Assembly (NCBI GenBank): GCA_009991595.1
Contig: JAACVK010000022.1
Location: 62,001 to 126,000, forward strand
DNA length: 64,000 nt
Reading direction: 5' to 3'
Source of the DNA: a bacterium
GTDB lineage: Bacteria > Bdellovibrionota > UBA2428
Shown here: positions 1 to 64,000 of the stretch, piece by piece
Position numbering within the stretch: position 1 is the first letter of the stretch
How the letters are laid out: the number at the start of each line of letters is the position of its first letter
The notes under the pieces: generated by a model
What the model saw: only the letters and a program-made list of their open reading frames with translations
The model's database searches: none
Told to the model about the DNA's origin: nothing
Translations under genes and position numbers: made by a program

Positions 1-56
1 TTGACCGACTAGGTTGATACACTTGTTTGTGTTAAAAAAAGCTCTGGGAGGATTAT

Positions 57-371
57 ATGAAAAAAACGTTAATCTATTTTTCTGCAATTACAACTGTGCT
101 CACCGTAGGCGCTGGCTACTTTTCCAATAAGGCTTCTGCTAAGGACGGGACAAAGCAAACGGTTTCCGTAGCTTCTTCTGCCCGATATGCTGCCGACACT
201 TTAAACACACAAGGAGCAGCAGTGCTCTGTGGAGATCCAACTTCTTCTAGCTCTTCTGTAAACTTGAACAGACTTCTTGAAGACGTTGGTCGATACCACA
301 ATCAACGCTTTAATATTGCACCAATGGAAACGACCGCGGGTGTTTGCCTTTTCTTAAGCAGCTCAAATTAA
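57..371 (+). CDS. small secreted hypothetical protein with N-terminal signal-like segment
   Basis: 104 aa ORF, hydrophobic N-terminus MKKTLIYFSAITTVLTVGAGYFSNKASA, upstream purine-rich SD (gggagg). Confidence 0.6.
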   Translation: MKKTLIYFSAITTVLTVGAGYFSNKASAKDGTKQTVSVASSARYAADTLNTQGAAVLCGDPTSSSSSVNLNRLLEDVGRYHNQRFNIAPMETTAGVCLFLSSSN

Positions 372-1255
372 TCTTTAGCTGCAATTTCTTCACCAACACG
401 AACAAGAGTTTCAAAACCTTTGTTCGTGTTTTCAATTAAATCGCCTGAGGGAATAACTCCAGACGTGGTGAGCATGATTACAGTAGAGCCACCAAAATGG
501 AAGGCGCCCTTCGGCTCTCCTCGCGCAAAGCTCTCTCCAACTTTTTTAAACTGTTCAATCTCTCCGACACAAATAGCGCCCACTTCTAAATAGATTATCT
601 CAGAAAAGTTCTTAGTTTCTAAGGAGGACAGTTGTCTTTCGTTCTCTAAAAACACATTGGGAATTTTTTCCAATGAAATTGGATTCACGGAATGCAGTCG
701 TCCAGGCAGTTGAGAAAGAGAGCGAAGAACCCCTTCATCGGGAAAATGAAAACGATGATAATCCACGGGACAAAGTCTAAAAACCCAGACATGACCGCCT
801 TCAAAGTTGTTCATCTTTACGGAATCTCCAACTAGCTCTTTTAAAGAGAGTTGCTTTCCTTTAACGGCCAAAGGAGCCAGAGATTGCTTGATCTCAAAAA
901 CAGATAGTCTAGCTTCACAGGGGGATCCAAGAGAGTTCTGCTTTGGGGGGAAAAGACGATACTCTTCTTTTAACTCTCGAATGAAAAAGTCATCAAAGCT
1001 CTTAAAGCCACCCGCGGGTGTGACAAATTTATTCATTGAAATTTTAAAGGCTTTAACAAAGGGCTCGACTTTATTTTTTGAAAAACTTTGTTTTTGTAAA
1101 AAACCGTAAACCTTAGAAACTATCTTTTGAATCCAGTAATTTTTTACAATGACTCGCAATAAGAAGTTTTCATAGAAAACAGAAATCCATCGGGCTCCAT
1201 AAACCTTTTCTTGAAAAAGTTCTTTTGTATTTCTGTCTATTATCTGAATTTGCAT
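368..1255 (-). CDS. psd: phosphatidylserine decarboxylase proenzyme
   Basis: Conserved Psd features: FVTPAGG..., HVWVFRLCPVDYHRFHFP, C-terminal FGGSTVIML self-processing site. ORF track starts at 1294 (TTG), but the Met at ~1255 is more likely because the upstream part runs through a terminator hairpin. Confidence 0.9.
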   Translation of the reverse strand: MQIQIIDRNTKELFQEKVYGARWISVFYENFLLRVIVKNYWIQKIVSKVYGFLQKQSFSKNKVEPFVKAFKISMNKFVTPAGGFKSFDDFFIRELKEEYRLFPPKQNSLGSPCEARLSVFEIKQSLAPLAVKGKQLSLKELVGDSVKMNNFEGGHVWVFRLCPVDYHRFHFPDEGVLRSLSQLPGRLHSVNPISLEKIPNVFLENERQLSSLETKNFSEIIYLEVGAICVGEIEQFKKVGESFARGEPKGAFHFGGSTVIMLTTSGVIPSGDLIENTNKGFETLVRVGEEIAAKD

Positions 1256-1293
1256 AAAAAAAGGCTGCCTCTCTTCAAAAAAAGAGGCAGCCA
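1256..1293 (-). terminator. Rho-independent terminator after atpE
   Basis: Inverted repeat ggctgcctct / agaggcagcc with a T-run on the minus strand, just past the atpE stop. Confidence 0.8.
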
Positions 1294-1308
1294 AACCTAA
1301 CTACTAAT

Positions 1309-1608
1309 TTAGATCATGAACGCAATTGCGAAAGCGAAAAGCACCAAAGACTCCATAAGTGCCAAGCTTAACAACAACGGCGTAAACAAAGGCTTGCCAG
1401 AAGCAGGGTTTCTACCGATTCCGTCAAGTGCTGCAGATGCTGCACGACTTTGAGAATAACCTACGATGGCAGCTGGCAATGCAATACAAAGAGCTTTTGC
1501 CAAAGCAATAGTTCCTTCAGAACCAGATGTCGTCATAGTTGCCACAGCTTCTTCTGCAAACGCGGCTGATGGTAAAAGTGCTGTTGTTAATAGTGCTAAT
1601 TTTTTCAT
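1309..1608 (-). CDS. atpE: F0F1 ATP synthase subunit c
   Basis: Two hydrophobic helices joined by a polar RNPAS loop, conserved Glu in ALMESLVLF; N-terminal signal-like extension. Confidence 0.93.
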   Translation of the reverse strand: MKKLALLTTALLPSAAFAEEAVATMTTSGSEGTIALAKALCIALPAAIVGYSQSRAASAALDGIGRNPASGKPLFTPLLLSLALMESLVLFAFAIAFMI

Positions 1609-1625
1609 ATATATAACCTCCAGGT

Positions 1626-2435
1626 TTAATGGTCGTCTGCGTGAGCGGTTGCCATACCCACATAGATCATTGATAACATTGTAAAGACAAAGGCCTGAAT
1701 GAACGCTACCAACAGTCCCAAAATAAAAACTGGAACTGGACCAACACTGGCAATAATGTGGCCTATGATACTTCCAAACACGCCTAAAGATTCGTTCAAA
1801 AATCCGGTAAGATCTTTAAACAAATCGTTAACAATTCCGTAAACCGTATGATCGGCATAAATATTTGACCTTAGACGGAAGCCTAAAGTGATCGGTCTAA
1901 CCATATTCGAAACTAGTTCAATGGGGAACATAACAAGCCCTAAGGTTGGAAGTAGAATTCCTCTAAGGTGACCTGTGTAATCCTCTAAATATTGAAACCC
2001 TCGAGCTTTAAAACCAACAAAGTTGTAATAAAGAAAAACGAAAAAACCCATTGAAAGTGTTGAATTCAAATTATCGGTGGCCGAGCCAAACCCAGGCAAC
2101 GATCCCATTAAGTTATTCACAAGCGTCCAAAGAAAAACAAAAATCATCATCGGCAGATAAGCCGCATAGTGATCTCCAATAATATCTTTAGCTAAGTTCT
2201 GAACAAACTCGCCGGGTAGCTCAAAAAGGTTTTTTATACCCAAGTTTGCACTTGGAACTAAGTCGTTGTCGGACATTTTAGAAGCGTCGCCGCGAGATGA
2301 AGCCGCTCGGTAGGCAACGCCTCCAACAATGAGAAGGCCTGCGGTAATCCCTGCAGCCGCAATGTGCGGATGAGCCGTAATATCTTCATTTCCTAAGAGG
2401 TCCCAAACCTTAAAACCAGCTGCCATTTCAGGCAC
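1626..2435 (-). CDS. atpB: F0F1 ATP synthase subunit a
   Basis: Subunit-a helix motif MVRPITLGFRLRSNIYADH; adjacent to atpE. Confidence 0.93.
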   Translation of the reverse strand: MPEMAAGFKVWDLLGNEDITAHPHIAAAGITAGLLIVGGVAYRAASSRGDASKMSDNDLVPSANLGIKNLFELPGEFVQNLAKDIIGDHYAAYLPMMIFVFLWTLVNNLMGSLPGFGSATDNLNSTLSMGFFVFLYYNFVGFKARGFQYLEDYTGHLRGILLPTLGLVMFPIELVSNMVRPITLGFRLRSNIYADHTVYGIVNDLFKDLTGFLNESLGVFGSIIGHIIASVGPVPVFILGLLVAFIQAFVFTMLSMIYVGMATAHADDH

Positions 2436-2483
2436 TCTTCTAACGTCTAGGAGCTCGATTTGTAAAAGGATAATTTCTAGAAA

Positions 2484-2807
2484 TTAACTTTGATTTGGAA
2501 AGAATTTACTAGCAATTGTGACCAGCAACATCGTTCCCATTAAGCCCACACCAAAGCCAAGAGGGCCTTTCAAAGTTGGAACCGCTAGAAACACCAGATA
2601 TCCGGCAAGTGCAAATTGCAAAACCAAGACTATTACACCTAAAAGCATGAAAAAATTAGACTTATTGCTCTCTGCTTGAGCCTTAAAAATCATCTTGACG
2701 CCAAGCATTAATCCAAGGGTCGAAACCAGACCTGTGGCAACACCAAAGGCCACATCGTTTAGCTGAAAACTGAATATTTCACTCATCATCATAAGATATC
2801 CCTTCAA
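2484..2807 (-). CDS. small multi-TM protein of the ATP synthase locus, AtpI/UncI-like by position
   Basis: 107 aa, hydrophobic helices, immediately upstream of atpB. Confidence 0.5.
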   Translation of the reverse strand: MKGYLMMMSEIFSFQLNDVAFGVATGLVSTLGLMLGVKMIFKAQAESNKSNFFMLLGVIVLVLQFALAGYLVFLAVPTLKGPLGFGVGLMGTMLLVTIASKFFPNQS

Positions 2808-3036
2808 AGACCTTTATAACGTGGAAGATTGAAACTGAAAAAAAGAGGAACATCAAAGAAATTCGAAAAATTGATTTGAATCCAAAATGATCATCCAACA
2901 TGGCCCCAAGCCACCAGCCGCCACCTGCGGCTACACCTATTTCTAGCCCAAGGGACATGCCCAGCCCCAGCAAGAACATCCCGCCTCTTTTTCCTTTAGC
3001 TGATTTTTTTAAAGACACGATCAACTTTGCCCTCAA
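2779..3036 (-). CDS. AtpZ/AtpI-family two-TM protein
   Basis: GLGMSLGLEIGVAAGGGWWLGAMLDDHFG...: Gly-rich TM hairpin typical of AtpZ/AtpI; start uncertain (overlaps hemL 3' end). Confidence 0.65.
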   Translation of the reverse strand: MRAKLIVSLKKSAKGKRGGMFLLGLGMSLGLEIGVAAGGGWWLGAMLDDHFGFKSIFRISLMFLFFSVSIFHVIKVFEGISYDDE

Positions 3037-4297
3037 GACCGTTTTTTAAGGCCGCCCCATGAGCCGTCGACAAAAAATAAGCTTCGTAAGATGAAGGAGG
3101 AATCATTATTCCCTCTTCTATCATTGCCCAGAAATAACGAGAAAACAGCTCATGGTTTATATCCGTCGCATCACGAGCATTCTCTGGATTATGCTTTCTA
3201 AAAAACACGCTAAACATGGATCCCCTTCGAATAACGTTGGCATCAATCTTGTATTTTTCAATGGCAGATTCAAAAATCGATTGAGTCCAAGAGCCTAATT
3301 CTTCCATCTGCGAAAATGGTTCTTCCTTTTCTATCAAATCAAGCATGGCAAGTCCGGCAGCAATTCCCACTGGATTACCCGACAAAGTTCCCGCTTGGTA
3401 AACTTTTCCCATGGGCGCAAGACACTCCATTATCTCTTGAGTCCCAGCTAAGGCGGAAACAGGCATTCCACCTCCCACAACTTTTCCCAAACAGCACAAG
3501 TCTGGCTTAATATTGTAGAGCCCCTGTGCAGAGGTTGAGGAAGCTCGAAAGCCACTCATAACTTCATCTAAAATAAGAACCGCTTTATGGGCCGTGCACA
3601 GCTTTCTCAGTCTATCAAGCCATTCAACTTTAGCTGGGATAACACCCATGTTTCCCATAACAGGCTCCAAAATCACACCAGCTAAATTGTCGCCCTCTTC
3701 TTTAAAAAACTCTTCAAGTAAAATCTCACTATTAAAGGGTAGAACTCTTACACTCTCTGCCACAGATTTAGGTAAACCATCTGAGTCAGGATTCAACTCG
3801 TTCGAAAGTGTGGCAATGCCAGAGCCAGAGTCCACCATCAACCAGTCAACATGACCATGGTAGTGTCCCGAGAACTTCAGAATAACTTCTTTTTTCGTAT
3901 ATCCTCGAGCTAGACGTATAGCTGTCATACAAGCCTCGGTGCCTGAATTCATAGCTCGAACACGATCTAAATTTGGGAAGTGTTTTAGCAATCTCTCACT
4001 CCACTCAATTTCCACTTCCGTGGTTAACCCAAAACCTAACCCCTTTTTTGCAGCCTCATGAATTCTTTCCACTATCAAGGGATGCGCATGTCCAAAGAGA
4101 TGAGGGCCATAGCTTAAAACTAAGTCGATGTATTTATTTCCGTCTAAATCAAAAACATGTGCACCGCTTGCGTGAGATGCCAACAAAGGAGTCCTACCCA
4201 CTCTAGCAAAGCTTCGAACGGGAGAATTCACACCGCCAACAATAACCTTTTGAGCTCTTTGATGAGCCTGTTTAGATTTTTCTAAAGAAAGCGTCAT
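2996..4297 (-). CDS. hemL: glutamate-1-semialdehyde 2,1-aminomutase
   Basis: GGVNSPVRSF, MNSGTEACMTAIRLARGYT, LILDEVMSGFR, CLGKVVGGGMPVSA. Confidence 0.95.
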   Translation of the reverse strand: MTLSLEKSKQAHQRAQKVIVGGVNSPVRSFARVGRTPLLASHASGAHVFDLDGNKYIDLVLSYGPHLFGHAHPLIVERIHEAAKKGLGFGLTTEVEIEWSERLLKHFPNLDRVRAMNSGTEACMTAIRLARGYTKKEVILKFSGHYHGHVDWLMVDSGSGIATLSNELNPDSDGLPKSVAESVRVLPFNSEILLEEFFKEEGDNLAGVILEPVMGNMGVIPAKVEWLDRLRKLCTAHKAVLILDEVMSGFRASSTSAQGLYNIKPDLCCLGKVVGGGMPVSALAGTQEIMECLAPMGKVYQAGTLSGNPVGIAAGLAMLDLIEKEEPFSQMEELGSWTQSIFESAIEKYKIDANVIRRGSMFSVFFRKHNPENARDATDINHELFSRYFWAMIEEGIMIPPSSYEAYFLSTAHGAALKNGLEGKVDRVFKKIS

Positions 4298-5121
4298 AAG
4301 TTTCTTTCTTTCCTTCTTTTTTCTAATGCTTTAATCTTCAACTCCACAACTGCCGGATTTGGATAAGCCTGGCTAGCGAGTTTATATAGTTCAATTGCTC
4401 TATCTAAATCATCTTTTTCTTCAAAAAGATTTCCCATGGCAAAGAGAGACTCTGCTACCAAAGAGTCATATTCGGCTCTTCCGCTAAACTGATCATTTAC
4501 TTTTTTTAACTCTTGTTGGGCCTTGTCCAAATTTCCTGCAGACAGCAAAGCTGTTCCCATGTTGAGCATTGCTCTTGGTCCGAGCTTGTGTCCGGGAAAC
4601 TTAGTTAAAAACTCTTGGTATCGAATAGCTGCTGAACTAAACATTTGTGCCTCTTTAAGAACTTCTGCAAAATTCAAAATAATTTGATCAGCATCATTGG
4701 TCTCAAGGCCAAACTCATTATAGATTTTTTGGTATTCTTCAGCTGCTTTTCGAGGATCTTCTAAGTCTTCTCTATATATGTCAGCGATCAGCCTTAAGGT
4801 GCCTATCTTAGAATCTGCTTCATTTGACAAGTTAAATTTTCGGCGTAGTGCCACAATCGCATTTGCTGGATCTTTAAGTTTGTTCCGTTGTATTTCAGCA
4901 ATTCGATCCAAGGCGGTAAGCGCCATTCTCTTTTTTGGCTCTATTTCGATGACTTTTGAATACTCTTCAACAGAACGCTTAAACTGCCCTTGCAAAAAAT
5001 ATTCCTCGCCTAGCTTAAAATGCTTTTCGGGAACATTTAATGAACAACCGAAGACAAGAAAAAGAGCCGTAGAAAGGCAAACTTTCTTAATGAACAGTTT
5101 TGTCCTCAGCGTCAACTTCAT
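4294..5121 (-). CDS. TPR-repeat outer-membrane lipoprotein
   Basis: Lipobox-like LFLVFGC then TPR helices; ORF track start 5172 overlaps gyrA, Met at 5121 more plausible. Confidence 0.7.
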
Positions 5122-7564
5122 CAACTTCCTGCACAACGGCAACCGCATTAACCTGCTCGCCTTCAGAGACACGAATCACACGCACACCCTGGGTATTTCT
5201 ACCAATTTCAGAAATGCTCGAAGCCGGCGTTCTAATTAATTGACCAACGTTACTAATGATTAAAACATCATCAATGGCTCTAACTTTCTTAACTCCGACA
5301 AGCTCGCCAATTTTATCGCTTACTTTAATATTAATGATTCCCGAACCACCACGACCTTGTTTTCTATACTCAGAACACGGAGTTCTCTTTCCATATCCCT
5401 TCGTTGAAATGCTCAATAAAGAGATTTCACTAGCATTAGCGTGGGGAATGATCGCCATATCAACAACTCGGTCTTCTTTAGAAAGAGAAATTCCTTTGAC
5501 TCCGCGAGCGGTTCTTCCCATAGCTCGAACATCAGACTCAGCAAAGCGAATGCTTTGACCGTTGCATGTTGCTAAAAACACATCATCATTACTCTCACAA
5601 AGAGCTGCATCGATGAGCTCATCGCCCTCATCCACGCTCAATGCAATGATTCCATTGGCTCGAACATTTTTAAAAGCCATAAGGTCAGTCTTTTTAATTA
5701 TGCCTTGTTTAGTTGCCATCACAATAAATTTATCTTCAGAAAACTCTGCAACCGGAAGAATAGATAATACTCTTTCTTCTTTCTCTAATTGTAAGAACTG
5801 AACAATCGGACGTCCACGAGCTGTGCGGCTCATTTCAGGAATTCTGTGAACCTTCAACCAATGAAGCTTTCCAGTGTTTGTGAAGCAGAGCAAATAAGAA
5901 AGAGTAGAGGCTACAAACAAATCGCTAACAAAATCATCATCCGCACCGGTGGCAGCGCCACGAATCCCCTTGCCTCCACGACCCTGCGCCTTATAGGCAT
6001 CTACAGAACCACGTTTCACATATCCAGCTTTAGATACAGTAACAACAACTTGTTCATCTCGAACAAAGTCTTCAACGTCATAACCTCGTTCTTCATCATA
6101 GGAAATTTCGGATCGTCTTTCATCTCCGTAAATTTCCAAGGCTTCGTTCAACTCTGTTTTAATAACTTTATAAAGCTCTTCGTTGCTGCTCAAAATGAGA
6201 TTAAGCCCTGCAATTTGCTTCATGATAGATTCAAGTTCATCTACAAGTTTTTGCGTTTCTAAAGCTGTTAATTTTTGAAGCCTCATATCAAGCACAGCTT
6301 GTGCTTGTTTTTCACTCATTCCAAAACGGTTCTGTAAGCCACTTCTTGCTGCTTGAGCAGAATCAGCTTTCTTTATTAAATTTACAACTTCATCAATATT
6401 ATCGAGAGCAATTTTTAAACCTAATAAGATGTGTTCTCGTGCTTTTGCTTTATTTAATTCAAAGACCGTTCTTCGTGTTACTACGTCTGCTCTGTGATCA
6501 ACAAAGGACTGTATACACTCCTTGAGGTTAAAAAGCTTAGGTCTTCCGTTATCAATGGCCAGAAGAATAATTCCAAAGCTAGTTTTTAACTGAGTCTTCG
6601 CATAAAGCGTATTTAAAACAACTTGGGCTTGTTCACCTTTTTTTAGTTCAATAACGACTCGAATATCATCTCGAGACGATTCATCTCTAAGGTCAGAAAT
6701 TCCTTCAATCACCTTATCGCGAACATAGTGTGCTATAGACTCAATCCAATTTGCTTTATTTACCTGATATGGAAGCTCAGTAACAATAATCGCTTCTCGG
6801 TCTTTGCCCCAAGCCTCAACTTCAGCTCGCCCCTTCATCACGAAAGAGCCTCGGCCGTATCGATAAGCATTTTTAATTCCACCTACATTGGAAATAATTC
6901 CTGATGTAGGAAGATCTGGCCCTGGAATAATTTTCATTAATTCTTCAAGATCAATTTCAGGGTTATCAACAACAGCAATACAGCCCTTTAGAATTTCTGA
7001 AATGTTGTGTGGAGGGATGTTCGTAGACATCCCCACTGCTATACCGCTCGATCCATTCACTAAAAGGTTAGGAATACGAGTAGGCAGAACCCTAGGCTCT
7101 GACATGCTTCCATCATAGTTTGGAATAAAACTAACAGTATCTTTTTCAATGTCCGTAAGAATGTTTCCACCTAGACGAGACATTCTACACTCTGTGTATC
7201 TCATAGCGGCCGCACTATCGCCGTCTATAGAGCCAAAGTTACCTTGACCATCGATTATAGGATAGCGTTGTGAGAAATCTTGTGCCATTCGAACCATGGC
7301 ATTGTAAACAGCAGAGTCACCATGCGGATGGTATTTACCAATAACGTCACCCACAACACGGGCAGACTTTAAGTATTTTTTATCGTAAGTATTGCCAAGC
7401 TCATTCATAGCAAAAAGAATTCTTCTATGAACAGGTTTTAAACCATCTCGAACATCTGGAAGAGCTCGGCCGGCAATAACCGACATGGCATACTCTAAGT
7501 ATGCTCCTTGCATTTCTTCTTCGAGTTTAATTACTTTAATGTGGTCGTTTTTATTTTCTTCCAT
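5087..7564 (-). CDS. gyrA: DNA gyrase subunit A
   Basis: [40 protein letters not shown], repeated C-terminal GyrA-box blades. Confidence 0.98.
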
Positions 7565-7576
7565 AAGTCAAACGCC

Positions 7577-11132
<3,556 letters not shown>

Positions 11133-11149
11133 CGGTTTTCCATCAAGAC

Positions 11150-12283
11150 TTAAAGTCTCATTGGCATAACAACAATTCTATATCCTGGATCTTCACTACT
11201 CTTCAACAAGGCGGGTTGAAGTTTTTCACCCAGTTCAATTTCAACTTCCTCACCGTGAAGATTGTTAAGAGCTTCAATGAAAAATCTTACATTGAAGCCT
11301 GTTTTAACTTCTTCACCCTCAAAGCGAGCTGAAATTTCATCTTTAGCTTCGCCTAAATCAGGATTGTTTGTTGACAGCATAACGCTATCTTTTTTAAAAT
11401 CAAAAGTTACAACCATTGAACGGTCAGAAACTAAAAGTGCCATTCTTCTTAAACCAATAAGAAGTTCTTTTCGGTTTGCATACAAACGACTTGGCAAAGC
11501 CTTTGGAATTACTCTTTTACAATCTGGGTATTCACTATCAATAGGTCTGATCCAAAGTTTGTTACCAGAGACATTTGCTCTAATTAAGTTTTCATCACAA
11601 GTAAGTTCAAATTCTTCATCATCACAGCTTTCTAAAAGCTTTCTTAACTCTACAGCACCCTTTTTAGGGATGATGAGCCCCTTCTTCAAATCGAGATCTC
11701 CGATTTCTTCATGTGGTAATTCCATAAGAGCTAATCGATGACCATCTGTTGACGTTGTTTTAAGAACTTTTTTACCATCCTCACCAACATCTGATTCAAA
11801 ATAGATACCTGTCAAAGCGTAACGATACTCTTCAGTGCAGATACAATGTTCAGTTTGCTGAAGAAGCCTTAAGAACATCTTCGTATTCAACTTACCGGTG
11901 CTAAGTTGACCTTTTGGCGAAGTTTTAAAATGAGGGAAATTATCAGCAGGTAGTCCTAAAAGTTTAAAAACACTTTTTCCTGATCTGATTTCTACACGAT
12001 TGGCATCAATAACTTTGATGAACAAATCTTTTTCGTCATCAGACTCTTTAATGATATCGAACAAATTTTTGGCAGGGATTGCGATTCTTCCATCTTGAAG
12101 AGTTCTACATGAAACATTTGCACTGACAAAAATTTCTAGATCTGTTGCTGATATTTGTAGAACTTCTTCTTTTACATCCAACAATGCATGATTCAGGGAA
12201 GGCATAGTGTTTCGTCTTTCGACAACACTAAGAGTTTTCTCTAATCCTTTTAGAAGCTCCTTTTTATCTACATTTATTTCCAT
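11150..12283 (-). CDS. dnaN: DNA polymerase III beta sliding clamp
   Basis: Position between dnaA and recF; TSTDGHRLA, C-terminal YRIVVMPMRL. Confidence 0.96.
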   Translation of the reverse strand: MEINVDKKELLKGLEKTLSVVERRNTMPSLNHALLDVKEEVLQISATDLEIFVSANVSCRTLQDGRIAIPAKNLFDIIKESDDEKDLFIKVIDANRVEIRSGKSVFKLLGLPADNFPHFKTSPKGQLSTGKLNTKMFLRLLQQTEHCICTEEYRYALTGIYFESDVGEDGKKVLKTTSTDGHRLALMELPHEEIGDLDLKKGLIIPKKGAVELRKLLESCDDEEFELTCDENLIRANVSGNKLWIRPIDSEYPDCKRVIPKALPSRLYANRKELLIGLRRMALLVSDRSMVVTFDFKKDSVMLSTNNPDLGEAKDEISARFEGEEVKTGFNVRFFIEALNNLHGEEVEIELGEKLQPALLKSSEDPGYRIVVMPMRL

Positions 12284-12536
12284 CTTTGACCATCCAAATT
12301 GGGCATTTGCTCACGATATTACAAGCTTAGTGGCTACATTACTATAAATATTAATAGTTGTTGTTAATTATAGTTGTCTTGCCGGATATATTGAATAGAG
12401 GGACTTAAGTAACTGAAAACAAACATTAATATCTGTGGATAACTCTGTGGATAGGCAAATTGGATAACAAGGTGAATAGTGCAATTCATTCATTATCCCC
12501 AAGTTATCCACAAAACTATTCATTAGTTATTCACAG
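12284..12536. promoter_or_regulatory. putative oriC with DnaA boxes: 12434-12442 TGTGGATAA, 12446-12454 TGTGGATAG, 12493-12501 TTATCCCCA, 12504-12512 TTATCCACA, 12527-12535 TTATTCACA, and an AT-rich stretch ~12337-12380
   Basis: Exact and one-mismatch matches to TTATCCACA in both orientations in the dnaA-dnaN intergenic region next to AT-rich DNA. Confidence 0.85.
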
Positions 12537-13628
12537 GTTGTCCATCAATTGCGAGCGAATTTGACCAAGCTGATTCTTAAAAACGGAGTCTTTTTCTTGA
12601 AGATTAGAGATAAATTCAGTGCCGTGTAGAATCGTTGTATGGTGTCTGTTACCAAGCGCCTGCCCTATTGCACTACAACTCATGTTTGAAAGCTCGCGGG
12701 CTAAAGACATAACGACCTGTCTGGCTTTGGCTACAGGGGCTTTTCTAGAAGAACCTTTTAAATCTGATGCTTTAAGTGAGTAATACTGGGCTACAACCGC
12801 AATGATATTGTCGATGTTAACGATTCGTCGGTTTTCGCTGATGTAGGATTTGAGAACTTTTTTAACTAAATCAGAGGTTATCTCTACATTATAGATGGCG
12901 GCATGTGCAGCAAGTTTAGTGAGGCAACCTTCAAGTTCGCGCACGTTCGCTTTAACATAGTTACCTATTAGGTAGGCGACTTCATCTGACAAAGGAATAT
13001 TGTCTGCTTCAGCTCTAGATTTTAGAATGGCCACTCTAGTTTCAAGTTCAGGAGATTCAATGTCAGCCACCATTCCCCATTCAAATCGTGAAATGATTCG
13101 ATCATGAACATCGGCAATTTCTTTTGGATATCGGTCTGAAGTGACGACAATTTGTTTGCCTGAATCAAATAACGCGTTGAAAACATTGAAAAACTGGTCT
13201 TGAGTTGAGTGAGCTCGGGATAAAAATTGAATGTCATCCATCAATAAAATATCCACACCATTTTGATATTTTTCCTTTAATTCCGTTAGTTTAACGTCCC
13301 TTAAGGCTGAAATTACTTCTTCAATAAAGTGTTGAGTTGAGACGTAACAGACTCTTTTTGCAGGGTCTACGCTAAGTAGCCGATATCCAATAGCTTTTTG
13401 CAGATGAGTTTTTCCTAAACCGGTTTTCCCGACAATGAAAAGTGGGTTGTAAACACCTAATTTATTGGCAACCGCCATAGCAGAGGCGTGTGCAAACTGA
13501 TTGCTTTTGCCTACAACAAAATTTTCAAAGGAGTATTTAGGAGTGAGAACTTCTCCAGATACCGTTTTGACGAGCTTTTCTGAAGGGCTTTCGAGGCTAT
13601 CTTGTAGCGAATTGAACATTTCTGTCAT
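12531..13628 (-). CDS. dnaA: chromosomal replication initiator DnaA, short form lacking domain I
   Basis: FENFVVGKSNQFAHA, GKTGLGKTH, LLMDDIQFL, NVRELEGCL, domain IV GNRHHTTILHG; 365 aa. Confidence 0.95.
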   Translation of the reverse strand: MTEMFNSLQDSLESPSEKLVKTVSGEVLTPKYSFENFVVGKSNQFAHASAMAVANKLGVYNPLFIVGKTGLGKTHLQKAIGYRLLSVDPAKRVCYVSTQHFIEEVISALRDVKLTELKEKYQNGVDILLMDDIQFLSRAHSTQDQFFNVFNALFDSGKQIVVTSDRYPKEIADVHDRIISRFEWGMVADIESPELETRVAILKSRAEADNIPLSDEVAYLIGNYVKANVRELEGCLTKLAAHAAIYNVEITSDLVKKVLKSYISENRRIVNIDNIIAVVAQYYSLKASDLKGSSRKAPVAKARQVVMSLARELSNMSCSAIGQALGNRHHTTILHGTEFISNLQEKDSVFKNQLGQIRSQLMDNL

Positions 13629-13695
13629 TATTTTCCTAACCTTTGAGTTCTTTGTTGAAAAGCATCCACTAGTTGTGGAATAACCCTTAGCCTAT

Positions 13696-13857
13696 ATGAA
13701 ACGCACATATCAACCGAGTCGTTCAAAAAGAAAACGTGAGCATGGCTTCCTAAAAAGAATGGCCAGTCCAGGCGGACGAAAGGTGCTTAGCGCCCGACGT
13801 CGAAAAGGTCGCAAGAGGCTTACTGTAAGCGTTTCTTCTAAGACTCGAGTAGTTTAA
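13696..13857 (+). CDS. rpmH: 50S ribosomal protein L34 (not in the supplied ORF track)
   Basis: Translated by eye: [53 protein letters not shown]; directly upstream of rnpA. Confidence 0.97.
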
Positions 13858-14172
13858 ATGAATGAATACAGGCGCTTTCGACCTACGGGTCGGGGAGTTA
13901 GGAAAAGCGGTGTAGTGGTTTGCCCAATTGAGTTTGGTAGCCAGCACCGTCATATGAGACCTCTCATTGTTTCTATCCCAAGAACCTGTGGCAACTCAGT
14001 AAAAAGAAATCGATTGAAGAGAATCTTGAAACATTCTTTGAAGACCTACCTAGGTTCTCTTCCAGAAGGTAAAGGTCTATGGATACGACTATTACGCCAG
14101 CACAAAATTCAAAATCCAGTTACTCCACAGTATTGGAATCGAGTTTTAGAGCAGGCAAATTTAAGCAATTAG
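13858..14172 (+). CDS. rnpA: ribonuclease P protein component
   Basis: Position after rpmH; GNSVKRNRLKRILKHSL motif. Confidence 0.92.
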   Translation: MNEYRRFRPTGRGVRKSGVVVCPIEFGSQHRHMRPLIVSIPRTCGNSVKRNRLKRILKHSLKTYLGSLPEGKGLWIRLLRQHKIQNPVTPQYWNRVLEQANLSN

Positions 14173-14420
14173 TTTTAGACGGATTACATTTATTTTATAA
14201 GGTTTTTGTCTTACCGTTTTTGATTGCCATCTCGGGCAATCAAACGCACAGCTGTCGTTTTCATCCTACGTGTTCTGTTTATGCAAAAGATTGTATGAAA
14301 AATACGAATTTTATTTTTGCGGTTTTTTTAATTACTTGGAGACTGTTGCGTTGTAACCCATTGTTTCCATCTACTAAATACTTTGACGATGCTCCACAAA
14401 TGAGAGGTTCTCACCGATGA
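14079..14420 (+). CDS. yidD: membrane protein insertion efficiency factor YidD
   Basis: SCRFHPTCSVYAKDCM, RLLRCNPLF; between rnpA and yidC; exact start uncertain (long overlap with rnpA). Confidence 0.88.
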   Translation: MDTTITPAQNSKSSYSTVLESSFRAGKFKQLVLDGLHLFYKVFVLPFLIAISGNQTHSCRFHPTCSVYAKDCMKNTNFIFAVFLITWRLLRCNPLFPSTKYFDDAPQMRGSHR

Positions 14421-16048
14421 AAAGAAACTGGTCTATAATTATTGCTTTGATTGCTTTATTGATTGCTTATGATCTTTTTATATTGCGACCGTATAATCAA
14501 AAGCTTGCAGCTCAAAAACAAACCGAGAAAGCTGTTGAACAGAAATCAGATACAACGAATAACCTTAGCGCAATTCAAAATGAAACAACCAAAGCAGAAG
14601 CTTCTTCTGACAATGTTTCAATGAATGTTGTTACAAACGAAATTAATGAATTGAAAGAAGTAGAAACCTTGTCTCTCGGCTCAAAGAGACAAGTCCGACT
14701 TATGTCTAACGGAACATTGGTCAACGCTACATTTAATGATTATTTTCAACGAGGAACTGCAGAAAAGATCCCCGTTGAGATTTTAAAAGATGGTTTGTCT
14801 TGGAGTTCTACCAACCCAGCCGTTCAGAAGTGTTTAAGCAGTCTAAACTATAAAGGTAATTTAACTTTTAGTGGCCGTTTCGAAGGCATCACCTGCTCCC
14901 TTCAGTATCAACAGGCTTCCGAACAGGAAGGCGTTTATTCGTCGTCTCTTTCTCTTTCTGGAATCAAGTCTTTTGAAGGGACCGTATTTTGGCAGCAAGT
15001 CGCCCGATTAGGCGAAGGCAATCGTTTTGATTTCAAAATTTTAGATTTTAAGTTAGATGGAGAAACAGATGATTTACAGGGCGATAAAGTTTTTGAGACA
15101 AAAGTTTTCAAAGGAAAATTAGATTGGTCTTCTTGGGGCGATAAATATTTTACGACGATTGTTTTACCTAAGGGTAAGTTTAATCCAGACCTAGCAGTTA
15201 CTCCCATTGATGGAGAGGCTGTCGCTGAAGGCCAAAGGCGTTTTAGAATTGCATATCAATATCCGCTTGTTGATTTGGGCGAGCAAACCATGGTTTTTGA
15301 GTCTGATCTTTATATCGGCACAAAAGACATTTCTGTTTTGAAGAGTATTCGCAAAGACCTAGTAGACGCTGTGGAAATGGGTTGGTTTTCGGCAGTGGGC
15401 CGCTTTATGCTTTGGTGCTTAGAAGAACTTAACCTTTTGTTTAAGAATTTTGGCTGGTCTATTATTGCTCTAACCGTTTTAGTTCGCCTAGTCTTTTGGC
15501 CATTAAATAGAAAAGTTTTCGAATCTGGGCAAAAAATGAAGGATATTCAGCCCAAAATCGAAGCTTTAAGGAAGAAATATGGCAAAGATCGAGCGCAAAT
15601 GGAGCAGTTGAATAGAGAAATGATGGGCCTCTATAAAACTGAAAAGGTGAACCCAATGGGTTCCTGCATGCCTCTTTTACTTCAAATGCCTATATTTATT
15701 GGCCTTTATGGGTCGCTCTCAAATGCTATTGATCTTTACCAGGCCCCATTTGTTTGGTGGATTGAAGATTTATCCTATAAAGATCCGTTTTACGTTTTGC
15801 CGATCCTTTGGACGGCTTCTTTGCTGTTGATGATGAAATTCACTCCACAGCCAACAATGAATCAACCGGGAATGCCGGACATGAAAAAAGTAATGTTCGT
15901 TATGTATTTTGTCTTTGGTTTTATGGCTAAAGACTGGCCGTCGGGACTATGTCTGTATCTTGTTGTAAGTAGTTTTTTAGGTACGTTCCAGCAGTTCTTG
16001 TTCCGACGATCACAAACTAATCTTCAAACTGTTCAAGAAGGAGCATAA
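14417..16048 (+). CDS. yidC: membrane protein insertase YidC
   Basis: GWSIIALTVLVRLVFWPLNRK, MGSCMPLLLQMPIFIGLYGSL. Confidence 0.96.
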   Translation: MKRNWSIIIALIALLIAYDLFILRPYNQKLAAQKQTEKAVEQKSDTTNNLSAIQNETTKAEASSDNVSMNVVTNEINELKEVETLSLGSKRQVRLMSNGTLVNATFNDYFQRGTAEKIPVEILKDGLSWSSTNPAVQKCLSSLNYKGNLTFSGRFEGITCSLQYQQASEQEGVYSSSLSLSGIKSFEGTVFWQQVARLGEGNRFDFKILDFKLDGETDDLQGDKVFETKVFKGKLDWSSWGDKYFTTIVLPKGKFNPDLAVTPIDGEAVAEGQRRFRIAYQYPLVDLGEQTMVFESDLYIGTKDISVLKSIRKDLVDAVEMGWFSAVGRFMLWCLEELNLLFKNFGWSIIALTVLVRLVFWPLNRKVFESGQKMKDIQPKIEALRKKYGKDRAQMEQLNREMMGLYKTEKVNPMGSCMPLLLQMPIFIGLYGSLSNAIDLYQAPFVWWIEDLSYKDPFYVLPILWTASLLLMMKFTPQPTMNQPGMPDMKKVMFVMYFVFGFMAKDWPSGLCLYLVVSSFLGTFQQFLFRRSQTNLQTVQEGA

Positions 16049-16052
16049 ATAT

Positions 16053-16952
16053 ATGTCAAGAATTGTAAAATCTGCCCTCAATCTATTTGGTATTAAATCT
16101 CAAAAGGAAGTTAAGGGAGCTACTTTAGATGGCTTTTTAGAGGAACTTCCAGCGTTGATCGGCTACGACATCGAATTTAAGCCAGAGGACCGTGATGATG
16201 TCCTCGCCCATTTTGAAATCGTTGGTGAGGAAGCTGAAGAGTTTTTAACTAAGAATTCAAATATGCTTGAAGCGCTATCTCATATTAGTATGAGGATTTT
16301 AAGGCGTCAGGCAGGAGTTGCAAATGCTGCCTTGGAAGACGAAAAAGACGTGAAAAACTTTAGAGTAACTTTTGACTCTGATGGTTTCCGAGAAAAGAAA
16401 ATTGTTAATCTAAAAGATATGGCCGAACGCGCTCGGCAAAAGGTAATTGATGCTGGCGGCAAGCCATCCTACCTTCCAGCGTTGAGCCCATCTGAAAGAA
16501 AAGTTATTCACACACACCTAGCTGACCTTGGTGAAGTCACCAGTGAAAGTATTGGTAAAGGAACCTTTAAACGAATTAGAGTGAAGCTTGTTGCTGACTC
16601 TAAGCACAGACAAAAACGAGAGGATGGACCACGCAATGATCGTGGCCCTCGAAATGACCGTGGCCCTCGGGGCGGTGGCGATCGTAACAATAATAATAGA
16701 GGTGGCCGTGGCGGACGTAACAACGGACCAAGAAGAGAAAAGCAAGAGCGAGTTAACTTTCCAAGCGATGTTCAGCCAAACCACTCAAGCGGAGGGTTTA
16801 GTTTTGTGAATGATCCATTTGGTGTGTCTGACAATAAGCCCGAAGTAAACGGTAACGTCGCAGCACCTATTAAAAAAGAACGAGTAATCGACGACAATAT
16901 TGGAAATAGACTTGCACCAGGAGAAGATCGTTTCGACCCTCAAGAAGATTAA
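16053..16952 (+). CDS. KH/R3H-domain RNA-binding protein (Jag/KhpB) with Arg-Gly/Asn-rich C-terminal tail
   Basis: Position after yidC; R3H-like LSPSERKVIHTHLADLGEVTSESIGKGTFKRIRVKL; tail PRNDRGPRNDRGPRGGGDRNNNNRGGRGGRNNGPRR. Confidence 0.85.
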   Translation: MSRIVKSALNLFGIKSQKEVKGATLDGFLEELPALIGYDIEFKPEDRDDVLAHFEIVGEEAEEFLTKNSNMLEALSHISMRILRRQAGVANAALEDEKDVKNFRVTFDSDGFREKKIVNLKDMAERARQKVIDAGGKPSYLPALSPSERKVIHTHLADLGEVTSESIGKGTFKRIRVKLVADSKHRQKREDGPRNDRGPRNDRGPRGGGDRNNNNRGGRGGRNNGPRREKQERVNFPSDVQPNHSSGGFSFVNDPFGVSDNKPEVNGNVAAPIKKERVIDDNIGNRLAPGEDRFDPQED

Positions 16953-18332
16953 ATGAGTGAAAAGCAAACTCTTTTAAAGAGCTTAGATTACTTTAAACGA
17001 AATGGGGCCCCCATTGTTGCGGAAGCAACAGCAAGTGGAGGCCCTATTTGCGTTCTTAGAATTTCTGGAAAAGATTTAAAAAGCTTCGCACCAATGGTTG
17101 GTGGTTCTCTGCCTTTGCCTAGAATGGCAAGTTATAGAAAAGTAGCAAATTTAGACCAAGCTCTTGTTTTGTATTTTGAGGGCCCTAAATCCTTTACAGG
17201 CGAGGACGTTATAGAAATTCATTGCCACGGCATTAGAAGTTTTGTTCGTTCTATTATCACCGAATGTGAAAAACTTGGAGCTCAAGCCGCTCTTCCAGGA
17301 GAGTTTTCTTTCCGAGCCTATCTGAACAATAAGATGACACTCGATGAAGCTGAGCGATTAAATGAAGGTTTGGCGAGCGAAAGTATTGATGCGCGTGCTG
17401 CATCAAGGATGCTTGGTTTTTCTAGTGGTGAAGAGAATCGAGCTTTAGAGAATTTAGAAAAGTTTGAACAAAAGGTGTTTGTTGCTCGCGGTAGAATTGA
17501 ATCAGCGATTGATTTTCCTGAAGCCGAAGAGGAGCAGTCCCATGATGTGGAAGCGGCTTTGAATATCCTAAACTCGCTAAATATTGAGGCTCAAGAGTAT
17601 CTTAACTTCTATGAAAACTTCGCTAAGAGTATAAACTTCCCAAGGGTAGCCATTGTTGGCGAAACCAATGTTGGTAAGTCTACGCTGTTCAATATTCTTT
17701 GCGGCAATGACCGCAGTTTAGTTTCTGACATAGAAGGAACGACTAGAGATTATGTAGAAGTAGATTTTAAGACATCTTTTTTTAAAGCAAAGTTGGTCGA
17801 TACGGCTGGTTTAAGAGAATTGCTTTCGACTGAAGGTCACGATCGTCTTGAAGGCTTGGGGATTCAACAAGGACTATCCGTGATTGAAAAAGCTGAAGTT
17901 CTTGTTTGGGTAAAGAAGGCCGGACAGAATAGTGAGACATATTCTCAAAGTTTACTCAAGAATTTTCAGATTCCAGTTATAGAAGTTTTTTCTCATGCAG
18001 ACTCTAACAATGAAGTTTCTTTGGGAGCTTTTGACTTTACCCATAAAGACACCCAGCCCATTAAAGACTTTCTTTATGAAAAAATTGGAAACAAACTTCA
18101 ACGAGTTAATTTCGATCAAGATTCAATCTTGAGTTCTAGGCAGTTTAGACATTTAAAAGAAGCTGCTGTTCATATCGAGCGATCTATTTTGTTTCTTAAA
18201 GACGAAGAGCCGCTAGAAATGGTTGCCAGTGAACTTCAAGAAACTGAACGCTTGATTAAACTTTGCACCGGTCGTGATCTAGGCGAAGAATACATAGCGC
18301 AGATTTTTAGCCAATTTTGTTTAGGAAAATAA
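16953..18332 (+). CDS. mnmE: tRNA modification GTPase MnmE
   Basis: GEFSFRAYLNNKMTLDEAE, GETNVGKSTLFN, DIEGTTRDYVE, DTAGLRE, C-terminal FCLGK. Confidence 0.96.
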   Translation: MSEKQTLLKSLDYFKRNGAPIVAEATASGGPICVLRISGKDLKSFAPMVGGSLPLPRMASYRKVANLDQALVLYFEGPKSFTGEDVIEIHCHGIRSFVRSIITECEKLGAQAALPGEFSFRAYLNNKMTLDEAERLNEGLASESIDARAASRMLGFSSGEENRALENLEKFEQKVFVARGRIESAIDFPEAEEEQSHDVEAALNILNSLNIEAQEYLNFYENFAKSINFPRVAIVGETNVGKSTLFNILCGNDRSLVSDIEGTTRDYVEVDFKTSFFKAKLVDTAGLRELLSTEGHDRLEGLGIQQGLSVIEKAEVLVWVKKAGQNSETYSQSLLKNFQIPVIEVFSHADSNNEVSLGAFDFTHKDTQPIKDFLYEKIGNKLQRVNFDQDSILSSRQFRHLKEAAVHIERSILFLKDEEPLEMVASELQETERLIKLCTGRDLGEEYIAQIFSQFCLGK

Positions 18333-18334
18333 GC

Positions 18335-18742
18335 TTAAAACCAATAGTCAACAAAACGCCTTCCAAAGCGTCTTGTTCTCTGGCGATCTAAATCCTGGAA
18401 GTTGTAGGTAAGACCCTTTTCTTTTTTATAAATTAGTTGAAACTCAGTTTCGAGATTACCCGCCTTCATTCCCTCTGGAACAAAGTGTGCCGCTATAGAG
18501 CGTCTTCGTAGGTTGTTGTTGGTGCCGGCGATTGAGCCGTGAATAACTCTTGAGCCCCAAAAAAATATGTCGCCCTTCTTCAGCGCGGGGGCATATAACT
18601 CGTATTGGCCGCGTTCAATTTCTTGGTCGGTTACTTGCTGTTGGTCCATTGCCCCTCTGCAAATAACGTAGTTTTCTTCGCTGTAGAATGCCTTTGGGTC
18701 TGAGACGGTTCCTTTGTGTCCATAATAGCTAAATGCCGACAT
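18335..18742 (-). pseudogene. C-terminal fragment of a phytanoyl-CoA dioxygenase (PhyH)-like protein
   Basis: LKKGDIFFWGSRVIHGSIAGTNNNLRRRSIAAHFVPEG resembles the distal-His/Arg half of PhyH proteins; the N-terminal HxD half is absent and there is no room for it. Confidence 0.55.
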
Positions 18743-18854
18743 TTCGCATTTTTAATGTTTTGCTTGGAGAAGATCAATCTTTTGAGTTTTTTTCGCTCGA
18801 GCGATTGAAATCAATGATTGATACTTCTCCCTGGGGTTTGCTAAGAGCTAGACA

Positions 18855-20696
18855 ATGGTTGATTTTGACGCGGTGGTTATAGGTGCTGGGCATGCTGGAA
18901 TTGAGGCCTTAAGGGCCTTGAACTCCCGCGGGCTTCAAACAGCTCTCGTCACTCTCGATGCCCAAAAGATTGGCGCTATGAGCTGTAACCCTGCCATTGG
19001 TGGTGTTGCTAAAGGTCACCTTGTCTATGAGATCGATGCTTTGGGGGGTCTTATGGGATTTACCGCAGATAGGGCTGCTATACAGGCTAAACGCTTAAAC
19101 ATGCGAAAGGGCCCTTCTGTTCGCTCAACCAGAGTTCAATGCGATAAAGATTTTTACTCGGCTTCAATGATTCAAGAGGTTCGCTCTATGGAGTTTGTTC
19201 GAATTGTTGAGGCAGAGGCGACAGAACTCATGACTGAAAGCGTTTCAGGCCAGGTTCGCATTACCGGAGTTCGCTTGGGGGACCAAACAATTCTTAAGTG
19301 TAGGGCCGCTTTGGTTACTAGTGGGACCTTTATGAAGGGGTTGATGTTTTGTGGTTTTGAGAAAAGTGTCGGTGGCCGTTTCGGAGACAAGGCTTCCAAT
19401 ACGCTCTCTGATTCCATTAAGTTTTTAGGTCATCGAACAAAACGTTTGAAGACCGGAACGCCCGCGCGATTGGATGCGCGAACAATTGAGTTTTCTAAGC
19501 TTCAAAAGCAATGGGGAGATTCAGAACGAAGATTTTTCTCATGGAAAAGTTCAAACAGCACTTTGCCTCAGGTGTGTTGTTACATGACCTATACCAATGA
19601 GCGAACACACGAAATTATTCGCGCGAACATGGATAAGAGCCCGCTTTTTTCGGGCGACATTCAGGGGATAGGTCCTCGCTATTGTCCGAGTATAGAAGAC
19701 AAAGTTAAACGTTTCCCTGATCGTGAAAGACATCAAATTTTTATTGAACCAGAGGGGCTCAGTACTCCTTTTATTTACCCAAACGGGATGAGCACATCGC
19801 TTCCTGCCGATGTTCAGCTGGAATACCTTCGTAGTATCAATGGGTTAGAGAGTGTTGAGCTTCTGCGCCCAGGGTATGCTGTTGAATATGACTCTATCGA
19901 CCCCACCCAATTGAATTTTGGGCTTATGTCACAGTTCGCTCAAGGGCTCTTTCTAGCAGGTCAAGTAAATAGAACATCTGGTTATGAGGAGGCGGCGGCT
20001 CAGGGTCTATGGGCTGGAATTAATGCTTCTTGTTTTTTATTGGGAGAGGATTTTGTTCGCCCGGATCGATCCCGCAGTTACATTGAAACCTTAGTAGATG
20101 ACCTTACTACCAAAGGTAGTGAAGAGCCTTATCGTTTATTTACATCTCGATCAGAGTATAGAATGCACTTGCGAGAAGACAATGCTGACTTGAGACTATT
20201 GGACCTGGGAAAATCTCTAGGGCTTCTCTCGAGCGAACAGATTCGCGCATTCGAACAAAAGACTCTCGAAGTTAATGAGGGAAGAAGTGTTTTAAGAGGG
20301 AAAAAGATTAGACTTAGTGTTGACCGGGTAATTACTTTAGAGGAATACCTGAAACGCCCTGAGGTTAATTGGGAAGAGTTAAGCATTGAATATGAGCCTT
20401 CCAGCACGCGTGCTTTGGAGCAAATAGAGATTGAGGCGAAATACTCCGGCTATCTTGGGCGTATCGAGGCTGAGATTGCCGAGCTGCAAAGGATAAAGGA
20501 CTGGGAGTTAGATACCTCCATTGAGCTAGACAATATTGCTAGTCTCTCAATGGAGGTTTTAGAGAAATATAAAGCCATTCGGCCTAAGAACGTATGGGAG
20601 TTGACCCAGATTAGCGGAGTTACTCCTACCGCAGTGTTAAACATCGCTAAATTGGTTGGCCGTAAGGGTGGAATTGTTTCACATGAAACAATTTGA
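18855..20696 (+). CDS. mnmG: tRNA uridine-5-carboxymethylaminomethyl modification enzyme MnmG/GidA
   Basis: VVIGAGHAGIEALRAL, SCNPAIGGVAKGHLVYEIDALGG, GQVNRTSGYEEAAAQGLWAGINA. Confidence 0.97.
   Translation: MVDFDAVVIGAGHAGIEALRALNSRGLQTALVTLDAQKIGAMSCNPAIGGVAKGHLVYEIDALGGLMGFTADRAAIQAKRLNMRKGPSVRSTRVQCDKDFYSASMIQEVRSMEFVRIVEAEATELMTESVSGQVRITGVRLGDQTILKCRAALVTSGTFMKGLMFCGFEKSVGGRFGDKASNTLSDSIKFLGHRTKRLKTGTPARLDARTIEFSKLQKQWGDSERRFFSWKSSNSTLPQVCCYMTYTNERTHEIIRANMDKSPLFSGDIQGIGPRYCPSIEDKVKRFPDRERHQIFIEPEGLSTPFIYPNGMSTSLPADVQLEYLRSINGLESVELLRPGYAVEYDSIDPTQLNFGLMSQFAQGLFLAGQVNRTSGYEEAAAQGLWAGINASCFLLGEDFVRPDRSRSYIETLVDDLTTKGSEEPYRLFTSRSEYRMHLREDNADLRLLDLGKSLGLLSSEQIRAFEQKTLEVNEGRSVLRGKKIRLSVDRVITLEEYLKRPEVNWEELSIEYEPSSTRALEQIEIEAKYSGYLGRIEAEIAELQRIKDWELDTSIELDNIASLSMEVLEKYKAIRPKNVWELTQISGVTPTAVLNIAKLVGRKGGIVSHETI
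20675..20690. promoter_or_regulatory. putative parS: TGTTTCACATGAAACA
   Basis: 15/16 match to the canonical parS palindrome TGTTTCACGTGAAACA; just upstream of parAB. Confidence 0.85.
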
Positions 20697-21195
20697 TGCA
20701 GAAGCCTATTTGGCTCTTGTTCGCACGTGGAGCAAAAAACACAATATAATCGGTGGATTAGATCCATGCGAATTGTTTTCTCAGGCCCGAGAGGCTCTAA
20801 AGAACACTCCCGAGATAGTCGATGGCTCTCTAGTTGTTGATGTAGGAGCAGGGGCCGGGTGGATGGCAATGGCCTGGTTAAGTATGTCCACGACAGGAAA
20901 GGCTTACTGCATTGAGCCTGACCCCAAGAGTTCGAGTTTTCTCTTCTTGGCATTAAGTTCCCTTGAGGGCTTGAATGGAAGGCTTTTTGTAGACGATAGG
21001 CGTTTTGAAGGTGTTCCACGTGAAACAATTGCTAGGATTGACCCCAATTTTACCCTTGTTTCACGAGCATTCTCACCGGCGGACGCTCTTTTGCCCCTAT
21101 ATGAGGCTTCAGACTTTCGCAGTGACTCATTATATCTCTTTTTTTATAATAAGTTACTTCCCAAAGGGCAAAGATCTAGACTAAAACCTATCTAA
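20683..21195 (+). CDS. rsmG: RsmG (GidB)-like 16S rRNA m7G methyltransferase, divergent
   Basis: Conserved position mnmG-rsmG-parA; SAM-binding VVDVGAGAGWMAMA; start MKQFDAEAY preferred over 20656. Confidence 0.75.
   Translation: MKQFDAEAYLALVRTWSKKHNIIGGLDPCELFSQAREALKNTPEIVDGSLVVDVGAGAGWMAMAWLSMSTTGKAYCIEPDPKSSSFLFLALSSLEGLNGRLFVDDRRFEGVPRETIARIDPNFTLVSRAFSPADALLPLYEASDFRSDSLYLFFYNKLLPKGQRSRLKPI
21012..21027. promoter_or_regulatory. putative parS: TGTTCCACGTGAAACA
   Basis: 15/16 match to canonical parS; a half-site TGTTTCACGAG follows at ~21057. Confidence 0.85.
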
Positions 21196-22043
21196 TGAAG
21201 GTATGCTCAGTAATTAATCAAAAAGGTGGGGTTGGAAAGACTACTACAACAATAAATCTAGGTGGTGCCTTAGCCCTCATGGGGAAAAAGGTTCTTTTAA
21301 TAGATTTAGATCCTCAGGGGAATCTCAGCTCTGGTCTTGATATTGATCCAAGCTTGATTGAAAGTAAAAATGTTTATCACGCATTGGTTGGCCAGAATAA
21401 GCTAGTTGAAAATGTCTGCGAGACTAGTGTGAAAAACCTCTATGTGATTCCCTCAGACAACAATCTTGCTGGTGCCGAAGTAGAGTTGGTTGATGTTAAA
21501 GCAAGAGAGTTTAAACTTAAGGAGTCTTTTACTGAGCATCTCGATAATTTTGACTTTGCTTTAATCGATTGCCCGCCTTCTCTTGGTTTGCTTACGATTA
21601 ATGCTCTTTCCGCTAGCGATTCCTACCTGATACCTATGCAAAGTGAGTTCTTTGCTATGCAGGGCTTAGCCAACATTCTTCAAACGGCTAAACTGGTTAA
21701 ACGAGGCTTGAATCCTAAGTTAGAAGAAGATGGAATCTTGCTAACAATGTTTGACTCTCGGTCGAACCTTTCCAAGCAGGTTTATCATGAAATAAAGCAG
21801 TTTGTTGGGGATCGCCTCTATCACAACGTTATTCCAAGAAGAGTTAGACTCGCTGAAAGCACATCTCACGGAATTCCCGGCGTGATCTATGATCCAAACT
21901 GCATGGGGGCTCGGTCTTATATAGAAGTAGCCAAGGAATTTATTCTTAGAAGTCAGGGGTTGAGAATGCAACCCTCTCAGAAACAGGCTTTTTTGCCGCC
22001 AGATCCGGTCGACAGACTGGGCAAAAAAGAGCCAACTATTTGA
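21195..22043 (+). CDS. parA: chromosome partitioning ATPase ParA/Soj
   Basis: INQKGGVGKTTTTINLGGALA deviant Walker A, LIDLDPQGNLSSG. Confidence 0.96.
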   Translation: MKVCSVINQKGGVGKTTTTINLGGALALMGKKVLLIDLDPQGNLSSGLDIDPSLIESKNVYHALVGQNKLVENVCETSVKNLYVIPSDNNLAGAEVELVDVKAREFKLKESFTEHLDNFDFALIDCPPSLGLLTINALSASDSYLIPMQSEFFAMQGLANILQTAKLVKRGLNPKLEEDGILLTMFDSRSNLSKQVYHEIKQFVGDRLYHNVIPRRVRLAESTSHGIPGVIYDPNCMGARSYIEVAKEFILRSQGLRMQPSQKQAFLPPDPVDRLGKKEPTI

Positions 22044-22060
22044 TATAATTAGGAGTTTTA

Positions 22061-23032
22061 ATGGAAGTTTCAAGCGACCCAAGCAATTTTAATAAAAAAC
22101 CAGGTGATAAGCGTGCCTTAGGGCGCGGTTTGGCCGCTCTTTTGGGGGATAGTGCCGACGAAGCAGAGGAAGCTCAGCAAGTTGATAATGCTAAAGACCA
22201 GGTCGATAAATCTGGAATGCTCAAGATATCTCTGAAAGAGATATCTGCAAATTCTGAACAACCACGACAAGTCTTTAACGAGGCAAAGTTGCAAGAGTTG
22301 GCTGATAGTATAAAAGAACAGGGATTAATTCAGCCTATTTTGCTTAGAAAAATGGGCGAAAAAAGCTATCAAATTATAGCTGGAGAACGTCGTTTTCGAG
22401 CTTCTAAAATTGCAGGACTCACTGAGGTTCCGGCAATTATTCGTGAAGAGTCACACACGAAACAAAGTAACGACTTAGCAAGTTTGATCGAAAATATTCA
22501 GCGTGAAGAACTTTCTGCCATTGAACTTGCTCGAGCGTATGGAAAAGTTCTTAGCGACCATTCTTTAACTCAAGAACAGCTTTCTCAAAAACTTGGAATT
22601 TCCAGAGTTGCCTTGGCAAACACCTTGAGACTTTTGAAATTACCGGAAGACGTCAAAGAATTGATCTCGGCTGGGCGACTAACCGAAGGGCATGGCCGTG
22701 CTTTATTGGCGCTAGAAAATGATGAAGAAATTTCGAAGTTTGCCCAGAGAATCTTAAGCGAAAACTTGAGCGTCAGAGACGTTGAAGCCCGAACCCGCCT
22801 TGAAAATACCCAAAAAACTGTGTCTCAAAGTGTTTCTAGTCCCCAAAATTCCGACGCGAAAAGCTATCAAAAGAGCGCCCATTTGTTGGCCATCGAAGAT
22901 GAGTTGCGGCAGGTTTTTGGAACGAAGGTTCAGATTCGCGGAAGTGAAAGAAAAGGAACGATCGAAATCTTTTATGCTGGCCAAGATTCTTTTAATCGCT
23001 TGGTCCATGATTTGAGGAAAACCAATTCGTGA
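22061..23032 (+). CDS. parB: chromosome partitioning protein ParB
   Basis: ALGRGLAALLGD, IIAGERRFRASKIAGL, NIQREELSAIELARAY, SQKLGISRVALANTLRLL HTH. Confidence 0.96.
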   Translation: MEVSSDPSNFNKKPGDKRALGRGLAALLGDSADEAEEAQQVDNAKDQVDKSGMLKISLKEISANSEQPRQVFNEAKLQELADSIKEQGLIQPILLRKMGEKSYQIIAGERRFRASKIAGLTEVPAIIREESHTKQSNDLASLIENIQREELSAIELARAYGKVLSDHSLTQEQLSQKLGISRVALANTLRLLKLPEDVKELISAGRLTEGHGRALLALENDEEISKFAQRILSENLSVRDVEARTRLENTQKTVSQSVSSPQNSDAKSYQKSAHLLAIEDELRQVFGTKVQIRGSERKGTIEIFYAGQDSFNRLVHDLRKTNS

Positions 23033-23391
23033 GCAAGGATATTGATTATAAAGCCGTCGAACTCGCTCCAGGAGAGATAACGGCGCTTATCGGCCGTGGA
23101 TGTGAATTTCAAGGCCGGTTGGTTTTTGAGGGTGTCGTACGAATTGATGGCACTTTTACTGGTGAAATTCTTACAAGAGATACGTTAATCCTGGGCCCAG
23201 ATTCTAGGGTCAAAGCCAAGATTGAAGCTGACACTGTGGTCGTTGGCGGACATCTTGAGGGAGATATCGTTGCTTTGTCTCGGGTCGAAATACAATCCAC
23301 TGGACATGTTAAAGGGGCTGTTAGCGCCCCTGTTTTTAAAATCGAAGAGGGCGGTCTTTTTGACGGCAAAACCCAGATGTTAGAGAGCTAA
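23029..23391 (+). CDS. bactofilin (polymer-forming cytoskeletal protein)
   Basis: DUF583 beta-helix pattern CEFQGRLVFEGVVRIDGTFTGEI...GHLEGDIVAL...GHVKGAVSAP; GTG start overlapping the parB stop. Confidence 0.88.
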   Translation: MSKDIDYKAVELAPGEITALIGRGCEFQGRLVFEGVVRIDGTFTGEILTRDTLILGPDSRVKAKIEADTVVVGGHLEGDIVALSRVEIQSTGHVKGAVSAPVFKIEEGGLFDGKTQMLES

Positions 23392-23482
23392 TGGCGCAGG
23401 CACTTTCCTTCAAGAGTTCTCGCTAAAAGATTGAATTTTTGGTTGACCAGTAAAGGTCTGCGATGCTCATATAGCGGCCGAT

Positions 23483-23968
23483 ATGCTCTCCACAATGGTC
23501 GAACAGCTAGGTCTAGATTCAACGTTTTTCTTAATGATGGCGGTGTTTTTTGGATTTTTTCTCATTAACTATTTCATAAGTTTGAAGCCTCTTTCCAACA
23601 CGCTTATCGAGCGCGACAAAAGAATGGCGGGCAGAGAAAAGGAAATCAAAAACATTCAAGCCGAACTCCAAACCATTAAAGTTGAATTGAATCAACAAAT
23701 CAAAATCGCACAAGGCGAGGCAAGCAAACGCTTTTCAGACTTAAAATCCTCGGCCGTAGAAAAGCAAAGAAATCTACTTAACGAAGCTCGTAATAACAGT
23801 GCAAAACAGATTGGATCTTTGAGAGACGATCTACAAAAACAACTTGGTGTAGAGGAACAAAAACTTGGCGGTGAAATTGATGCCTTTGTTCAACTAATAA
23901 TTGAACGAATTTCAGTTTCTTCGGCGCCAGGAATATCTTCAAAAACAGCGCCAAGGACGGAGGCTTAA
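23483..23968 (+). CDS. F0F1 ATP synthase subunit b' (AtpF-like)
   Basis: N-terminal TM followed by a long coiled coil; first of a tandem b'/b pair. Confidence 0.8.
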   Translation: MLSTMVEQLGLDSTFFLMMAVFFGFFLINYFISLKPLSNTLIERDKRMAGREKEIKNIQAELQTIKVELNQQIKIAQGEASKRFSDLKSSAVEKQRNLLNEARNNSAKQIGSLRDDLQKQLGVEEQKLGGEIDAFVQLIIERISVSSAPGISSKTAPRTEA

Positions 23969-23972
23969 TCAA

Positions 23973-24500
23973 ATGTCAGTTGGACACGAAGCCGCAGCTT
24001 GGTCTGTTAAGGAATGGTATACGTTAGCTCACGTCACTGTGATTGTTGGAATTGTCTATTTTTTCGGCAAAACTGCAATAAAGGGCGCGCTTGAAAGCAG
24101 AAGAAGCGGAATTAAACAAAAACTTATCGAAACCAAGGAGCAGCTGTCTGCACTTCAAGTTGAAATTCAGCAGGCTCGAGAAAAAATTAAAAATATCGAT
24201 GATGAAAAGCAGGCTTTGATTTCAAAGGTCGAGCATGAAGGTCGTAAGTTGAGTGAAAAGTTAATTTCAGAGGCTGAGAAAACGGCCGAAAGAATTTTGG
24301 CCGATGCTAAATTAGCCGCCAAGTCAGAAGTGACTTCTTATCAAAACAAATTGCGCCAAGATATTGTCGAAGCTTCGTTGGCAAAAACTATGGAGTCTTT
24401 GAATGCTGATAAAAAATCTGGCGGAGACCTCACTAAAAAACTTCATTCTCAATTGGTGGATAAATTTGTAAGAGAGGCTTCGAGGGTTTTTCATGTCTAA
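23973..24500 (+). CDS. atpF: F0F1 ATP synthase subunit b
   Basis: TM then coiled coil; immediately upstream of atpH; Met at 23973 preferred over 23901. Confidence 0.85.
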   Translation: MSVGHEAAAWSVKEWYTLAHVTVIVGIVYFFGKTAIKGALESRRSGIKQKLIETKEQLSALQVEIQQAREKIKNIDDEKQALISKVEHEGRKLSEKLISEAEKTAERILADAKLAAKSEVTSYQNKLRQDIVEASLAKTMESLNADKKSGGDLTKKLHSQLVDKFVREASRVFHV

Positions 24501-25041
24501 TTCAAAATTGATTGCAAAGCGTTATGCAAAAGCTCTTTGGTCGACTGTTAAAAACGGAAGTGCCGATGAGTTTTCAAAAAACTTGGAAGAGCTCAACGCA
24601 TTAATTGAAGAAGATTTGAAATTAAAGAATCTAGCTAAGAGCCCGATTTTCACTTCTGACGAGAAGTTGAAGGTTTTCTCCGAAATATTTGAAAAGCTTT
24701 CCTTTTCTAAAGAAATGATCAACTTTTTAAAGCTATTGGCGGAGAAGGATCGTTTCTCGTTATTGGCTGAAGTGAACGAAGAGTTTAGACAGCTTTATTT
24801 GAACTCAAGAAAGACCAAAGAGGCCCATGTCCAAACGGCCTATGAGTTGAGCCAAGCTCAAAAAGAGAAGATCACTCAAGTTCTTGAAGCCGCTCTAGAT
24901 GTAAAGGTGAACTTGGAAGTGACCATCAACGAAGCGTTGGTGGCGGGCCTCATTGTTAATGTAGATGGACGAAGTATTGACGCTTCGTTGAAGTCAAATT
25001 TGAACGAATTGAAACAAGAGCTTCTGCACGCAGAGGCATAG
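24493..25041 (+). CDS. atpH: F0F1 ATP synthase subunit delta
   Basis: IAKRYAKALW..., C-terminal VDGRSIDASLKSNLNELKQEL. Confidence 0.92.
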   Translation: MSNSKLIAKRYAKALWSTVKNGSADEFSKNLEELNALIEEDLKLKNLAKSPIFTSDEKLKVFSEIFEKLSFSKEMINFLKLLAEKDRFSLLAEVNEEFRQLYLNSRKTKEAHVQTAYELSQAQKEKITQVLEAALDVKVNLEVTINEALVAGLIVNVDGRSIDASLKSNLNELKQELLHAEA

Positions 25042-25059
25042 GAAAAAAGGAGTAGTTAA

Positions 25060-26580
<1,521 letters not shown>

Positions 26581-26605
26581 TTGGAAAAGGAAGGAAAGAG
26601 CGTAA

Positions 26606-27559
26606 GTGGCATCAGTTAAGGATATTCGCAGAAGGATTTCGAGTGTAAAGAGCACTCAGCAAATCACTAAAGCCATGAAAATGGTTTCTGCAGCAAAGCT
26701 CCGACGAGCTCAAGATTTGATCACCAACGCACGACCGTTTGCTGAAAAAATTGATCAACTAAGTGGAAGGTTGATGCAAGATCTTGCATCAAAAACCGAA
26801 GGAATGAAAACTGAAGATGCTGAACACTTTTTGTTGAGCCTTCACCCCTTGCTAAGAAAAGCTACGGGAGAAAACCCCAAGGTTGCACTTGTAGTTGTTA
26901 GTTCTGATAAAGGACTATGCGGCGCCTATAACACCAATGCGTTTAAATATGCTTGGAAGAGATATCAGGAAATTCGTCAAGAAACTGACCAGCCCCCTGA
27001 GCTCTTTTTTGTAGGACAAAAAAGCTTTAGCAACTTTCGCAAAAGAGAAGCAAAAGGTCATTGGTATCAAGAGTTTTGGCAGGGAAGTTTTAGTAGAATC
27101 AAATCGAACGAAGTTGCTGATCAAATGATTGAGGATTTTAAATCAGGAAAGTTTGATCGTGTTGAAATTGTTTATACAGAATTTGTTTCGGCATTAACGC
27201 AAAATCAAACACACAGAGTAATTCTTCCAATGGCTATTAATGCCAATGAATTGACACAAACTTCGGGAGCTAAAGACGAGCAAAAAGAAGACGACGCTCT
27301 TCCTTTTTTGTATAAACCCGGCACAAAAGAACTTTTGCAAAGGCTTTTACCGGCCCAAGTGCAAACTCAATTGTTTCGATGTTTTGCAGACAGTCTTGCC
27401 AGTGAATTTGGATCTCGGATGACCTCAATGGACAACGCAACTCGAAACGCTTCCGACATGATCGGCAAATTAACTTTACAGGCAAATAGGCTAAGACAAG
27501 CCTCAATTACGACAGAATTAACAGAAATAGTAAGCGGTGCTGAGGCACTGAACGGCTAA
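26606..27559 (+). CDS. atpG: F0F1 ATP synthase subunit gamma
   Basis: DIRRRISSVKSTQQITKAMKMVSAAKLRRAQ; SDKGLCGAYN; GTG start. Confidence 0.96.
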   Translation: MASVKDIRRRISSVKSTQQITKAMKMVSAAKLRRAQDLITNARPFAEKIDQLSGRLMQDLASKTEGMKTEDAEHFLLSLHPLLRKATGENPKVALVVVSSDKGLCGAYNTNAFKYAWKRYQEIRQETDQPPELFFVGQKSFSNFRKREAKGHWYQEFWQGSFSRIKSNEVADQMIEDFKSGKFDRVEIVYTEFVSALTQNQTHRVILPMAINANELTQTSGAKDEQKEDDALPFLYKPGTKELLQRLLPAQVQTQLFRCFADSLASEFGSRMTSMDNATRNASDMIGKLTLQANRLRQASITTELTEIVSGAEALNG

Positions 27560-27568
27560 AAGGAGTGA

Positions 27569-28995
<1,427 letters not shown>

Positions 28996-28996
<1 letters not shown>

Positions 28997-29388
28997 TGAA
29001 ACTGACCGTTTTAACCCCCCTTAAGAAGCTGGTGGAAAACATTGAAGTTGATGAAGTTTTTACTCCTGGAGTTGAGGGCACGCTTGATGTTTTTCCACAT
29101 CACGCCAACTTTTTGACTGAACTTGAGACCGGTGTTCTTAAGTGGAGACAGGGTGAGAAATGGTCTGTAGCAGCTATGAGCTTTGGGTGGCTTGAAGTGT
29201 TTGATGAAAATATCACCGTCCTTGCAGATGTGGCCGAGTTAAGTGACAAGATTGACCTAACTCGAGCTCAGGCTGCTGAAGCTAGTGCAAAAGCGAAGCT
29301 TCAAGAGGGCGGTCTTGATGACTCGGCGTTTAGAAAAACCGAGTTAAAACTTCAGCGAGCTATGGCCCGCCAAGAAGCCAGTCACTAG
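28996..29388 (+). CDS. atpC: F0F1 ATP synthase subunit epsilon
   Basis: Position; TPGVEGTLDVFPHHANFLTELETGVL. Confidence 0.94.
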
Positions 29389-29572
29389 AAAAGCAAGCAT
29401 TCGACGCTAAGCGGCCTCTATATATGTGGATTTTTGAACGAGGCCTTTGTACTACCGCTTGTTTGTATCTGACACATAACCAAGAAAGCTGACCATACTC
29501 TCACTTGCTAGTTGAGAGCTCCCTGCCCTAGATTAGCTATGGCAATTGGGAAAACCCAGAGGAGAGTTTGAT

Positions 29573-30385
29573 ATGGCTTTATCTAAGTTTCGTTTAAAGA
29601 AGATTACTAGGGATAAAATTTCAGGGAGAACCGCGCTCGTTACAGGGGCCTCTAGTGGTTTGGGTGTTGATTTCGCCAAACAATTGGCGGAAGCAGGAGC
29701 CAATCTAATTTTAGTTGCTCGAAGCGAAGAGAAGCTTAATGAATTGAAAAAAGAATTGGTAAGCGACTTCAAAGTAGAGGTTGATGTTCTTGTCGTAGAT
29801 CTTAGCAAAACAAAATCTGCTAAAACAGTTTATGATTTCTCCAAAGAAAAAAACGTAACTATTCTTTTAAACAATGCAGGGGTTGGCTTGCACGGTCACT
29901 TTTTAAAACAAGATTTGAACCCAAGTGCAGAGATGATCAATTTAAATGTGAACACCTTGGTTAAGCTCACGCACCTCTTTGCAAAACAAATGCTCGAAAA
30001 ATCTGATGGCTATATTTTACAAACAGCATCTGTTGCTGGTTTTATGCCCTTGCAGGGGTATTCAGTTTACGCAGCAACGAAGGCTTTTGTTTTGAGTTTC
30101 TCACAAGCAATCAATTGGGAGCTTGAAGGCACGGGCGTTTCTTCAACGGCGCTTTGCCCAGGGGCGACCAAAACTGCTTTTTTTGAAACCGCTGGCCATA
30201 AAACGAATCGCTTAGTTGATAGCACCATGATGACAAGTTCTGAGGTTGCAACAATTGGTTTAGAGGCGATGGTTGCACGTCAAGATAAAGTCATCGCGGG
30301 AATGATGAACAAAATGACGGTAGGAATTAGTTCCGCCCTACCTTCTACGGTTTCAAAGCGTTTGAGTGCGGAGTTTATGAAATAA
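29573..30385 (+). CDS. short-chain dehydrogenase/reductase
   Basis: TALVTGASSGLGVDFAKQLAEAGANL, NNAGVG, YSVYAATKAF. Confidence 0.9.
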   Translation: MALSKFRLKKITRDKISGRTALVTGASSGLGVDFAKQLAEAGANLILVARSEEKLNELKKELVSDFKVEVDVLVVDLSKTKSAKTVYDFSKEKNVTILLNNAGVGLHGHFLKQDLNPSAEMINLNVNTLVKLTHLFAKQMLEKSDGYILQTASVAGFMPLQGYSVYAATKAFVLSFSQAINWELEGTGVSSTALCPGATKTAFFETAGHKTNRLVDSTMMTSSEVATIGLEAMVARQDKVIAGMMNKMTVGISSALPSTVSKRLSAEFMK

Positions 30386-30386
30386 G

Positions 30387-30653
30387 ATGAATAACTTTTT
30401 AGAACTTAGAAAAGTAGATATCATTCACCCCGCAGATATGCGAAAATGGCAGTTAATGACTGCCGTTATAGAGAAACAGATAGCCCTTCAAACAAGGCAG
30501 CTAAAGCTTTCTATTGAAGATGTTTTAATTAAAGGCCGAAAGATCTACTCGCAAGTTGCAAAAGTATTGTCAGACATCTTTAAGTTTTTTCTTTTGGTTA
30601 TCGCTACTTTTGGCCTAAGAGTCTTTTGTTCTGTCGTTGATGGACTCAGTTAA
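30387..30653 (+). CDS. small hypothetical protein with C-terminal hydrophobic segment
   Basis: 88 aa ORF starting directly after the SDR stop. Confidence 0.5.
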   Translation: MNNFLELRKVDIIHPADMRKWQLMTAVIEKQIALQTRQLKLSIEDVLIKGRKIYSQVAKVLSDIFKFFLLVIATFGLRVFCSVVDGLS

Positions 30654-30666
30654 GCGCGAATTTGTT

Positions 30667-31479
30667 TTAAGGTAGATCTTGTTCGTCAAAGTTAACCTCA
30701 TCGAGACTCAAATCTCGATGCTTCTTAATTTCTGTCAGAATTTTTTTTTGCATATAGTGACGAATGGTTTTGGCTAAAGGTCTCAGGCGTTCGCTGTTTG
30801 AAATGTCATCCTTAGAATAATCATCTATTTTGTATTCGGGAAAAAATCGAAGACTCCAATCAACTGGAATAGGTATTAAGTTTAAGGGTAGTGGAACCGG
30901 TATTCCCAAAAGTTTCTTTGTTGAAAGTTTTGTAAGGTTAATGCTGGTTTCTTCGGCCCCGATAACGATGGCCGGGAAAATTGGAGCACCCGTTTTGAGG
31001 GCTAACCTTAAGAAGCCGCGCTTAAACTCTTGTAGTTGATACTTCTTAGAAGAGGGTTTAAAGTTTCCATCCTCCCCCTCGGGGAAAAATAACAAAAGGT
31101 TTCCCTCGTTTATAACTTTTTCTGCTTTGTCTAAACTGGCTTCAACAAAACCAAACTCTGTAGAAAGTTTCCTGAGCAAATCGCCTTTGAACCACATTTT
31201 GTGAGTGAGAATTTTTGGCTTTCGAGAAGTCTCTCTTCTTATCTCATTGGCCAGCATAAGGGCGTCAAAGCCTGCAAAGCCAGAATGATTGGCTATGATG
31301 ATTGCAGGTCCTTGAAGAGGGATGTTTTCTACATCAAAACTTTTTACTTGAAAGTAACTCCTTAAGGATTCGAGCAGCCATCGGGGCATGATTCGAAAAG
31401 CAAGTTCTTCTCTGGAAACGGAGGGGTCATTGACCGCCTTTAATACTCTGTCTAATCCGAATCTCCAAAAATTACTCAT
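30667..31479 (-). CDS. lysophospholipid (1-acylglycerol-3-phosphate-like) acyltransferase
   Basis: IIIANHSGFAGFDALML (variant of NHxxxxD), LLFFPEGEDG. Confidence 0.85.
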   Translation of the reverse strand: MSNFWRFGLDRVLKAVNDPSVSREELAFRIMPRWLLESLRSYFQVKSFDVENIPLQGPAIIIANHSGFAGFDALMLANEIRRETSRKPKILTHKMWFKGDLLRKLSTEFGFVEASLDKAEKVINEGNLLLFFPEGEDGNFKPSSKKYQLQEFKRGFLRLALKTGAPIFPAIVIGAEETSINLTKLSTKKLLGIPVPLPLNLIPIPVDWSLRFFPEYKIDDYSKDDISNSERLRPLAKTIRHYMQKKILTEIKKHRDLSLDEVNFDEQDLP

Positions 31480-31536
31480 ATTATTAATGCCTTAAGCCCA
31501 CTTGTCTTAATCGGCGGTTTACGCTTTAACTAAGTT

Positions 31537-33033
31537 ATGAGCAGCTATGTATTGGCTATAGATCAAGGGACAACATCTAGTCGAGCCTTTATCTACAACT
31601 CCAAATTCGAGGTCGTTGGGCGTGGGCAATGTGCCTTTAAGCAATATTACCCGAAACCCGGATGGGTTGAGCATGATCTAGAAGAAGTTTGGAGCAGTGT
31701 TGAGGCCTCCATTAGGCAGGCGATTGAAGAGGCGTCTAAATCAGGTTTTAGTGTTGAGAATATTTCAGCCATTGGCATCACTAATCAGAGAGAAACGTTT
31801 GGGCTTTGGGAGAGAAGCACGGGCAAACCATTATGTAATGCGGTTGTTTGGCAATGTAGCCGAAGCCAAGAAATTTGTAACACGCTAGGAAAGTCGAGAG
31901 ATGGAAAAAAAATTGCGAAGATTACAGGTTTGAAGATCTCCCCATATTTTTCTGGAACAAAGTTATCCTATTTATTGAGAGAAAACAGTGAAATTTTAGC
32001 TCGAGCAAAAAGTGGAAAAATTGCTTTTGGAAACATTGATACGTTTTTGCTTTGGAGGCTAAGCTCAGGCTCTGCTCATGCAACCGATGCGAGCAATGCT
32101 TCGCGAACACTATTTTTTGATATTCATAAAGGAGCTTGGAGTGATTTTGCACTTAAGGTTTTAAAAATTCCAAGACAAATTCTCCCTGAAGTTAAAGATT
32201 CAAACGCGATGTTTGCCAAGACTTCAGGATTAAGCTTTTTGCCAGACGGAATTCCTGTTCACGGAATTTTAGGAGATCAACAGGCGGCACTTTTTGGTCA
32301 AGCTTGTTTTAGAAAGTCTCAAGCAAAAATTACCTATGGAACCGGTGCCTTTATGTTGGTTAATACTGGACATCAGTGCCGTAAAAGTAAAGAAGGCGTA
32401 AGCACGATTGCCTGGACTTTGTCTGGAAAAACCACCTACGCGGTTGAATCGAGTATCTTTATAGCCGGAGCCGCGGTTCAGTTCTTAAGAGACAATCTAA
32501 ATCTGTTTAAAGATAGTGCCGAGATTGAAGAGCTTGCAAAAAGTGTAGACTCTTCTGAGGGTGTGTTTTTTATTCCAGCGCTTACTGGTTTAGGTTCTCC
32601 TTATTGGAGGCCTGAAGCTCGCGGACTCATTGGTGGTCTTACTAGAGCAACCAATAAAGCACATATTGCCCGAGCTTGTTTGGAAGGAATTTCTCTTAGT
32701 GTGGCAGAAGCCTTCTCGGCACTTGCTAAAGATTCTGGCTCAAAGATTAGAATCATACGCGTTGATGGTGGGGCTTCGAAGAATGACTTGATGATGCAAT
32801 ATCAGAGTGACGTTCTAAGCGTTGTTTTACAAAGACCCGTTGATGTAGAAACTACGGTGCGAGGTGCGGCCTATATTGCAGCTTATGGGGCTGGTTTGTG
32901 TAAGATTGAAGATCTTGCAGGGCACGGAGTAGTGGAGAAAACCTTTTCGCCAAATTTAAGAAGAGCAGAAGCAAATCAATTGATCAAAGTTTGGAAGAGA
33001 CGAGTCAAGGCTTTGTTGGCGGGAGCATTTTAA
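31537..33033 (+). CDS. glpK: glycerol kinase
   Basis: LAIDQGTTSSRAFIYN, ITNQRET, ILGDQQAALFGQ, VDGGASKNDLMMQYQSDVL. Confidence 0.97.
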   Translation: MSSYVLAIDQGTTSSRAFIYNSKFEVVGRGQCAFKQYYPKPGWVEHDLEEVWSSVEASIRQAIEEASKSGFSVENISAIGITNQRETFGLWERSTGKPLCNAVVWQCSRSQEICNTLGKSRDGKKIAKITGLKISPYFSGTKLSYLLRENSEILARAKSGKIAFGNIDTFLLWRLSSGSAHATDASNASRTLFFDIHKGAWSDFALKVLKIPRQILPEVKDSNAMFAKTSGLSFLPDGIPVHGILGDQQAALFGQACFRKSQAKITYGTGAFMLVNTGHQCRKSKEGVSTIAWTLSGKTTYAVESSIFIAGAAVQFLRDNLNLFKDSAEIEELAKSVDSSEGVFFIPALTGLGSPYWRPEARGLIGGLTRATNKAHIARACLEGISLSVAEAFSALAKDSGSKIRIIRVDGGASKNDLMMQYQSDVLSVVLQRPVDVETTVRGAAYIAAYGAGLCKIEDLAGHGVVEKTFSPNLRRAEANQLIKVWKRRVKALLAGAF

Positions 33034-33037
33034 ATCG

Positions 33038-33325
33038 CTACTTACTACAGATATTTCTTTGAGCATCTACCCCTGGCCCGCCACCAAGAGCGTCCCAGCA
33101 GTCATTTATACTTACACCACAGCCCCCTGGAGATTGAATTTTAGGACCTAAATAACACACCCAAAGTTCAAATAGGTTACGTCTTATTGCGTAAAACAAG
33201 GTGGCAAAGATTGATGCGGTGACCACAACAACCAAAATATATTCGACAGCGGCCTGTCCCAAAGTCGACTTCTTTTTGGCACAATTTCCGATACTATTTT
33301 TCTTTAGCGAGCTAAAATGAAACAT
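33038..33325 (-). CDS. Flp/TadE-like pilin-like small protein
   Basis: KKKSTLGQAAVEYILVVVVTASIFATLFYAI: basic stretch, G, then AAVEY plus TM as in type IV/Flp prepilins; Met at 33325 preferred over 33415. Confidence 0.6.
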   Translation of the reverse strand: MFHFSSLKKNSIGNCAKKKSTLGQAAVEYILVVVVTASIFATLFYAIRRNLFELWVCYLGPKIQSPGGCGVSINDCWDALGGGPGVDAQRNICSK

Positions 33326-34001
33326 GTATATGGACCCTGATAGTAATGATAACAGAAATTTACTCTTTTCACTTCCGCAATTCGGGAAGATTGCCTTAGA
33401 CCCAAAGGAAGCCAACCTTAACAGTTACCAACAGGCCAAATTCGTAATGTTTCCAAGGAAGATGACGGATCAACAGTTTGTTATTGCCTGTGAATGGGCG
33501 GCTAGAACCCAGACTCCCATCTATTGCGTGGAATCAGATGCAACGCGTTTTCTAAGCGAAGGCTTTTATAATTATAGATTTAATATTTTAAGAGGCTACG
33601 ATCGAATTCGAATCAACAAGGGTAGCTTGGAGTTCTTTCCTATTAAGAAAACAAAGCGAATTTTATTCTTCAACGTTGAGCAACAGCCGCAAGCCTATCA
33701 AGTGTTAGTTCGGCCAGACGGGTGTCAGCCTCTTTTATTTTTAAGCGACTTATCCATAGAAGAAGATGATGCAGTGATATTTAAACAGTTTGAGGCAGGA
33801 ATTTTTTGTCTAGATCCAACAAGTCCCATTGATCCTTGGAGGAGAGCAGAAGCTTTGCTAGACTCCAAGATTAGTAGCATTGAAGACTTAATGCGCTTTA
33901 ATAAAGGTGGGGTTTATTTGTGGGAGAAAACCAAGATTCGACAAGAGATTCAGGAGAATGGAAACGACTTATCCATTCCGAAGGAAGTCGAAAGTGGATA
34001 A
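33324..34001 (+). CDS. hypothetical protein
   Basis: 225 aa ORF, no family recognised. Confidence 0.6.
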   Translation: MYMDPDSNDNRNLLFSLPQFGKIALDPKEANLNSYQQAKFVMFPRKMTDQQFVIACEWAARTQTPIYCVESDATRFLSEGFYNYRFNILRGYDRIRINKGSLEFFPIKKTKRILFFNVEQQPQAYQVLVRPDGCQPLLFLSDLSIEEDDAVIFKQFEAGIFCLDPTSPIDPWRRAEALLDSKISSIEDLMRFNKGGVYLWEKTKIRQEIQENGNDLSIPKEVESG

Positions 34002-34513
34002 TTGGTCTAGGTGCTATTAGTTTAGTCGGCGTAATTGTTTTTGGATTTCAATCTTTAATTTTTCCAGAAAAAGCGGCCCACCTTAGTTTCTTAGACACTG
34101 AATTTCCCAACTATGAACTTTATGATCCGCAAGGAGATAAGGTCTCAACTCATGCTCTTGTAGAGGAAATTCAATCAAAGGAAGTTTTGATTAGCTTCTG
34201 GGCAACTTGGTGTGAGCCCTGTTTGCGAGAATTACCCCTTCTGGAGCGCGCCCTCCCCATGCTTTCAAAAAAGGGAACGGACGTATTGTTGATTAATTAC
34301 GATGGCGGTTTGGCAGAGAAAACCAGACGAGAGGTTATGGCATGGCTGATTTCAGAGCGAATCCGTTTCAATTCATTCTTTGATTTTGATGAACATTTAT
34401 TGAGCCACTTACACGTTCACTCGCTTCCTTTTAGCGTTCGAGTTCGCGCTAAAGATAAAAAAATTCTTTGGATGAAAATGGGTGAACTCGAATGGGAAGA
34501 TCTAGATTACTAA
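33920..34513 (+). CDS. TlpA/ResA-like membrane-anchored thioredoxin-fold protein
   Basis: N-terminal TM, then VLISFWATWCEPCLRELPLLE (CEPC redox motif). Confidence 0.85.
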   Translation: MGENQDSTRDSGEWKRLIHSEGSRKWIIGLGAISLVGVIVFGFQSLIFPEKAAHLSFLDTEFPNYELYDPQGDKVSTHALVEEIQSKEVLISFWATWCEPCLRELPLLERALPMLSKKGTDVLLINYDGGLAEKTRREVMAWLISERIRFNSFFDFDEHLLSHLHVHSLPFSVRVRAKDKKILWMKMGELEWEDLDY

Positions 34514-34520
34514 AAAGGAC

Positions 34521-35168
34521 TTAGCGAAGAGCATCCATGGCGGCTTTGTAGTCTTTTTGATTAAAAACAGCTGATCCTGCGACGAGAATATCGACTCCAG
34601 CCTTGGCCGCAAGAGGGGCTGTTTTGGCGTTCACTCCCCCATCAATCTGAATGGAAATCTGATCTCGTTTCCCCACTTCTTTAAGCCAAGAGTTGAGCTG
34701 AGCTGTCTTTTCTAGAGCGGCGGGAATCAGGGATTGGCCTCCGAAGCCGGGGTTGACGGTCATGCAGAGCACCATGTCTAACTCATCTAAAACCCATTTT
34801 ATTCCCTCAAAAGGGGTGTGTGGATTGAGGGAAACACCTGCTTTACAGCCTAAATCACGTATAGATTTGAGTGTTTTTTGAAGGTGATTGCAGGTTTCTA
34901 TGTGAACTGTGATGATGTCGGCGCCAGCTTTTGCGAATTCTTCGACGCGTTCATCGGGATTGGAGACCATAAGGTGACAATCCATCACGGTTTTTACGTC
35001 TTTTCTGATGCATTTTACGATGGGTGCGCCAAGCGTCAAATTAGGAACAAAGTGCCCATCCATCACATCGACGTGGATTCCGTCCGCTCCCGATTTCTCC
35101 ACATTTCTAATTTCTTCAGAAAGTTTTCCAAAATCGGCAGATAAAATTGATGGGTAAATCTTTGGCAT
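34521..35168 (-). CDS. rpe: ribulose-phosphate 3-epimerase
   Basis: PSILSADFGKL, HVDVMDGHFVPNLT, MTVNPGFGGQ, DGGVNAKTA. Confidence 0.97.
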   Translation of the reverse strand: MPKIYPSILSADFGKLSEEIRNVEKSGADGIHVDVMDGHFVPNLTLGAPIVKCIRKDVKTVMDCHLMVSNPDERVEEFAKAGADIITVHIETCNHLQKTLKSIRDLGCKAGVSLNPHTPFEGIKWVLDELDMVLCMTVNPGFGGQSLIPAALEKTAQLNSWLKEVGKRDQISIQIDGGVNAKTAPLAAKAGVDILVAGSAVFNQKDYKAAMDALR

Positions 35169-35175
35169 ATCGGTT

Positions 35176-36162
35176 TTAGAGATTATCGATTCTTAGAGCC
35201 TGGTGTCCAGCATTTGTGCTGAGATTTTTAAAATAAGAAAATGCGTCGATTGGGCCTTTTCCGGGAATTTTGATTTTCAAAATTTGAGCAAATTTATCAG
35301 AACATTTTAAAAGACATTTTTTTTCAAATAAAACAATTTCGCCCGCGCGAACATTGGAATCTTTGTGTTCCGACTGCTGGGCCTCTAGGAAAATTACAAA
35401 AGGTGGGTTTTTAAGAAGTGTTGCTGCGTTAAATACGCACGCGCGAACATTGGGCCAGGCGTTGAAAGCCCGAGTTCTATTTATAAATTCTGAAGCCTTC
35501 CAGGTCGAGGAAAAGTTTCCTTCCTCTTTATCGATCTTTTCGGCGAAGGTAACTTTGGTAGAATTTTGGGGCGTTCCGTCAATTTTCTGACGTAATTTTA
35601 GGTCTTTTAAAAATGGAATTAGAAGCTCTTTGCCCATTTTAGAGAGTCTAGAGGATAATTCGACGGCTCCTTCGCCTGTGCGAATATCGGTTTTAATTTC
35701 TGAGACAACATCTCCAGCATCTAGCTCCAAGACCATCTTTTGTAAGCTCACACCGGTTTTTAGATCTCCGGCTTCAATGGAACGTTGTATGGGGGCTGCC
35801 CCTCTCCAGCGAGGAAGAAGGCTAGCGTGAACATTCACAGCACCAAAGCGAGCAAGTTTTAGAAGCTCTTCTGGGAAAATTCTGCCGTAGGCTGTTACCA
35901 CAAACAGATCTGGCTTTTCTTCGTTAATAAAATCCATAAGAGTTGAATAATCTTCACAAAGAGGTTTTTTGATCGAACGAGGAGAGAAGACCCGAATGTT
36001 TTGATCCAACGCCCATTGTTTTACTGGAGAAGGAGAAACTTGTTGTTTTCGCCCCCGAGCCTTGTCGGGCTGGCTTACAACGGCCAAGAGCTCAGCTGCC
36101 TGGTGGCAAGCTTCTGCTGAGGGGATTGCAAAATCTGGAGTGCCAAAAAAAATTATTCGCAC
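35176..36162 (-). CDS. fmt: methionyl-tRNA formyltransferase
   Basis: MRIIFFGTPDFAIPS, VNVHASLLPRWRGAAPIQRSI. Confidence 0.96.
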   Translation of the reverse strand: MRIIFFGTPDFAIPSAEACHQAAELLAVVSQPDKARGRKQQVSPSPVKQWALDQNIRVFSPRSIKKPLCEDYSTLMDFINEEKPDLFVVTAYGRIFPEELLKLARFGAVNVHASLLPRWRGAAPIQRSIEAGDLKTGVSLQKMVLELDAGDVVSEIKTDIRTGEGAVELSSRLSKMGKELLIPFLKDLKLRQKIDGTPQNSTKVTFAEKIDKEEGNFSSTWKASEFINRTRAFNAWPNVRACVFNAATLLKNPPFVIFLEAQQSEHKDSNVRAGEIVLFEKKCLLKCSDKFAQILKIKIPGKGPIDAFSYFKNLSTNAGHQALRIDNL

Positions 36163-36171
36163 GGGCGAAGA

Positions 36172-36711
36172 TTACTCCTCTTTTTGAAGTTTGTTGTATT
36201 TGGCCAATATCAAGGATCTCTGCATTGCAGGAAGGTGATCTATAAAAAGGACGCCGTTGAGATGGTCGATTTCATGTTGAAGAGCAATGGCGCGAAGTCC
36301 GTCTGCTTCCATTTCGTATTCGTCACCTGTTTCATCTTGGTATCGAATGGTGATCTCTGCTGCGCGATCAACCATTCCATATACACCAGGAATGCTAAGG
36401 CAGCCTTCTTCGTATTCGGTTTCACCGGCTTTGCTCAAGATTTCCGGGTTAATGTAAACTTCGGCTTCTTCCAGAATTTTATCTTCATTTTCTTCGTCAT
36501 CACCTTGGGCTTCGATATTGGCAACATCTAGAACAAGTATTCGTTTGGTAATGGCCACCTGAACTGCTGCTAAACCTATGCCTTTGGCATCACGCATTGT
36601 TTGGACCATGTTCTCCACAGTCTTTTTTAGTTCTTTATCAAAGTCAGTAACGGCGTCACTTTTCTGACGAAGAACTGTATCAGGGTGTTTAACAATTTCT
36701 AATACTGCCAT
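36172..36711 (-). CDS. def: peptide deformylase
   Basis: GIGLAAVQV, EEGCLSIPGVYG, LQHEIDHLNGVLFIDHL. Confidence 0.97.
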   Translation of the reverse strand: MAVLEIVKHPDTVLRQKSDAVTDFDKELKKTVENMVQTMRDAKGIGLAAVQVAITKRILVLDVANIEAQGDDEENEDKILEEAEVYINPEILSKAGETEYEEGCLSIPGVYGMVDRAAEITIRYQDETGDEYEMEADGLRAIALQHEIDHLNGVLFIDHLPAMQRSLILAKYNKLQKEE

Positions 36712-36718
36712 GACAGTT

Positions 36719-37651
36719 CTATTTAATCGCTGTGCCTATTCTTGCAACCCGTTCTTTGTCGAAAGGAGTCTTAAATATGGAAACGATGAAATGGTAGGTG
36801 GCTTCGAAGAAGGGCCTTTGCATTTGCCAGCCTTCCAGAGGCACGCTTAGCCATATCCCGATGGCTCTTCCCATAATTTCAGGTCTTTCCACAAAACCGA
36901 AGAAACGGCCATCTTGGCTATCATCTCTATTGTCACCCATCACAAAATAATTTCCATCAGGCACCGTAAAAGAGCAGATGTGGTTGATTTTATAGAACTT
37001 TAGCTCATCGCTGAGGTTGTCTGATTGAAAAGGAGCACAGGGTTTGCCGAGTTGAGCCTCCAAGCCGGCCTTTCCTTCTGCGAGATAACCGAGAGCCCTT
37101 CCGTAGCGTTGCATGAGGTGTTCTTCGTATCTAGCCCCAGGAATCTTTTCCTTTAAAACATAGTTTCCATCCCAAAAATCAAAGGCTGGAATCTTCTCAA
37201 TGTATTCTTTTGCGACAGGAATTTGTTCATAGGCTTTGTCGTTTAAAAAAGGCACTCCTCCGCGAACTTCAATCACATCGCCAGGCACTCCTATGATTCG
37301 TTTAATATAAAAAGCGCCATGCATTGGTCCTGGCCCTGGGAAGCGAAACACGATTACGTCGCCTCTCTTGGGGTCGGAGACTTTAAGGAGACTCTTTTTC
37401 GTGAAGGGAATACGGATGTCATATCCGGATTTAGAAACAAAAAGATGATCGCCAATTAATAAGGTCGGCTTCATGGAACCAGATGGAATCTTGAAAGGCT
37501 CCACGACGGCCCAACGAACAAACAAAATTAGGGCTAAAAGCCAGTAAAAGCTACTCGAGCTTTCCTTCTTCTTTCCGAATAAAAGCCGCTTGAAAAAAGA
37601 GCCAAGATTTTTGATAGGATTCGTGTTGCTGGAAGGGTTTTTATCAGCCAT
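36719..37651 (-). CDS. lepB: signal peptidase I
   Basis: FKIPSGSMKPTLLIGDHLFVSK, KRGDVIVFRFP, YIKRIIGVPGD, VMGDNRDDSQDGRFFG. Confidence 0.96.
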   Translation of the reverse strand: MADKNPSSNTNPIKNLGSFFKRLLFGKKKESSSSFYWLLALILFVRWAVVEPFKIPSGSMKPTLLIGDHLFVSKSGYDIRIPFTKKSLLKVSDPKRGDVIVFRFPGPGPMHGAFYIKRIIGVPGDVIEVRGGVPFLNDKAYEQIPVAKEYIEKIPAFDFWDGNYVLKEKIPGARYEEHLMQRYGRALGYLAEGKAGLEAQLGKPCAPFQSDNLSDELKFYKINHICSFTVPDGNYFVMGDNRDDSQDGRFFGFVERPEIMGRAIGIWLSVPLEGWQMQRPFFEATYHFIVSIFKTPFDKERVARIGTAIK

Positions 37652-37672
37652 TTTCAGCTACAATAGCAGATA

Positions 37673-38788
37673 GTGTTTCGGTTGGGAATTTTATCTAAGT
37701 ATATCGTTGAGGAGCTTCTCAAAATTCTATTTCCCGTTTGGTTTGGGCTAAGTTTTCTATTTTTTATAATGGAATGGCTCACTCAAGTCTTTAGAACTCC
37801 AGCTCCAGCGCTCATCGTGTTTAAACTTTATGGAGCTAAGATTCCTGTTTATCTGCAGCTAGTTTTTCCTGCTGCAGTGCTTATTAGTTGTTTGATCGTA
37901 TTGGGTGCAATGAATCGCCATTTGGAGGTCGTAGCTCTCCAGGCAATGGGGCATAGAAGACGCTCAATTATCTTCCCTCTGTTTTTTGCAATTATTTTGG
38001 CCAGCGCTCCCTACTTTTTCGTAGCAACCTATTTAGCACCAGTTGGATTGCGGGCTCATTATACAATTCTTGATGAAGATGTATTTCATCGACCTTCGCG
38101 ATTTTCGCAGTTTCGACAAGAAAAAATTTGGTATCGGAACCAAGACATTCTCTACAATGTAGGATTTTTTGATCTTGATAAAAGCGAACTCTATGACGTG
38201 ACGCTTTATACGTTTGATGATGATTTTCATGTAGCTCAAACCTTGTATGCGCAACGAGCCGTTTGGCGAGATTTAAGTGATGAAAATCCCGGTTTGGATG
38301 GATACTGGAACCTTGAAGAGGGTGTTATCACCTTGACCGACAAGAGGCTTGATGTGCCGGTGATGCAAAAGTTTAAAAGAAGAAGTTCACGATTGATTGA
38401 GGGGCCCAAGAACCTAAGACAGTTTGAGTTTAATGCAGATACGATGACTCAAATTCAACTCGCCCAAAATATAAAAAAATATAAAAAATTAGGAATAAAT
38501 ACCGCAGAATGGGAGGCAACTTTTCATAAACGTTTAAGTTTTATGCTCATCTCGTTTGTCTTTGTTTTGTTGGCGCTGCCTAAGGCGTTGAAGTTCAACC
38601 GAGGAGGTAGTCCCATTTGGGACATTTTATTAGCGGTAGTTGTGTGCTTTGTTTATTGGATTATATTTAGTTGGGCCATTAACTTAGGTGAGCAATCAAA
38701 GATTCATCCGGCTGTCTCGGCCTGGATGCCCTCGGTTTTGTTTTTGTTGGCCATTACCTTCTATAATAGAAGAGCCGCCAAGGCTTAA
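37673..38788 (+). CDS. LptF/LptG family (YjgP/YjgQ) permease
   Basis: N-terminal ILSKYIVEELLKILF, multi-TM, central soluble domain and C-terminal TMs. Confidence 0.85.
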   Translation: MFRLGILSKYIVEELLKILFPVWFGLSFLFFIMEWLTQVFRTPAPALIVFKLYGAKIPVYLQLVFPAAVLISCLIVLGAMNRHLEVVALQAMGHRRRSIIFPLFFAIILASAPYFFVATYLAPVGLRAHYTILDEDVFHRPSRFSQFRQEKIWYRNQDILYNVGFFDLDKSELYDVTLYTFDDDFHVAQTLYAQRAVWRDLSDENPGLDGYWNLEEGVITLTDKRLDVPVMQKFKRRSSRLIEGPKNLRQFEFNADTMTQIQLAQNIKKYKKLGINTAEWEATFHKRLSFMLISFVFVLLALPKALKFNRGGSPIWDILLAVVVCFVYWIIFSWAINLGEQSKIHPAVSAWMPSVLFLLAITFYNRRAAKA

Positions 38789-38849
38789 AAGGGCTCAAAG
38801 GTTCTAAAAAAATGACAAAGGGGCCATATTTGTCTAGTTTAAAGGGAGA

Positions 38850-39569
38850 ATGGCCACGTCTAAAAATTCTGGTTCCTGCACTCCAAAAGACTGTCGTGAT
38901 TGCGAGACTCGACATGCCAGCGCGCTTGGTGGTTTGAATGAGGAAGCTCTCGCTATTCTTGATAAGGGCAAGAGCGCTGTTTCAGTTGCTAAAGGAGAAA
39001 TTTTATTTAGAGTTGGCGACCTTGCCACAGGCTTATATTGTGTGGGCAAAGGCCTGATTAAAACCGAAGTGGAGGGAGCCTTGGGTGAGAGTAGAATTTT
39101 AAACATCTCTTCCCCCGGCGATTTCGTTGGCTACACATCTGTTTTCAATGGCGGGCACCAAAACTCAACTGCCTCGGCAAGCGAAGATAGTGAACTTTGT
39201 TTTATTCCTAGTGAAGCGTTAGAAGAGTTAATTTCTAAGCACCCAGAATTCGCCCGGTCTTTGCTTACCAAAATAGTTCATGATGTTAAGCGTGCTCAAA
39301 AGCGTCTTTTGGATCACGAAAAGAATGCCTTTCAAAGAGTGGCAGAGTCAGTGCTTTTTTTGGTTGGTAGATTTCCCAATCATAATTGGACGCGTAAAGA
39401 AATTGCCGATTGGGCGGGAACCGCTACAGAAACAGCCATTCGAGTTTTGTCTGAGTTTGCCTCTGAAGGATGGCTTCGTTTAGAGGGTAGAAAGATTTTC
39501 ATAGAAAATCGAGAGCAGCTTTTGAAACTTGCAGGCGTGAGTCCAGGGCAGAAATCTAGTTTAGATTAA
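38850..39569 (+). CDS. Crp/Fnr family transcriptional regulator, FNR-like
   Basis: cNMP-binding-like fold GEILFRVGDLATGLYCVGKGLIK, C-terminal HTH WAGTATETAIRVLSEFASEGWL, N-terminal Cys cluster. Confidence 0.9.
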   Translation: MATSKNSGSCTPKDCRDCETRHASALGGLNEEALAILDKGKSAVSVAKGEILFRVGDLATGLYCVGKGLIKTEVEGALGESRILNISSPGDFVGYTSVFNGGHQNSTASASEDSELCFIPSEALEELISKHPEFARSLLTKIVHDVKRAQKRLLDHEKNAFQRVAESVLFLVGRFPNHNWTRKEIADWAGTATETAIRVLSEFASEGWLRLEGRKIFIENREQLLKLAGVSPGQKSSLD

Positions 39570-41667
39570 ACTGTTGATTTAAAGCCGGTGGACGAGGGGG
39601 AGCTGTGTTTGCAGCTCCAGTGCTGGTAGGCGCTGCTCCACTAGACCCTCTATCACTAGAGCCTGGGTTTTGAAGATTGTTTGGATTGAAGGCAATGCTT
39701 CCATTGTAACTACCATTACCTTCTCCCGTTCCAGCGGTGAAGGTTGCATCGCGCCTTGGGTCACGACCAAAGAGTTCCATTTGAGTTAATCTAGAGGCAT
39801 CCCATTTTGATCGGTCATATTGATTTTGAGTGTTTAAATTAACCAATCCATTTGCACCATAGGCTTTGCCGTTTTTGGAGTAGTCAGCCATTTTGTCTGC
39901 AAAGGCATTGTAGGCATCCATAGAGGCTTGCCATTGCTGTTCATAGTCAGCCCAAACTTTCGATCCAGTGTTGGCGTCAGATCCCGGTCCAAAGTCTAAG
40001 TTTTGCATAAGACGTTTCTGTTCGGCAAGCGGAGCGCGTAAGGCGCGCGCATAAGAGGAATAGACGTATTCTCTAGTGTCGTCGAACGCTGCACCAGGAT
40101 CGCCTTGAACTTCACCATATAGAACGGGTTTACTCGGGTCATCAGGGTCTGGGGCTCTTCTGAATGTTTTTGTTCTTCCGTAGCACCATTTATCTCGTTC
40201 AAGGCAGGGAATAATTTTTTGTGTGTCCTCAGCAAGCTCTTGATCGTATTTATCGTTTCTTTGTTGAGCAACCTGTCGTGCTTCATCATAGAGCTGGGAA
40301 ATTTGATTTGTAGGCACTACAGCTTTTAATTGATCCAGATCGATAGAGGTTACAGTCGTTGTTGCTGTTGTGTCCCAATCATCTAGTTCCTCACCATTTG
40401 ATGCTCTCTTTTTCCGAAAGCCAGCGCTCTTCATTAAGCTCTCTACAGTATTGTCGGTGACGCCTCGGCTGGAAGCTAAATTTCTAAGATTGTTTTCAAA
40501 TGCGTTCGGATCAGGCGCCGTGCTTCCGGATGAGGGGCATGGGCTATACTGCTTAGTCGCAGGGTCAAAAGGAGCCAGTGTTGGTTTGCCATTGTCATCA
40601 ATACAGAATTGTTCATTAGCCAAAAGAGATTTCTCCGCAATTCGTTCAGCGAGTTTCTGATCTTGATCTTTGTCTCCCATAGAGTTTGAAACGAGAGAGT
40701 TAAACTCAGTGGTTTCATCACGGCCACCAAACTCTTGTGTTCTAACGCCAGCGAGTCTAGCTGCTCTGAGTGTTTTCCATGCGCGATCAGCATAATCTCT
40801 TTTTTGCTGTTCAAGCCAAGAGTATTCTGAGCGGAGCAAATCTATGTTCGGCGACTGTTGAATGGTGACTTGTTCTCCGTTTTGAGTCGTTGTAACAAAG
40901 ACTCCACCGTCTTGTTCGCTAATGCTTCTGTTTACACCAACCGCTTGTGCTGCTTGTTGGGAGTCTTGACTGAATTCCTTTAAGGTTGCATCACTGATAA
41001 CTTGAGTTGCGTAGTCAGCGCCGGCCTTTTCTGATTCTTTTTTAGCGTCGTCAGTTAACTCGTAAGCTCTGTGAGTGTTGATTGTATCTGGAGTGCCATC
41101 TTTATCTGTATCAATCATATTAGCACCGTGGGCAGCTCCCTTATCGACAAGAACGGGAGATAGGTTCATACATTTAATAGATTGTCCGTTGGGACCCTTC
41201 TGAACTTGAAAACCGTCTTTACATCCATTGCTTTCTTGGTCGCCAAAGCCGGTGTTGTCAGCAATAGCCTTCTGTCTTTCTGTTTCTGATCCGTTGTTCC
41301 CACCAGTGGCTACCTTATCAAGTCGCCCCTCTAGTCCGTTGGCCGGACCTGCGTGGTAGGTTGTTCCGGCGTAGTCATCGTGCATTTCTAAAATATTACT
41401 AAAGCGCCCTGCCCCGCCTATCCCCGAAGATTCGCGCCCTTTTCTGAATTCGTTGGCTTGTCGGGCAACATCGGCATCGAGTTGTTCGAGAGCTTTAACT
41501 TCGTCGGCGCTCATCCCTTTAACTTCGGCAGCATCTTCATCAACACCCTCAGAGGTTTTGTCGAAACCGTTGGATTGGGCAAAGCCGCTTTGGCCCGCTA
41601 GTAGCAGGATCAATGCCCAGAAATAGTGTCCCGGATAGTGTATTGATTTGGCCAGATAACCCCTCAT
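39556..41667 (-). CDS. large secreted low-complexity protein of unknown function
   Basis: 703 aa, N-terminal hydrophobic signal, Asp/Gln/Asn-rich, DTDKDGTPDT calcium-binding-like motif, Pro/Ser/Thr-rich C-terminus. Confidence 0.75.
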   Translation of the reverse strand: MRGYLAKSIHYPGHYFWALILLLAGQSGFAQSNGFDKTSEGVDEDAAEVKGMSADEVKALEQLDADVARQANEFRKGRESSGIGGAGRFSNILEMHDDYAGTTYHAGPANGLEGRLDKVATGGNNGSETERQKAIADNTGFGDQESNGCKDGFQVQKGPNGQSIKCMNLSPVLVDKGAAHGANMIDTDKDGTPDTINTHRAYELTDDAKKESEKAGADYATQVISDATLKEFSQDSQQAAQAVGVNRSISEQDGGVFVTTTQNGEQVTIQQSPNIDLLRSEYSWLEQQKRDYADRAWKTLRAARLAGVRTQEFGGRDETTEFNSLVSNSMGDKDQDQKLAERIAEKSLLANEQFCIDDNGKPTLAPFDPATKQYSPCPSSGSTAPDPNAFENNLRNLASSRGVTDNTVESLMKSAGFRKKRASNGEELDDWDTTATTTVTSIDLDQLKAVVPTNQISQLYDEARQVAQQRNDKYDQELAEDTQKIIPCLERDKWCYGRTKTFRRAPDPDDPSKPVLYGEVQGDPGAAFDDTREYVYSSYARALRAPLAEQKRLMQNLDFGPGSDANTGSKVWADYEQQWQASMDAYNAFADKMADYSKNGKAYGANGLVNLNTQNQYDRSKWDASRLTQMELFGRDPRRDATFTAGTGEGNGSYNGSIAFNPNNLQNPGSSDRGSSGAAPTSTGAANTAPPRPPALNQQFNLN

Positions 41668-41801
41668 AATTATAAGTATAACTCAATAAGACGCGGCGCA
41701 TAATAAAGCTTTTATGAAGCCTTAAGGGCTTAATTTTTTTAAGAAAAATGCCTCCTTAACTTGTTTTTCTTAACAGACTCTTGTTAGAACAGAGGGGATT
41801 T

Positions 41802-42761
41802 ATGAAAAAATGCGCAGTGGGGGTCGATCTCGGGGGAACCAACATCCGAGCTGTTTTAGCCGATGATGACGGAAAAATGGGGCCTCGCCTGCACGAAGAA
41901 ACTTGCGCTGAAAAGGGCCCTGAACACGTTGCCAACAAAATTGCTGATCTTGTTCAACAGCTAGTGGCTCAAGCTGCTAATACTTGTGAGATTGTTGGTA
42001 TCGGAATTGGAAGCCCCGGTCCTTTATCAAGAAAACGAAAAATGATTTTTCAAACTCCTAATTTACCAGGATTTGAAAACTACCCGCTTGGCCAACGAGT
42101 CGAAGACATGTGTGGAATTCCTGTTAGCTTAGATAACGATGGCAACTGCGCGGCTCATGGCGAACACATGTTTGGCGTGGCTCGCGGAGTTAAAGAATTT
42201 TTCATGCTGACGATTGGAACTGGAATTGGTGGAGGAATTTTTTCAAAAGATAAAATGATTCACGGAAAGTCCGATGGAGCGGCCGAAATTGGTCACCTCT
42301 GTTTATACCCAGGTGGAATAAAGTGTAATTGCGGTAGAACCGGTTGCTTTGAGCAATATTGTTCTGCAACGGCCATTGAGCGACGTGCAGCAAAAGCTTT
42401 AAACAAGAAAACAACTGTTCCAGAACTTTTTTGGGCTCACGAAGCAGGGAATCAAGATGCCTCTAAATGTCTTGAAGAAGTTGCCCAAGATTTTTCGATA
42501 GGCTTGGGCTCTTTGATAAATCTATTAGAGCCTGAAATGATCGTTATGGGCGGTGGCGCCTTTTCAACAGGTGGGGGGCCATTAATTCCAATGATTACTG
42601 AAAGACTGGTTGGCCAAGCTTTTCCTAGCTCTTTGGCGGACTTAAAAATTGTGTCTGGAAAGTTGCGTGGCAATAGTGGTGTGCTCGGAGCTGCGGCTTT
42701 GGCCTTTAAGCAACGAGCAAAGCTAGAAGAGCCATTGATTGCAAGTCAAAGCGTTCGATAG
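41802..42761 (+). CDS. ROK family sugar kinase (glucokinase-like)
   Basis: GVDLGGTNIRAVL, TIGTGIGGGIF, HLCLYPGGIKCNCGRTGCFEQYCSATAI (ROK CXCGXXGCXE). Confidence 0.93.
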   Translation: MKKCAVGVDLGGTNIRAVLADDDGKMGPRLHEETCAEKGPEHVANKIADLVQQLVAQAANTCEIVGIGIGSPGPLSRKRKMIFQTPNLPGFENYPLGQRVEDMCGIPVSLDNDGNCAAHGEHMFGVARGVKEFFMLTIGTGIGGGIFSKDKMIHGKSDGAAEIGHLCLYPGGIKCNCGRTGCFEQYCSATAIERRAAKALNKKTTVPELFWAHEAGNQDASKCLEEVAQDFSIGLGSLINLLEPEMIVMGGGAFSTGGGPLIPMITERLVGQAFPSSLADLKIVSGKLRGNSGVLGAAALAFKQRAKLEEPLIASQSVR

Positions 42762-42762
42762 A

Positions 42763-43261
42763 ATGAAGCGTCCCGAATTCATAAAACATTATTCAGAAAT
42801 TCAAGATAAAGACACCGCCACTTATCCAAACAGTAAAGAACTGCTGAGCATTGGCTCAGCTTTTGGAAAAAGCTTTGGCCTTCAGCGTCTTGGTATTCAC
42901 CATGAATTGCTTCCACCAGGGAGAAGAACCTCTTGGCCACATGCGGAGAGCTTAGAGGAAGAGTTTGTTTACGTTATCGAGGGAAATCCTCAAGCTTGGA
43001 TTGATCGAAAGCTTTATGATTTAAGCCCAGGAGATGGAGTTGGTTTTCCTGCAGGCACAGGTATTGCTCATTGCTTTGTCAACAACTCTCAATCAGCCGT
43101 TCGTTTGTTGGTGGTTGGAGAAAGTTTTAAAAAAGAAAACAACGTGCTTCTACCCTATGCATCCTGAGCGCAATGAATTGGCGAAAAAAGAAGGTTGGTT
43201 TTGGGAAGGACATCCTAAAAATTCAATCGGCGCTGACGGTCACGAGCCCAAGAATTCTTAA
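42763..43261 (+). pseudogene. cupin-domain protein interrupted by an apparent frameshift near 43147
   Basis: Frame 1 (to 43167) encodes the cupin; its natural C-terminus FYPMHPERNELAKKEGWFWEGHPKNS continues in frame 2 (to 43261). Confidence 0.7.
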
Positions 43262-45354
43262 AGCATTTGCATGGGGTCAACGTCGACGATTAGACGAGTT
43301 CTGTATTTGCGCTCTAGTCTTTGAGTTTGCCAGGTGTTGAAGACCCAGTGAAGAGCGTGGGTGAGAAGCACGTTGTTTTTAGTTTTTAAAAGAATTTGAT
43401 AGCGGTAACGATTTCTAACTTTAAAAATAGGTGATGGGGTTGGTCCCAATACGGTAAAGCCTTGAGAGCTGGCGCGCATAAGAGCAAGACCAACGGTCTC
43501 TGCGGCTTGAGCAACCTCGTCTTCTTGCAAGCCATCAAAACGCAACATTACTAGAGAGGCTTCTGGTGGATAATTTAGTAGTGCACGAGTTTCCATTTCA
43601 TTGTCCATAAACTCTTCGAGATCTTTGAGCGTTTTTTGCCTCTGAAGAAAGGTAAAGACAGGATGATCTGGAGAAAACGTTTGAATAAAGACTTGTCCGG
43701 GTTCTTTGGCTCTTCCCGCACGACCTGAAACTTGAAGAAGTAACTGCAAAGTGCGTTCTTGCGCTCTGAAGTCCGGAACACTTAGGCCCATTTCTGCTAA
43801 TAGCACTCCAACGAGTGTAACGTTAGGGAAGTCGTGACCTTTGGCGACCATCTGTGTTCCTATCAGAATGTCCGCTTCACCGCATGCAAACTGTTCGATG
43901 ATTCTTTCTAATTCTCCAGCCTTTGTGGCTGAATCCCTATCAAGTCTTAAGACTCTTGCTTTAGGGAACAAAGTGTCGAGGGCTTTTTCAATGGCTTGAG
44001 TTCCGATGCCCATAGAAGTGTAGCTATCGGTAGCGCTACAGCTTTGGCAATTTTTAGGAGTGGGAGTTTCAAATCCGCAGTAGTGGCAAAGAAGTTTTGT
44101 GTTGTGCGGAGTGAGCTTAATTTGGCAACTAGGACATTCTGGTTGCTCTCCGCAACTTTTGCACAAGATGTAGCTGCCAAGACCGCGCCTGTTTAAAAAG
44201 AGAATGCTTTGTTTGCCCATCTTTAAGTTGTCAAAAAGTGCTTCTTCAAGAGGAGGGCTGATGAAGAAGGTTTCTTTGGAAATCGGCTTGCTAAATTCTT
44301 GATCGTTATCGGTTGGAGGGGCCTCAGAGGGGTTTAAGTTTTTTTGAGCTTGAAAAGTTTTTAAATCAACGATGTTGAGTTCAGGAAGAGCTGCGTCGGT
44401 CACGGCTCGTTTTTCTAAAAGGTGAACAACACACTTTTCAGCCTTTACGCTGTGGTGAGCCTCTAGAGAAGGTGTTGCGGAACCTAAAACTACTTTTGCG
44501 TTATAGAGTTTAGAAAGCTCTTCGACACAGGTTTTAGTGTTGTATCGTAGGCGTTCTTCTTGCTTGTAGGAAGAGTCGTGTTCTTCGTCGACTATGATAA
44601 AGCCAAGGTTCTCTAGTGGAGCAAAAAGTGCGCTTCTTGGTCCCAAAGCAATTCTTTTTTTGCCTTCAAAAATATCGAGCCAGCTTTTTCGTAGAGCAGT
44701 TGGTTTTTGAGCACTATGGAAAACGGCCACTTCTTTTGGGAAACGTCGTTCAAATCGTGAACAAAGCAAAGGGGTAAGGGCAATTTCAGGAACTAGAATG
44801 AGGGCTGTTTTATTTTGCTTTAGTGCTTCTTCAATCAAATGAAGATAGACTTCGGTCTTCCCGGAGCCTGTTACACCCCAAAGTAAGTGCTTGTTTTGAT
44901 CAGACTTTAAAATATTTTCATAGGCACTTTGTTGTTCGGAGTTTAAGGCAAGAGCCACGTCACTTTCTCGAGGCCGCTTTTCTTCTCTTTTCTTTTTTAA
45001 GGTGCGATCAGTTCCCTTTCGGATGGCGGCAGGGAGGGCCGCTTCGCAGACCTCTCCCAAGGGGTAGAAGTATTCTTGGGAAAGTTTTTCTAAAAATAAC
45101 TTTCTGTTTGGAGAAATAACAGGTTGCTCAATTTTAATGGCATCCAACATTTTTAACTTTTTTATATCAATGTCGGTTTTGTCTGAAAGGGACCAAACAA
45201 CACCCCAAGTCTTTTTCCCGCGAAACTTTAGATCGACTAACGAGCCTTCTCGAATGCTTTCGTGGAGTTCTGCTGGGACAACGTAATCAAAAAGCATGTC
45301 GTGTGGGTAGATTGGAATTGGAATGGCCACACGAGCAAACAACATTGGAGGCAC
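43258..45354 (-). CDS. priA: primosomal replication protein N' (PriA helicase)
   Basis: LLWGVTGSGKTEVYL, DEEHDSSYKQEERLRYN, CKSCGEQPECPSC zinc motifs, GTQMVAKGHDFPNVTLVGV. Confidence 0.96.
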   Translation of the reverse strand: MPPMLFARVAIPIPIYPHDMLFDYVVPAELHESIREGSLVDLKFRGKKTWGVVWSLSDKTDIDIKKLKMLDAIKIEQPVISPNRKLFLEKLSQEYFYPLGEVCEAALPAAIRKGTDRTLKKKREEKRPRESDVALALNSEQQSAYENILKSDQNKHLLWGVTGSGKTEVYLHLIEEALKQNKTALILVPEIALTPLLCSRFERRFPKEVAVFHSAQKPTALRKSWLDIFEGKKRIALGPRSALFAPLENLGFIIVDEEHDSSYKQEERLRYNTKTCVEELSKLYNAKVVLGSATPSLEAHHSVKAEKCVVHLLEKRAVTDAALPELNIVDLKTFQAQKNLNPSEAPPTDNDQEFSKPISKETFFISPPLEEALFDNLKMGKQSILFLNRRGLGSYILCKSCGEQPECPSCQIKLTPHNTKLLCHYCGFETPTPKNCQSCSATDSYTSMGIGTQAIEKALDTLFPKARVLRLDRDSATKAGELERIIEQFACGEADILIGTQMVAKGHDFPNVTLVGVLLAEMGLSVPDFRAQERTLQLLLQVSGRAGRAKEPGQVFIQTFSPDHPVFTFLQRQKTLKDLEEFMDNEMETRALLNYPPEASLVMLRFDGLQEDEVAQAAETVGLALMRASSQGFTVLGPTPSPIFKVRNRYRYQILLKTKNNVLLTHALHWVFNTWQTQRLERKYRTRLIVDVDPMQML

Positions 45355-45355
45355 T

Positions 45356-46261
45356 TCAGTGGGTTATCACTAAGAAATCAAGTAGATTTTCTCCATTGCG
45401 ACTTAATCCCCCGCGTAGATTCTCTAGACTTGTTAGCCCTGAGCCGAATTGCATTTTACCGACTTCAGATGACTTTGTTTTTTCATCAACGCTTCGGTTG
45501 AGCTCGGCCCTTAGAGTGCTTTCCTTGTAGTAACGTAGTTTTTTGCTCACAATGGGCTGAAAGCGTGGATACCTTCTGCGAATGTGTAAATCGGAAGTAG
45601 CTTCAAGTTTAACAGGAGATGAGTCATGCTCAAATTTAGCCAATAAAGGAGCAAGAAAGCTTTGGTCAAATTGAATTAGAGGCAAGCCCTCACCATCTTC
45701 TTTCGTTCTAAAGGCAGGTCCCTTGATTTGTAATACGGCAGAGGGGGTTAAGCCATTGCGACCAATCTCAAGAGTCACTCTACGAGAAGCGGTTTCAGGT
45801 TGTGGTTCGCGAGAATTTGTTTCTCTGTAGATGGCATCGTTTCTGTCGTAAAACCCTGCATTCACCAGAGATGCAGGGGCCGAAACAGGGTCACCCATAA
45901 GTTCGAGTTCGGCCCAAAATTTTGCTGGAGGGCAGACAAAGCGGCTTCCACCAGCAAGAATTACGCATTGGTCATCATTGCGAAGCATTTTCCAAGTTCC
46001 AGTGGCTGTTCCCGTCATTGAAACAAAACTTGAGGGAACGTTGAGCACCCTGACTTCATAGCTCCTTGGTCCATACCATCGTAGTTCATAGGGAAGTTTT
46101 GTCCCAGATATGTTGAACAGGCCCTTCGCTAGAAAGGCTTGTCTTCTAATTTTTCTCATTTGTGGCTGGAAGCGCGCAATTTGCCCTGTATCAGGCACAA
46201 AGGCAAAAACATTGCTGAGGAAGAAGGCTTGGATGAAAGTCATTAGGATGAGCTTTTGCAT
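45356..46261 (-). CDS. secreted hypothetical protein
   Basis: 301 aa, N-terminal signal-like sequence. Confidence 0.7.
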   Translation of the reverse strand: MQKLILMTFIQAFFLSNVFAFVPDTGQIARFQPQMRKIRRQAFLAKGLFNISGTKLPYELRWYGPRSYEVRVLNVPSSFVSMTGTATGTWKMLRNDDQCVILAGGSRFVCPPAKFWAELELMGDPVSAPASLVNAGFYDRNDAIYRETNSREPQPETASRRVTLEIGRNGLTPSAVLQIKGPAFRTKEDGEGLPLIQFDQSFLAPLLAKFEHDSSPVKLEATSDLHIRRRYPRFQPIVSKKLRYYKESTLRAELNRSVDEKTKSSEVGKMQFGSGLTSLENLRGGLSRNGENLLDFLVITH

Positions 46262-46274
46262 ATGAGAGTTATAT

Positions 46275-46316
46275 CATAACAAAAAAAACGCCTCTTCCGG
46301 GGGAAGGAAGAGGCGC
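46275..46316 (-). terminator. Rho-independent terminator downstream of the Gly/Pro-rich gene
   Basis: cgcctcttcc...ggaagaggcg inverted repeat followed (minus strand) by a T-run. Confidence 0.8.
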
Positions 46317-46366
46317 TGCGTAGAACTTCCCATTGGGGGGGGAGGGGGAGGAAAGTTCTTAGGGGA

Positions 46367-47155
46367 CTAGTTTATAAACGGATTATGTCCAGTTCTTGGA
46401 TCCAAATTTGTTGTGCGCTGACCACCTAAAAATACAGGAGTTGGCTGAGGTGTCGTTCTTACAACTGTGTTTCGGCAAGCCTGAACAGGGAACACGTTGG
46501 TTGTTTGTGCAGAAAGGCCCATGCCTAATGCTGCGATTAACTGTCCATTGCCACCTAATGAGCTTCCACCAAGATTGATGTTTACTCCGGCGTTACCGTA
46601 GCCGCCACCGTTGCCCATTCCGGCATATCCATACATGGCAGGAGGAGGAGCGTAGTATCCACCGCCTATTCCGCCGTTAGCAAGAGCGCCACCGCAAGGT
46701 ATGCAAGGTCCAGATGGAAATGGCATCGGTCTTGGGTAAGCAGGAGGATGTGGCATTGGAGGTCGAGGTGCGGCAATCGGAGGTCGTGCCGCAAAAGGAG
46801 GGGGTATTGGTAGAGGTCTTGGACCAATGGGACCAACGGGGCCAGGTCCCATGCCGGGAATTCCGGGGCCATAGCCACCGCCGCCAGTAATTCCACCACC
46901 GTAATATCCACAAGCTGAGCCTATACCGTATAGGCTATTAAAGCCGGCACCGTAAGGCATAGAGGGAGCTCCAATGAAGCCGTTACCTTGGCCATAGGAC
47001 ATTCCAAGGTTAACTCCGTAGCCAGATCCAGAGCCGTAGGCCCCATTTGAACTGTTGTAGCCAACCCCAAGGTTAACTCCAAAGCTAGATCGTGTTTGGC
47101 TATGTCCAGTTATGCTTAAGGCTAAAACCGCCACTGCTAAAATTGTATTTCTCAT
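46367..47155 (-). CDS. secreted Gly/Pro/Tyr-rich low-complexity protein
   Basis: 262 aa with signal-like N-terminus, repeated GVNLGxxY motifs and GGG/PPP tracts. Confidence 0.75.
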   Translation of the reverse strand: MRNTILAVAVLALSITGHSQTRSSFGVNLGVGYNSSNGAYGSGSGYGVNLGMSYGQGNGFIGAPSMPYGAGFNSLYGIGSACGYYGGGITGGGGYGPGIPGMGPGPVGPIGPRPLPIPPPFAARPPIAAPRPPMPHPPAYPRPMPFPSGPCIPCGGALANGGIGGGYYAPPPAMYGYAGMGNGGGYGNAGVNINLGGSSLGGNGQLIAALGMGLSAQTTNVFPVQACRNTVVRTTPQPTPVFLGGQRTTNLDPRTGHNPFIN

Positions 47156-47304
47156 ATAAGCTCCTAAAATTACTTTCTTATTAGATAGATTGCATGAGGC
47201 GTGCCAAAGGCTTAAGTGCCTGTATTTGCGGAACCTAGAAATAATCGATACTTATCGGCAGCGTGTGATTTTTGAGGTATTGTATAGATTCTAGACAGAG
47301 GTGA

Positions 47305-48228
47305 GTGATGAGCAAGATTAATTTAATAAATGCAAGACGTTACATTTTGGCACTAAGCCTTTCCACGGCTCCATTTCTGACAAAAATTGTAAAAGCTCGT
47401 GAAATCTTACCCGATCCCATGGGCCAGCTAGGCTCTGATACCAAAGCTATGGGTTCTACAGCTGTTACTAGAGCAGGAGGCTACTCTACTCTAATAGTGA
47501 ACCCTGGAGCCGCAGCCTTCGATGAAGATTACGTTTTAGGCCTAGGCTATCTAGGCTCAGCCCGAACACTGACCGCCTCTCTGGTTGACAACAAAAGCAG
47601 CTTTATTGGTGGAGGTTTGTATTACAACCGCAGAGACACCAAAAAGGGCGACATAAGTAATTCCTCCGCTGGTGATTTTAGACGAACCGAGGATCGTGTG
47701 GGCCTTTCTTTTTTTGGAAAAGCATCCGACGCGATTGGTGTTGGTGCAGGGGTTAAGTGGGCAAGAAGACAAAGCTCTGTCGTTGTTAGCAATGAAAGCA
47801 ATTTAAATGGCGACATTGGAGCTTTAATTAAGCTGCAGGGTGATTTGCGCATCGGAGCTAGTATCGTGAATATTTTCGATGATGACAAAGGGCTTCACCC
47901 TAGGTCTATCCACATCGGAGTGTCGCAAACGACCATGAAGAAGCTTACGGTGAGTGCAGAAATGAGCTTCATCGAAAAGCCTGCTTTGGACTCCCAGTTT
48001 AGTTTGCTTAGTTCAAGTCGTTTTACTTGGGGTGTTGGCGGAGAATACAGACTTGATAGTTTTTCTTTTCGAGGTGGCTATCGTGATGCTCGTCCCTGGA
48101 ATCAGCGCTGGGTGACCGGTGGTGTGGGGGTGAGAGCGGATAAGTTTGAAGCAAACTACGCCTTTGAAGGGCTTGTTGATGGTGTTGGCGAGAGCTTACA
48201 CAACGTCAGTCTATCTGTTTACTTTTAA
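47305..48228 (+). CDS. outer-membrane beta-barrel-like protein
   Basis: Signal-like N-terminus, alternating amphipathic strands, NPGAAAF motif as in FadL/PorV-like proteins, aromatic C-terminal SLSVYF. Confidence 0.65.
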   Translation: MMSKINLINARRYILALSLSTAPFLTKIVKAREILPDPMGQLGSDTKAMGSTAVTRAGGYSTLIVNPGAAAFDEDYVLGLGYLGSARTLTASLVDNKSSFIGGGLYYNRRDTKKGDISNSSAGDFRRTEDRVGLSFFGKASDAIGVGAGVKWARRQSSVVVSNESNLNGDIGALIKLQGDLRIGASIVNIFDDDKGLHPRSIHIGVSQTTMKKLTVSAEMSFIEKPALDSQFSLLSSSRFTWGVGGEYRLDSFSFRGGYRDARPWNQRWVTGGVGVRADKFEANYAFEGLVDGVGESLHNVSLSVYF

Positions 48229-48366
48229 AGCACTCAGATTTTCGCAATTTAGACACTGTCTGACAAATTTCGTTGTTAGAGCTTCACATCGTTCACTAGC
48301 CTACGTATTTTCAGACCTTTAGAGCGCCCTTACCCTGGCATTAACATTGCACTCATACATGCGCTT

Positions 48367-48771
48367 ATGAATTCGACGAAAATAACACTTGGTCTTATGT
48401 TCCTTATGGTTTCTCTTTTCACCTTTTCGGTTTCTGCTGCCCCTCAAAAAGCTAAATCTCGAAATTGTTCCGTTCGCTATGAGTTGCACTACAGAACAGC
48501 TGATTTTCTATATACAAATACAGTGATGTTTGGGAGCTCCGAAGAGCGAGAGGTCGTTTGCTCGCTCTTTAAGCAAGCTATTCAGTCTGCAGACTCTCTA
48601 GTTGATATTTATGGACGTGACTTCGAATGTATAGGGAGTGCAGAGAACTTGGTCGATAGAAAAACACTCCGTTCAACTGTGATTGAAACACACCTAAACG
48701 CTCTCAGTGACTCTTTAGAAGGGTTTAATAAGAAACACAGCGATGACCATAATTTCTCTCCGTGCAAATAA
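48367..48771 (+). CDS. secreted hypothetical protein with conserved Cys
   Basis: 134 aa, signal peptide ending VSAA, four mature cysteines. Confidence 0.6.
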   Translation: MNSTKITLGLMFLMVSLFTFSVSAAPQKAKSRNCSVRYELHYRTADFLYTNTVMFGSSEEREVVCSLFKQAIQSADSLVDIYGRDFECIGSAENLVDRKTLRSTVIETHLNALSDSLEGFNKKHSDDHNFSPCK

Positions 48772-48781
48772 GAAAAGCTTG

Positions 48782-49630
48782 TTAATCAAGCTTTCTAAAC
48801 TCCATTATCCCTTGATGGCAAATGGCAAAGTCGTATCGAACAGGGTCTTCGGGACAGATCTTTAACAAAAAAGCAGTCAATTCTTCAGACATTTTCCAAG
48901 AGATATTCTTTCTCTTGGTCGCACCATTCTTTATTGCCCATTTGTAGAGATGAGTGTCGACTGGGATAAAGAGTCTAGAAACACAAGGTCTGGGAAGTTG
49001 AGGGTTCAATAGCTCCTCAGATTGCCAAAGCCCGGTATCAATTTCATCTTTTCGAATCATCCACTTTAACCATAGCAAAAAACGTTTACAAGAACTGCCT
49101 CGTGCTGGTGAGGCCGCAAACCAACTGGCCCCTGTTCCAGGGTTCTTGCTTTTTGTCATAGGCGCTAAAGCTTCACAAAAGTTTTCAAGATGAAGCTTGG
49201 GGTTAGAATCAAATTTTCTTTGAAAGAGTTCAGCGATACTTTTGTTTGATTGAAAAATTGAATGGAGGTTTCCAAAAAGCTCAACAATATCAAAATGGGT
49301 GTTGAGTCTGTGTTTCCATCCTTTAACGACAGAGTTTAACTTCCGTTTATCAAAATCTTTTTCTAAAAATTTTCGAAGGCCAGAGCCATTTTCTTGAACG
49401 CCTAAGGCGCCAAGCCTTTGTAAAAGAAGAGTAAGCGATTTTCTGCTCTGCTCGACTCTTCCGTAGGCAAGCCCTGCGGCCAAAAGAGAAACAATTTCAA
49501 AGTCGAACGGGCAAAGGCTAGCGTCTAATAATCCGAGAGGGTCCCAGTTGAGATATTCTCTCTTGTTGTATTTAAGATATAAGGACTCAAGTGAGTTCTT
49601 TAAGCGCAATTGCTTTTGGGTAGGCTTCAT
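48782..49630 (-). CDS. DUF2400/TIGR02757 family protein
   Basis: LKNSLESLYLKYNKREYLNWDPLG...LAAGLAYGRVEQSRKSLTLLLQRLG; PVDTHLYKWA. Confidence 0.85.
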   Translation of the reverse strand: MKPTQKQLRLKNSLESLYLKYNKREYLNWDPLGLLDASLCPFDFEIVSLLAAGLAYGRVEQSRKSLTLLLQRLGALGVQENGSGLRKFLEKDFDKRKLNSVVKGWKHRLNTHFDIVELFGNLHSIFQSNKSIAELFQRKFDSNPKLHLENFCEALAPMTKSKNPGTGASWFAASPARGSSCKRFLLWLKWMIRKDEIDTGLWQSEELLNPQLPRPCVSRLFIPVDTHLYKWAIKNGATKRKNISWKMSEELTAFLLKICPEDPVRYDFAICHQGIMEFRKLD

Positions 49631-49675
49631 TCTTCTTGGAATGAAGCCTAGTCCAAAGAGCGTTTGTCGGCAATC

Positions 49676-50329
49676 TTAGTTGTCGAAGCAGGTTCTGCCT
49701 TTATCAGAATCGCCATAGCTAGCGTAATACCAATTACGCTTACCGTGAGGGGACTCTGCTCCAAGGTGGATGGAGTCTCCTCCTAGACCGATTTGCATAT
49801 TGAGTGAAGACTTCCAAAAGCTGCATAGCCAGTTTTGTGCTTTTCTTCGGCTGCTTTGACTCGGAAAGTCCATATCAATAGCGCGGGCTGTGATGTGATC
49901 ACTAGAGCTAGCTCCACCTACCCTGGAGTTGTAGCAGGTTGGACGATACCAGTTTCTAATATAAGGGGTTGCACCTGCAACACTAGCAATCTTTTGCGCC
50001 CAAAGAGCAAGTGCAGCGCCTCTAACCCATGAGCTTTGGCTCGGAAGGAGTTGCGTTAGACCACATGCTCTAGCGGCAGACTTGTTGTAGGGTTCAATTA
50101 TTTCTAAAGCTGAAAAACGGGTAACTTTTGAATCTCGCATAAAGTCTCGGAAACCATTTCCAGAATTAGAATAGTTAGAGGGGTTGACAACTTTCCCTCC
50201 GTTATCTCTCACCATCTTCTCCCATCTTCCCTGTTCAGAGTTGGCTGGTGGTTTGGATCCCATTGAAAAGGCAAAGCTAGTTGAGAAAGCGAAAGCGGCA
50301 AGTAGCAGTTTGTTGATTGAAAAAAACAT
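49676..50329 (-). CDS. secreted M15-type peptidase-like protein
   Basis: Signal peptide; SSDHITARAIDMDF resembles the SxHxxxxAxD metal-binding motif of M15 peptidases. Confidence 0.65.
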   Translation of the reverse strand: MFFSINKLLLAAFAFSTSFAFSMGSKPPANSEQGRWEKMVRDNGGKVVNPSNYSNSGNGFRDFMRDSKVTRFSALEIIEPYNKSAARACGLTQLLPSQSSWVRGAALALWAQKIASVAGATPYIRNWYRPTCYNSRVGGASSSDHITARAIDMDFPSQSSRRKAQNWLCSFWKSSLNMQIGLGGDSIHLGAESPHGKRNWYYASYGDSDKGRTCFDN

Positions 50330-50555
50330 ATTTAGGCCTCCTGTTCTTTAGTTTTTTCGGAAGACCTATGAGATTAATTAAGAATATTAGCTCGACGAAA
50401 AATCAAAACTTTGGCGGGTTTCACTCAGCAGTGGTTAGTAGAGGCGTTGAAAGTTTTTTTACTTTGAGGGAAGGCCTTAATACTTCTGTGCACTGAAATT
50501 TGACGCAGTTACAATAAAGAGTCATTAGAGGGGAAACTGTTGATTGCGTCGAATA

Positions 50556-53078
50556 TTATTTCAAGTGAGCAGCTTTAACTTTGTCCCAATCTTGAACTTG
50601 CTGACGATAGTAACTTAAGTCTTCAAGAGCAGCCTCTACTGCGTTCGGGTCGTCTATTTGTATTTGAGTATGGGCTTTGTCTGCGCCCATTTTCATCCAC
50701 CCTTCGACTTGGGCCAAATTTATAAAAGCCTTAAAGCCTTGGGTGTTAATGGATTCTGGTCTCAAAAGAGAAGACTCCAGCTGCCGTTGCTTGCCAAATT
50801 TCATGAGTTGATTGATCCATTCTTTTTCGTCCCATGAGTTTTTTGGATTCTTCTTGAGCAAGAGCAAGGCTGTTTCTATGGTTTCTAAAATGTCGTCTAT
50901 AAGGTGGCTGTAAAACGAAAAGCAAAGATTCTCGTTTAGGTCTTTAATTCGATCAAAGAACTCTTCCTTTTCGGAAAAGAAGAATTCAAACTCTAAAAAG
51001 TCGCGTAATCGAAGAATTCGACTTTTATCGATAAAGCCTGCAAGTCCAACAATGGCGGGTAGTGTGAAACAATGAATCACATTGTTCTTGTAGTAAAGAG
51101 CCTGAACTCTATTCTTGTCGGGAATTCTGATTCCTTTACTTCCATCTTGAAGCTCGTAGCTTTCGGCGACACCTTCTTCGAGAAGCTTGGCGAGAGATCT
51201 CCTTGAAGACGCAATGAAATCTTTATCCATTTCTTCGGTGAGAGGAGACCCTAAAATTTCAACATCCTTTTTTATGCGCTCGAGCCAAGCAATCAGTTCG
51301 GTTTCAGCCATTGCAGCACCTGGCTTTGCTGTTAGAACGGCGCAAACTAATCCCAGCGCTGTAATGGGAATGCTTTCGTTAATTCGGTGACAGATTTCGA
51401 AGGCCAATTTTTGGACGCCGAAGCGAGCGTCCAATTCTTCTACCTTTTCAACTCTGGCGACATCTCGAGTCCAGTCTTTTAAAGGAATGCTCTTTGCAAA
51501 TCTTAGGTGAACGTGCCCAAAGCTTTTAAAAACAAAACTACTAGAGCGAATTAAGTTCGCTACGCTTTCTTTTTGTTTCTTCTCTCCTTCGAGCTCTCGT
51601 TTGTGAGCCGTTCCCTCTGTAACTTTGTCATAGGTAATAGACACGGGGACAATGCGAACATCTTCCTTGAGCTCTTTCTTAAGGTAGGCTTCAAAAACCA
51701 TTTTCAGAATGCCATAACGAGGAGGCGCTAGTTTTCCCGTTCGCGACCTTCCACCTTCTATAAAAAATTCAAAAGGAATTCTTCCATTCAGAAGCGAGTT
51801 CACATAACGACGAAGAATTTCCGTATAGAGTTTGTCCCCCTTAAAGCTTCTGCGAATAAATATAGCTCCCCCACGTTTTAAGAAAGAGCCAACAGGCCAG
51901 AAGTTTAAGTTGATCCCTGCAATCACGTGCGGTGCCATGAATTGTTCTTTGTAGAGCAAGTAGCTCAGTAGAAGGAAGTCGAAGTAGCTTCGGTGGTTTG
52001 GGACAAAAATTATCGAGCCCTGCCGAGAGTCCTCTCTGAGGGCTTCTATCTGTTGACTTTTGTAGGTCACTCCTTTGTAAATCGTTTTAAAAAGGCGCCC
52101 TAGCATCCAGCTCGCTATCTCCGTGATGAAGTAGCTGTATTTGGCGGCCATTTCGTGGAGTAATTTTGTTGCTCGCTTAAGTGTGGCTTTCTCACTTTTT
52201 TCTTCTTCGGCAGCGAGTGAACGCACAAAAGTTTGGAAAGAGGTATTCCGTAAAATTTGTTCTTCAAGAAGGCTTGTGGATTTATAAGTAGGACCTAGAA
52301 GAATACGTTTTTCTGTTTGAATGGAAAGGTAGCTTTGTCGACGAATCTTTCGAGGCTCGGACTCAGAGGCTTCTATTACATCCGCAAGGCGCAACATGCT
52401 TTTTGAGTAGCCTCGAATCATTAAGATGAGCTTTCTTAAGCCTCTTGGTTTGTAGGGGTCTCCTAAAAGGAAATACCAGGGAATAGATAGAGGGGCGCTG
52501 ATTGCTCGTAGAAACCAAGTGTGAATGTCTTTTGGAGTTTCTTCTCGGTAGCGTCCGGCCCGCCTCCAAACGAAAACGACAGGAACAACTAAAAGCTTCG
52601 GATGTTCCTGTCGGAGGTATGTAAGATACTTTTCACCTTTAGGCGTTTGGTCATAACTATTGAAGGAATTAAGTTTGAAGTTAATGAAGATTGGATTTCC
52701 CTTTTTTAATTCTTCAGAACATAGTTTTACGTGGGAATTACGCCTTGGAAGAAGATGAAACGCTGTGGCAACTCGAGAGAGGTTTTGAGAGAAAAAATCG
52801 AGCCAAAATCGGGAAATGCCTAATCCCATGTTGAGTTGGAAGGTGTTCCCGAAACGCTCTCGAAAAAAAAGACGCACTGCCGAAAACTCAATAAATCCAG
52901 CATCGAACAACACAAAGGCAATCGGGCGGTCGGGGGCAAAGTCGCGAAGCTGAGCGACTTGATTGACGAAGCTTTCTTCGGTTTCAAAACTTCTAAAAAG
53001 CAGTTTACTCAGAAAGCTTGGTATCTTTGGTAATAACACTTCTTCTATATACAACAAAGCGTTGTAATTTATCGACAA
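50556..53078 (-). CDS. plsB: glycerol-3-phosphate 1-O-acyltransferase PlsB-like
   Basis: IIFVPNHRSYFDFLLLSYLLY (HxxxxD), GGAIFIRRSF, FFIEGGRSRTGKLAPPRYGIL, VRIVPVSITYDKVTEG. Confidence 0.93.
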   Translation of the reverse strand: MSINYNALLYIEEVLLPKIPSFLSKLLFRSFETEESFVNQVAQLRDFAPDRPIAFVLFDAGFIEFSAVRLFFRERFGNTFQLNMGLGISRFWLDFFSQNLSRVATAFHLLPRRNSHVKLCSEELKKGNPIFINFKLNSFNSYDQTPKGEKYLTYLRQEHPKLLVVPVVFVWRRAGRYREETPKDIHTWFLRAISAPLSIPWYFLLGDPYKPRGLRKLILMIRGYSKSMLRLADVIEASESEPRKIRRQSYLSIQTEKRILLGPTYKSTSLLEEQILRNTSFQTFVRSLAAEEEKSEKATLKRATKLLHEMAAKYSYFITEIASWMLGRLFKTIYKGVTYKSQQIEALREDSRQGSIIFVPNHRSYFDFLLLSYLLYKEQFMAPHVIAGINLNFWPVGSFLKRGGAIFIRRSFKGDKLYTEILRRYVNSLLNGRIPFEFFIEGGRSRTGKLAPPRYGILKMVFEAYLKKELKEDVRIVPVSITYDKVTEGTAHKRELEGEKKQKESVANLIRSSSFVFKSFGHVHLRFAKSIPLKDWTRDVARVEKVEELDARFGVQKLAFEICHRINESIPITALGLVCAVLTAKPGAAMAETELIAWLERIKKDVEILGSPLTEEMDKDFIASSRRSLAKLLEEGVAESYELQDGSKGIRIPDKNRVQALYYKNNVIHCFTLPAIVGLAGFIDKSRILRLRDFLEFEFFFSEKEEFFDRIKDLNENLCFSFYSHLIDDILETIETALLLLKKNPKNSWDEKEWINQLMKFGKQRQLESSLLRPESINTQGFKAFINLAQVEGWMKMGADKAHTQIQIDDPNAVEAALEDLSYYRQQVQDWDKVKAAHLK

Positions 53079-53106
53079 TTGTTTGTTTAGGTTCTACGAA
53101 GGAGGG

Positions 53107-53586
53107 ATGACGAATTTGCGTAGATTAATGCTAGTTCTTTCAATAGCTTTCGGGCTTTCCTCTCAGGCTCAACAAGTCAAAATAGGCGGACAGATTGGTG
53201 GATTCGGCAGCAACGACAGCTCTTCTATCGGTTTTGGCGCTTTAATCGATGTAAATCCTTATGATTGGATTTCTTTCCAGGCAGATGGTGCATATGGAAC
53301 GGTTTCTGGAAACGACCTTTGGTATGTGAGTCCGGCTTTGGTGGTTTATCCAGTTGATTACTCTGAGTTTAAGTTGGGTTTAATTGGCGGCGCGGGTTTT
53401 TATGGTTTTCCTGAAATCTCCACTAAGTTTGGGCTAAATTTAGGAGCCACCGGTGACTTTGCTTTAACGGATAGTTTCGTGGTTGGAATGCAAACTCGCT
53501 ATCATTGGGTTTTTGATTCAACGGATGACTTGTGGTCTGTTTTTATAACGGCGGCCTATCGATTTGATGTTGGCGGCGGGTGGTAG
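53107..53586 (+). CDS. outer-membrane beta-barrel protein
   Basis: Signal peptide, alternating strands, C-terminal YRFDVGGGW; SD ggaggg before ATG 53107. Confidence 0.65.
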   Translation: MTNLRRLMLVLSIAFGLSSQAQQVKIGGQIGGFGSNDSSSIGFGALIDVNPYDWISFQADGAYGTVSGNDLWYVSPALVVYPVDYSEFKLGLIGGAGFYGFPEISTKFGLNLGATGDFALTDSFVVGMQTRYHWVFDSTDDLWSVFITAAYRFDVGGGW

Positions 53587-53589
53587 AAG

Positions 53590-53802
53590 ATGGCTGATGT
53601 AACCTCTAATATGACAGGAACTGTTTGGAAAATTTTGGTCAACCCTGGTGATAAAGTTGCGTTAGATCAAGATGTAATAATTTTGGAAAGTATGAAAATG
53701 GAAATGATGGTTCCCTCCACTGAAGAAGGAACCGTTAAAGAGATCAAAGTTAAAATTGATGATTTTGTTCAGGAGGGACAGGTCCTTCTTACTCTTGAAT
53801 AG
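53590..53802 (+). CDS. stand-alone biotin carboxyl carrier domain protein
   Basis: 70 aa biotinyl/lipoyl fold with VIILESMKMEMMVPS biotinylation motif. Confidence 0.93.
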   Translation: MADVTSNMTGTVWKILVNPGDKVALDQDVIILESMKMEMMVPSTEEGTVKEIKVKIDDFVQEGQVLLTLE

Positions 53803-53812
53803 AAAGGGCTAG

Positions 53813-54739
53813 ATGATTCCCAGTGCTCAAATATTTGAAGTAGGTCTTAGGGATGGGCTTCAAAGTGAAAAAAGAACGTTTTCTTTGGATGAGAAAATTC
53901 GACTCTTTCAAAATCTTTTAGAAGCAGGTCTTAAGAACATAGAAATTGGCTCCTTCGTTCGTTCCGATAGAATTGCACAATTGGCAGATACGCCTGAGCT
54001 TTTGCAGAAGGCAAAAGAGCTTTTAAAGACTTCCGACAATAAGGCTAGTTTGTGGGCCTTTATTCCAAACTTAAAAGGTTTGTTGACCGCAATTCCTCTG
54101 GGGCTTGATGGCGCAAGCGTTTTTTATTCCTGCTCTGAAACCTTTGCACAAAAAAACGTGAATCGAGACAAGACAAAACTCCTAAAGGAGTTAAAGCAAC
54201 TAAAAGTTGAAATTGATAAGAGTAAAGTTCAATCCCGAGCCTATCTTTCTACTATTGTGCATTGCCCATACGAGGGAGAGGTTTCAATGGACTCTGTTTC
54301 AGAGAGCGTTACTCAGCTAGTGGATTTAGGTTTTAAAAAAATCGCATTGAGTGACACAACCGGCCATGCAACGCCACTGAAAACAAAAAAATTAGTGGAG
54401 ACATTGTTAAAAAAGCATCCTGCCTCTTTGTTTTCACTTCACATGCACGACACTCGCGGTCTTGCGCTAGCTAACGTTTGGGAGGGGGCTCAGCTAGGAA
54501 TCACAGAGTTCGATTCATCAGTTGCCGGCTTAGGCGGCTGTCCATATGCGCCCGGTGCCTCTGGAAATTTAGCAACGGAGGACCTTGTGTATCTTTTTGA
54601 GAATACTCTCATCTCAACAGGGGTTGATTTAAAGAAGTTGGCTAAGGCGGGCTTTCTTGTTGAAAGTTGTTTGGGCCGAAAACTGTTTTCAAAAGTTCTA
54701 CGAAGTTTGGAGGGCGAAAATGTCTCTTGTTCTAGTTGA
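53813..54739 (+). CDS. hydroxymethylglutaryl-CoA lyase
   Basis: EVGLRDGLQSEK, LSDTTGHATP, LHMHDTRGLALANV, GGCPYAPGASGNLATEDLVYLFE. Confidence 0.95.
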   Translation: MIPSAQIFEVGLRDGLQSEKRTFSLDEKIRLFQNLLEAGLKNIEIGSFVRSDRIAQLADTPELLQKAKELLKTSDNKASLWAFIPNLKGLLTAIPLGLDGASVFYSCSETFAQKNVNRDKTKLLKELKQLKVEIDKSKVQSRAYLSTIVHCPYEGEVSMDSVSESVTQLVDLGFKKIALSDTTGHATPLKTKKLVETLLKKHPASLFSLHMHDTRGLALANVWEGAQLGITEFDSSVAGLGGCPYAPGASGNLATEDLVYLFENTLISTGVDLKKLAKAGFLVESCLGRKLFSKVLRSLEGENVSCSS

Positions 54740-55496
54740 AAAACGGGATACTCATGTTGAAGTTGTTTTGAATCGTGTTGATAAGCACAATGCCCTATCT
54801 ATGAAGATGATTGAGGAGCTTACTTCGCTTTTTAAATCTTTAGAGAGCGATTCCAAAGGCGATAAATGGCAATCTCTTGTTATTCGTTCGGCTAGCTCCA
54901 AGGCCTTTTGTGCGGGGGCTGATTTAACTGAGAGAATCAGCATGAGCGATGATGAAGTTATTGTTGCTTTAGATTCTTTGCGTTCTTTGATGAGCGCTAT
55001 TGAAAAGTTTCCTTTACCAACACTGGCCGTGTTGGAAGGTGTTGCGTTTGGTGGTGGGTTAGAGATGGCCTTGTGTTGTGATTTACGTTTTGCAGGTCCG
55101 AATGTTGAATATGGCCTAACTGAAACAATGCTTGCCATCATACCTGGTGCGGGCGGGACGCAAAGACTCGCGAGATTGTTGGGTGCAGCCAAAGCCAAGG
55201 AATTAATTTTTACCGCCCGACGGGTGAAGGCATCTTGCAAAGACTTTGCGCTTTTCAGCTATGTCGGAGACGACGCCTTAGAGCAGGCGCGAGCTGTGGC
55301 CACAGAAATCTCTAAAACAGGCCCGATTGCTTTGCGGGCGGCAAAAGAAGCCATTAGCTATGCGCAAACTCTTTCTATAGAGGAAGCTCTGGATTGGGAG
55401 CGTGAGTGCTACTTGAAGACATTAAAGACAGAAGATAGGCACGAAGCTCTACGAGCTTTTTCAGAGAAACGCTCTCCTAACTTTAAAGGAAAGTAA
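54720..55496 (+). CDS. enoyl-CoA hydratase/isomerase family (methylglutaconyl-CoA hydratase candidate)
   Basis: SKAFCAGADLTER, LEGVAFGGGLEMALCCDLRFA, IIPGAGGTQRLARLLG. Confidence 0.92.
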   Translation: MSLVLVEKRDTHVEVVLNRVDKHNALSMKMIEELTSLFKSLESDSKGDKWQSLVIRSASSKAFCAGADLTERISMSDDEVIVALDSLRSLMSAIEKFPLPTLAVLEGVAFGGGLEMALCCDLRFAGPNVEYGLTETMLAIIPGAGGTQRLARLLGAAKAKELIFTARRVKASCKDFALFSYVGDDALEQARAVATEISKTGPIALRAAKEAISYAQTLSIEEALDWERECYLKTLKTEDRHEALRAFSEKRSPNFKGK

Positions 55497-55512
55497 GAAA
55501 AGGAATTTGATA

Positions 55513-57051
55513 ATGGGAACAAAGGAAACGATAGCTTCTTGGAACAAACTTTCAAGCGAGATTAAAAAAGGCGGAGATCAGAAGTATCACGATAAAAATA
55601 AAGAGGTCGGTAAGTTTTTTGCTCGCGATCGAATCGATTTACTTGTTGATAAAGACTCCTTTGTAGAAGAAGCGCAATTTGCCAACTGTGAGGATTCGTC
55701 TCTTCCGGCCGATGGCGTTGTAACGGGCTTTGCAAAGGTTAAAGGTCGCAATGTTGCAGTTCTTGCTAGTGATTCAACTGTTAAGGCTGGATCTTGGGGT
55801 AAGCGCACTGTTGAAAAAATGATTCGGCTTCAAGAACAAGCCGGCAAACTTCGCTTGCCTGTTTATTATCTTATGGACTCGGCTGGCGCTCGAATCACCG
55901 ATCAGGTTGAAATGTTTCCAGGTCGACGTGGCGCAGGAAAGATGTTTAATCTTCAGTGCCGCATGAGTGGGTTTGTTCCACAAATTTGCATTCTCTTTGG
56001 ACCAAGTGCGGCCGGCGGAGCTTATGTTCCTGCTTTTTGTGACGTTGTTATTATGGTGAAGGGCAATGCGTCTATGTATTTGGGAAGCCCTCGTATGGCA
56101 GAGTCTGTGATTGGCGAAAAGGTAACCTTGGAGCAGATGGGCGGCGCTCAAATGCATTGCTCTGTGAGCGGCGTCGGAGATGTTTTAGCTCAAAATGAAG
56201 AAGAAGCTTTAGCTTTAGGGCGAAGGTATTTGGACTATTTCCCGCAATGCTTTGATGTTGCTCCTCCAGAGCACAAGGTTCTTCCTCCAGCTATGGATTT
56301 GAAGATCGATGAGATTCTCCCCGAAAATGATTCTCAAGCCTATGACATGATGAAAGTGATTGAGGGCCTTGTGGATGAGGGCAGTTTTTTTGAAATGAAA
56401 AAGCTTTTCGCACGAGAACTTCTTACCGGCTTTGCTCGAATTGATGGCCGAACCATTGGTATCGTTGCCAATCAGCCGCGTATGAAAGGTGGGGTTTTGT
56501 TTGTCGATTCTGCTGACAAGGCAGCTCGCTTTGTCTTTTTGTGTAATGCGTTTAGAATTCCACTTTTGTTTTTGTCGGATGTTCCTGGATTTATGATTGG
56601 GTCTCAAGTTGAAAAGGCCGGAATTATTCGTCATGGAGCCAAGATGGTTTATGCCATTTCTCAGGCAACTGTGCCCAAGGTTTGTGTGGTTGTTAGAAAA
56701 GCTTATGGAGCTGGTCTGTATGCAATGTGTGGCCCCGGATTTGACCCTGATTGCACACTAGCATTGCCAACAGCGAAGATTGCTGTGATGGGACCAGACC
56801 CTGCTGTGAATGCCGTTTACTTCAATAAGATTCAGCAAATCTCAGACCCTGAGGAACGAAAGAAGTTCATTGCAGAAAAGAAAGCAGAATACGAAAAAGA
56901 CGTGGATCTACAGAAGCTTGCTTCAGAGCTTGTGGTCGACCAAATTGTGGAACCCAAGTTACTACGAATTGAATTGGTGAAGCGTTTTGATTTGTATTCT
57001 TCCAAACAATTGGAATATTTTCCGCGTGTTCATGGTGTGATTCCGGTTTAG
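55513..57051 (+). CDS. acyl-CoA carboxylase carboxyltransferase subunit (PCC/MCC beta-like)
   Basis: YLMDSAGARI, FGPSAAGGAYVPAFCDVVIMV, DVPGFMIGSQVEKAGIIRHGAKM. Confidence 0.95.
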   Translation: MGTKETIASWNKLSSEIKKGGDQKYHDKNKEVGKFFARDRIDLLVDKDSFVEEAQFANCEDSSLPADGVVTGFAKVKGRNVAVLASDSTVKAGSWGKRTVEKMIRLQEQAGKLRLPVYYLMDSAGARITDQVEMFPGRRGAGKMFNLQCRMSGFVPQICILFGPSAAGGAYVPAFCDVVIMVKGNASMYLGSPRMAESVIGEKVTLEQMGGAQMHCSVSGVGDVLAQNEEEALALGRRYLDYFPQCFDVAPPEHKVLPPAMDLKIDEILPENDSQAYDMMKVIEGLVDEGSFFEMKKLFARELLTGFARIDGRTIGIVANQPRMKGGVLFVDSADKAARFVFLCNAFRIPLLFLSDVPGFMIGSQVEKAGIIRHGAKMVYAISQATVPKVCVVVRKAYGAGLYAMCGPGFDPDCTLALPTAKIAVMGPDPAVNAVYFNKIQQISDPEERKKFIAEKKAEYEKDVDLQKLASELVVDQIVEPKLLRIELVKRFDLYSSKQLEYFPRVHGVIPV

Positions 57052-57103
57052 TAACCATAAGTATTTTAACTGTGCTGGATGGAGATCTGTTAAAATAGAG
57101 CCT

Positions 57104-57478
57104 ATGAAACACGCATTTTTCGCGACGCTTTTTGTTTTTGTATCTTTTACTTCGTTTGCTCACAATAGTTATTCGCCAGAGCAAGTGGCTAGTGGGGCTC
57201 ATTATTCAAGAGAAAGGGACAAGATCGAGAAGGAAGCCAAATTTGTTGTTAAAGAAGTTTGGAAAGACGCTTTCCGCTCTGAGCAGGAAAAAAGAGATCT
57301 AGTTAGTCTTTTAGAGGTGCTAGTTGGAGGCGGTTTGAATCCATCCGAGTTTTTTGCTCTTATAGAGAAGGCGGACGAACTAAGCTTGGACTTTAAGGCT
57401 CAAAAGATTGTTTCAAAACTTTTGGAAGCAATTGTTGAGCGCGACAAAGATATTTACGGAAAACAAATAGAAAATTAA
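57104..57478 (+). CDS. secreted hypothetical protein
   Basis: 124 aa, N-terminal signal peptide MKHAFFATLFVFVSFTSFA. Confidence 0.65.
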   Translation: MKHAFFATLFVFVSFTSFAHNSYSPEQVASGAHYSRERDKIEKEAKFVVKEVWKDAFRSEQEKRDLVSLLEVLVGGGLNPSEFFALIEKADELSLDFKAQKIVSKLLEAIVERDKDIYGKQIEN

Positions 57479-57481
57479 AAT

Positions 57482-57525
57482 AAAAAAAGCCCAGCTTTCT
57501 CACAGGAGAAAGCTGGGCTTTTTTT
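57482..57525. terminator. bidirectional Rho-independent terminator
   Basis: ~20-bp perfect stem aaaaaaagcccagctttctc-acag-gagaaagctgggcttttttt between convergent genes. Confidence 0.95.
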
Positions 57526-57540
57526 ATTTTAAAGATGGTT

Positions 57541-58149
57541 TTATTTAACAGCTTTTAATCGCTTATTAACTTCATCCCAGTTAATGACATTCCACCAAGC
57601 GCTTACATAGTCAGGACGCTTGTTTTGGTATTTTAGATAGTAGGCATGTTCCCATACATCTAGACCTAAAATTGGAGTGCCAGCACATTCCACCAAGCCC
57701 TTCATTAGTGGGTTGTCTTGGTTAGGTGTTGAGCAAACGTTCAATTTGCCTTCGCTTGCACAAAGCCAAGCCCAGCCCGAACCAAATCGAGTTGCAGCTG
57801 CAGCGCTAAATTTTTCTTTAAAGGCATCAAAGGACCCGAAAGCAGCGTTGATTGCTGTGGCAACATCGCCGGTGGGAGCGCCGCCACCGCCTGGCTTCAT
57901 AACACTCCAGAAAAGAGAATGATTATAGTGGCCGCCACCATTGTTTCTTACTGCAGGAGGAAGCTCTTTAGCGTGGGAAACAATCTCTTCAATGCTTTTT
58001 CCCTCAAAAGGGGTTCCTTTAATGGCATTGTTCAAATTAGTAACATAGCCGTTGTGGTGTTTGTTGTGATGAATCTCCATAGTTTGAGCGTCAATATGAG
58101 GCTCAAGGTCTTTGTATCCATAGGGTAGTTTTGGAAGTTCGAATGACAT
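57541..58149 (-). CDS. superoxide dismutase (Fe/Mn family)
   Basis: [71 protein letters not shown]. Confidence 0.97.
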
Positions 58150-58306
58150 ATTAAATTCCTCCTTAGGTTTTTACGTTGCCCACTATAGGTGATGAAGCTT
58201 GATATGCAAAGGGCTTCAAGGAAATGACGCTTGGCGATATCGCGTCAACTTTGCCTCTCATAACGTCTCTGTGGCATCTAGAAAGAAGCGATAGAATAAC
58301 GGGTGT

Positions 58307-59512
58307 ATGCAAAGACATTGGCTTTTAATTTTCTCTATTTTTTTGAACCTCTCATTAAGCGCTGGAGTCCCCATTGATATTGATCCAAAGGGTTATGAAA
58401 AGTTGCTCACTGATATTGATGCGAAATTGCAGAAACTTCCGCCGGAGTGGGAGACCTACAAGGTTGAAAACGGAAAACTAATATTAGCCTCTGGTGCAGC
58501 AATCGACGTGGCTTTAATAAAGAAGATGGCACAAATGAGTGCAGATGAGCTTATCGATTTTGTTGAGTCATCGGGTGTTGTCGTAAAAGTGCTTTGTAGT
58601 AAGCGAGATAATTTTGTTCAAAGTATAAAAAGTCATAAGTGTGTTGGCCCTGAAGCCTTTCCTAGTGATTTTCACAAAGAGCCCTTTAATGCTCAATACC
58701 TTTCTAAGTTTTCGACCCTAACTAAGGACAACACCCCTATGATGTTTTTGAGGCAAGATACCCCTCGCTACTCTATTGTTCATGAGTTTATTCATCATTT
58801 TCAAGAAACCGCTGCACCGGCCCACTATAAGGATTATCGTTTTAAAAGTTTGAGAGTCGCCCTTGGCGATAGCATGTTTGAAAAAGGTGATAAAAGAACC
58901 GACTTAGATAAACTAGTATTCCAACAGCTTCGTTTGGTTCAATGGTTGTTGGATGAAGTTGAAAATTATTCAGCTATGTTGAAATACCACAGTCTTTTTG
59001 AGTTGAGCTTTACCGACTCACACGAGTTGTTTTGGAAACTAGGAAATTATTTGAGCCGTTGTGGGAATAAGCGTTGTAAGGCAGAGTTGGCTAAAGCAGA
59101 CGCTTTTTTCAAAGACCTTCAAGCTACCGAGATTAAAAGGCGAGTTTCAACACTACAAGAGTTGAAAATTAGCGACCAAATTGTTCGAGACTCATTAGCA
59201 AAAGCACCTACTTTTAAAACCTATGATCTTTGGTTTAAAAGCTTGAAAGAAAAGCTCTATGCTTCAAACAATCTTGATGATGAGCGCAAAAAAGCGGTGG
59301 CGCTTTGGGAAGAAGTGAATAAACCTAGCTTTCCTTACAAAAAGAAAGAAGAGACCTTTAATCTTGTGTTGTCTTGGATGGCTAAAAACACTCTTCTTCA
59401 GTTACAGGCTTTAAAAGTGGCGGCAGACCTTCAAAATTCGAATAAGGGACTGAGACATTTTCAGACCCAAATAGCAGCGGATATAAAATACTTTTCTAGC
59501 TATGTAGAATAG
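58307..59512 (+). CDS. secreted HExxH-containing protein, putative zinc metallopeptidase
   Basis: Signal peptide; SIVHEFIHHFQE with downstream LLDEVENYSAML. Confidence 0.65.
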   Translation: MQRHWLLIFSIFLNLSLSAGVPIDIDPKGYEKLLTDIDAKLQKLPPEWETYKVENGKLILASGAAIDVALIKKMAQMSADELIDFVESSGVVVKVLCSKRDNFVQSIKSHKCVGPEAFPSDFHKEPFNAQYLSKFSTLTKDNTPMMFLRQDTPRYSIVHEFIHHFQETAAPAHYKDYRFKSLRVALGDSMFEKGDKRTDLDKLVFQQLRLVQWLLDEVENYSAMLKYHSLFELSFTDSHELFWKLGNYLSRCGNKRCKAELAKADAFFKDLQATEIKRRVSTLQELKISDQIVRDSLAKAPTFKTYDLWFKSLKEKLYASNNLDDERKKAVALWEEVNKPSFPYKKKEETFNLVLSWMAKNTLLQLQALKVAADLQNSNKGLRHFQTQIAADIKYFSSYVE

Positions 59513-59513
59513 T

Positions 59514-59921
59514 TCATCTAAGAGAAGTTACTGAGAGGCTATAATGGGCTTTTGAGTTCTGCGCCCCTTCTTGAATTGTGGCACTTCCGCCTCTTTCGAG
59601 AGAGACGGTTGGAGTTGCAATCAACTTCTTTTCTTCTTGTCTTTTTTCGTCGGTGATTTTCAATTCAAGAACGACGGTGCGGTGTCCGTCAATTTTATCC
59701 CGGTAGAGTTTACGAGGCGTTACTTCAAATTTAATTCCGTGATCATTGTCGAAGGAAGATTTCTGATCAAATTCGAGGAATACCGTCTTTTCATATTTTT
59801 CGTTTAAATGTTGAAAGTTGAGTTCAACGGGAAGCTCTTTTGTTAAATCAAGCCCCAAGGCATTGCCCGGCTGGCTGGTTGCCGTTAGGACAAGGGCTGC
59901 TTTTAATGCCAATCTTTTCAT
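59514..59921 (-). CDS. secreted hypothetical protein
   Basis: Signal-like MKRLALKAALVLTATSQPGNALG; Met at ~59921 preferred over 59951. Confidence 0.6.
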   Translation of the reverse strand: MKRLALKAALVLTATSQPGNALGLDLTKELPVELNFQHLNEKYEKTVFLEFDQKSSFDNDHGIKFEVTPRKLYRDKIDGHRTVVLELKITDEKRQEEKKLIATPTVSLERGGSATIQEGAQNSKAHYSLSVTSLR

Positions 59922-60099
59922 AGTTTCTATTCTAAAGGGTCTTGGGTGCAACGGAGCGCCAAAAAGATGGGCAAAAAGGTCTTTTATTATTAATGTCTTA
60001 TGGTTTTTTTTAAAAAGAACTCAAAGTTCTTGGGCTTAGTTGCCAACTCAGCCAAGCCTTGTTTTTATGTAGGTCTGTGAAAATTACCAAGGAGGTCGT

Positions 60100-61566
60100 A
60101 TGACCCTTTCTAGACAAGAGCTTGTTGAAGAGGCTCTAAAAACCCAAAACGTAAGATTGTCCGATTCAGGCGCATTGATTGCCGAGACCGGTAGGTATAC
60201 TGGGCGAGCTCCTGAGAACCGTTTCATTGCAAATCATCCCGAGATTTCTAATGATGTGGATTGGGGGGCTAACAACCAGCCCATGGAACCTCAGCTTGTT
60301 TCGGAAGTGATTAAGAAGGTCGCCGATCATGTTTCAACTCAAAGAAAATATAACTTTAGTGGTTTCTTGGGCGCATTTTCTCTACGCTTGCACTCTGTTT
60401 CGGCATGGCACACGCTTTTTGCGTTGAATATGTTTAGACGCGATAGAGGATTGGCAAAACTACCAGAAGGGAGCGAAATTGAAATTTTTCACGCTCCATT
60501 TACCTCGCCTCAACAACTTGGCATCAATGTCGAGCAAAAGGCGTTGGTTGTTTTAGACTTCGTTAATAGAAAAATAGCTATTTGTGGAACCGAGTATGCT
60601 GGAGAAATTAAAAAATCCGCATTCACGATGGCTAACTTTCTTTTCCCCGCTATGGGAATTCTTCCTATGCATGCTTCGGCAAATTGCATGCCCGATGGGT
60701 CTAACTCTTGTGTTCTATTCGGTTTGTCTGGAACGGGTAAAACCACACTTTCGGCTGACCCTGAACGCGCTTTGATTGGTGACGATGAAATTATTTGGAC
60801 TGACCGTGGAATTTCAAACTTGGAGGGAGGATGCTACGCAAAGTTAATCCGCCTTTCTGAAAAAAGTGAGCCAGAAATCTATAAAGCTGTAAATCAATAC
60901 GGAGCTATTGAAGAAAACGTGGTTGTCGATCCTAGAACAGGTTGTGTTGATTATGACAACGATACGATTACCGAAAACACTCGTGGTTCGTATCCGCTAG
61001 AATTTTTGTCTAGTATTTATAACGTTGACAAAGTTGCCTCTGAGCCAACTTCGATTGTTTTTTTAACAGCCGATGCCTTTGGTGCTTTGCCTGCGGTTGC
61101 GAAACTAAGCCCCGAGCAGGCGATTTATCACTTTGTGTCTGGATACACCGCTAAAGTAGCCGGAACGGAGCTTGGTGTGAAAGAGCCTAAAGCAGTTTTT
61201 AGCACATGTTTTGGAGCTCCTTTCATGCCGCGAGCGCCGATGGAATATGCAAGAATGTTAGCTCAAAAGGCTGCAAAGTCCGGGGCTTCGTTTTGGCTTC
61301 TTAACACGGGTTGGGCCAACGGTGGCTATGGCAAGGGAGATCGTTTCCCCTTATCTGTCAGTCGCGCCCTGCTTAAGGCGATTCAAAATAAGTCACTTGA
61401 TCAATCAAAGACAGTAAAACACCCTGTCTTTGGTTTTGAGGTTCCAGTGAGCTGTCAAGGAGTTGACGAAAAATGGTTAAGGCCTCCAGAAGGCGATCAA
61501 GTTGGGGCGCTTCAAAAGGAATTTGAGGCAAACCCGGTTGTTAGGCGAGCGGGCCTAACTTTTTAG
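60100..61566 (+). CDS. pckA: phosphoenolpyruvate carboxykinase (ATP)
   Basis: FGLSGTGKTTLSADPERALIGDDE, GGCYAKLIRLS, FLTADAFGALPAVAKLSPEQAIYHFVSGYTAKVAGTE. Confidence 0.97.
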   Translation: MTLSRQELVEEALKTQNVRLSDSGALIAETGRYTGRAPENRFIANHPEISNDVDWGANNQPMEPQLVSEVIKKVADHVSTQRKYNFSGFLGAFSLRLHSVSAWHTLFALNMFRRDRGLAKLPEGSEIEIFHAPFTSPQQLGINVEQKALVVLDFVNRKIAICGTEYAGEIKKSAFTMANFLFPAMGILPMHASANCMPDGSNSCVLFGLSGTGKTTLSADPERALIGDDEIIWTDRGISNLEGGCYAKLIRLSEKSEPEIYKAVNQYGAIEENVVVDPRTGCVDYDNDTITENTRGSYPLEFLSSIYNVDKVASEPTSIVFLTADAFGALPAVAKLSPEQAIYHFVSGYTAKVAGTELGVKEPKAVFSTCFGAPFMPRAPMEYARMLAQKAAKSGASFWLLNTGWANGGYGKGDRFPLSVSRALLKAIQNKSLDQSKTVKHPVFGFEVPVSCQGVDEKWLRPPEGDQVGALQKEFEANPVVRRAGLTF

Positions 61567-61645
61567 ATCATTGCTAGCGTCAAGAATTTGTTTATTGCTG
61601 GATTAGTCTTAACCTGTAGCCAAAAGCATCCGACGAGTAAGATGT

Positions 61646-62113
61646 ATGGCAATCTATGGATGGACTTTTTTGGGGCTGGCAATTCTTGCTTCTTGTTCTT
61701 CGAAAAAGCCTCTTGTTACCGAAGGTTCCGAAATATCAATCGTTGAACCGAGTCTTAAGAACTCTCAGCCGCTCTATTTTGAATCAGATACAGTTGTTTC
61801 AAAAGCAACTGTCGAAAAAAATCATTACATTTATGAGCGCATGAATCCTGACGACTTCCATCAAAGTCTGGTTTTGTTTTTAAGTGCTCAAGGTCTGATT
61901 GCGCGGGGTGATCTTAAGAAGGCAGAAGGCGCTGTAGAGTTGCTTCTTAAGGCCTTTCCCAAAGTAGCCGCAACCTTTGTTTTGGCCTCTGATCTTAGAC
62001 GAGCTCAAGGCGAAAGTTCTCAAGCCAAAGAGTTTATGAAACAAGCAAGTCTTCTTGCTCCTTCGGACATTGCCGTTAAGCGCTCTTTGGCTGCGATGGA
62101 GGGTGTTAAATGA
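61646..62113 (+). CDS. TPR-like lipoprotein
   Basis: Lipobox LAILASC; TPR-like helices; ATGA overlap with the next gene. Confidence 0.7.
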   Translation: MAIYGWTFLGLAILASCSSKKPLVTEGSEISIVEPSLKNSQPLYFESDTVVSKATVEKNHYIYERMNPDDFHQSLVLFLSAQGLIARGDLKKAEGAVELLLKAFPKVAATFVLASDLRRAQGESSQAKEFMKQASLLAPSDIAVKRSLAAMEGVK

Positions 62114-63975
62114 ATTTTCGTTTGATTACCCTGTTTTCAGCCTTGATGCTTTCGCAAAGCTCATTTGCGCTTAGCCATGACAAGAAAATTCAAATCGAAG
62201 AAAAGGTTAAATCTGAAATTGTATGGAGCCTTGAGCGAAGTGAATTCGGTCTCAATTTAGTGGGAGTTTCCGTAGATTTAGTCTTTTCTGAAAAAAAGAA
62301 AGAGCAGTTAAGAGATTTTCCTTTGACCTATGCTCCACCCTATTTGGGCGAAGCATTAAACGAATCCAATGAAACTATTGATTCCATTCGAGTTAAAGTC
62401 ATTTTTAATAACAACGCTTCAAACGAGGCTCGTCGTCAGATAACAGGTTTGCTAAAGGAGAGTTATGGACAATACCCGCTTCACGTAACTTTTGCAGAAA
62501 AGCCAATCAAGTTGGCTGCGTCTCGAATGGATGCTTCTAATTTTTCTGAACAGGCAACTGAACAAGAAAACAGTTCTTCGTTTTTAAGCACCGGAGCTTT
62601 TGTTTTCTTGAGTGCCTTGCTTCTGGTTGTAGGCATAGTTTTCTTTGCTTGGATTCTCAAGGGGGCTCTGTCAAAGTTGGCGGAATCAATGAGTGGCTTA
62701 AAGGGCGATTTTGTTAAAGAGCAGAGCGCTGAGCTTTCAACCCAGAAACAGATGCAAACATATAGACTGCCAGATGAGCCGACATTGGAATTTAAGGCTG
62801 AAATTCATCTTGATCCCAAAATAGAGTTCAAGCCTGAGATCCATGTTCATCCAACTATTCAGTTTTCTCCGAATATGACAGTGGCAATGCCACAACAAGT
62901 TTACAATCAGGCCTTGGAGAGCTGGGAGCAGGACAACTTTGAGTTAGCTAAACAAAAGTTTCTTTCTTTTTTAGACGCAAAGCCTGCTCTTTTGAAAAAA
63001 GTTCTGCAGGCACAAAGCTTAGAGAGCTTGAGTCTCTTCAAACATTTGTTTAAATATTTAAACCAGATTCAATCAAAGAGTTTGTTTAAATTGCTTCACA
63101 AGCAGAAGAGAGTCTTCAAGAAAGCTCATCGCGATCATGAGGACTTCCCAAAATTAGTTAGGCTAATATCCTCCGTTGTTGATGATCTATGTATGGAAGA
63201 AATTTTGTCGAAAAATCGGTGGGAAGATGTTGTTTCAGCCGACGGAATTAAGAGATTGCGCTCCATGAAGACAAGCAGTTTGGCAGCTGAGGTTTTACGT
63301 CTAAACGACTTAAGTGCATTAAGTGTGTTGTCTGATATTCTTTTGGTTGGCGAATTTCGATCGTTAGTAAATGAATTGAGCACAAGGGTAGATTTATCCG
63401 ACCTGGAATATGGTGAACTAGATGATGTTGAAGGAGCTCAATTACTTTTGAGCTTGTTAAGGCCTGCATCTGCTAACCTCTCAAGAACCCAATACAAAAA
63501 CAGAGAAGTCTTGGTTGAGGAACGTGCTAAAAACTTTGTAGAAAATCTAGATAACGTGACTATGGACGATGAATACTCCACGCTGGCAAAAGCAAGCCAG
63601 TATGATGTTAAATTTAGAAGTCAGATTCGAAGACTTTATTGGTCCCTAGAGGATTTAGAGGTTATTCCACAAAGTTTATTGAAAGATTGGTTCTACCATT
63701 TTGATTGCCATACCCTGGCGCTTTTTTGGAAATACAGTGCAGGAAGACATTTAAAGCTCCAACATACTTTGCACGACTTTCTGATTAGTTCTGGTAAGAA
63801 AGCAGAAGTCGTAGAGTGGGCGATTAGTATAAAGAAGTATTCCGAAAGAGCAGACGAATTGAAGTATTCTAAAGCGGTTCGTGAGCAGGTATTAAAACTT
63901 CGCGCAGGACAAATGAAAAACAAAGAACAGTTAAAGAAACTGCCAGCATCGAGCTCGGCAAAAAAAGCTTCGTAA
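62110..63975 (+). CDS. single-pass membrane protein with large cytoplasmic helical region, unknown function
   Basis: 621 aa, signal peptide, periplasmic domain, TM FVFLSALLLVVGIVFFAWIL, ~400 aa C-terminal helical region. Confidence 0.7.
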   Translation: MNFRLITLFSALMLSQSSFALSHDKKIQIEEKVKSEIVWSLERSEFGLNLVGVSVDLVFSEKKKEQLRDFPLTYAPPYLGEALNESNETIDSIRVKVIFNNNASNEARRQITGLLKESYGQYPLHVTFAEKPIKLAASRMDASNFSEQATEQENSSSFLSTGAFVFLSALLLVVGIVFFAWILKGALSKLAESMSGLKGDFVKEQSAELSTQKQMQTYRLPDEPTLEFKAEIHLDPKIEFKPEIHVHPTIQFSPNMTVAMPQQVYNQALESWEQDNFELAKQKFLSFLDAKPALLKKVLQAQSLESLSLFKHLFKYLNQIQSKSLFKLLHKQKRVFKKAHRDHEDFPKLVRLISSVVDDLCMEEILSKNRWEDVVSADGIKRLRSMKTSSLAAEVLRLNDLSALSVLSDILLVGEFRSLVNELSTRVDLSDLEYGELDDVEGAQLLLSLLRPASANLSRTQYKNREVLVEERAKNFVENLDNVTMDDEYSTLAKASQYDVKFRSQIRRLYWSLEDLEVIPQSLLKDWFYHFDCHTLALFWKYSAGRHLKLQHTLHDFLISSGKKAEVVEWAISIKKYSERADELKYSKAVREQVLKLRAGQMKNKEQLKKLPASSSAKKAS

Positions 63976-64000
63976 TTTTTTAGCCTTTAACGCACTGAGT

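Follow-up and report, generated by a model that had tools for sequence, protein, structure and literature searches.

Can a bacterium initiate replication with a DnaA that has no domain I? The question is raised by the dnaA gene of the window, the whole 64,000-nucleotide stretch of Bdellovibrionota DNA analysed here. Domain I normally tethers DnaA protomers and brings DnaB together with DciA, and it is regarded as indispensable in living cells: E. coli DnaA without it melts oriC and cannot load the helicase. A lineage living without this domain, at an origin that looks ordinary, offers a natural experiment on the purpose of domain I and on whether its job can be transferred to another protein. 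DnaA proteins consisting of domains III and IV are known as laboratory constructs; here a domain-I-less DnaA occurs naturally, in two genera. A search of open-access full texts yielded no natural DnaA without domain I.

A DnaA without domain I

The original prediction held that this DnaA, here called DnaA1, lacks domain I, that its frame continues upstream for about 21 codons without a usable start, and that rpmH leaves no coding room for the missing part. The features concerned are:

12531-13628, minus strand: dnaA1, 365 amino acids, domains III and IV, without domain I
13548-13628, minus strand: N-terminal tail of DnaA1, 27 residues (MTEMFNSLQDSLESPSEKLVKTVSGEV), about the minimal length of a domain II linker
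13629-13691, minus strand: in-frame codons upstream of dnaA1, with no start codon and a stop just upstream
13696-13857, plus strand: rpmH, divergent neighbour, leaving no room for domain I

Each of these claims was borne out. With 365 residues, DnaA1 falls below the 399-656 of characterised DnaA proteins (PMC5448010). Its ATG start (13628) is preceded by a Shine-Dalgarno-like AGGA, the 21 further codons of the open frame (386 in all) contain no ATG, GTG or TTG, and a domain I profile searched in six frames over 13501-15000 gave no match. PF11638 (DnaA_N) matched neither DnaA1 nor, at E<=1, anything else in the genome of the window; the same model found matches in 11 of 14 control genomes.

The remainder of the protein is that of a DnaA. 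PF00308 places domain III at residues 28-188, preceded by about 30 residues, and domain IV lies at 272-338 (Pfam, NCBIfam), where PF08299 matches with E 4e-23 and the helix-turn-helix carries the DnaA signature. The TIGR00362 equivalog model scores 426.6 bits, above its cut-off of 343.9, with an alignment that begins only at model position 94 of 437. DnaA1 retains Walker A and B, sensors 1 and 2, the arginine finger and the signature of domain IV, with canonical ATPase motifs, and in the phylogenetic tree it clusters with main DnaAs. Judged by its sequence, DnaA1 looks like a descendant of ordinary DnaA that is functional apart from the missing domain. A DnaA-box origin beside the gene, one of the features by which a DnaA is recognized, is present; because another, domain I, is absent, we classed the protein as a DnaA variant rather than an ordinary DnaA.

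The truncation recurs in a second genus

The family of the window, which is uncultured and belongs to the phylum of Bdellovibrio, is represented by four genomes in four genera (G000, which contains the window, and G001 to G003), all of them incomplete drafts at 66-94% completeness (90.6% for G000 and 94% for G001). The original prediction had advised checking relatives for the same truncation, and G001 has it at the same locus. Its dnaA runs across two contigs whose ends have 149 bases in common, and the frame opens with a TTG adjoining a divergent rpmH (MIQENYGKSFEDLKQGIEGPRGSDVRTVLGEVLTPKYSFE...) and is followed by dnaN, recF and gyrB. The encoded protein is 67% identical to DnaA1 of the window and likewise lacks domain I. 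The dnaN region was not found in G002 or G003, and the truncation of DnaA1 therefore rests on two of the four family genomes, each from a different genus.

We then compared the two proteins with frames from 80 related loci and from loci in about 60 genomes belonging to the phylum of the window. Among main DnaAs with full context in this survey, the open frame before domain III comprised roughly 90 or more residues, as against 30 in DnaA1 of the window, counted from its start codon, and no other such DnaA was truly as short; the remaining short N-termini belonged only to contig-cut frames and divergent second DnaA copies. A candidate for a second natural truncation, G197 (L183 3537-5073), was rejected, as a frameshift beside an N leaves domain I in the neighbouring frame. 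No relatives of DnaA1 were found in viral contigs.

The length comparison for the N-terminal tail uses a published minimal domain II linker (PMC5835720). The tail contains a short helix-like FxxLxxxLE pattern, which G001 shares as F-x-x-L-x-x-x-(L/I)-E; in two sequences, which are too few for a firm assignment, this could be a remnant of domain I helix 1 or a docking peptide. In the domain IV signature of both genera, HHTT replaces the usual DHTT. Within 12531-12700 the motif reads NRHHTT, in both genera, in place of (G/K)(R/K)DHTT; the oriC boxes are nonetheless canonical.

The probable origin beside dnaA1 looks ordinary

The gap between dnaA1 and dnaN has the features of a replication origin:

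12284-12530: dnaA-dnaN intergenic region, probable oriC, with GC-skew switch, box cluster and 68% AT
12434-12442, minus strand: DnaA box TTATCCACA (perfect)
12446-12454, minus strand: DnaA box CTATCCACA
12493-12501, plus strand: DnaA box TTATCCCCA
12504-12512, plus strand: DnaA box TTATCCACA (perfect)
12527-12535, plus strand: DnaA box TTATTCACA, overlapping the end of dnaA1
12284-12433: AT-rich stretch, candidate unwinding element, 69% AT, in the top 1% of 150-bp windows
11150-12283, minus strand: dnaN (beta clamp)
9957-11132, minus strand: recF
7577-10000, minus strand: gyrB

Within the window, the sign of the GC skew switches at 12-14 kb. Of the five DnaA boxes in the gap, none has more than one mismatch and two are perfect, in a genome that contains only 28 perfect boxes altogether, and the corresponding gap of G001 holds three perfect boxes. 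A TTAACAACAACTA stretch within the AT-rich part is common to both genomes. The Bdellovibrio bacteriovorus origin, BdoriC, occupies the same gap in the same gene cluster (PMC5124646). We conclude that the dnaA-dnaN gap is probably oriC. Compared with canonical DnaA systems (E. coli, B. subtilis, B. bacteriovorus), the locus is alike in its rpmH, dnaA-dnaN-recF-gyrB arrangement, in domains III and IV and in the boxes of the dnaA-dnaN gap, and differs in that DnaA1 has no domain I.

A family-specific second DnaA

The original prediction had also suggested searching the genome for a second dnaA or a separate domain I protein. The first search succeeded: one more DnaA-like gene, dnaA2, lies on a different contig of the window's genome (L148 9250-10698). 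Each of the four family genomes has it in a conserved context, with rng upstream and PIN/PhoH and PilZ-like genes downstream. The second search was negative, as PF11638 and a profile including the stand-alone DnaA_N proteins of other families gave no significant match in the available sequence of G000 to G003. The only hit, G000:C106, lies inside an epimerase-like protein and was rejected as being at chance level (E 0.12).

A profile built from the four DnaA2 sequences scores 795-867 bits within the family and never exceeds 121 bits across 237 other genomes of the phylum, which indicates that this type is specific to the family in our sample. In the tree the four proteins form one group (support 100/100) on a very long branch, and a weak affinity to the second DnaAs of f3, another family of the phylum, may reflect long-branch attraction. 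All four keep Walker A and the arginine finger; Walker B is degenerate (LE(D/N)), the sensor 1 Asp is lost, and EKD(P/A)S stands in the DNA-recognition signature. The score of DnaA2 against TIGR00362, 115.7 bits, falls below the cut-off of 343.9, so that we regard it as a DnaA-derived paralog rather than an ordinary DnaA. Neither does it qualify as Hda, with 36.5 bits against a cut-off of 194.8 for TIGR03420 and a C-terminal helix-turn-helix region present. Like Hda and other DnaA-derived AAA+ regulators, it is a diverged ATPase related to DnaA that shares the cell with another DnaA; unlike DnaA2, however, Hda has neither domain IV nor a domain-I-like N-terminus.

The N-terminal region of DnaA2 is the more variable part, with a mean pairwise identity of 34% against 49% for the AAA+ part. 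Compared with DnaA domain I by hhalign, it gave a score of 27.3 at a probability of 41%, a weak match, against 19.5 for the best of 100 column shuffles, and the domain I HMM applied to the G000 copy alone was not significant (E 0.32). These values are suggestive of a divergent domain I.

DnaA boxes also accompany dnaA2. Within about 300 bp upstream of the gene, G000 has five boxes (one perfect, the others with a single mismatch) and G001 has three, all perfect; G002 has one perfect box and a second with no more than one mismatch, and G003 has two perfect boxes and a third with no more than one mismatch. Triple clusters of perfect boxes occur in the G001 genome at oriC and at dnaA2 only, the chance expectation being about 7e-6, and other close pairs of perfect boxes in G001 to G003 share no common gene context. 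The possibility that the dnaA2 region is a second origin was rejected, as the GC skew does not switch there, and for the same reason we infer that the boxes are a regulatory or titration site.

Possible routes to helicase recruitment

Engineered proteins consisting of domains III and IV (E. coli; Aquifex structures 1l8q and 2hcb) have the same domain content as DnaA1. They are laboratory truncations, whereas DnaA1 is natural and found in two genera; E. coli DnaA without domains I and II unwinds oriC in vitro but fails to support replication and is inviable in vivo (PMC5448010). By this precedent DnaA1 should need a substitute at the helicase step, and a putative recruitment route other than domain I is plausible in this lineage. 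We favour DnaA2 as the substitute, since it is family-specific, conserved and DnaA-derived, retains AAA+ interaction elements, possibly possesses a domain I, and has boxes at its gene.

Our preferred reading, which we hold tentatively and at somewhat less than an even chance, is that DnaA1 binds and melts oriC and DnaA2 supplies the functions of domain I in trans. DnaA1 would bind the box cluster in the dnaA-dnaN gap and open the adjacent AT-rich DNA. DnaA2 would enter the DnaA1 filament by means of the nucleotide site and arginine finger that it has kept, display its own divergent N-terminal domain there, and so take over the tethering of DnaA protomers and the bringing of DnaB together with DciA, while the boxes upstream of dnaA2 would let DnaA1 set the supply of its partner. 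That the two proteins touch, that DnaA2 recruits the helicase and that the boxes are regulatory is what we infer from these patterns. In its full form, a naturally split initiator in which DnaA1 serves origin binding and melting and the family-specific, box-bearing DnaA2 serves both helicase recruitment and protomer tethering, the proposal is slightly more doubtful. If DnaA2 does carry the job of domain I, the pair would be a two-subunit bacterial initiator, for which the division of labour among ORC/Cdc6 paralogs is a loose comparison. Against this proposal, second DnaA copies also occur in other families of the phylum whose main DnaA retains domain I, and a paralog alone therefore does not imply compensation. 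The weakness of the domain I match of DnaA2, and the fact that the truncation of DnaA1 is documented in two of the four genomes, likewise count against it.

The strongest alternative, in our view only slightly less likely, is that domain I is dispensable here: DnaA1 would melt oriC, DciA would suffice to load DnaB, helped at most by contacts to domain III of DnaA1, and DnaA2 would be either a transcription factor under DnaA control or a regulator of DnaA1 in the manner of Hda. The genomes G000, G001 and G002 encode DciA. Its DUF721 domain is predicted to resemble the N-terminal domain of DnaA, and the protein promotes DnaA-DnaB complexes (PMC5720831); in E. coli, PriC provides an example of a bypass of the DnaA-DnaB step (PMC12122000). 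The degenerate Walker B and lost sensor 1 Asp of DnaA2 would suit a regulator, the boxes at its gene are equally compatible with a purely regulatory protein, and no Hda-like third copy was seen in G000, so that the post may be vacant. DciA, a helicase partner, is also found in bacteria with full DnaA. However, domain I is retained in other genomes of the phylum that encode DciA. The DciA matches of this family are weak, at 29-40 bits compared with 41-82 elsewhere, and dispensability does not account for the coincidence of the loss with a family-specific DnaA2 whose N-terminus resembles domain I. The DciA of the window's genome (L189 2180-2479, minus strand) is a short, 99-codon frame whose PF05258 score of 29 bits is below those of other families.

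It is unlikely that the helicase is recruited by an unrecognised protein, or by a domain I protein in an unassembled part of the genome, with DnaA2 unrelated to the matter; G000 is indeed incomplete and other families of the phylum have stand-alone DnaA_N proteins, but neither DnaA_N nor a stand-alone domain I matched significantly in any of the four genomes, including the more complete G001. Less credible still is that DnaA2 starts replication elsewhere and DnaA1 has become a regulator, for although a box cluster lies upstream of dnaA2, the skew switches at dnaA1-dnaN, the motifs of DnaA1 are canonical, and the ATPase and DNA-recognition motifs of DnaA2 are eroded. Finally, an assembly error, frameshift or wrong start concealing domain I, of which G197 is a precedent in the phylum, is contradicted by the equal truncation at the same locus in a second genus, by a six-frame search that found no frame encoding the domain, and by the divergent rpmH, and can be set aside almost entirely.

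Other DnaA-like proteins in the phylum

Diverged paralogs accompany the main DnaA in families f3 and f8, as they do here; in both families the main DnaA retains domain I, and the f3 paralog differs from DnaA2 in having a clear domain I and another neighbourhood, before an xseA-like gene. In most f3 genomes (L155-L161) the second DnaA matches domain I more strongly than the main DnaA does, and in the loci inspected it is followed by an exodeoxyribonuclease VII-like gene.

Genomes of family f2 encode, besides a full-length DnaA, a protein of 168-225 amino acids that ends in a clear PF11638 domain I and lacks domains III and IV:

L115, 1462-2133, minus strand: f2 domain I protein
L116, 1051-1725, plus strand: f2 domain I protein
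L119, 3-641, plus strand: f2 domain I protein
L123, 1459-1962, minus strand: f2 domain I protein

A stand-alone domain I protein of about 150 amino acids is also found in two f8 genomes (L130 1354-1806 and L141 1420-1854, both minus strand). Several f8 genomes (L151-L154) encode a diverged DnaA-like protein of 390-405 amino acids, in which about 66-88 residues precede domain III and the region of the arginine finger is altered; most of these genomes have an NAD-dependent deacetylase-like gene nearby.
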